DNA from: Candidatus Saccharimonadota bacterium
Lineage (GTDB): Bacteria > Patescibacteriota > Saccharimonadia > Saccharimonadales > Saccharimonadaceae
DNA length: 33,126 bases
Direction: 5' to 3'
NCBI GenBank assembly: GCA_009778675.1
Contig: WRFU01000010.1
Coordinates: 1 to 33,126, forward strand
Numbering within the stretch: position 1 is the first letter of the stretch; every line of letters begins with the position of its first letter. The position numbers were made by a program, and so were the translations under genes. Below the pieces are notes generated by a model. That model ran no database searches, was not told the DNA's origin, and saw only the letters and a list, made by a program, of their open reading frames with translations. This document shows, in pieces, positions 1 to 33,126 of the stretch.

Positions 1-114
1 AGGGTTTTTATTCTTAGGTGATTCTTCTATGGGCATCTCGAACTTATCTAACTCTGGTAGATTCTGTGCCGCAGAACCATTACAACTTGGTTCGTTTTCA
101 TACATAGGAAACAT
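1..114 (-). CDS. Partial unknown protein, N-terminal 38 residues
   Basis: An open frame starts with ATG at 114 and runs off the left edge of the window without a stop. The visible 38 residues are hydrophilic and acidic, begin MFPMYENEPSC, and have no signal peptide, membrane segment or motif I recognise. The start is supported by an excellent promoter (121-149) whose -10 ends six bases before this ATG, so the message is predicted to be leaderless. It lies downstream of RNase Y on the same strand but has its own promoter. No function can be assigned from this fragment. Confidence 0.6.
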   Translation of the reverse strand, partial: MFPMYENEPSCNGSAAQNLPELDKFEMPIEESPKNKNP

Positions 115-120
115 GCTTAC

Positions 121-149
121 ATTCTAGCACACATGGGTATATTAGTCAA
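121..149 (-). promoter_or_regulatory. Sigma70-type promoter for the partial gene at 1-114 (leaderless)
   Basis: On the minus strand, -35 TTGACT (144-149), a 17-bp spacer and -10 TAGAAT (121-126), preceded by TGC as an extended -10. Six bases separate the -10 from the ATG, which places the expected transcription start on the A of the start codon. Confidence 0.8.
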
Positions 150-167
150 GCATAATAATACTTTTAA

Positions 168-196
168 TTGACATTTTAGGCAGCCTGTGCTATACT
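168..196 (+). promoter_or_regulatory. Near-consensus promoter reading into the 3' end of rny (antisense)
   Basis: Plus-strand -35 TTGACA (168-173), a 17-bp spacer and -10 TATACT (191-196) with TGC just before it, the same extended -10 style as other promoters in the window. The expected start is near 203. No convincing plus-strand gene follows; transcription would run antisense into rny, whose stop codon lies at 239-241. The promoter is divergent from the one at 121-149. Confidence 0.65.
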
Positions 197-238
197 GTAG
201 GTAATCGATGCAAATCGGGGTTGTTTTGTGTTGCCAAA

Positions 239-1750
239 TTACTTGGCGTATTCTATGGCACGGGTTTCGCGAATAACATTTACCTTAATGATACCCGGAT
301 ACTGCATGGTGCTTTCGATTTTGTTGGCAATATCGCGGGCTAGTTTAATAGCCGTTAGATCGTCAATTTGGGTTGGCTGTACAATGACGCGGATTTCACG
401 ACCGGCCGAAATAGCATAGGCTTTGTCGATGCCATCAAAGGTTAAAGCGACGTTTTCTAAATCACTCATGCGCTGGGCAAAGTTTTCGGCGCTAACATTG
501 CGCGCCCCTGGCCTGGCGGCACTAATCGCATCAACAATTTTTACAATTAAGGCTTCGGGGGTGGTGGGTTCAATATCACCATGATGCGCGGCCATAGCAT
601 GTACTACGGCTTCTTTCATACCGTATTTTTCGGCTAATTCGGCTCCAATTTCGGCGTGTTTACCTTCAATTTTATGGGTCACAGCTTTGCCGATGTCGTG
701 TAGCAAAGTAGCAGTTTTGGCGACACGTTTGTCGGCGCCGATTTCTTCGGCGATCATGCCGGCCACGTGCGCCATTTCAATACTGTGCAGTAACACGTTT
801 TGGCCATAACTGGTACGGAATTTAAGCTCGCCCAGCAAGCGTAAGATTTCTTTAGGGATGCCAACAATGCCGACTTCGCGGGCAGCGTCTTCGCCGGCGC
901 GATTGATTTCTTTGTCGATCTGCTTTTCGGCTTTTTGCACGGCGTCTTCGATGCTACTGGGGTTAATCCGACCGTCTTTCATCAAAAGTTCTAGCGCTAG
1001 CCTAGCTACTTGGCGACGTACAGGGTCGAAACTACTTAATACTACCATGCCTGGGGTATCGTCGACTAGCACATCAACACCGGTGGCACGCTGCAAAGCC
1101 TGAATATTGCGACCTTCTTTGCCAATAATTCGGCCTTTCATTTCGTCGTCTGGCAACTTTAGGCTAGTTACAGTACGATCGGCCGTGACCTCGCTGCTCA
1201 TGCGTTCCATGGCCGTTAGCAAGACGGTTTGCGCCAGTTCGTCAGGTTCTTCGCTTAGTTCTTTTTGCTCTTTTATGACTAAATCTTTAAGATCATTTTT
1301 GATATCTCTTTCGGTCATAGTTAACAGTTTTTGCTTGGCTTCGTCTTTTTTAAGACCAGCGATTTTTTCTAGTTTATCTTGTTGTTTGGTGCGAATTTCA
1401 CGAATTTCGTTTTTTAGATCTTCGATTTCGGCTTCACGCTGGCGAACATTTTCGGTTCGCCTATCTAGATCGTCTAACTTTTTGTCTAGATTGTTTTCGC
1501 GTTCCACCAAACGATTTTCGGTTTTTTTCCATTCTTTGCGATGTTCATTTTCTTCTTTTTTGGTGCTATCAGTAATTTCGATAGCATCTTTTTTGGCCTT
1601 TAGCACGATATCGCTGGCCTCGTTTTTGGCTTTTTTGACCAGTTGGTCTAGTTTGTCTTGGTTACCTTTAACCTTGGTTTTGTTGTAATAAACAATTCCG
1701 CCGCCACTAACAGCAGCACCGATTGCAAAAGCAAGAATTGCTTCTAACAT
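239..1750 (-). CDS. rny: Ribonuclease Y
   Basis: RNase Y is a membrane-anchored endoribonuclease that starts mRNA decay. The 503-residue product has a single N-terminal membrane helix (about residues 2-20), a long charged coiled coil (about 25-180), a KH RNA-binding domain with the GRIIGKEG motif near residue 205, and an HD phosphohydrolase domain with LLHDIGK near residue 350. Length and domain order match the family (about 520 aa). I chose the ATG at 1750 because an AAAGGA Shine-Dalgarno lies six bases upstream and the membrane helix follows at once; an upstream extension to 1807 adds 19 residues unlike the family N-terminus. A -10-like TATAAT at 1860-1865 gives a leader of about 100 nt. 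It is probably monocistronic, since the next gene has its own promoter. Confidence 0.95.
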   Translation of the reverse strand: MLEAILAFAIGAAVSGGGIVYYNKTKVKGNQDKLDQLVKKAKNEASDIVLKAKKDAIEITDSTKKEENEHRKEWKKTENRLVERENNLDKKLDDLDRRTENVRQREAEIEDLKNEIREIRTKQQDKLEKIAGLKKDEAKQKLLTMTERDIKNDLKDLVIKEQKELSEEPDELAQTVLLTAMERMSSEVTADRTVTSLKLPDDEMKGRIIGKEGRNIQALQRATGVDVLVDDTPGMVVLSSFDPVRRQVARLALELLMKDGRINPSSIEDAVQKAEKQIDKEINRAGEDAAREVGIVGIPKEILRLLGELKFRTSYGQNVLLHSIEMAHVAGMIAEEIGADKRVAKTATLLHDIGKAVTHKIEGKHAEIGAELAEKYGMKEAVVHAMAAHHGDIEPTTPEALIVKIVDAISAARPGARNVSAENFAQRMSDLENVALTFDGIDKAYAISAGREIRVIVQPTQIDDLTAIKLARDIANKIESTMQYPGIIKVNVIRETRAIEYAK

Positions 1751-1859
1751 ATCTGTCCTTTCCACTCTAGATGTGGGTGCCCTACTACTGAACACCACTG
1801 ATTTCAATCTATAAGTTGTAATTTAAACTTTTCAAACGCCCGAAAATTGGACTAACGCC

Positions 1860-1865
1860 ATTATA
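1860..1865 (-). promoter_or_regulatory. Candidate -10 box for rny
   Basis: Perfect TATAAT on the minus strand in the 191-bp gap upstream of rny. No good -35 sits at 16-18 bp, so support is moderate. The rest of the gap (1751-1941) holds the rny leader and the terminator of the upstream gene. Confidence 0.45.
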
Positions 1866-1899
1866 ACGCATTTTGGGCAAGTTTGTATATATATCTCCT

Positions 1900-1940
1900 G
1901 AAAAAGAAAAATACCATACAAACAAGCCGGACTGGTTTGT
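1900..1940 (-). terminator. Candidate intrinsic terminator of the TIG-domain gene
   Basis: Directly after the TAA of the 1942-4257 gene, the arms ACAAAC/GTTTGT (1935-1940 and 1918-1923) can pair, with AG/CT pairing further in. On the minus strand they are followed after a few bases by a T-rich tract (TTTTTCTTTTT). The short arms and the gap before the T tract keep confidence moderate. Confidence 0.4.
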
Positions 1941-1941
1941 T

Positions 1942-4257
1942 TTAGTTGGCGATGGCGGTATAGAGTACGGTTTGTTTGTAAGTGCCAGACGTTTGGCTGC
2001 CGCTGGTTGATACGCCAAAACTTACAGTGTGAGCGTTAGGTATGGTCGGATTGGCGCTGACAGTTTGAGCTACCAGACCAGTAGCGCCAACAGCATTTGG
2101 CAAACTAGCATAACCGGCTGACATATTAGTGACTCGCCAACCCCAACTACTGCCAGATAAACTGCAAGGTGCAGCATTGGTACAGCTACTGCCAAGCGTC
2201 GGAATGGTAGCACCTGTAGCGGTGTGTTGCAGATTGGTATTACCGCCGCTTGTAGCCGAAATATACAAGCTGTAACCAGTAGGCATATTAGTTTGTACCT
2301 GTATAGAACTATCCGCATTAGCGGTTTGGCCAGGTGCTATAGTGCCTAAGTCGACATTACTTTGTGCCGAAACTGTAAGATACGGCGATTCATAGGTGTA
2401 GCTGGCTGGCAGGGTAGCCTGGCCAGCACCAGTGATAACCGACACATCCACTGTGCCTTCAGCGTGCGCTGGCGCGGTACAGGTTAACTGTGTGTCACTT
2501 AACACCGTGACGTTCGTACAGGGTTGGCCGCCAACTAGCACCACTGGCACGACATCATCGGCAAAATATAATCCCGACCCGCCAACATCCCAGCCGCCCC
2601 AGCCAAAACCAACAGCTGGAGTTAAACCTTCCCGCCCTGCTGTATATTGGCCATTAGCATAGCCAATTCTAAGCGCCACACTAGTAGCGGTAGTGGTCGT
2701 TAATGGGTATGCCAAATTAAATTTTTGGATACCGTTACAAGGTGAGCTAGAGCATGTATTGAGATAATCATCGCCCGAAAAAGTGAACGTTATACCAACT
2801 GATGTGATATTAGACAGTGGCGGGATATTAAATGTTTGATCAATCACCCCAGTTATATCATCTGGTAAAACAGTTGGGTCGAAAGCCGGGGTAGTATAGG
2901 CAGCTGAATCTTCCTGATAAAAAATCAATGAAACGTTTGTGAACGTGAAAGTTTCGCCGTGCCCACCCTGATCTTGACCACCTGGTACGTCAAAATCAAC
3001 ATTATCGCAACCATTTGTCATTAGTAGTGCCCCTTGGGTTGTTGAAGTATGGTTATTTAGCAATTGACCAGCTGGTGGTGATTCTAGTGCAGCTGCTGGA
3101 GTAAGTGAACCATATGAGTCAGGTAAACTATCACTAATCGCCGCACAGCCTGCTAAACCCCCCGCTCCACTAAACAATGGCGCCCATTGGGCAGGTGTGA
3201 AGCCACTGCCGGTCACAGTAAGTGTATTGCCACCGTCTGGCGGGCCACTAGTGGGGTCAACCACCGTGATAGTTGGCGGGTTGGCATAGGTAAAACTATT
3301 AGCAAAAGTAGTCGTGCCCGCGCCAGTGATCACCTGAATATCGACCGTGCCCGGAGCATGAGCCGGTGTAGTACAAGTTAACTGGGTATCGCTGATCACA
3401 TTCACATTAGTGCAAGGTTGGCCGCCGACAGTAACCCGGGTCAGCACATTGTGAATAATCAGGTACGAACCAAGATCAGGTAAGTTTAACGTGTCGCAAG
3501 AGCCATCCCCACTAGTGCCAGTTATTGCTTGACCGCCCCAAAACAAGGCTACTACGTTTTGATTACCCGGGCCGCCGCTCCAGCTAGTACACTTGTCAAT
3601 CGGACCGTTAATATAACTCATCGCAAAATCTACGCTTGGTGATGCTGTAGTATAAACTGGTTGTGCAAAATTAAAGCTAATTGTATCTGGCGGCGTATTG
3701 CATGGCGTGCCAGTATACCAGTCACAATATTCACCTGGATTATAAGTTAAAGCCACCGATGTTGCGCCGTTTAGTTGTGGAATTGCCACCGATTGCTTAA
3801 TTTGACCAGCACTATTATTAGCAGTGGCGGCCGGATCAGTTAAGTTAGCAGTCGCTACCGCAGTGCTACCGTTATAAAATGTCAACACCATAGCATGTAA
3901 ATCAGCAGGCGTTTCGTTATTACAACCATCATCACTGATAACACCGGCATCTTGAACGGTACTACCACCAATACTATAATTCGCAGTGCCTGGCTGCAGG
4001 GTCGCCGATGAACTACTCATAGAGCCAATAGAAAAATCGCCCAATTCTCTCCAATCAGAAGTTTCACAGACAGCCCAAGAATAAGACGCGCCACCGCTAA
4101 ACCATAGTTGCTGCGGGCTAGGCGTGAAGCCACTACCGTTAATAGTAATCGTGTCACCACCGGCTGGCGAGCCGTGGCTAGGCACAGTGTTAGTGACCTG
4201 TAACGCATGAACAATCGGAATAATTAGGCTAAGTGTCAATATAACACCAATAACCAA
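1942..4257 (-). CDS. Secreted TIG/IPT-domain surface protein with duplicated inserts
   Basis: A large extracellular protein, probably an adhesin or envelope component. After a hydrophobic signal segment come two TIG/IPT-type units, each opening with a GSGFTP motif and closing with VGGQPCTN, SDTQLTC and FTY/YTY motifs. Each unit carries an insert of roughly 200 residues between these halves, and the two inserts resemble each other (shared PCN and IP-L-TSV features), so the array arose by duplication. The last ~145 residues form a separate domain (SSWGWRV, then SGTY...LYTAIAN) shared with the gene at 10178-10786. No sortase motif or C-terminal membrane helix is seen. The start is uncertain: TTG at 4257 is the first conventional start but gives a signal peptide without positive charges. 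The frame stays open to 4326, and ATT at 4317 lies five bases after an AGGGAG site and adds a K/R-rich n-region. Ligand unknown. Confidence 0.75.
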   Translation of the reverse strand: MVIGVILTLSLIIPIVHALQVTNTVPSHGSPAGGDTITINGSGFTPSPQQLWFSGGASYSWAVCETSDWRELGDFSIGSMSSSSATLQPGTANYSIGGSTVQDAGVISDDGCNNETPADLHAMVLTFYNGSTAVATANLTDPAATANNSAGQIKQSVAIPQLNGATSVALTYNPGEYCDWYTGTPCNTPPDTISFNFAQPVYTTASPSVDFAMSYINGPIDKCTSWSGGPGNQNVVALFWGGQAITGTSGDGSCDTLNLPDLGSYLIIHNVLTRVTVGGQPCTNVNVISDTQLTCTTPAHAPGTVDIQVITGAGTTTFANSFTYANPPTITVVDPTSGPPDGGNTLTVTGSGFTPAQWAPLFSGAGGLAGCAAISDSLPDSYGSLTPAAALESPPAGQLLNNHTSTTQGALLMTNGCDNVDFDVPGGQDQGGHGETFTFTNVSLIFYQEDSAAYTTPAFDPTVLPDDITGVIDQTFNIPPLSNITSVGITFTFSGDDYLNTCSSSPCNGIQKFNLAYPLTTTTATSVALRIGYANGQYTAGREGLTPAVGFGWGGWDVGGSGLYFADDVVPVVLVGGQPCTNVTVLSDTQLTCTAPAHAEGTVDVSVITGAGQATLPASYTYESPYLTVSAQSNVDLGTIAPGQTANADSSIQVQTNMPTGYSLYISATSGGNTNLQHTATGATIPTLGSSCTNAAPCSLSGSSWGWRVTNMSAGYASLPNAVGATGLVAQTVSANPTIPNAHTVSFGVSTSGSQTSGTYKQTVLYTAIAN

Positions 4258-4360
4258 CCCAAATAACAGGGGCGGTCTTCTACTTAGTGTGATTTTGACA
4301 CTTTTAATACGGATAATCGGCTCTCCCTATAATGGTTAAGCCACAACTCTACTACTATCT

Positions 4361-4390
4361 ATTTTACCCCCCCCCCTATAAGAAAGGCAA
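4361..4390 (-). promoter_or_regulatory. Promoter of the TIG-domain gene with a G10 spacer tract
   Basis: On the minus strand, -35 TTGCCT (4385-4390), an 18-bp spacer and -10 TAAAAT (4361-4366). Ten of the 18 spacer bases are an uninterrupted G run (4367-4376) touching the -10. Gain or loss of one G would change the spacer to 19 or to the optimal 17. The promoter lies just past the tsaB stop codon and about 40-45 nt upstream of the likely translation start. Confidence 0.6.
4367..4376. repeat. Homopolymer C10 (G10 on the minus strand)
   Basis: Ten consecutive C on the plus strand, the longest single-base run I see in the window. Its placement between the promoter hexamers of a surface-protein gene matches simple-sequence contingency loci. 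Confidence 0.9.
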
Positions 4391-4399
4391 GATCTATGG

Positions 4400-4786
4400 T
4401 TATTTTTTAGGTGTGGTAATGTTGGGGCGACCACCATATTCGGGTAACACTAACTGCTGGTTTTTGCCGGCTTTGAGCGCGTTTTTGGCAGCAGTCCGCC
4501 AATTTTTACCACTAAAACCGACAATTGGGATATTTTGGGCATCAGCGATAGTGTTTAATACCGTCGCGCCAATGCGCAAGCCAGTAAAACTACCTGGGCC
4601 AGCCATAAAGGCCAAGCCGGTCAGATCATCCCAACTAGCGTGGTTCTTGGCAAGACAGTCTTGCAAAAACTTGAGCAAGCCGTGTGCTAAATTGCGATCG
4701 GCTTGCCACTGATAGTGCATGAAGGTTGAACTTTCATGTAGGTAGACGTGGCAGGTTGAGCCTGATGTGTCTAAGAATAAAATCAT
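4400..4786 (-). CDS. tsaB: tRNA threonylcarbamoyladenosine protein TsaB, short form
   Basis: TsaB is the TsaD-paralogue scaffold of the complex that makes t6A37 on ANN-decoding tRNAs. The 128-residue product starts with the ASKHA-fold LFLDTSG motif and has the family signature GPGSFTGLRIG near residues 64-74. It is much shorter than the usual ~230 residues: after IPIVGFSG it passes directly to a tail (LPEYGGRPNIT) like the end of full-length TsaB, so the middle of the C-terminal subdomain is missing while both ends remain. The ATG overlaps the tsaE stop by four bases, implying translational coupling. tsaD is not in this window. The shortness looks like lineage reduction, not damage, because the frame is intact. 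Confidence 0.85.
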   Translation of the reverse strand: MILFLDTSGSTCHVYLHESSTFMHYQWQADRNLAHGLLKFLQDCLAKNHASWDDLTGLAFMAGPGSFTGLRIGATVLNTIADAQNIPIVGFSGKNWRTAAKNALKAGKNQQLVLPEYGGRPNITTPKK

Positions 4787-5205
4787 GGCTTTAGGCCTTT
4801 GGTTTCAATGGCGCGGCTACCATCATCGTTGTAATTAATGGTAATTGTAATGTGATTTTTTGGCAAAACATTTTGCACACTACCTGCCCATTCCACCACC
4901 GTAATAGCGTGCTGGTCTTGCAAAGTTTCGGCGATTTCGTCGGCCATAATACCAGGATCGTGCAGACGGTAAAAATCGTAGTGTGACAGTATACAGTCAG
5001 GGGTGACGTATTGTTTGTGAACCGTAAAACTAGGGCTAGTGATTTCATCTTTAATACCTAAACCCCGGGCAATACCCTTGACTAGGGTGGTCTTGCCCAC
5101 GCCAACATCGCCAACTAGTTCGATGACACTGGGCACTGGTAGCAACTTAACTAAGTTTTGACCTAAAGCTACCATATCGGCTTGCGTTTGGATTGTTTGT
5201 TGCAT
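4783..5205 (-). CDS. tsaE: tRNA threonylcarbamoyladenosine ATPase TsaE
   Basis: TsaE is the ATPase that drives turnover of the TsaB-TsaD complex in t6A synthesis. The 140-residue protein carries the Walker A GDVGVGKTT (about residues 33-41), the SPSFTVHKQY strand typical of the family, and HYDFYRL. Its length is normal. It starts four bases after the comEC stop and overlaps tsaB by ATGA, so comEC-tsaE-tsaB look like one operon. No separate promoter is evident. Confidence 0.92.
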   Translation of the reverse strand: MQQTIQTQADMVALGQNLVKLLPVPSVIELVGDVGVGKTTLVKGIARGLGIKDEITSPSFTVHKQYVTPDCILSHYDFYRLHDPGIMADEIAETLQDQHAITVVEWAGSVQNVLPKNHITITINYNDDGSRAIETKGLKP

Positions 5206-5209
5206 AGTT

Positions 5210-6649
5210 CTACTCTACCACATTGGCCTGTAACAATTCATAGCCCGTGGCACGCTTCATATACCAGATAACACCCGCTAGCACACCATAACACGCAGCC
5301 ACGCCAATTATACTTAGGTGAATTTCCAACATCGCCCAACCCAAATTACCAAAATAATTCATAACCGCCAGGTGATAATTGATCAGTTTTGTCGTCACCC
5401 AACCGACCAAGTTAGCCAAAACTGGCCAAATTAAGTACGTGACACCACTGGCAAATACTAATAACATGGCTATGGGGATAGTGGGCAAAATCAACATATT
5501 AGTCAACAGTGACACTACTGACATTTCACCAAAGAAATATATCAAGATTGGTAACACACAGATTTGGGCTGAAAAAGTTTCAATTAGCACCTGCACAGCG
5601 GCGTTAACTTTTTGCTTACCAAAAAAGTAGGCAGTGATAAATGGTGCTAGTACCAAGACCCCCACAAAACTGCCAAAACTAAGCAGCCAGCCTAAATCAA
5701 CAATATAACTAGGGCTAAGTAACAAGGTAGTAGCCGCCACCAATAAAATTAAATTAACTGGGTGGAATTTGCGGCCATAATACCAGGCCAATAAGCTCAA
5801 ACCGGCGACTAGTCCCGCCCGCAACATGCTGGGGCTGACACCAGCAATAGCGATAAAACCTAAAATGAGCGCAAAAGCGGCAAAAGTCGCCGCAAATTTA
5901 GAAACTTTCATAAACAACCGTCTGGCAAAACGCACAACAATGGTTAAATTGTAGCCACTAGCTACCACAATGTGGGTTAAGCCGGTGATTTTTAACAGTT
6001 CAATTAGGCTAGTCGACAAACTACGCCGCTGACCAACTAGATAGCCTAGGCCTAAACTGCCGGCTGGTTCGGGTACCACCTTACGAACCAGTCCACCGAA
6101 CCAATCGCGAAACTGTCGAGCGATATCACCCGGTTTAGGCCTGGTAACACTATTCACTTGGGCACGAAAGATTGACCCAGCAAAACTACCAAAACTATCA
6201 CTCAGCTTGCCATTAACAGTTACAATATCACTGCGTTTGATGTCAGTTTTACGACCAATTTGAATGTAAACATCACCGCTAAGACGCCTAGAATTGATAG
6301 TTAAGTCGTGCAGCTTGATGGCTAGCGAGCCATCGGCCTTGATATCGGGATCTTCGAATACTTTGCCCGTGATTGTGACCACCTGGCCATTGAACTGTTG
6401 CACCTGGTGTAAATCGGCCAGCGATATGCCAGTCCGCCACCAACCAGCCAGTAACCCAGCTATCAGGGCTAGTGGTACAAACATAGCCTTTGGCACAACC
6501 AGGCAAAATATCATAATCGCCAGCACCAAAATTAGCCAGGCGATTGATGTCGCAAAAGTAATACCCAGCCAAAAAGCTGTAGCTACCCCAATAATTATCC
6601 CCAAGCAGCCACAAATAATAAAAACTGAAGCGTGAAGCTTTTTTTTCAT
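5210..6649 (-). CDS. comEC: ComEC/Rec2-type DNA uptake channel, membrane part only
   Basis: ComEC forms the inner-membrane channel for single-stranded DNA during natural transformation. The product has hydrophobic helices at the N-terminus, a soluble OB-like DUF4131-type region (about residues 90-190), and then the polytopic competence domain with a THIVVASGYN-type motif and several helices to the end. At about 480 residues it lacks the C-terminal metallo-beta-lactamase nuclease-like domain of Bacillus ComEC. I use the ATG at 6649 (MKKKLHASVF), which opens directly onto a positively charged n-region and helix. The longer start at 6709 lies inside the hairpin that follows tRNA-Lys; starts at 6670 and 6661 are also possible and no good Shine-Dalgarno decides. 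It is first in an operon with tsaE and tsaB. Confidence 0.85.
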   Translation of the reverse strand: MKKKLHASVFIICGCLGIIIGVATAFWLGITFATSIAWLILVLAIMIFCLVVPKAMFVPLALIAGLLAGWWRTGISLADLHQVQQFNGQVVTITGKVFEDPDIKADGSLAIKLHDLTINSRRLSGDVYIQIGRKTDIKRSDIVTVNGKLSDSFGSFAGSIFRAQVNSVTRPKPGDIARQFRDWFGGLVRKVVPEPAGSLGLGYLVGQRRSLSTSLIELLKITGLTHIVVASGYNLTIVVRFARRLFMKVSKFAATFAAFALILGFIAIAGVSPSMLRAGLVAGLSLLAWYYGRKFHPVNLILLVAATTLLLSPSYIVDLGWLLSFGSFVGVLVLAPFITAYFFGKQKVNAAVQVLIETFSAQICVLPILIYFFGEMSVVSLLTNMLILPTIPIAMLLVFASGVTYLIWPVLANLVGWVTTKLINYHLAVMNYFGNLGWAMLEIHLSIIGVAACYGVLAGVIWYMKRATGYELLQANVVE

Positions 6650-6673
6650 CCACCAAGGCATGCACTTCATTAT

Positions 6674-6711
6674 AAATGAAAATACCCAACTTTCGTTGAG
6701 TATTTTCATTT
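6674..6711 (-). terminator. Long hairpin 3' of tRNA-Lys (terminator or processing stem)
   Basis: A 12-bp perfect stem (AAATGAAAATAC paired with GTATTTTCATTT), one mismatch, then CAAC-GAAA-GTTG with a GNRA-type loop on the minus strand. The first stem base is the last A of the tRNA CCA. The descending arm is T-rich. It probably terminates or trims the tRNA transcript. Confidence 0.75.
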
Positions 6712-6787
6712 GGAGGGTCCAGTGGGGCTCGAACCCACGACACCCTGCTTAAAAGGCAGGTGCTCTAACCGGCTGAGCTATGGACCC
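6711..6787 (-). tRNA. tRNA-Lys (anticodon TTT), CCA encoded
   Basis: The minus strand folds as a full cloverleaf: acceptor GGGTCCA/TGGACCC, D stem GCTC/GAGC, anticodon stem CCTGC/GCAGG around loop CTTTTAA (anticodon TTT, Lys AAA/AAG), variable loop GTGTC, T stem GTGGG/CCCAC with TTCGAGC, discriminator T, then CCA encoded at 6711-6713. It has its own promoter at 6800-6828. Confidence 0.97.
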
Positions 6788-6799
6788 ACGACTTTGTTT

Positions 6800-6828
6800 A
6801 ATATACTACCTAGGACGGTGTTTTGCAA
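6800..6828 (-). promoter_or_regulatory. Promoter of tRNA-Lys
   Basis: -35 TTGCAA (6823-6828), 17-bp spacer, -10 TATATT (6800-6805) on the minus strand, 12 bases before the mature tRNA 5' end. Confidence 0.75.
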
Positions 6829-6848
6829 CCCCTGATGCTAACTAGTTT

Positions 6849-7304
6849 TTAGTGCTTTTTGTGATCTTTGTAAAAAACGACGTCTATATATGACACAACT
6901 GTTCCTGCCACAACGGTAAACGGCAAACTAGCTTGTATAAAATCGATACAGGTGCGGCTTAGGCTATCAGTTGCTAGCAGTCCAGCGAAAGGTACTGTAA
7001 TCAGTGACGCAGTTAAAATAGCAAATACCGCATTTTCGGCCGTGCTAATTAAGCTACGTTTTTCTTTAGCACTTTTTAAGTATAGTAACGTTGGGAATCC
7101 CAGCACCAATGTAAGGTAGACTACCTTGCTAATTACATCACGCGGTAAACTAGAGGCTACATTCGCAATTACATTCGTAACCTGTCCACCGGCCATTTCG
7201 TTGATTGCTACACCAGCAATTGATGCTAAATGAGCTGGCCCAGCGTGCTTAGACGCTAAAACATACAGCGTGAATAATCCAATAACTAACGCTAGCGGAA
7301 TCAT
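6849..7304 (-). CDS. Small integral membrane protein, unknown function
   Basis: A 151-residue protein with about four hydrophobic segments (near residues 2-16, 57-75, 92-112 and 124-142) and a short lysine/histidine-rich tail. I recognise no family motif. The start ATG at 7304 is supported by a -10 TATAAT ending six bases upstream, which predicts leaderless translation. It sits between tRNA-Lys and dnaJ on the same strand but is transcribed on its own. Its topology suggests a structural or holin-like membrane protein, but this is not supported by homology I can see. Confidence 0.7.
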   Translation of the reverse strand: MIPLALVIGLFTLYVLASKHAGPAHLASIAGVAINEMAGGQVTNVIANVASSLPRDVISKVVYLTLVLGFPTLLYLKSAKEKRSLISTAENAVFAILTASLITVPFAGLLATDSLSRTCIDFIQASLPFTVVAGTVVSYIDVVFYKDHKKH

Positions 7305-7310
7305 GTATAA

Positions 7311-7316
7311 ATTATA
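7311..7316 (-). promoter_or_regulatory. -10 box giving a leaderless mRNA for the 6849-7304 gene
   Basis: Perfect TATAAT on the minus strand, exactly six bases from the ATG. No clear -35 at 17 bp. Confidence 0.55.
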
Positions 7317-7337
7317 CTATATTAAAGATCAATGGCT

Positions 7338-8441
7338 CTACCCGAAAAAGCTGCGTTTTTTGGTGATTTTTAGCTCTTCGAGCAGTTCTTTTTGCTTTTT
7401 GCCTAGATTGGTTGGGATTTCTACTTTAACGGTTACAATATGCGCTCCACGGCCATTGCCCTTTAAGTGTGGCACACCATGGCCAGACAGCTTAAAATCG
7501 GTACTGGGTTGCGTGCCAGCCGGTACTTTCATGCGCACTTTGCCATCCACCGTTAGAACATCTATTTCGGTGCCAAGCGCAGCGTCAATCATACTGATAG
7601 TCTCGTTACTCAAGATCAAATCGCCTTCGCGCGTAAATTGTTTATGAGCCTTAACCCGAATATGTACATACAGGTCGCCTTTGCTACCACCACTGGTAGC
7701 TTCGCCCCTACCAGCCAGCCGAATCGTTGTTCCGTCGTCTATACCAGCCGGAATTTTTAGTTTTATGGTTTGCTTTTCGCGGCTTATGCCACTACCACCA
7801 CAGACTGTGCATGGCTTTTCGGGCACTTTACCCTTGCCTTTGCAAGTGTTGCAAACCACTGTTTGCTGAATAGCGCCAAATAAGGTATTAACCACCTTAT
7901 TGACCTGGCCAGAACCCTTACAGGTCGGGCAAGTTTGCATGCTATGACCTGGTTCAGCACCACTACCTTTACAGTGGCGACATTCATCATCGAGCGTTAA
8001 GGCGATGTTTTCTTGTGTGCCAAAAATTGCTTCTTCAAAACTTAAAGTTAGATTAACCTCGACGTCACGGCCTTTAATCGGCTGTGATGAACGTGCACCA
8101 CCGCCAAAAAAGCTGCCAAAAATATCGCCTAAACCGCCGTCACCAAAGTCAAACTGAACATTCTGGCCATTAAAGCCGCCAAATGGATTACCACCACCGT
8201 AACTTTGGCCGCCGCCCGACGCACCGCCAACCCCAGCATGACCAAATTGATCATAACGTTGGCGCTTTTTAGAATCTTTTAAAACTTCGTAGGCTTCGTT
8301 GATTTCTTTAAACTTGGCTTCATCACCTCCCTCTTTATCGGGGTGGTATTTTACGGCTAGTTTACGAAAAGCTTTTTTAATTTCATCATCGCTGGCGCCT
8401 TTATTAACACCTAAAACTTCATAATAATCTCGTTTCGCCAT
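7338..8441 (-). CDS. dnaJ: Chaperone DnaJ
   Basis: DnaJ is the Hsp40 co-chaperone that delivers clients to DnaK and stimulates its ATPase. The 367-residue type I protein has the J domain (YYEVLGV, then the HPD motif in KYHPDKEGG), a glycine/phenylalanine-rich linker, four CxxCxGxG zinc-binding repeats ([32 protein letters not shown]) and the C-terminal substrate-binding domains. The start at 8441 gives the canonical [11 protein letters not shown]; the frame stays open upstream into the leader. It is monocistronic, with its own CIRCE operator and promoter about 110-145 bp upstream, so it is regulated by HrcA separately from dnaK. Confidence 0.97.
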
Positions 8442-8490
8442 ATGTATCGCTTCGCTTATGAAGGAACACCCATAGTTTTCCCTCATCGCG

Positions 8491-8518
8491 CCAAGTACTG
8501 GCAAAGCCAGCTACTTGG
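8491..8518 (-). other. Stable hairpin in the dnaJ 5' leader
   Basis: The dnaJ leader contains CCAAGTA pairing with TACTTGG and CTGGC pairing with GCCAG around a TTT loop, with one bulged G: 12 bp in all. It is not followed by a T tract, so it is not a usual terminator. It could stabilise the message or affect translation. Confidence 0.6.
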
Positions 8519-8548
8519 GCTGCTTCTTTTCCTTATTTTTACTTATTA

Positions 8549-8577
8549 AGTGTATTGTATTAGCACTCGGCTGTCAA
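8549..8577 (-). promoter_or_regulatory. dnaJ promoter
   Basis: -35 TTGACA (8572-8577) within the CIRCE spacer, 17-bp gap, -10 TACACT (8549-8554), minus strand. HrcA bound at CIRCE would block polymerase directly. Confidence 0.8.
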
Positions 8578-8586
8578 GAGTGCTAA
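8560..8586 (-). promoter_or_regulatory. CIRCE operator upstream of dnaJ
   Basis: Perfect TTAGCACTC-N9-GAGTGCTAA, the binding site of the HrcA repressor (hrcA is at 19232-19930). Confidence 0.97.
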
Positions 8587-8613
8587 TTTATGATTGATAA
8601 ATGCCAAAAATAA

Positions 8614-9225
8614 CTAAGCTTTAGTAGCGGCCACTCGTTTGTATTGTTTGTGTTCTTGTTTTTTTAGTACCACTACAACTATAGCTAGCACCGCCATGAT
8701 AGCGCCCAATAGCGAAATATTGGCAACACTGTATTCTTGACTGCCGATTTTAATAAAACCAGTGTTTGGCGCACTTGGGCCAGTAGGTGGTGGCAATGGC
8801 ACAGTGGCTTTGTAAATAATCGTTATGTGATCGCTCACAATGCCCAGCACGGGGTCAAATAATGAAAGAGTCATATGATGAGTACCTGGACCATCAGTAA
8901 GTGTTATAGGGGCATCAATAGTTTCTTCAGTTGGGTCAGTTTTGTTGTAAGTATATAGTACGTTGCCATTTTGGTCTGTAATAGTCACCAGACCAGTACC
9001 CCTGACGGTAAAGGTTATATTAAAATCAGCTCTATCGACCATCATGATGCCACCGCTACCCGGGTTGACGGCGTTAATATCACGAGAAGCAGGGACTACA
9101 ACTTCGATTTGGCTAGTTGCAGTATCGGCCGCCAAAGCAGGTGCTGCAAAATAGCCTAAAGTACCAACCACCCCCAACACCAATGTAGCTGCCGCTAGAC
9201 TAATTTTGAACTGTTTAATTTTCAT
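8614..9225 (-). CDS. Cell-surface protein with APNTG sorting-like motif and C-terminal anchor
   Basis: A 203-residue exported protein: signal peptide (about residues 1-32, ending ALAA), an extracellular beta-rich domain (about 40-140), a proline-rich stretch, the motif APNTG at 152-156, a membrane helix (about 169-187) and a basic tail KKQEHKQYKR. The APNTG-helix-basic tail order resembles LPXTG sortase substrates, but the helix begins further from the motif than usual. It overlaps the preceding gene by ATGA and is third in a surface operon. By position it matches the small LPXTG protein of csc/WxL loci. No sortase is in the window, so covalent anchoring is inference. Confidence 0.7.
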   Translation of the reverse strand: MKIKQFKISLAAATLVLGVVGTLGYFAAPALAADTATSQIEVVVPASRDINAVNPGSGGIMMVDRADFNITFTVRGTGLVTITDQNGNVLYTYNKTDPTEETIDAPITLTDGPGTHHMTLSLFDPVLGIVSDHITIIYKATVPLPPPTGPSAPNTGFIKIGSQEYSVANISLLGAIMAVLAIVVVVLKKQEHKQYKRVAATKA

Positions 9226-10154
9226 CTGCGTGATACCTTTCTAACTTTTCTGCCGTATTTTCTGCCGCTGCGAGCTTTCAGGATAATTAATATAATTATA
9301 GCAACAATCACCAAAATAAGCACGATTGGTATAAACAGTGGCGCCACCAAAACTAAACGGCGGGTGGTATACGATTTGCCAAGCATAGTAACCTTACTAG
9401 TCGCCCAAAATAGGCCAACATAAGGCACGTCGTCCCATTCATTAGTCGCTAAACGAGTTGTATCTGGCAAAATAGCGTAGGGTTTGTCACCAGAATTATA
9501 GACCTCTTTGCCAGTCAATTTAGTAACCACAAAACTAGACGTAGCATTAAAGTCGGTGTTACCAGTGTTAGTGGCTTTAAACTCAGTCTTAAGAGTACTA
9601 GTTTGCCACATACTAATGTTATTGCTTTTTAGTTCACCTTTTTCGATAGTGTGGCCTTTCGCTTTGGCATAGACCAAAATCCCAACCCGTTTAGCCGCCA
9701 CAATGCCGGTTGTATTACTGTTTTGATCTTCTTTGGTCTGGGCAAAAATCACCGCATATTGCCCGCCGTCTGGTATGCTCTTGGGGGTTTTAACGTGATA
9801 AGTTACTTCTACTTCTGCGCCCGGCTTAATATTGTAGTTTTTTTCGTCGAACGTTATCCACCTAGAAATTTGAGTCCGTTTGGTTTCTTTACTAAAATTA
9901 GGCTCATATTTCTCGCCAGATACTTGGTATGGTGCTGCATAGACATAAAAGTCAAAGGCTGTTTTACCACTATTCATGACCTTAAACGTGCTTTCGTAGT
10001 CTTTGCCGGCCTCGATAACCAGCTGAACTTTAATCGGCGACAATGTCATACCAATAGTATCGTCGCTTTTAGCGGCCAAGGCAGGTAGCGGCACTGAAAG
10101 TACCGCTACCATTAGCGCTGTTATTACCAGCATCAATTTACAAAGTTTTCGCAC
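9222..10154 (-). CDS. DUF916-like membrane-anchored surface protein
   Basis: A 310-residue exported protein with a signal peptide (about 1-28), a domain of beta-sandwich character that opens with MTLSPIKVQLVIEAGK and includes a 'NSGKTAFDFYVY' strand, a second beta region, a C-terminal membrane helix (about 275-295) and a strongly basic tail. This architecture is that of DUF916/WxL-interacting proteins, which bind peptidoglycan and WxL-domain partners in Firmicutes. It is second in a three-gene operon, 23 bp after the WxL-like gene and overlapping the APNTG gene. The family assignment rests on my reading of the N-terminal pattern and topology, not on a search. Confidence 0.65.
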   Translation of the reverse strand: MRKLCKLMLVITALMVAVLSVPLPALAAKSDDTIGMTLSPIKVQLVIEAGKDYESTFKVMNSGKTAFDFYVYAAPYQVSGEKYEPNFSKETKRTQISRWITFDEKNYNIKPGAEVEVTYHVKTPKSIPDGGQYAVIFAQTKEDQNSNTTGIVAAKRVGILVYAKAKGHTIEKGELKSNNISMWQTSTLKTEFKATNTGNTDFNATSSFVVTKLTGKEVYNSGDKPYAILPDTTRLATNEWDDVPYVGLFWATSKVTMLGKSYTTRRLVLVAPLFIPIVLILVIVAIIILIILKARSGRKYGRKVRKVSRR

Positions 10155-10177
10155 GTTTGTATTGCCTTAATATAGAC

Positions 10178-10786
10178 TTACGAGTTAGCAACAGCCGTAT
10201 AGGTTACTTTGTTAGTATAAGTACCACTGGCTTGGCTAGCTGAAACTGTTGTACCATAGGTGACAACTGTTGCATCGGCAGCAACTGGATCTGTTGATTC
10301 ACCGATCTTTTGTGGTGTAGCGTATAGAGGAACAGCTGCATAAGTATCTGTCGCAAAACTATTCAGCCTATAGCCCCAAGAGCTAGGAGTTAGTGTGGCT
10401 GGTGTAGTAAAAGTACCGCTGCCCGCAGGGATGCTGTTAGATCCGCTGATTAAACTGTTGCTAGCTGCGCCAGAAATCATCGACAAGGTTAGGGTGTAAC
10501 CCGATGCATTGTTAGTAGATACTGTCGCAGTTTGAGGAGCACCAGTGACTACTGGCCCACCTAGTGTTGGTGACATCGTAACGGTGGCATCAGTAACATT
10601 TAAGGTGATAGTCGAACCAATAGTAACATTGATTGTTTGATCACAAGAAGCAGTTGGGGGGGTGCCCGAACCCGTTATCGTGCTTCCACAATCAGCCGCA
10701 TGGGTTGGTGATGCCACTAAAGCGGCCGAAGCTGCCAATAAACTAACAGCGCCAATACCAGCAGTTATTATTTTTATTCTTCTCAT
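10178..10786 (-). CDS. Secreted WxL-like surface protein
   Basis: A 202-residue exported protein with a signal peptide (about 1-30, ending THA before AADC) and no membrane anchor. The mature part has an N-terminal beta region with a C-C pair, a GYTLTLSMIS strand, the SSWGYRL motif, and a C-terminal SGTYTNKVTYTAVANS strand. Size, lack of anchor and the closing strand recall WxL domains, with Y-T-A in place of W-x-L. The same C-terminal domain ends the TIG protein at 1942-4257. It is first in an operon with the DUF916-like and APNTG genes, preceded by an AAGGAGAGG ribosome site and a promoter at 10859-10887. A C7 run lies in its N-terminal coding part. Confidence 0.7.
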   Translation of the reverse strand: MRRIKIITAGIGAVSLLAASAALVASPTHAADCGSTITGSGTPPTASCDQTINVTIGSTITLNVTDATVTMSPTLGGPVVTGAPQTATVSTNNASGYTLTLSMISGAASNSLISGSNSIPAGSGTFTTPATLTPSSWGYRLNSFATDTYAAVPLYATPQKIGESTDPVAADATVVTYGTTVSASQASGTYTNKVTYTAVANS

Positions 10787-10858
10787 TTCCTCTCCTTTTT
10801 TATTAAGTTAGAAATAGCCAATATATATATTTTTTATATTAACTTCACACTACCCCTG

Positions 10859-10887
10859 ATGATAACACTTATGTTGTAGCGACGCAA
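10859..10887 (-). promoter_or_regulatory. Promoter of the surface-protein operon
   Basis: -35 TTGCGT (10882-10887), 17-bp spacer, -10 TATCAT (10859-10864), minus strand. The following leader of about 65 nt contains an AT-rich tract and an AAGGAGAGG ribosome site next to the ATG at 10786. Confidence 0.6.
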
Positions 10888-10933
10888 GACATTTACGCCA
10901 TACTTTATGTAAGTTTTCCACAAGCACAATAAT

Positions 10934-10956
10934 ATTTCAAGGCCATTCCTTGAAAT
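10934..10956 (-). terminator. Perfect 9-bp inverted repeat after the 10986-11573 gene
   Basis: ATTTCAAGG and CCTTGAAAT are separated by five bases and followed on the minus strand by ATTATTGTG. It probably ends transcription of the upstream gene, though the T tract is poor. Confidence 0.5.
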
Positions 10957-10985
10957 GTCGTTAAGGTGTTAGCTGGTATCAAGTG

Positions 10986-11573
10986 CTAAAACAAATATCC
11001 ATCAGACCAATAAGCTGATCGGTAATTGCGTCCAACTTCGAGCGGATCACTATATGCACCATGACGCACCCACTCTGATTCATCATATTCGTTGTTGGTG
11101 AAAATATTAATCGAAAACCCCCAAACAACACGTGAGACAATTAGGTTATTAATTAGTTCTTGCTGCTTGGGCGAATAATCGCTGGGATGTTCTACGACCA
11201 AGCCCAGGACATCATCTGAATAAAGATTAGCGACGCCGTCATTTTCAAGCACCTGGCCTGTATCTAAACCATGCTCTTGACGCAACTGTAAAATTCGGTC
11301 AACCACTAAACTGCCGTCTAACTCTTTACGATAAAGTTCAGCAAGTTGATTTAATTCATCACCAGCTGGTAGTAATACTGCTTTACAACCAGGCCAAGGT
11401 TCGAACTGTTGCTGTTTAAGTGCTTGTTGTAGTAATTGATGCCAGTCATCCGGTGCACCACTTGAACAATCTACTATGTGATGGGTGTCGTAGAATAGAC
11501 ACGATAAGCGCCGTTCAAGATCCAGCTTAGGTTTTGCTATCTCTGGACTATCCAGCTTGGGCATTCTTTCCAT
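10986..11573 (-). CDS. Unknown soluble protein
   Basis: A 195-residue acidic protein without signal peptide or membrane helices. It is rich in tryptophan, tyrosine and leucine, with a glutamine-rich helix (LLQQALKQQQFEPWP) and an aromatic C-terminus (SAYWSDGYLF). I recognise no family. The start may be the ATG at 11573 or the one three codons later at 11564; no clear Shine-Dalgarno decides. It lies between the surface operon and dnaK on the same strand. The 131 bp upstream contain a repeat-like palindromic element and no obvious promoter, so read-through from dnaK is possible. Confidence 0.65.
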   Translation of the reverse strand: MERMPKLDSPEIAKPKLDLERRLSCLFYDTHHIVDCSSGAPDDWHQLLQQALKQQQFEPWPGCKAVLLPAGDELNQLAELYRKELDGSLVVDRILQLRQEHGLDTGQVLENDGVANLYSDDVLGLVVEHPSDYSPKQQELINNLIVSRVVWGFSINIFTNNEYDESEWVRHGAYSDPLEVGRNYRSAYWSDGYLF

Positions 11574-11631
11574 ACAGCCATTTTGTGGGCTAAATTAGTA
11601 TTTTGCAAGCTTAAGCACAGTGTATGGGTCT

Positions 11632-11698
11632 GTCCCACAATGGTCGGCTTCGGTTCGAGCTCGTGTGGACTAGATCCTAAAAACAAGTTCAGGATGAC
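11632..11698. repeat. REP-like palindromic element downstream of dnaK
   Basis: Two imperfect inverted repeats in tandem: GTCCCACA (11632-11639) with TGTGGAC (11664-11670), and AGATCCT with AGGATGAC arms flanking AAAAACAAGTTC (11672-11698). The latter resembles the short 'GTCATCCTGAAC' palindromic repeats I know from many bacterial intergenic regions. No second copy is in this window. Confidence 0.4.
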
Positions 11699-11704
11699 AA
11701 AGGG

Positions 11705-13603
11705 CTATTTCTCGTCTACAACTTCACCTTCGACTGGTTCGTCTTTATCTTTATCAGACTTTTCATCAGTTTTAGCTTCACCGTCGGCTGGGGCTTCTTG
11801 CTTGGCACTTTCGTACATCTTAGCACCGATTGGCATAATGCGATCGTTCAGTTCTTTGACGGCTTGTTCAAGCTCGTCCTTATCGGTGGCTTCTAGGTGT
11901 TTTTTGGCTTCTTCAACCGCTTTGGTAATATTACCCTTATCTTCGTCGCTAATCTTATCTTTATACTCATTCGGCATCTTTTCGGCCTGATAAATTGCGT
12001 TTTCTAACTGGTTTTTAATATCCACTAGTTCGCGCTTCTTTTTATCGTCGGCGGCGTGAGTTTCGGCTTCGGCCTGCGCTTTGGCAATGTCGTCTTTGCT
12101 CATGTTACCGCTATTTTGAATAGTAATCGATTGTTCCTTGCCTGTACCTTTATCTTTAGCGCTAACATTTAAAATGCCATTAGCGTCAATATTAAAGGTA
12201 ACTTCTATCTGCGGAATACCGCGCGGGGCTGGCGCAATGCCGTCTAGTATGAACCGACCCAGCGATTTGTTATCGGCGGCAAATTCGCGCTCGCCCTGCA
12301 ACACATGGATTTCCACCTGTGGCTGGTTGTCGCTGGCGGTACTGAAAGTTTCCGACTTGCTAGTTGGAATGGTGGTATTGCGATCAATTAAAGCCGTGCG
12401 CACCCCACCCATGGTTTCAATACCAAGGGTTAACGGCGTGACGTCTAGCAGTAACACATCTTTAACGTCGCCAGCTAGCACACCGCCTTGTATAGCGGCA
12501 CCCACGGCTACGACTTCGTCGGGGTTAACGCCCTGCATGGGGTCTTTGCCAAAAATCTTTTTGACCCGTTCTACCACGGCTGGCATGCGGGTCATACCGC
12601 CGACCATGACAATTTCGTTGATGTCACTAGCCTTTAATTTGGCATCTGCCAAGGCCTTTTCGCATGGTTTAGCCAAACGATCCAGTAAATCGGACACCCA
12701 TTCTTCTAATTTGGCACGGGTTAAAGTGTATTCAAAGTGCTTGGGTCCATTTTCGTCAGCCGTAATAAATGGCAAGTTGATTTCTACTTGTGGCGTGCTG
12801 CTGAGTTCTTTTTTGGCTTTTTCGGCTTCGTCCTTTAGGCGCTGCATAGCGGCCGAATCATCTTTAAGATCAATCCCATTTTCGTTTTTAAACTCTTCTA
12901 AAAAGTGGTTTACAATCACGTTGTCGAAATCTTCACCACCTAGGTGAGTGTCGCCGTTAGTACTTTTAACCTCAAAAACGCCTTCGGCCAGTTCTAAAAT
13001 AGAAATATCAAACGTACCGCCACCAAGGTCGAACACCGCGATAGTCTCTTCTTTTTTGGCTTCTAGGCCGTAAGCTAGAGCGGCGGCGGTTGGTTCGTTA
13101 ATAATACGTTTAACTTCTAGACCAGCGATTTTACCAGCATCTTTAGTGGCCTGACGCTGGCTGTCGTTAAAGTAGGCCGGCACCGTAATTACCGCTTCGG
13201 TGACCGGTTCGCCAATAAACTTTTCGGCATCGGCTTTAATTTTACTTAGAATCATAGCGCTAATTTCTTCGGGCGTGTATTCTTTGCCATCCATTTCGAC
13301 AGCTACACCACTACCTTTTCTGACAATTTTATACGGCATGATGTCGATATCACGCTGGATTTCACGATCGTCAAATTTGCGACCGATTAAGCGTTTGACA
13401 CTATAAATGGTGTTTTTGGGGTTAGTGACGCGCTGACGCTGGGCAATCTGGCCAACCAGGCGTTCGCCTTTTTTGTTAACTGCCACCACACTTGGGGTAG
13501 TGCGCGCGCCTTCGCTGTTGGTGACAACCTCTGGTTTACCAGCTACCATGTAAGCCATAGCGCTGTTGGTTGTACCAAGATCAATTCCGATAATTTTACT
13601 CAT
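11705..13603 (-). CDS. dnaK: Chaperone DnaK (Hsp70)
   Basis: DnaK is the ATP-dependent Hsp70 that binds unfolded polypeptides together with DnaJ and GrpE. The 632-residue protein has the complete actin-like ATPase domain ([10 protein letters not shown] at the start, DLGGGTFD in the middle, [10 protein letters not shown] before the linker), the hydrophobic linker [10 protein letters not shown], the substrate-binding domain and a helical lid with an acidic C-terminus (VEGEVVDEK). Length and motifs are normal. Translation starts from ATG at 13603 after an AAGGAG site. Two CIRCE operators flank and overlap the promoter at 13669-13696, so HrcA control should be tight. It is not in an operon with grpE or dnaJ. 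Confidence 0.98.
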
Positions 13604-13630
13604 AATTCTCCTTTTTTATTACGTTTATGT

Positions 13631-13657
13631 TTAGCACTCACGTGTGTAGACTGCTAA
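13631..13657 (-). promoter_or_regulatory. CIRCE operator, start-proximal copy upstream of dnaK
   Basis: TTAGCACTC-N9-GACTGCTAA, one base away from the CIRCE consensus. It lies downstream of the -10, near the transcription start. Confidence 0.9.
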
Positions 13658-13668
13658 CTCTACCCCTA

Positions 13669-13696
13669 ATTATACTCATGTTAGCAGTCGTGTCAA
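13669..13696 (-). promoter_or_regulatory. dnaK promoter between two CIRCE sites
   Basis: -35 TTGACA (13691-13696) within the distal CIRCE, 16-bp spacer, -10 TATAAT (13669-13674) between the two operators, minus strand. Confidence 0.85.
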
Positions 13697-13707
13697 TAGA
13701 GTGCTAA
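13681..13707 (-). promoter_or_regulatory. CIRCE operator, promoter-distal copy upstream of dnaK
   Basis: TTAGCAGTC-N9-GAGTGCTAA, one base from consensus, covering the -35. Together with 13631-13657 it makes a double operator. Confidence 0.9.
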
Positions 13708-13747
13708 TTTATTTTATGGCAAGTGCACCCCTCGCTAAAACAAGCGA

Positions 13748-13775
13748 AAGGCGCTCCCTATGTAGAGAGCGCCTT
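13748..13775 (-). terminator. Intrinsic terminator of the 13792-14130 gene
   Basis: 9-bp GC-rich stem AAGGCGCTC/GAGCGCCTT with a 10-base loop, followed on the minus strand by TCGCTTGTTTT. It lies 16 bases past the stop codon. Confidence 0.8.
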
Positions 13776-13791
13776 AAGAGTGCAAGATGGC

Positions 13792-14130
13792 TTAGCAAGT
13801 AGTTAGTACTTTCGAGGCCGGTAAAATACCTCGAGATTCAAACTCATAGGCCTTATCGAAAAACTCCTGCCGATAAACCTCATCGTCACGTATACGGGTA
13901 AGAAACCCAAATACGTAAACGGCTTTTTTGTCCAAACAGCGCTGATCGCTGAATGGATGCTGACGTTTAAAGAACGGCACTATTGGTCCATACCGCAGTA
14001 TATCAAGCGCTCTGGCGTTGCCGTCCGTGCCCGCGGCTGACGGAACGGTAATAACTACTGATTGATCGGTCAAGTTTTTTAGGTCATTAATGGCCGCCCA
14101 GACTTGTTCTTCTAGTTCTTTTCGGTTCAT
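13792..14130 (-). CDS. Small unknown soluble protein
   Basis: A 112-residue protein (MNRKELEEQVWAAIN...) without signal peptide or membrane segment. An amphipathic N-terminal helix is followed by a VVITVPSAAGTDGNAR stretch and an aromatic/acidic C-terminal half. I recognise no family. The ATG at 14130 is chosen because an AGGTGG site lies upstream and the promoter at 14209-14237 sets the transcript start near 14202; the longer frame to 14286 would begin upstream of that promoter. It is monocistronic, with strong promoter, a folded leader (GCTAGG/CCTAGC hairpin) and a GC-rich terminator. Confidence 0.75.
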   Translation of the reverse strand: MNRKELEEQVWAAINDLKNLTDQSVVITVPSAAGTDGNARALDILRYGPIVPFFKRQHPFSDQRCLDKKAVYVFGFLTRIRDDEVYRQEFFDKAYEFESRGILPASKVLTTC

Positions 14131-14208
14131 TTTACACCACCTTTTTAAGTTACGGCTAGGTAATTCCCTAGCAACATCAAAAATCCCCGTTTCACAACGA
14201 TTACCACC

Positions 14209-14237
14209 ATTGTAGCATACTAAAACACAAAAGTCAA
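14209..14237 (-). promoter_or_regulatory. Strong promoter for the 13792-14130 gene
   Basis: -35 TTGACT (14232-14237), 17-bp spacer, extended TGC and -10 TACAAT (14209-14214), minus strand. Nearly the same as the promoter at 18729-18757. Confidence 0.85.
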
Positions 14238-14258
14238 CATGTTTACCATAAATCCGCT

Positions 14259-15488
14259 CTAAACAAGTCCGGCATGTTTGGGACAAGCGGCGGGGGTGGC
14301 GGCGGTCGTTAAAATTCGTTGTGCTGCCATGACCATTTCGGCTGTTTCATCAGTTCTAATTACATAAATCGGCTTTGAGCTTTCTGTACTAATTATTCGG
14401 TGACCTTTTTCGATTTCGACCATATTCTTTTTGCTATCTAACGTAAAGCCCAAAAATTCTAACTTTTTTAATACTAGGCGGCGGATTTCTTCGCTGCGTT
14501 GACCAACTGTGCCTGTAAACACCAGGGCGTCAACACCATTTAGCTCGGCAGCCATGCGACCAATCATACCTTGTAAATGGTGCACGTATAAGCTGATCGC
14601 CAGACTAGCTCGATCGTCACCATCATTGCGTAAGGCAATAAGATCACGCAAATCCCCCGATTCACCACTCACACCCAACAGCCCACTGCTGGTATTTAAA
14701 TAATTCACGATTTGATCTTCGGTCATATTTAAATGATGTTTTAAACTTAGCGCGGCCGAAACGTCAATATCGCCTGAACGCGTCGCCATCACCAAACCTT
14801 CGAGCGGTGAAAAGCCCATCGAATTATCTAGACTAGTACCATTTATTAGTGCGGTAACGCTAGACCCTGACCCCAAATGAGCCACAATGACTTTTTTGCC
14901 CGGCAGTTTGTGGCGCTGTAAATAATCGGCAATGGAGGCAACCGACAACCCATGAAAACCATAACGTTTAATACCATATTTATCGGCAACTACGGGATCG
15001 ATAGCATAATAATTGGTTATTCGAGCGCGATTAACGTGGAAAGCGCTGTCCGACATAGCGACAATTGGTGTTTTAGGCAAGATCTTTTTTAACGTCGCTA
15101 GTTCTTGCAAAATTAAACCAGCGTGCAACGGCGCTTCGGGCTGGATAGCTTTCAACTTGGTCAAAAAGTCGTCATCGACTAAATGATCGGCCGCAAAAAA
15201 ATCGCCAGGTGCTACCAACCGAATCACGACAAAGTCGTAAGTCGCATCTTTGGGCAACAAACGAAAGTGCGCAAAAATGTCACCTACCAAACTAATTGCT
15301 TCGCTAAGTTTGTTCAGCTGAACCTTTACGTCGTGGCTATGAGCCTGGGTGCGAAAATGTGCGACAATGTGCTGGTTCACATATTCAAAATGTAAATTGG
15401 CTAATAATTTAGTACCCTGGTACAGCGCGTACTTACGGCTCGCGCTGCCTGGGTTTGCAACTAAAATTATTTGATCTTTCCCTGCCAT
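14259..15488 (-). CDS. ackA: Acetate kinase
   Basis: Acetate kinase transfers phosphate from acetyl-phosphate to ADP, giving acetate and ATP. The 409-residue protein has the N-terminal phosphate-binding NPGSASRKYAL motif (family N-x-G-S-x-S), the RYGFHGLS and AHLGSGSSV motifs, the SGLLGVSGESGDLRD region and VFTGTVGQRSEEIR, in the right order for the ASKHA-fold family. Length is normal. Its start overlaps the 3' end of xfp by 22 bp, so the two are co-transcribed and work in sequence: phosphoketolase makes acetyl-phosphate and AckA turns it into ATP. No phosphotransacetylase is nearby. Confidence 0.95.
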   Translation of the reverse strand: MAGKDQIILVANPGSASRKYALYQGTKLLANLHFEYVNQHIVAHFRTQAHSHDVKVQLNKLSEAISLVGDIFAHFRLLPKDATYDFVVIRLVAPGDFFAADHLVDDDFLTKLKAIQPEAPLHAGLILQELATLKKILPKTPIVAMSDSAFHVNRARITNYYAIDPVVADKYGIKRYGFHGLSVASIADYLQRHKLPGKKVIVAHLGSGSSVTALINGTSLDNSMGFSPLEGLVMATRSGDIDVSAALSLKHHLNMTEDQIVNYLNTSSGLLGVSGESGDLRDLIALRNDGDDRASLAISLYVHHLQGMIGRMAAELNGVDALVFTGTVGQRSEEIRRLVLKKLEFLGFTLDSKKNMVEIEKGHRIISTESSKPIYVIRTDETAEMVMAAQRILTTAATPAACPKHAGLV

Positions 15489-17806
15489 ACGTAATCTTTC
15501 ACCTCTGGCAAATCGTCGCCATATTCATGAATATAATGTTGATGTTCGTAAATTTTAGCCATATATTTTTCGAGCAATTGAGTGACTGTTTCGTCATCGA
15601 TAATGCCGCTATTATTTGCTCGGCGAAAGATATTCATGGCCACGTCGTAGCGACTGGTGTGGTTGCGAATATGCATGTCGAAACTGGTGGTGGTGCTACC
15701 ATTTTCGCCATAACCACGCAGCGTGATACGCTGAGAGTCGGTATAATTTGATAAAATCTGCTTGCACGTGCCTGGGTAGCCATGAAAACTAAAGATAATT
15801 GGTTTATCGGGTGTAAAAATTTCGTCGAAACGTTCGCGTGATAATTTATTATGCGTAGTGCCAATCGCGCCATTGCTAAAGGCTGAAATATTAACAAACC
15901 TTAGGCGTAAATCTGGTAGTTCGGTTTTGGCTAACTGTAAACCATATAGGGCTTCTTTGCTAACATAATCACCAGCTGCCGCCACGATAATTTGTGGCTG
16001 ATTATCGCTGGCAAAACTAAAAATCATTGCCCCGCTATTTAGTAATTGATAGCGAGCCTGAGCAATGGTTAGCCAACGCGGTTCGTCTGTTTTGCCGGCC
16101 GTAATGATATTGACGGCGTTCTTACTTTTTAGGCTAAACTCAGTGGCAACCAGTGTGCTGGTATCATCAATCGGCAATAACACGTTGACTAAATTACTGG
16201 GTCTGATTAGCATATCACTAATAAAACCAGGGTTTTGGTGACTAAAGCCATTGTGATCTTGCCGCCAACCGGTTGACGACAAAATATAAGTAGCTGCCGG
16301 TGTATCCGTGCGCCATTTTATATTTTTGGACTGTTCTAAGAATTTTAGATACTGATCAACCATACTAACCACAATTGGCATAAAGGCTTCATAGCTGGTC
16401 ATCACGGCATGTCGGCCAGTCAGGGTGTAGCCCTGCATTAGCCCCTGCAGAGTATTTTCGCTTAAAATTTCTGTAACGCGACCATCTGGGCTCATATATT
16501 TATCTTGATCTAGCAGTGGCCTGAGCCAGCTACGATTGGTCGCTTCAAAAATAGCGTCTAATTTATTGCTCGAAGTTTCATCGGGCGAGAAAAAGCGAAA
16601 ATTCTGAGCTGCCTGGTTAGTGCTAAAAACATCACGTAAATATTCGCCAACCCGGTTCATCGACTGCGATACCACTTCGCCAGGTTTGGTGTTGTTAAAG
16701 TTTTGCAAGTTAAGCTCTGGTAATTCTAGTTTTGTAAAATGGTTGACATACGGTGTTCGCCCCATACGCTTGCTATCTTTTGGCAACACGTTATCGACAA
16801 AATCACCAAAACCTTTGCGCGGTTTGAATAGTTCTTCAAATTTATATGATTTTAGCCAACTTTCTAGCATTTTACGCTGTTTGGTATCAGTTTTAGCCTG
16901 AGTCAAGATTACCTGATGGCTTAAATAATTACCTTCTATCATTTGACCATCTAGCTCTTTGGGTCCGGTTTCGCCTTTTTTGGTACGCATTACGATAAAC
17001 GGTAGTTTAAAGAATCCGTTAGCTTGGCTGGTTTTGATGGATTGGATAACTTCGTGGACATGATCTAACGCTTTGATCATTTGGTCGTCAAAATCTTCGG
17101 GCTTGTCTTCGCTAACCACAATTGGTTGATAGCCCAAGCCCGCTAACCAGCAAACTATTTCGGCGTCAGACATGCGGCCATAAACAGTTGGTCCCGAAAT
17201 TTTATAGCCATTCAAATGTAAAATTGGTAGCACCACGCCATTGGTTTTGGGGCTAATTAGTTTGTTTAAATTTAACGAAGCTAGCAGGCTAGCAGTTTCG
17301 GCTTCGCCATCGCCAATCAGGCAAGCCACAATTAGATTGGGGTTGTCTAAAGCAGCGCCATAAGACGTGCTTAAACTGTAGCCTAATTCGCCGCCTTCTA
17401 AAATTACACCTGGCGTTAGTGGGCTAGCGTGGCTAGGGAATCCATACGGCCAACTAAAGTTTTTACCAATGTACCTAATGCCTAACTTATTTTGCGTGGC
17501 TTGTGGGTAATATTTGGCTAATGTGTTTTCTAAAAATAAGTTAGCTTGCAAGGCCGGGAAGCCGTGGCCTGGCCCTAGCACAAACATTGTTTCTAGGTTG
17601 AACCGTTTAGTCCAGGCGCTTAAGTGCGCGTAAGCACGGTTAATGCCCGGGCAAGTCCCCCAGTGGCCTAGTAACCTGGGCTTGATATCATCGGCTTTAA
17701 GCGGCCGTTCGAGCAAAAAGTTATCTTGCAAAAAAATCTGCGCTACGCATAAGTAATCGGCTGCACGCACATACTTGTTAATATCTGTTTTTAAGTCACC
17801 CACCAT
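15467..17806 (-). CDS. xfp: Xylulose-5-phosphate/fructose-6-phosphate phosphoketolase
   Basis: A thiamine-diphosphate enzyme that cleaves xylulose-5-phosphate (and often fructose-6-phosphate) with phosphate to acetyl-phosphate plus glyceraldehyde-3-phosphate (or erythrose-4-phosphate). The 779-residue protein carries the family motifs GHWGTCPGI, GPGHGFPALQ, the cofactor-binding GDGEAE...NGYKISGPT region, and DHNGFSHQNPGF in the pyrimidine domain. Length is typical. The start at 17806 lies nine bases after a TATAAT with extended TGG, so the leader is at most a few bases; GTG at 17803 is an alternative. It overlaps ackA by 22 bp. Substrate range (X5P only or dual) cannot be told by eye. Confidence 0.97.
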   Translation of the reverse strand: MVGDLKTDINKYVRAADYLCVAQIFLQDNFLLERPLKADDIKPRLLGHWGTCPGINRAYAHLSAWTKRFNLETMFVLGPGHGFPALQANLFLENTLAKYYPQATQNKLGIRYIGKNFSWPYGFPSHASPLTPGVILEGGELGYSLSTSYGAALDNPNLIVACLIGDGEAETASLLASLNLNKLISPKTNGVVLPILHLNGYKISGPTVYGRMSDAEIVCWLAGLGYQPIVVSEDKPEDFDDQMIKALDHVHEVIQSIKTSQANGFFKLPFIVMRTKKGETGPKELDGQMIEGNYLSHQVILTQAKTDTKQRKMLESWLKSYKFEELFKPRKGFGDFVDNVLPKDSKRMGRTPYVNHFTKLELPELNLQNFNNTKPGEVVSQSMNRVGEYLRDVFSTNQAAQNFRFFSPDETSSNKLDAIFEATNRSWLRPLLDQDKYMSPDGRVTEILSENTLQGLMQGYTLTGRHAVMTSYEAFMPIVVSMVDQYLKFLEQSKNIKWRTDTPAATYILSSTGWRQDHNGFSHQNPGFISDMLIRPSNLVNVLLPIDDTSTLVATEFSLKSKNAVNIITAGKTDEPRWLTIAQARYQLLNSGAMIFSFASDNQPQIIVAAAGDYVSKEALYGLQLAKTELPDLRLRFVNISAFSNGAIGTTHNKLSRERFDEIFTPDKPIIFSFHGYPGTCKQILSNYTDSQRITLRGYGENGSTTTSFDMHIRNHTSRYDVAMNIFRRANNSGIIDDETVTQLLEKYMAKIYEHQHYIHEYGDDLPEVKDYVWQGKIK

Positions 17807-17815
17807 AACATTCTT

Positions 17816-17821
17816 ATTATA
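17816..17821 (-). promoter_or_regulatory. Extended -10 of the xfp-ackA operon
   Basis: TGG-TATAAT on the minus strand, nine bases before the ATG. No strong -35 at 17 bp. Predicts an almost leaderless message. Confidence 0.6.
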
Positions 17822-17874
17822 CCACGCTAAACCTTAGCCCAACGACCACTGGCTGGCGCAAAAGTTTGCAATAA

Positions 17875-17902
17875 AAAACTCCCGCCACATAGCAGGAGTT
17901 TT
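17875..17902 (-). terminator. Intrinsic terminator of the 17986-18615 gene
   Basis: Minus-strand stem AAAACTCCTGC/GCGGGAGTTTT (11 bp with one T-G wobble), loop TATGTG, then TTATTG. A classical stem and T tract. Confidence 0.85.
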
Positions 17903-17950
17903 AATGAGCACAACACCCGCGCCAATTGGCAAACGAGATATGTGCTCATT
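17903..17950 (-). other. Structured 3' region before the terminator
   Basis: Arms AATGAGCAC (17942-17950 read on the minus strand) and GTGCTCATT (17903-17911) pair over 9 bp and enclose the smaller palindrome GCCAATTGGC. It abuts the terminator at 17875-17902. A weak extended -10 (TGATAAAAT) directly upstream means it could also be a short independent RNA. Confidence 0.5.
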
Positions 17951-17985
17951 TTATCATGAAGCGTGAGTCAGAAAAAGGCCAAGGC

Positions 17986-18615
17986 CTAAGCTTTTTTTGA
18001 CCCCACCAGAAGGAGACGGACAGCATAGCGCGAGTACGAATAGTCGTAGTCCAAGCACGAACCGACCCAGCGAACGTCGACACCCACGTCCCCAACCGCA
18101 CACAGCAGCCGGCCGCCGGTCTTGAAGGCTTTTGTGCCAACACATTCAGTGGCGGCGAGATTGGCAAAAGCTGCCATGTTATCTTGCTGCAGGGCGGCGG
18201 TAGCCAGGAGATTCCAGGCTTCGATGTCCATAACTCGGATATCGTCGCCCGAGGCTTTGGATAACCGCTTGGCCAGCTCCAACCCGATTTTACGCTTGGT
18301 CGACCAACTGTCTTCCGTTAGCGTAGAAATAACCTGGCCATGCTCGTTGACAACCATTTGGTTGTTTTCGTCATAGACGGCGCCCAGGAAAGTGATTTCC
18401 CGGCCGACGTCTTCCGGCATAAGAGCCCGTGGCGCCTTGGCATAATTTGGATCAATGTAATCCAAATCCTTGGTATCCCGCAGTTTGTCGCGCAGAGAAG
18501 CTTGTTGGTTAAGCGTGTCGAGCACCGTTTTCCCAAGCTCGGGTATTTCAGTGGTCAGGATTGGCACAGCTACTAAGTGCGGTGTCGGGATTTCAGGCAA
18601 AAGAGTAAGCGCCAT
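17986..18615 (-). CDS. Unknown protein with strong promoter and folded leader
   Basis: A 209-residue protein with no signal peptide. The N-terminus is proline/leucine-rich (MALTLLPEIPTPHLVAVPIL), the middle is charged and helical, and the C-terminal third contains an alanine-rich helix followed by a glycine/valine/tyrosine beta-like stretch ending LLVGSKKA. I recognise no family. The start is fixed by an AAAGGAG site seven bases before the ATG at 18615. Base composition looks visibly more GC-rich than the neighbours, hinting at transfer or special selection. It is monocistronic: promoter 18729-18757, a ~107-nt leader with three hairpins, and a terminator at 17875-17902. It sits between xfp and grpE. 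Confidence 0.75.
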   Translation of the reverse strand: MALTLLPEIPTPHLVAVPILTTEIPELGKTVLDTLNQQASLRDKLRDTKDLDYIDPNYAKAPRALMPEDVGREITFLGAVYDENNQMVVNEHGQVISTLTEDSWSTKRKIGLELAKRLSKASGDDIRVMDIEAWNLLATAALQQDNMAAFANLAATECVGTKAFKTGGRLLCAVGDVGVDVRWVGSCLDYDYSYSRYAVRLLLVGSKKA

Positions 18616-18641
18616 GTTTGGCTCCTTTCGGTAGGTAGTTT

Positions 18642-18716
18642 CATGATACTAAAAAGGTGCTTCCACACCTTTATGAGTATCATGTTGAGGCGATAGCCTC
18701 AACACCCCTAGGGGTG
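18642..18716 (-). ncRNA. Structured 5' leader with three adjacent hairpins
   Basis: On the minus strand, in order: a CACCCC-TA-GGGGTG palindrome (18703-18716); GTTGAGGC-TATC-GCCTCAAC (18684-18703); and a long stem made of CATGATACT/AGTATCATG (9 bp, 18642-18650 with 18676-18684), an asymmetric internal loop, AAAGGTG/CACCTTT (7 bp) and a six-base loop. The elements abut, so they may stack coaxially. The ribosome site follows about 20 bases later. It fits no riboswitch class I can name. Confidence 0.65.
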
Positions 18717-18728
18717 GATTATTCTTTC

Positions 18729-18757
18729 ATTGTAGCACAGTGGGGCAGAAAAGTCAA
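18729..18757 (-). promoter_or_regulatory. Strong promoter for the 17986-18615 gene
   Basis: -35 TTGACT (18752-18757), 17-bp spacer, extended TGC and -10 TACAAT (18729-18734), minus strand. The expected start is near 18722, which gives a leader of about 107 nt. Confidence 0.85.
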
Positions 18758-18767
18758 TATACACAAC

Positions 18768-19235
18768 CTATTTATAGGTGACTTTTACCTGGGTGTGGCG
18801 GATAACTTTGTCACCCAGTTTGTAACCTGGCAGCAATTCTTGCTGAATAATTTCTTTGTCGCCTTCGGCTTCGTCTGCCAACATTGCTTCGTGTAGTTGG
18901 GGGTCAAATTCACTGCCGGGTTTAGCATCAATTTTAGTTACACCTAGCGCCGCTAACTGATTTTCTAGTTTGATCTTTAGACTCATTACACCTTTAACCC
19001 AATCATTATTTTTTAAATCTTTTGGCAGGTGCACTAGCGAACGTTCAATATCATCAACGATTGGTAGTAGTTTCATTATTGTTGTAGCTTTCACAACATC
19101 TGCCATTTGCAGTTTTTCTTGTTCAACTCGTTTGCGATAGTTCTCGAAATCCGCCCGTACACGTTGCAGATCAGCGGTTAAATCATTAATTTTGAGCAGT
19201 AACTCATTTTCTTCTTTGCTAATTTTATTGGTCAT
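18768..19235 (-). CDS. grpE: Nucleotide exchange factor GrpE
   Basis: GrpE releases ADP from DnaK and so sets the chaperone cycle. The 155-residue protein starts with a long charged coiled coil with the typical RVRADFENYRKR motif (about residues 26-37), then the four-helix region (LLPIVDDIERSL) and the C-terminal beta domain (GSEFDPQLHEAM, then GYKLGDKVIRHTQVKV). Slightly shorter than most because the variable N-terminal tail is missing. The start overlaps the hrcA stop by ATGA, so hrcA and grpE form one HrcA-regulated operon. Confidence 0.96.
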   Translation of the reverse strand: MTNKISKEENELLLKINDLTADLQRVRADFENYRKRVEQEKLQMADVVKATTIMKLLPIVDDIERSLVHLPKDLKNNDWVKGVMSLKIKLENQLAALGVTKIDAKPGSEFDPQLHEAMLADEAEGDKEIIQQELLPGYKLGDKVIRHTQVKVTYK

Positions 19236-19930
19236 AGTGCTTCCTCTAGCATGGCGCCGGCGTGACGCACTAGTTGGGTTACCCTGGCATAGTTTTGGCG
19301 GGTTGGGCCTAATACACCAATGTAACTTTTATCGGAATACGGGCTGCGGAAACGGCTAATTATTAGGCTAGCACCACTAGCTTTGCCAATCGGGTTCTCG
19401 CTGCCAATAAACACATTTAGTGGTTCATTGGGTGCGGTTTCGCGCAGCCATGGTTCTAAATTGTCTAATAGACTCGCGACCGATTGCACATGATTAGTAT
19501 TTAAAAACTCTGGCTGAGCAAACAAATTAGCAATCCCGCTCATATATAACTGGCCGCCAATTGTGGCCATGCCCAAGTTGCCAGTCAGTTCTACTAGGCT
19601 ATCGACAGCGCTGCGGATGGCTTGATCGGCTCGGCTGTTACTGGTAACACGCGCTTCGATCGCTCTCGCACTGCGATCGAGTTTTGGCATTTCTTCACTT
19701 TCGGTTAAGTGATTCACGTATAACCGATATCCAGCATCGGTTGGCACACGGCCAGCACTAGTGTGTGGTTGGTAAATTAGCCCCATTTCTTCGAGTTTGA
19801 CCATTTCAGCCCGAATAGTAGCACTACTGGCATTAAATAGCTTGGCTAGGGTAACACTACCCACCGGCACAGCCACCTCGGCGTATTGTTCAATAATGGC
19901 AAATAAAATCTGCCTTTGACGCTCTGTCAT
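19232..19930 (-). CDS. hrcA: Heat-inducible repressor HrcA, short form
   Basis: HrcA binds CIRCE operators and represses chaperone genes; its activity depends on folding help from chaperonins. The protein has the N-terminal winged helix (SSATIRAEMVKLEEMGLI followed by QPHTSAGRVPTDAGYRLYV) and a C-terminal part with the family GPTRQNYARV stretch. At 232 residues it is about 100 shorter than usual (~340), so part of the central GAF-like and insertion domains is missing, with an intact frame. It has its own CIRCE (19950-19976), so it represses itself. The -10 ends six bases before the ATG, which predicts a leaderless mRNA. Confidence 0.95.
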   Translation of the reverse strand: MTERQRQILFAIIEQYAEVAVPVGSVTLAKLFNASSATIRAEMVKLEEMGLIYQPHTSAGRVPTDAGYRLYVNHLTESEEMPKLDRSARAIEARVTSNSRADQAIRSAVDSLVELTGNLGMATIGGQLYMSGIANLFAQPEFLNTNHVQSVASLLDNLEPWLRETAPNEPLNVFIGSENPIGKASGASLIISRFRSPYSDKSYIGVLGPTRQNYARVTQLVRHAGAMLEEAL

Positions 19931-19936
19931 ATCTTT

Positions 19937-19965
19937 ATGTTAACAAAAGTTAGCACTCGTGTCAA
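19937..19965 (-). promoter_or_regulatory. hrcA-grpE promoter (leaderless)
   Basis: -35 TTGACA (19960-19965) within CIRCE, 17-bp spacer, -10 TAACAT (19937-19942), then six bases to the hrcA ATG. Confidence 0.8.
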
Positions 19966-19976
19966 TTGAGTGCTAA
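19950..19976 (-). promoter_or_regulatory. CIRCE operator upstream of hrcA-grpE
   Basis: Perfect TTAGCACTC-N9-GAGTGCTAA. Confidence 0.97.
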
Positions 19977-19981
19977 CAGGC

Positions 19982-20010
19982 AGCGCCCTGCCAAAAGTCG
20001 ACAGGGCGCT
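19982..20010 (-). terminator. GC-rich hairpin after the 20054-20353 gene
   Basis: 9-bp perfect stem AGCGCCCTG/CAGGGCGCT with an 11-base loop between the unknown gene and the hrcA operator. It lacks a T tract on the minus strand, so terminator function is likely but not certain. Confidence 0.55.
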
Positions 20011-20053
20011 TATAATATATGGGAAATTGGTAAAGAGTTGGGATAAAAGTTAT

Positions 20054-20353
20054 TTATTCTACTTTTTTGATGAACGCAATTAACACCGGAACGGCATGCA
20101 AACCATCATTAAAATTAAGCCAGGCTCTACAACCCTGTAGCTTGGTGACTGTAGCTACCGTTTGGTGTCGATCGTGATAATCCTTCAACATCGGGACATA
20201 AATGCCATTTTCAGGATCGTACTTGATTGCCGCCAGCCTAAATCGCCGCTCTTTTGGCATATCTGGATAGGCTAGCCTCGTGATCCTTTCCCATGGCAAA
20301 AGTTTTACCCTGTCGCCGACTCGGATTTTACTTGCTGACATCGCTTCCGTCAT
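20054..20353 (-). CDS. Small basic unknown protein
   Basis: A 99-residue protein rich in arginine, lysine and aromatic residues, with a beta-rich IRVGDRVKLLPW opening that recalls small beta-barrel (SH3/KOW-like) folds, but this is only a visual impression. No signal peptide or membrane helix. The ATG at 20353 follows an AAGGAG site. It has a good promoter (20437-20465), a leader of about 75 nt with a short AGGCC/GGTCT hairpin, and a GC-rich hairpin after the gene. Monocistronic, directly upstream of the hrcA operator. Confidence 0.7.
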   Translation of the reverse strand: MTEAMSASKIRVGDRVKLLPWERITRLAYPDMPKERRFRLAAIKYDPENGIYVPMLKDYHDRHQTVATVTKLQGCRAWLNFNDGLHAVPVLIAFIKKVE

Positions 20354-20436
20354 AGTTTCTCCTTAACTTCGTGGGTCAAACAAAAAACACTTACCATTTC
20401 CCTAAAACTGCTAGACCTTGTGGCCTCGAACTGTTA

Positions 20437-20465
20437 ATTATAGCAGATTAGCGCTTATAAAGCAA
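20437..20465 (-). promoter_or_regulatory. Promoter for the 20054-20353 gene
   Basis: -35 TTGCTT (20460-20465), 17-bp spacer, extended TGC and -10 TATAAT (20437-20442), minus strand. Confidence 0.85.
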
Positions 20466-20493
20466 CATTTAGCTATTTACTGCTACTTTAGTA

Positions 20494-20499
20494 TAGAAT
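20494..20499 (+). promoter_or_regulatory. -10 box giving a leaderless mRNA for the 20506-21126 gene
   Basis: TAGAAT, exactly six bases before the ATG at 20506. The -35 is not clear. Confidence 0.5.
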
Positions 20500-20505
20500 A
20501 TACAT

Positions 20506-21126
20506 ATGAACGAAAAACTAACCCAAATTAAAGCTTGGCTAGGCACAAGTAGCATTAATATTTTTGGGTTACCCTTTAGTGGTAAAGACACTGTAGGGCG
20601 CAAACTGGCAGAATTACTAAATGCAGAGTTTTTAAGCAGCGGCGATATTTTGCGCAATTCCGAAGCCGCCAAAACCACGGCACAGGGTGAATTAACCCCG
20701 ACCGATGAGTTTGAGCGGATTGTTCTGCCCTATTTTGCCAAACCAGAATTAGCCGAAAAACCATTATTTTTAAGTTCGATTGGTCGTTGGAGCGGCGAAG
20801 AATATAGTGTGATGCAAGCCTTGCAGCAGGCCAATCATCCGCTACAAGCCGTGATTGTGCTTAATATTTCGGAAAATAGCGTCCGCGAACGCTGGCAAGC
20901 CGCCAAGATATTAGAAGATCGTGCCGATCGCACAGATGATAAGTCCGAAGAGATCTTAAATACTAGGTTAAGTGAGTTTAACAGCAAAACCCTGCCGGTG
21001 ATTAGCCATTACCAGCAGCTGGAGTTATTGATAGCTGTTAATGGCGATCAGCCCCGCCCAGATGTGATAAATGAGGTTGTTGAAAAATTGGCTGCTAGGG
21101 CTACTGGCTCAGTCGGTCTTGACTAA
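20506..21126 (+). CDS. Adenylate-kinase-like nucleoside monophosphate kinase
   Basis: A 206-residue P-loop kinase: Walker A GLPFSGKDT at 21-29, the SSGDILRN segment that resembles the NMP-binding helix of adenylate kinases, a DRADRTDDKSEEILNTRLSEF region like the adenylate-kinase lid-to-core DDxxExxxxRL motif, and a typical C-terminal helix. The lid zinc-finger or long LID insertion is absent. It probably phosphorylates a nucleoside monophosphate, but substrate identity is inferred; it diverges enough that it may not be the cell's main adenylate kinase. One of only two substantial plus-strand genes. Its 3' end overlaps the convergent gene at 21109 by 18 bp. Confidence 0.75.
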   Translation: MNEKLTQIKAWLGTSSINIFGLPFSGKDTVGRKLAELLNAEFLSSGDILRNSEAAKTTAQGELTPTDEFERIVLPYFAKPELAEKPLFLSSIGRWSGEEYSVMQALQQANHPLQAVIVLNISENSVRERWQAAKILEDRADRTDDKSEEILNTRLSEFNSKTLPVISHYQQLELLIAVNGDQPRPDVINEVVEKLAARATGSVGLD

Positions 21127-22122
21127 TGTTAACTGATTACCACTATAACAACTATCATCTACAAACGCTTTCTTGAGATCAGGCGTATTAAATTCATCAC
21201 AAGATGGTGCCTGTTGTAAGCCCCTAAAGAACTTCCAGGTGGCGTTCTTATCAACTCGGTAGAATAACGCTACATATCCACCACCTGTTGGGAATGAATG
21301 TACACCAATTTGGGCTTTTTGATAGGGTTTGATGCGACTATTAGTGATGTTTAAGCCACCATACGCAGTCTTGACTTGAGGGCCTTGATTTGTTGTCGGA
21401 TCTGCTGAGGCACGCATAGCTTCTACAAATGGTTTATAAGCCTTGGCCGCTGCTGGGTAGTCTGCAAGATTAGCACAGCTAAAAGACATGCTAGAGATAT
21501 AACAAATAACGTGATCGTTAGTATAATAAGCTTCAACCCTTTCACCTGCGTCGTTCACAGAAGCACCGTCTGCGTAAAAAGCGTCGCCCATACCGTAAAA
21601 ATATTCCTTAAAACCAAGCGTAACTATCTTGTTTTGTAGTGCTTTAAATACTGCCGTATAAAGAGCGCCGCTATAAGTTGAGGTAGAATCACGAGAAACA
21701 TCAGCCGAATAGCCTTTACCGTTAGCATCTGTAAAGAAATCAAAGCCTTCAGTTTTATAAGCCGGCGAACCAGTACCTTCATCCACCACATAACCCCAAC
21801 TGCCACTGTTCTCTGCATTATTGATTTGCTCACTTACTACTGGCAACAATTCATTTTTGACATCCAGTGCATAATCGGTTTCATCCTTCGGTTCAACTTT
21901 AGTAGTAGTATTGTGGTTGGATTTTGATGATTTATCATCTGCGGGTTTATTAAACCAAATAAAATACGCTGCTACAGCAGCACCAATTACAATAATTACA
22001 ATTAAAATAACTACCAACCAAATTGGTGCCTGCTTTTTGGGTTTAGTAACAGGTTGCGACAACGGCTGTGACTGCGATTCTCCAATTGGTGTTGTTCGAA
22101 TTGACGATTGATCTTGATCCAT
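21109..22122 (-). CDS. Membrane-anchored extracytoplasmic protein, unknown
   Basis: A 337-residue protein with a hydrophilic, glutamine/proline-rich cytoplasmic N-terminus (about 1-32), one membrane helix (about 34-54) and a large outside domain (about 80-337) with four cysteines in the second half, possibly forming disulfides. I recognise no family. The ATG at 22122 follows an AAGGAT site and an extended -10 (22148-22153). It is convergent with the kinase at 20506-21126 and overlaps it by 18 bp. The topology suggests an envelope sensor or adhesin-like role, without direct support. Confidence 0.7.
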   Translation of the reverse strand: MDQDQSSIRTTPIGESQSQPLSQPVTKPKKQAPIWLVVILIVIIVIGAAVAAYFIWFNKPADDKSSKSNHNTTTKVEPKDETDYALDVKNELLPVVSEQINNAENSGSWGYVVDEGTGSPAYKTEGFDFFTDANGKGYSADVSRDSTSTYSGALYTAVFKALQNKIVTLGFKEYFYGMGDAFYADGASVNDAGERVEAYYTNDHVICYISSMSFSCANLADYPAAAKAYKPFVEAMRASADPTTNQGPQVKTAYGGLNITNSRIKPYQKAQIGVHSFPTGGGYVALFYRVDKNATWKFFRGLQQAPSCDEFNTPDLKKAFVDDSCYSGNQLTLVKTD

Positions 22123-22147
22123 ATTAAATCCTTACGTTTATAGTATC

Positions 22148-22153
22148 AGTATA
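22148..22153 (-). promoter_or_regulatory. Extended -10 for the 21109-22122 gene
   Basis: TGC-TATACT on the minus strand, about 25 bases before the ATG. A TTGATC lies 19 bp upstream, inside the end of the lepA C-terminal gene. Confidence 0.5.
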
Positions 22154-22174
22154 GCACCCTCCCCCGAAAGCAGA

Positions 22175-23143
22175 TCAATCACGTTTTAGCATCACCGTGA
22201 AAGCTTCGCTGGGTATATCCACTTTACCAAAACGCTTCATGCGCTTTTTGCCTTTAGCTTGTTTAGCTAAAACTTTCTTTTTGCGGGTGACATCGCCGCC
22301 ATATAGCCCAACCGTAACATCTTTGCGATAGGCCGATAAATCTTCGCGAGCAATAAATTTGCCACCAATCGCTGCTTGTAAACTAACGGCAAAATTCTGC
22401 CGTGGTATAACTTCTTTTAGTTTGGCAACTACGTCGCGGCCAAGTCTTTGAGCCTCACTACGATGCGCCATTACACTTAAAGCATCGACAATTTCGCCAG
22501 CCACATAAAAATCTACCCGCACTAAATCTTCCTCGCGATAATCGGCCAATTCGTAGTTAAACGAACCATAACCGCTGGTTACAGATTTTAGTTGATCATA
22601 AAAATCGGTTAATAAGTTAGCTAATGGTGCTTCAAAACTGATTAAAGCTCGTTTATCAATGTAGCTCATGTTGGTTTGCCGGCCACGTTTGCTGACAATC
22701 AGTTGGATCACTGCCCCCACGTAATCTTGCGGCACGACAATCTCGCCCTTAATCCATGGTTCGGCAATGTTTTTGATTTTGCTGGCATCGGGTAGTTCGC
22801 TGGCTGATTTAATATCTAATTCTTCACCATTTTGTAAAGTGACGTGGTAGTCGGTAGACGGGTTTGTTACCACTAAATCTAAGTTATATTCGCGTTCTAA
22901 CCGCTCGCGAATAATATCCATATGTAGCAAGCCTAAAAAGCCAATTCGTACACCAAAACCAAGCACCGGCGAGTTTTCTGGCGTGAATTGTAGGGCGCTG
23001 TCACTTAGCGCTAATTTTTCAACTGCATCTTTTAAATCCTGATAATCTTCGTTGCTAACTGGGAAAAATCCAGCGTAAACAAACGGCTGAACATCTTTAT
23101 AGCCCGGCAATGGTTTCACAATTGTATGTTGGGTTTCGGTCAT
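22175..23143 (-). CDS. lepA: Elongation factor 4 (LepA), C-terminal half
   Basis: LepA back-translocates ribosomes and aids ribosome assembly or stress recovery. This 322-residue protein is only the second half. It begins at the linker before domain III (PLPGYKDVQPFVYAGFFPV), contains the EF-G-like LLHMDIIRERLEREY strand-helix, domain IV, and the basic LepA-specific C-terminus (KGKKRMKRFGKVDIPSEAF). The GTPase half is at 29563-30402, on the same strand. Joining the two at the break gives about 592 residues, against 599 in E. coli, so nothing is lost. It has its own ATG at 23143 nine bases after an extended TATAAT; there is no room for a normal ribosome site. The frame is undamaged. Confidence 0.93.
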   Translation of the reverse strand: MTETQHTIVKPLPGYKDVQPFVYAGFFPVSNEDYQDLKDAVEKLALSDSALQFTPENSPVLGFGVRIGFLGLLHMDIIRERLEREYNLDLVVTNPSTDYHVTLQNGEELDIKSASELPDASKIKNIAEPWIKGEIVVPQDYVGAVIQLIVSKRGRQTNMSYIDKRALISFEAPLANLLTDFYDQLKSVTSGYGSFNYELADYREEDLVRVDFYVAGEIVDALSVMAHRSEAQRLGRDVVAKLKEVIPRQNFAVSLQAAIGGKFIAREDLSAYRKDVTVGLYGGDVTRKKKVLAKQAKGKKRMKRFGKVDIPSEAFTVMLKRD

Positions 23144-23152
23144 ATCCCTTTA

Positions 23153-23158
23153 ATTATA
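23153..23158 (-). promoter_or_regulatory. Extended -10 of the lepA C-terminal gene
   Basis: TGG-TATAAT on the minus strand, nine bases before the ATG at 23143. The -35 is weak (TTGTCG at 14 bp). Confidence 0.6.
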
Positions 23159-23194
23159 CCAGATAGGACAAGCGACAAAGCGCGGCTAGGGTGC

Positions 23195-23200
23195 TAAAAT
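23195..23200 (+). promoter_or_regulatory. Extended -10 of the P-type ATPase gene (leaderless)
   Basis: TGC-TAAAAT directly before the ATG at 23201 and exactly six bases before a second ATG at 23207. A GCGACA -35 lies 17 bp upstream. Divergent from the promoter at 23153-23158. Confidence 0.6.
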
Positions 23201-23206
23201 ATGTCT

Positions 23207-25864
23207 ATGTTTATTAGGTTTAGACACCAGCCAGACAAACAGTCGCAAGACGTGACCGAGCAACAATTGCAGCAACTCAGTTTTTTACCACAAAAAGATT
23301 TGCTGGAACAATTTAACAGTCATTACGATGCTGCGGCAAAAACGCCAATTGGGTTAAGCGCTCAATCGGCCAGCGCGAAGTTAGGGCAATTTGGCAAAAA
23401 TGAAATTACTGTTAAGAAAAAGCAAACTACGCTAGATCGTGTTTTAGCGTCGCTTGTTAATCCATTTAATGCCGTGCTAGTAGTGGTGGCTATAGTCAGT
23501 TACTTTACCGATCGTATTACAAACGGTGCTGCCGATTGGCTGACCATCTTTATTATCTTTGCCATGATCTTGATATCTAGCATTGTGTCTTTTACCCAGA
23601 GCCAACGTTCGTCTAAAGCCGCAGCCAAACTAGCATCCATGATCAAGAACACGGCTGCGGTTTATCGAGATAATAAATTGTTAGAACTACCAATGTCTAA
23701 TTTAGTGGTAGGTGACATTATTGAACTGTCCGCTGGTGATATGATCCCGGCCGATATTCGGCTGCTTTATGCTAAGGATCTTTTCGTAGCACAAGCTGCT
23801 TTAACTGGTGAAAGTACTCCAGTCGAAAAGTTTGCAGATATTGACACTAATAAACAGGGCTCGCTGACCGATCTTAAGAACCTCGGTTTTATGGGTAGCA
23901 ATGTTGTGTCTGGCACGGGCACGGCTATTATTGTTGCTGCCGGCAATAACACCTACTTTGGGTCTATGGCGAAAACCCTGAACAAACACATTGGTAAAAA
24001 TAGTTTTGAACGGGGGGTGTCGTCTGTTAGTAAGTTGCTAATCCGCATTACTATCATCATGGTACCGCTGGTTTTTCTTATTAATTACGTGCTTAAGGCC
24101 GATTGGTCGTCTTCGCTGCTATTTGCAGTTTCGGTCGCAGTTGGTCTGACGCCCGAAATGTTACCAGTGATTATGTCTTCTACCTTAGCCACTGGGGCTT
24201 CTAAAATGGCCAAGCGCAAAGTGATTGTTAAACAGCTTGGTGCAATTCAATCATTTGGCGAAATGGATATTTTGTGCACCGATAAAACTGGCACTTTAAC
24301 CGAGAATAAAATTATCTTAGAAAAATATGTCAATATTAACGGCGAGGACGACCAAAACATTTTACAATATGCTTATTTAAATTCGTACTTTCAAACTGGG
24401 TTAAAAGATATCCTAGATGTTGCAGTTATAAACCGCGCTAAATTAAATAGTTTAGACAAAATAACCGCTGACTATGCTAGTGTCGACGAAATACCATTTG
24501 ACTTTGAACGACGCCGACTGAGTGTAGTGCTAAAAGATAAAGATGGTTTACAGCGGTTGTTAACAAAAGGCGCAGTTGAAGAAATATTGGATATATCATC
24601 ACATGTCAAAATTAATGACAAAGTACAACTTTTAACAAAAGAGGCTCGCGCTGCTGCTCTTAAAACCTACAATCTGTATAATGATCAAGGATTGCGAATG
24701 TTGGCGGTGGCCGAAAAACACTTTACTAATCATTCGGGTGAATTCAGCCCTAAGGATGAAACAGATTTAACTTTGATTGGTTTTATTGGATTTCTTGATC
24801 CACCAAAAACCACCGCCCAAGCAGCCGTTGCTGATCTAAAAGCGGCTGGTATTAAAACAGTCATTTTAACTGGCGACTCGTTAGGTGTAGCGACCTACAT
24901 TTGTAGCCAGGTTGGTATTAATCCTGCCGGGGCGTTAACTGGTCACGACATTGAACTGATGAGTGATGGCGCCTTACGAGTCGCCCTGAAAAATTGCGAG
25001 TTGTTGGCCAAACTTAGTCCGGCGCAAAAAGAACGTGTGGTGCGCATATTACAAGAATCTGGTCACACGGTTGGCTATATGGGTGATGGCATTAACGATG
25101 CACCACCGCTACATCAGGCAGATATTGGCATATCGGTCGATAGTGCGGTTGATATTGCTAAAGAAACCGCTTCGATTATTTTGCTCAAAAAGGATCTAAC
25201 AGTTCTAAGCAACGGCGTGATTGAAGGTCGGCGCACATTTAGCAACGTATCTAAATATATTAAACTGTCTGTTTCTAGCAACTTTGGTAATATGTTTTCG
25301 GTCGTGATAGCTTCTTTTGTGTTACCATTTTTGCCAATGTTGCCAATCCAGATCCTTGCTCAAAACTTACTATCTGATTTATCACAACTTGGCCTACCGT
25401 TTGATAACGTCGACAAAGAATATCTGCAAAAACCACGCAAATGGTCGCCCAAATCTATCACTACCGCCATGCTGCTGTTAGGGCCAGTGTCTTCAATCTT
25501 TGACTGTTTGTGTTTCGCAGCATTATGGTTTATTTTTGGGTTTAATAATACAGCAGCCGCGCCATTCTTCTGGGCTGGCTGGTTTATTTTTGGCACTATG
25601 TCACAAATCCTGGTCGTCCTGGTGGCTCGTACTAGTAAAATTCCATTTATACAATCCCGACCATCTTTACCGTTGGTTATATCCAGTTCGTTTGTTGTAG
25701 CCGTAGCAGCCGTAGTTGCCTTTTCACCGTTAGCTAGAACTCTACAAATGTCAGCGCTGCCACTTACCTTTATACCATTTTTGGTGGGGATTATTATTCT
25801 GTACTTCCTAACCGTTCAAGCCGTTAAATACATCTACATCCGCATTTTTCACGACTGGTTGTAG
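23207..25864 (+). CDS. mgtA: P3B-type magnesium-translocating ATPase (MgtA-like)
   Basis: A P-type ATPase of the MgtA/MgtB group, which imports Mg2+ across the cytoplasmic membrane using ATP. The 885-residue protein shows the actuator TGES (about residue 200), the M4 signature VGLTPEMLPVIMSS, the phosphorylation motif DKTGTLTE (about residue 359), the hinge GDGINDAPPLHQADIGISV (about residue 626), and the C-terminal NLLSDLSQLGLPFDNVDKE segment typical of P3B enzymes, with about ten membrane helices. I use the second ATG (23207) because it lies six bases from the -10; the one at 23201 adds only Met-Ser. It stands between the two halves of lepA, opposite in direction to its neighbours. No mgtA-type leader sensor fits upstream. 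Confidence 0.93.
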   Translation: MFIRFRHQPDKQSQDVTEQQLQQLSFLPQKDLLEQFNSHYDAAAKTPIGLSAQSASAKLGQFGKNEITVKKKQTTLDRVLASLVNPFNAVLVVVAIVSYFTDRITNGAADWLTIFIIFAMILISSIVSFTQSQRSSKAAAKLASMIKNTAAVYRDNKLLELPMSNLVVGDIIELSAGDMIPADIRLLYAKDLFVAQAALTGESTPVEKFADIDTNKQGSLTDLKNLGFMGSNVVSGTGTAIIVAAGNNTYFGSMAKTLNKHIGKNSFERGVSSVSKLLIRITIIMVPLVFLINYVLKADWSSSLLFAVSVAVGLTPEMLPVIMSSTLATGASKMAKRKVIVKQLGAIQSFGEMDILCTDKTGTLTENKIILEKYVNINGEDDQNILQYAYLNSYFQTGLKDILDVAVINRAKLNSLDKITADYASVDEIPFDFERRRLSVVLKDKDGLQRLLTKGAVEEILDISSHVKINDKVQLLTKEARAAALKTYNLYNDQGLRMLAVAEKHFTNHSGEFSPKDETDLTLIGFIGFLDPPKTTAQAAVADLKAAGIKTVILTGDSLGVATYICSQVGINPAGALTGHDIELMSDGALRVALKNCELLAKLSPAQKERVVRILQESGHTVGYMGDGINDAPPLHQADIGISVDSAVDIAKETASIILLKKDLTVLSNGVIEGRRTFSNVSKYIKLSVSSNFGNMFSVVIASFVLPFLPMLPIQILAQNLLSDLSQLGLPFDNVDKEYLQKPRKWSPKSITTAMLLLGPVSSIFDCLCFAALWFIFGFNNTAAAPFFWAGWFIFGTMSQILVVLVARTSKIPFIQSRPSLPLVISSSFVVAVAAVVAFSPLARTLQMSALPLTFIPFLVGIIILYFLTVQAVKYIYIRIFHDWL

Positions 25865-25870
25865 GAAAGA

Positions 25871-26542
25871 TTATCCCCTTTCTATAACTTGGCCGTTTTT
25901 GGCAATCAAATAATCTTTGCCTATAACATAGGTCTTGTCGCCATCGACTATCACAGCGGCATCATCAGACACTGCGTAAACTAAGCTGTTTTGGGTTTTA
26001 GAATCTTCCAAAACCCAAGCTTCAACACGAGTGTTAAAATGCATACTATTTAAATGTGGCAAAATAGTGAAGTCAACTAAGTCCATATACTTATCAGTGT
26101 ATGCAGTTTCATTATAATTTTCTTCGTTAACCTTGTAGCTGGGGCGATGCCCTAAAACTTGTGAACCAGCCGAACTACCAACATATACTTTGGTTTTAAG
26201 TATTTTTGGTAATAATTCGTCAAAACCGGTTTTTACTAGTACTGTTGCTAGGTAATCAGTATTACCACCTTCTACCCAAACTACGTCAGCCGCGTTTAAG
26301 CGTTCTTCAACTTTTTTAATGTCGTTAGCTAACAAGTTCACAAATTCTATATTGCCACCAAAATTGTTGCGTATACCATCCATGTCGTTTAAAAACCAAT
26401 CATGGTTACCGTATTCTACGGCCATAGCTTCATTAATCACTGCAAAATTTATGTCTTTAGCTGGTTTACCAACTAGTTCAAGACATTTTGCGACTGATTC
26501 TGGTGCGTTAAGCCCCGACGAGGCTAAGATTAATTTCATCAT
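25871..26542 (-). CDS. Peptidase E-like serine peptidase (family S51)
   Basis: Cytoplasmic aspartyl dipeptidase-like enzyme of the S51 family. The 223-residue protein has the EGGNTDYL motif (about 91-98), the nucleophile elbow VGSSAGS with Ser124, and a PHLN motif with His163, placed as in dipeptidase E (catalytic Ser and His). Some S51 relatives are cyanophycinases or act on other small peptides, so the substrate is uncertain. It starts six bases after the zinc-ribbon gene with an AGGAG site and ends six bases from the convergent P-type ATPase. Last gene of the accessory block in lepA. Confidence 0.85.
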   Translation of the reverse strand: MMKLILASSGLNAPESVAKCLELVGKPAKDINFAVINEAMAVEYGNHDWFLNDMDGIRNNFGGNIEFVNLLANDIKKVEERLNAADVVWVEGGNTDYLATVLVKTGFDELLPKILKTKVYVGSSAGSQVLGHRPSYKVNEENYNETAYTDKYMDLVDFTILPHLNSMHFNTRVEAWVLEDSKTQNSLVYAVSDDAAVIVDGDKTYVIGKDYLIAKNGQVIERG

Positions 26543-26547
26543 TGCTC

Positions 26548-26817
26548 CTATTTAGCCCAGCGTTTCATTTTTTTAAGTTGTGCTGGGTACATTTTCTTGA
26601 TCATAAATTTCATTGGCTTACTCATTTCAGTATTTTCGTCAATACCTTTCAAACCGATCTTTAACATCTCCTCCATCGTAATATCTGGATTGGTGAACTT
26701 ACCATTTTGGAAGCAATAGTGGCAATATTCATCGCTTAGCGAACCATCTGCGTTCGTACCAAAATCTTCTTTCTTATCCATTGGCATCGCACAACTTTGA
26801 CAAAATTTCTTACTCAT
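26548..26817 (-). CDS. Small zinc-ribbon protein
   Basis: An 89-residue protein with cysteines at 6, 9, 32 and 35 in two CxxC knuckles (FCQSCAMPM and YCHYC), matching the putative zinc-ribbon family often found fused or next to acetyltransferases and small regulators. A helical lysine/methionine-rich C-terminus follows. Preceded by AAGGAG. Lies between GNAT acetyltransferase and peptidase E genes. Function unknown beyond zinc binding. Confidence 0.75.
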   Translation of the reverse strand: MSKKFCQSCAMPMDKKEDFGTNADGSLSDEYCHYCFQNGKFTNPDITMEEMLKIGLKGIDENTEMSKPMKFMIKKMYPAQLKKMKRWAK

Positions 26818-26837
26818 AATATCTCCTTGTTCTATTC

Positions 26838-27401
26838 TTATTTTATCACGCGCTTCATATTTTTATCTTTAGGATAAATTCGATATTCCACCAAACACAT
26901 TTTTTCGCCGCGGGCATCTTCGCCCAAATATTCATCCTCTAAAATTCCGCCGTTCATTTCGGCAATTTTGCGCGATTTTATATTAAGTTTCTCAACCGGA
27001 TATTTCAAATAATCAAACGATAAGTTCTGTTGAGCCCACTTAACCGCGGCCGTTACGGCTTCACGTCCGTAGCCATGACCCCATGAGCTTTCTTTCGTCC
27101 AAATTCCCAGCTCGGGCGTTGGTCCATCAATATGATGTACACCACCCATGCCGATAAATTCGTTCGTTATTTTATCAAAAATTGTAAACTGCCATTGTTG
27201 GCCGTTTTTATTTTTAACTATTGCTTCGCGGAACCATTTTTGCCAACCGTCAAAACCGTAGGGTTTAGGATACATATATTTCGCCACTTCTTCGGTAAAT
27301 TCCGCGAAAGATTCACGTGCGTCTTTCATGGTGGAAGAAGATAATCGTAAGCGTTCAGATTTGACAGCCAAATTTGAAGTGTTAATCTTGGTTAGCTTCA
27401 T
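26838..27401 (-). CDS. GNAT family N-acetyltransferase (RimJ/RimL type)
   Basis: A 187-residue acetyl-CoA-dependent acetyltransferase. It opens with SERLRLSS, typical of RimJ/RimL relatives, and has FIGMGGVHHID, then ELGIWTKESSWGHGYGREAV, the acetyl-CoA-binding motif A (G-x-G-x-G/A pattern), and an asparagine-containing segment (EKLNIKSRKIAEMNG) of motif B. The substrate may be a protein N-terminus or a small molecule. It overlaps the upstream P-loop kinase gene by ATGA, so it is translated in the same operon. Confidence 0.85.
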   Translation of the reverse strand: MKLTKINTSNLAVKSERLRLSSSTMKDARESFAEFTEEVAKYMYPKPYGFDGWQKWFREAIVKNKNGQQWQFTIFDKITNEFIGMGGVHHIDGPTPELGIWTKESSWGHGYGREAVTAAVKWAQQNLSFDYLKYPVEKLNIKSRKIAEMNGGILEDEYLGEDARGEKMCLVEYRIYPKDKNMKRVIK

Positions 27402-27913
27402 TCCGTTTCCTTTATATATCGCAGGATTTGCTTAAAAGTTTCTTCGGGCGTCTGATCTGTTGAGTCGATAATAGTCGCCAACTTAGTTTTCATGAGTGGC
27501 GATTTATAATGATATTTTATTCTCTCAATTTCCCAATCATTTAGTTGCGGCCGGGTTTTAGAACCAGCCAAGACTTTTTTAATATCAGGTTTTAATAAAA
27601 ACCATCTGGCGTTATATTTAATGCTTTTTAACCCATTTATAAAATATTGCCGTGTTGCGTCAGTTATTGGGTAATCCAGGATAACATCGTTACCATTTTC
27701 AAGATTAGACTTTAAGAATCGTAAAATCTCGGCATGAATCTCCGGCAATATTTTGTCCAAAGATTCCCACGATTTATCACGTTTTACTACTGCGGCGATG
27801 CCATCACCATCTAAATATATAAAGTTACGTAGTTCCAGTGCTAACAATCGCGAAATAGTAGTTTTACCACTGTGTACCGATCCGCTAATAGAAATTAACT
27901 TTGGCTTTGTCAT
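27398..27913 (-). CDS. P-loop kinase-like protein, substrate unknown
   Basis: A 171-residue protein with Walker A GSVHSGKTT (residues 11-19), a YLDGDG segment and an R-x-x-x-N-D-W lid-like region. The overall shape fits small kinases of the shikimate/chloramphenicol-phosphotransferase/zeta-like group, which phosphorylate small molecules. No motif fixes the substrate. It overlaps both neighbours by ATGA, so it is tightly coupled to the second kinase upstream and the acetyltransferase downstream. AT-rich composition like the rest of the accessory block. Confidence 0.7.
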   Translation of the reverse strand: MTKPKLISISGSVHSGKTTISRLLALELRNFIYLDGDGIAAVVKRDKSWESLDKILPEIHAEILRFLKSNLENGNDVILDYPITDATRQYFINGLKSIKYNARWFLLKPDIKKVLAGSKTRPQLNDWEIERIKYHYKSPLMKTKLATIIDSTDQTPEETFKQILRYIKETE

Positions 27914-28419
27914 CTTTCCTCCTCCAAAATTCTTTTCATATCTTTACGATTTTTTATAACTATAACGTTTATTGGGTACTTGCGGAGTTTCAACTTTACA
28001 TTCACCATTCGTGTTGGGAACTTCTTAATTATAAAGCACGATAAATGCATCAACGTATCATCGCCCCCCCCCACTCTAGTTTCACCGTATAAATTCACTC
28101 TTAGCCATCGCCCAAAAACACCGCTAACACTTTTTAATCTATTAGATTCAAAAATGATAGCCAAATCAGCTTGCTTGAATCGCTCATCGATCGACTCAAA
28201 AACGTTGCCCTCGATAATCCAAGACTTGTTTTTAAATAATTTCTCATATTCTTTTTGAAATTCCGCACCAGTAATTCGTTGTCGATTTTTATCCCAACGG
28301 ATATCATCTAAATGATACACGGCAATATTCAATTTTTGACCAAGCTGGCGTGCAAACGTTGATTTACCAGTTGCTGGCCAACCAAATATTGTAATCTTTT
28401 TTGCATCGTTAATGTTCAC
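27910..28419 (-). CDS. FlaR-type adenylate-kinase-related P-loop protein
   Basis: A 169-residue P-loop protein with Walker A GWPATGKST (13-21), a VYHLDDIRWD strand and a SWIIEGN strand, matching the 'DNA topology modulation'/FlaR-like kinases, whose true substrate is poorly known. Codons 116-119 contain nine consecutive G on the coding strand (28064-28072); a one-base slip would truncate the protein about 50 residues early. The gene overlaps vanX-like and the next kinase by ATGA. It is part of the accessory block inside lepA. Confidence 0.75.
   Translation of the reverse strand: MNINDAKKITIFGWPATGKSTFARQLGQKLNIAVYHLDDIRWDKNRQRITGAEFQKEYEKLFKNKSWIIEGNVFESIDERFKQADLAIIFESNRLKSVSGVFGRWLRVNLYGETRVGGGDDTLMHLSCFIIKKFPTRMVNVKLKLRKYPINVIVIKNRKDMKRILEEER
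28064..28072. repeat. Homopolymer C9 (G9 in the coding strand)
   Basis: Nine C on the plus strand within the FlaR-like gene, encoding the end of Val116 and Gly117-119. The second-longest homopolymer G/C tract I see in the window. Confidence 0.9.
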
Positions 28420-28979
28420 TTTGCTTCACCATACACAAAATGCCAAAATTCACGCATTTTGCCTAATTTAAAACCATTTTTTAACATTGTTTTGATAAGC
28501 AACGTTTGCAATTTTTGATATTCCTGACTCTTGACATCAGCATGGTTTTTATAATAATCAACAAATGCACCATCTGGCCAATCTGATTTATCCCAAAGCT
28601 CAAGTTCTTGGCCAGTTTTAATATCAATAAGGTTTATATCTACGACAGACCCACTGGCATGCGGCATTTCGACTGCATTAAGTGTTTTATCGGTGTCAGT
28701 TCTACCATCTCGTTCATAACGTTTACGCTGCACTAATTTATAAAGTTCCGGCGAGCGGTAAGCATCTTTAACCAAAATATCGTAGCCGGCTTGTTTTAGG
28801 TCTGATTGTGCCCGCAACAAACTAGGCAGCATTTCACGGCGCACTAGCGCTGAACTATTTGTAATGCCAATTGACGCTAACTCATCCTTAGTAACGCCGA
28901 GCTGTTCAGCACGTGCAACATAATAATTAATGCCTTTTATGCCGTAATCTGCAATGTCGACCAAACCTAAGCCCTTCAT
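28416..28979 (-). CDS. VanX/DdpX-like D-alanyl-D-alanine dipeptidase
   Basis: A 187-residue zinc peptidase of family M15D. The family residues are present: Arg75 in DAYRSPE, His107 and Asp114 in the PHASGSVVDI zinc motif, and Glu177/His180 in EFWHF. It has no signal peptide, like cytoplasmic VanX/DdpX, which hydrolyse D-Ala-D-Ala. No vanH or vanA ligase is beside it, so a role in recycling or scavenging wall peptides is more likely than resistance. It starts two bases after the C39-like gene and overlaps the FlaR-like gene by ATGA. Confidence 0.85.
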   Translation of the reverse strand: MKGLGLVDIADYGIKGINYYVARAEQLGVTKDELASIGITNSSALVRREMLPSLLRAQSDLKQAGYDILVKDAYRSPELYKLVQRKRYERDGRTDTDKTLNAVEMPHASGSVVDINLIDIKTGQELELWDKSDWPDGAFVDYYKNHADVKSQEYQKLQTLLIKTMLKNGFKLGKMREFWHFVYGEAK

Positions 28980-28981
28980 TC

Positions 28982-29566
28982 TTACGCCTTTGATATAATC
29001 AGTACTTCCCGTTGGTTGATTTCGCCCATACTCATATTACCTTCACTGTTCATTATCCTATCAATTTTCACAATCCGATTATGTGTTTTTGGCGTATCGG
29101 TAATGATTTCGATTGCTTCGTCTTTAGCATATTGATGCTTTTCGATGTAGTATGGGTCAAAAATATAGACATCATTGCCTACAATTTTAGTAATCAAAAC
29201 ATAATGTGAAGATGGGCTCTGCCAACACTCAAGACAACTAATTACAACCGCTGAATTTTCATTGGCATTTTCCCGCAACAGTTTCTCTGTCACAGCTACA
29301 CCCCGCACGTGCTCAGCATGAATCGCAAATCGATTAACTATCGCGTAACTATTGATAAACTTTTTTAAATCATTTATTGCTGCACTCGAAGTACCACCAT
29401 CGCCCACACGGCCGTCATGACCTATTTTGTCTAGAGTTTGTCGAAAAAATATCCTTAGTAAATCAGCTGGGATTTCCTCACGCTCAAACACGTGGCTTAG
29501 GGCATTTAAGACACTCGCTTGGCCGCAGTCATATTCTGTTATTTGATAACGCAAAGGTATTTTCAT
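28982..29566 (-). CDS. C39-like papain-fold cysteine peptidase
   Basis: A 194-residue protein with [17 protein letters not shown] at the start, placing a catalytic cysteine at residue 14 after the typical Q-x-x-x-x-D-C-G pattern, then His121 in [12 protein letters not shown] and Asp137 in IFDPYY. This is the C39 peptidase triad without a transporter domain or signal peptide, so a bacteriocin-leader role is not supported. Its ATG overlaps the stop of the N-terminal lepA half by ATGA; its AAGGAG ribosome site is formed by the last codons of that gene. First gene of the accessory block. Confidence 0.8.
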
Positions 29567-30402
29567 TTTCTCTCCTTAAAATATTCACTTAATGTAACTG
29601 TATCACCAACTTTGGCATCGCGGGTAGTTTTTAGGTTAGTCACAATATAGCCAATTTCACCAGTGTTAAGTACTGGGTCAGACACCATTGTAGGACTTAA
29701 ATGGCCGATTTCAAGCGCCACACCATGGGCATTTGTAGCCAGCATTTTAATGGCATCATTCTTGCTAATCTTACCATCGACCACCCGCACATACAAAATC
29801 ACACCGCGGTAATCATCGTAATAACTGTCAAAAATCAAAGCCCGAGTTTTGGCATCTACGTCACCCTGCGGTGCTGGAATTTTTTGGACAACGGCATCTA
29901 ACACCTGCTTAACGCCCTGGCCAGTTTTAGCGCTAATTTTGATAATATCGCTTTGTTTGCAACCCAGTAAATTTATAACTTCGGCGCTAACCCGCTGCAC
30001 ATCGGCGGCTGGTAAATCAATTTTGTTTATCACTGGAATGATTGATAAGTTCTGCTCCAGCGCCAAGTAAACATTCGCTAACGTTTGAGCCTGAATACCT
30101 TGCGCTGCATCAACCACCAATACCGCGCCTTCGCAAGCCGCCAAGCTGCGCGACACTTCGTAGCTGAAATCTACGTGCCCAGGCGTATCGATTAAGTTCA
30201 AATCGTAGCCTTGCCAGCGCATCCGCACTGGTGTCAACTTAATGGTAATGCCGCGCTCGCGCTCTAATTCCATCGAATCGAGCAGCTGTGACTTCATAGC
30301 CCGTTTTTCAACTGTGTCAGTCAGCTCCATCATACGGTCGGCTAACGTCGACTTGCCGTGGTCAATATGCGCAATTATGCAAAAATTACGAATGTTTTCC
30401 AT
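29563..30402 (-). CDS. lepA: Elongation factor 4 (LepA), N-terminal half (GTPase)
   Basis: The GTP-binding half of LepA, 279 residues: G1 AHIDHGKS (11-18), G2 and the RGITIK switch, G3 DTPGHVDF (72-79), G4 NKID (126-129), G5 SAKTG, then the domain II beta barrel ending at VGDTVTL. After that only eight residues (SEYFKERK) remain before TGA, and these codons double as the ribosome site of the next gene. Domains III, IV and the C-terminus are encoded 6.4 kb away (22175-23143). The start at 30402 overlaps murJ by 17 bp. All GTPase motifs are intact, so this is not a decayed fragment by sequence. Confidence 0.93.
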
Positions 30403-32047
30403 GTCGAATAGTTTTTGATAAGAGTTTTATAGTGTGTTGAATAACATCAGCATTTTCTTTCAAGTGCAGTGTCAAACCAGCTGCTATGTAAGCAAGACCG
30501 CCGAACAAGCATATCAAGACGAACTTTGGAAATGTAACAAAAATACTTTGATCAGTCGCCCGCAGCGGCCAAATTAATGTAGCAATGTAAGTAACAATAC
30601 CAGCTATTATGGCTGCAACAAATATCTTTAGAAAAGCGCGCACTAATGCTGGGCTAAAAATCCCATTTAACCGATGATTTAATATAAATACTAAAATTGA
30701 TACTTCAACCACAGCACCGATTGATTGACCATAAGCCAATCCATACGGCCCAAAATGCAACACCATGCTAAAGTAAATCGCCAAACTAATGCTTAGACCA
30801 ATCGAAATAATCGACACGATAAACGGCGTCCTAGTATCTTGATGGGCGTAAAAACCACGCGACACAATCTGGAAAACCGACCGGAAGAAAATCGACACAA
30901 CTAATGCGCCTAGTAGCCCGGCAATCAACACGTCGCCACCGTTTTTAATAAAGCTAACTAAATAGCCACGCGTGAAAAATACCATAATCGCGACCGGCAG
31001 CGCCAGCCACACAATCATGCGCAGCGACGCCCGCAAATCATTCTTAAACTTGTCTTCGCGATTTTCGCCCACACTTTCTGTCATTTTAGGGAAAAATGCC
31101 GTGCTAATCGCCACACCGATCAAGTTCACTGGCATAGAATGGAAGTTTAACGCCTGCTGGTATGAACGTACCGTACCAGCAGCCATGCGCGATGACAAGT
31201 TGACCTCAACAATTCCATTGACATAATCCGTACCTTGATCTAACGAACGGGCTGGGATTAACTTTAACACCCGACGAAAACTTTTATCTCGCCATTTGAT
31301 TTTAAACTTATAGTCAAACCCCATACCAAACAAGCCAATTATACTCACTAGGAATTGCATTACCGAACCGAGTGCCACCCCGAGTGCCACCCCCATAATT
31401 CCGCCACCAAAGATGTGCCAGCCAAAAATCGTAATGCCGTTTGTAAAGAACAGCGTGCCAATGATAATACCGACATTATAAATTGCCGGCGCTAGGGCAT
31501 AGAAAATAAACCGGCCGGTGGCCTGCTGCATGCTAGTCATAATTGTGGCGATCGAAAACAAAAATGGATTAATCGCGATCACACGCATCATACTCACCGC
31601 TAGCGCCTGGCCAGATTCACTCAAACCTGGGCTGATAACGTACTTTACCAACGGCGCTGCAAAGATAATAATCAACACACTTACTACTAGAGTAACAATC
31701 GCCAGCAAGTTAATTATACTCGACGATAATTCCCAAGCCGACTTTTTATGTTTTTTCACCAAATGCTCGTTTAGTACCGGTATGAATGTCACATTCAAAG
31801 CGCCGCTCACCAGCACAAAATACATGAAATCGGGGATCATAAATGCTGCCGTATAAGCGTCGATTCCGGTCGGGTAAGTACTCAGATACATACTGTTTAG
31901 AATGCGATCGCGCAGTAGCCCGAGTATCGCCGCCAGCAAGGTGCTGACGGCTAAGATTACAGCGGCTGATTTAATAGATAGTTTATAATTGGTCAGTTTG
32001 CCAAGGTAGTGGAACGGGTTTTCGGGTTTCCTTAGTCTGATTATCAT
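30386..32047 (-). CDS. murJ: Lipid II flippase MurJ (MviN family)
   Basis: MurJ moves lipid II across the cytoplasmic membrane for peptidoglycan assembly. The 553-residue protein has about 14 membrane helices, the N-terminal [14 protein letters not shown] segment with its conserved arginines, and the MOP-family arrangement; the [27 protein letters not shown] stretch around residue 300 is typical of MviN. Length is normal. Its ATG overlaps the ftsH stop and it overlaps lepA-N by 17 bp, so the three are one operon. Confidence 0.93.
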
Positions 32048-33126
32048 TCGTGCAAATTAGCTTCCTTCGGTAGTTTAGCGTCTTTTAATATTTTTGTGAC
32101 TTCTGGACCATCTAATGTTTCCTTGCTAAGCAACGCTTTAGCTAAAATATCCAAATATTTATGATTCGCTTTTAGCACGGCTTCGGCTCGTTTGGTGGCT
32201 TCATGCATAATTTTTGCTACTTCGGTATCAATCTTTTGCGCCGTAGCTTCGCTGTACGGTTTATTAACACCAGCCCAAAAACCATCTTCGTCACGCTGTG
32301 TGACAAATACTTGATCACGCAAACTATCGCCCATACCTTGTTTAGTGACCATATCACGCGCCAGATTAGCGGCTGTTTGTAAATCACTTTCAGCACCAGT
32401 CGTCACCCCGTCTTGACCATAAATTAACTTTTCGGCGACCCGACCCCCCATGGTTAGCGCTAAGTCGTCTTTATATTCGTACAAACTGCGATAGTTTCTA
32501 TCTTCGGGCGGGATAAACCACGTCACACCACCAGTCTGGCCACGCGGAATAATAGTTATTTTGTGCACCTGATCACTATCTGGCAAGATATGCCCAACAA
32601 TAGCATGCCCGGCTTCGTGATAAGCCGTAATTTCACGTTCGTGATCATTCATAATCTTACTTTTACGTTCGGGCCCTAGGGCAACTTTTTCGAACGCCTC
32701 GGTGACATCAGCGTTATTAATAGTTTTACGATTATTGCGGGCAGCTACAATAGCAGCTTCGTTGGCAATGTTGGCCAAATCTGCCCCACTACTACCAGCG
32801 GTTTTGGCCGCTAAAGCATCTAAATCGACAGCACTATCAAGCGGTTTGTTTTTAAAGTGAACTTTTAAAATCGCTAAACGTTCAGTACGTTCGGGCAAGG
32901 CAACGGTTATACGACGATCAAACCGCCCCGGCCTCAGCAAGGCTGGATCTAGCATATCAGCACGGTTAGTAGCGGCCATCACGATTACGCCAGTTTCATT
33001 TTCGAACCCATCCATTTCTACCAAAATTTGGTTTAACGTTTGTTCGTGTTCTTCACGACCGCCACTACCACGACCCTCACGCCGACGAGCGACCGCATCA
33101 ATTTCATCAATAAAGATAATGCACGG
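32044..33126 (-). CDS. ftsH: ATP-dependent zinc metalloprotease FtsH, C-terminal part
   Basis: FtsH is the membrane-anchored AAA+ protease. The visible 360 residues start within the ATPase domain at the Walker B region (CIIFIDEIDAV), then the second region of homology (ATNRADMLDPALLRPGRFDRR), the protease domain with AYHEAGHA zinc motif, and the C-terminal helices. The N-terminal membrane helices and Walker A lie beyond the right edge. The frame is open to position 33126. It is upstream of murJ in the same operon. Confidence 0.97.
   Translation of the reverse strand, partial: PCIIFIDEIDAVARRREGRGSGGREEHEQTLNQILVEMDGFENETGVIVMAATNRADMLDPALLRPGRFDRRITVALPERTERLAILKVHFKNKPLDSAVDLDALAAKTAGSSGADLANIANEAAIVAARNNRKTINNADVTEAFEKVALGPERKSKIMNDHEREITAYHEAGHAIVGHILPDSDQVHKITIIPRGQTGGVTWFIPPEDRNYRSLYEYKDDLALTMGGRVAEKLIYGQDGVTTGAESDLQTAANLARDMVTKQGMGDSLRDQVFVTQRDEDGFWAGVNKPYSEATAQKIDTEVAKIMHEATKRAEAVLKANHKYLDILAKALLSKETLDGPEVTKILKDAKLPKEANLHE

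Follow-up and report, generated by a model that had tools for sequence, protein, structure and literature searches.

A G10 tract in the spacer of a predicted TIG-protein promoter, one of many long G tracts in a Saccharibacteria genome

A run of ten Gs upstream of a gene for a secreted TIG-domain protein is probably, at odds that we put at roughly three in four, the slippage-prone spacer of a sigma-70-type promoter that would switch or grade this gene, and it would belong to a group of such loci. It lies in a stretch of 33,126 bp (the window), a single contig (C10) of a Candidatus Saccharimonadota genome (G000) comprised of 825,230 bases in 39 contigs. Replication slippage would add or remove Gs in the tract, and the changed G count would alter the distance between the -35 and -10 boxes, by which transcription of the TIG gene would be switched or graded, as for porA of Neisseria. 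Among the 28 long G tracts of the genome, the intergenic ones (about half, many touching a -10 box) would act as switches of promoter spacing, and those within coding regions (also about half) would switch translation. The rate of slippage, its effect on transcription and its use by an episymbiont to vary its pili and surface proteins are what we infer from this arrangement.

Structure of the TIG promoter

Read on the minus strand from 4390 to 4361, the sequence is TTGCCT-TTCTTATA-GGGGGGGGGG-TAAAAT, in which a -35 hexamer (TTGCCT, 4385-4390) and a -10 hexamer (TAAAAT, 4361-4366) are separated by an 18-bp spacer, and the G10 homopolymer (4367-4376) occupies the part of the spacer that abuts the -10 box. 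The hexamers, coordinates, tract and spacer length given in the earlier note were exact when the minus strand was read again. An independent promoter scan recovers the same promoter with 9 of 12 matches and a spacer of 18, where about 0.7 chance sites are expected in a region of equal size. The geometry of sigma-70 promoters would put the transcription start at 4350-4356 (minus strand), close to 4354 and thus some 7 nt beyond the -10 box, and would give a leader of about 37 nt; a probable ribosome-binding site (AGGGAG, 4323-4328, minus strand) is located 5 nt before an ATT codon at 4317.

The tract is long enough for instability and beyond chance expectation, and its position between the two boxes is that of spacer-slippage contingency loci of the porA, opc and fim type, as judged from the sequence and from recurrence in relatives. 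A contingency promoter in which the G tract sets the -35/-10 spacing had already been proposed for this site; its layout agrees with that proposal, which is strongly supported by comparison with other loci of the same genome, with relatives and with promoter copies that differ in tract length. Slippage during transcription was considered as well and rejected, since the tract precedes the -10 box and would hence not be part of RNA made from the TIG promoter.

The TIG gene and its neighbourhood

The downstream gene (1942-4317, minus strand) encodes a protein with four IPT/TIG stretches (PF01833, E=5e-30) and a signal peptide (IIRIKSVKITLSRRPPLLFGLVIGVILTLSLIIPIVHA), which by prediction make it a surface or host-interaction protein. 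No ATG, GTG or TTG is found near the ribosome-binding site, the reading frame is open from the ATT at 4317, and the gene seems to start at this codon; the alternative start, TTG at 4257, would cost the signal peptide its positively charged end. The secreted TIG protein that had been placed downstream of the tract is retained, now with four TIG stretches and a signal peptide, and with ATT 4317 as the probable start of its gene.

Directly upstream on the same strand lies tsaB (4400-4786), whose stop codon precedes the tract by 24 bp, and downstream of the TIG gene lies rny (239-1807, minus strand), which encodes RNase Y. A scan found no terminator-like site between the tsaB stop and the tract, so that read-through may blur the switch. 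It is therefore conceivable, although we hold it to be unlikely, that most transcription of the TIG gene stems from read-through out of comEC-tsaE-tsaB, and that the tract modulates only a basal level; such read-through at this gene would be compatible with control by slippage at the other loci. Against it stands the gene order of two relatives (L127 and L128), in which rny directly follows tsaB with no TIG gene in between: the TIG gene and its promoter were either inserted here or lost there, and the gene probably arrived with a promoter of its own. The nearest relatives yielded no ortholog of the TIG promoter, and the length of the TIG tract is that of one assembly.

G tracts across the genome

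A search of the whole genome for eight Gs yielded 28 separate G/C runs of at least 8, namely three of length 8, twelve of length 9, twelve of length 10 and one of length 11; the 25 runs of at least 9 compare with 1.7 predicted in 825 kb by a first-order Markov model. In 125.7 kb of sequence, made up of stretches chosen for holding tracts (the count of 28 covers the whole genome), the numbers of G/C runs of lengths 4 to 7 are 282, 39, 4 and 2, followed by 3, 12, 12 and 1 for lengths 8 to 11. This second peak identifies the long tracts as a separate class and not as the tail of a distribution. The longest A/T run in the same 125.7 kb has a length of 8 and was seen once.

By reading of their context, about 16 of the 28 tracts are intergenic and about 12 lie within reading frames. 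At eight of the 28, a hexamer that matches TATAAT in five or all of its six positions lies no more than 2 nt downstream (binomial P ~8e-7), compared with one when the upstream side is read backwards, one on the opposite strand and 2.9% of random positions. Seven of these eight tracts are intergenic, the exception being L039, which is in a coding region. Among these eight, the arrangement is G10-TATAAT at L038, G10-TATGAT at L041, G10-TATACT at L043, G9-c-TATACT at L053, G10-ca-TATACT at L057 and G10-cg-TTTAAT at L058. Locus L057 is the promoter of a second large TIG protein, the only further one found in this genome and one that carries RCC1 repeats as well, so that two different TIG genes have the same type of promoter. 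A -35 box of the TTGC or TTGT type, as in the TIG promoter, is present at other tract promoters of this genome and at those of a relative (G039).

Loci L038 and L040 have a leader motif in common (TGCGAGAGAAAGT), which is located tens of nt past the tract and precedes genes with apparent TTG starts. A plasmid search gave no match.

Long homopolymers should be unstable in organisms that lack mismatch repair. The MutS_V domain was found in none of 61 genomes of the family, with positive results for 11 of 14 controls, and a published survey detected no MutS and no MutL in Saccharibacteria (PMC8406219). Relatives that have no tracts also lack MutS; its loss can thus account for the instability of the tracts and not for their presence, while their placement beside -10 boxes suggests selection.

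These data bear on the explanation that the tracts are neutral homopolymer expansions in the absence of mismatch repair, or an artefact of assembly. The missing MutS would fit it, as would the fact that most of the genomes are metagenome assemblies and that contigs C6 and C19 end at such tracts. Against it, A/T runs are not expanded (maximum 8), the tracts are placed beside -10 boxes in a single orientation, the same layout is seen in independent assemblies, and many relatives without MutS are free of tracts; we regard it as very improbable.

The two contigs concerned break in similar AT-rich sequence, C6 at its end (40051-40060, G10) and C19 at its start (36-46, G11), as if a repeated promoter had interrupted the assembly.

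Tract promoters in related genomes

The pattern of eight Gs followed by TANNNT (GGGGGGGGTANNNT) occurs 290 times in 394 genomes of the family, against 56 occurrences of the backwards control, and is present in 109 of the 394 genomes, against 35 for the control. Runs of nine Gs are found in 25 of 61 sampled genera of this one family and are missing from the other 36, which makes the trait patchy. Across the phylum, the strict pattern is rare, with 6 of 287 genomes carrying it, and no claim is made for all Patescibacteria.

In ten relatives, 40 tract sites were read, which had been selected on the -10 side only. Most of them display a TTGAC(A/T) or TTG-type -35 box upstream and a TATAAT-like box downstream of the tract, and the mean best -35 score, taken over 42 sites, is 4.90 versus 3.58 in shuffled flanks. 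Where the -35 box is good, the spacer has a mode of 18 and a range of 14 to 20. Whether the -35 box is near or far, the tracts are about 9 to 10 long, and many spacers are therefore far from 17. In the earlier note G9, through a spacer of 17, was taken as the optimum; with 18 as the commonest spacer in these relatives, G9 is a candidate only, and G10 or another length could be the ON state of the TIG promoter.

The products encoded downstream of tract promoters include TIG proteins, type IV prepilins (N_methyl), collagen-like proteins and other exported proteins. A hydrophobic N-terminus is predicted for 23 of 46 open reading frames behind tract promoters, versus 8 of 27 background genes of the window; the targets therefore include more than surface proteins. 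In the congeners G020, G072 and G096, the tract sites look less like clean surface-gene promoters.

Differences in tract length

Four near-identical promoter sets or pairs within single genomes allow tract lengths to be compared. In G243, the tracts are G15 and G10 in two promoter copies whose 40 upstream bases are identical; G238 possesses a near-identical pair with G10 and G9, and a promoter present in four copies with G10, G10, G9 and G10; and in G020 one near-identical pair is equal in length (one of four near-identical promoter pairs). The copies that differ within a genome thus read G15/G10, G10/G9 and G10/G9. Tract lengths in relatives reach 12, 15 and 19. Among the three congeners G020, G072 and G096 no orthologous promoter pairs were found, only the equal-length pair within G020. 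For the promoters of G238 and G243, a search of 174 genomes of the genus to which these two belong gave no homologues in the other genomes.

An alternative against which the lengths have to be weighed is a G tract that serves as an invariant promoter element, such as a rigid spacer or a site where a protein binds, in a subset of promoters, and that is kept for its function and not for its variability. Such an element would agree with the clustering of lengths at 9 and 10 in many genomes (46 and 33 of 88) and with tracts that touch or nearly touch the -10 box. It is at odds, however, with near-identical promoter copies whose sole or main difference is the length of the tract and with lengths as high as 12, 15 and 19; it would not explain why similar tracts are found within reading frames, often out of frame; and the tracts are absent from most genomes of the family. 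We consider a fixed element improbable, and a spacer that varies by slippage the better account of these promoters.

Tracts within reading frames

Six of about 11 clear cases of coding tracts are out of frame in the assembly, a share fairly near the two thirds that freely varying tract lengths would give. The reverse transcriptase gene of locus L050 (G000, contig C17, 1046-2015) is the clearest: a G9 tract just before the GIPIGNLTSQ motif separates two halves that are encoded in different frames. A homologue on contig C47 of G021, a genome of another genus, is broken at the same site across a G7 tract, while the homologues in G003, G009 and G058 are encoded in a single frame and have no tract. 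The combination of off-frame assemblies and intact homologues, which characterizes coding phase variation, was found for the reverse transcriptase; coding variation of this kind concerns tracts of the genome other than the TIG tract.

Locus L037 (G000, contig C1, 1188-2060, minus strand) encodes a protein with a sigma-70 region 4 and a weak region 2; a C9 tract is located near the start of the gene, the frames differ on either side of it, and the product is possibly a phase-variable sigma-like factor. Locus L039 is a tract-split gene with an AAT acyl-transferase domain. The splits of L037 and L039 are read from open frames alone.

Comparison with known systems and biological meaning

In Neisseria meningitidis, porA has a poly-G tract in its promoter spacer, and its transcription is altered when a single G is added or lost (PMC3899988). 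The TIG promoter is similar in that a poly-G tract lies in the spacer of a predicted surface-protein promoter. It differs in belonging to an unrelated organism and gene; moreover, many promoters of this genome have their tract directly against the -10 box. Phasomes of poly-G/C tracts have been described for Campylobacter and Helicobacter (PhasomeIt, PMC6321876; H. canadensis, PMC2823697), and as in these genera, tens of G/C homopolymers are found in a small genome, both intergenic and coding, with many out of frame; in contrast, about half of the tracts are intergenic here, many of them at a fixed promoter position, and the phylum is Patescibacteria. A hypervariable repeat gene has been reported for a Gracilibacterium (PMC6851277), which is likewise a case of repeat-based local variation in a CPR bacterium, but there a coding 9-mer repeat in one gene alters the protein sequence, and neither a homopolymer nor a promoter switch is involved.

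In the open-access literature, we found no report of G-tract control in Saccharibacteria or other CPR bacteria, in agreement with the earlier note, in which no description of such control was known for this phylum. Promoter switching by poly-G tracts is known elsewhere, and what is new, within the open-access literature searched, is the phylum and the notably uniform layout.

We lean, by a modest margin, towards the broader view that many Saccharibacteria have a true phasome, in which dozens of G-tract switches in promoters and coding regions would bring random variation to pili, to adhesin-like proteins and to a small number of regulators, among them the sigma-70-like protein and the reverse transcriptase. 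Such a phasome would be hypermutable through the lineage-wide loss of MutS and MutL, and would serve as bet-hedging for finding and holding bacterial hosts.

The matter bears on how episymbiotic Saccharibacteria recognise and change their hosts; type IV pili are reported to affect host binding (PMC12206443). If G tracts switched prepilins and adhesin-like proteins, a clonal culture would be a mixture, and the host range could shift without new genes. The tracts would then also provide a ready list of genes important at the cell surface, and the known absence of mismatch repair in Saccharibacteria would be given a consequence.

Additional features of the window

The records JAIRRY010000029.1, JAIROX010000001.1 and JAISOF010000030.1 (L127-L129) are the three best matches to the RNase Y of the window and are labelled as Candidatus Nomurabacteria. 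Their RNase Y is 80-83% identical to that of the window and groups with Saccharibacteria, and the label is probably erroneous. A promoter-like sequence, TTAATA-18-TATAAT, is present on the opposite (plus) strand at 4304-4333 of the window, directed antisense toward tsaB. Inside a P-loop kinase-like gene (27910-28419), and in its reading frame, the window possesses a second tract, a G9 (28064-28072, minus strand).
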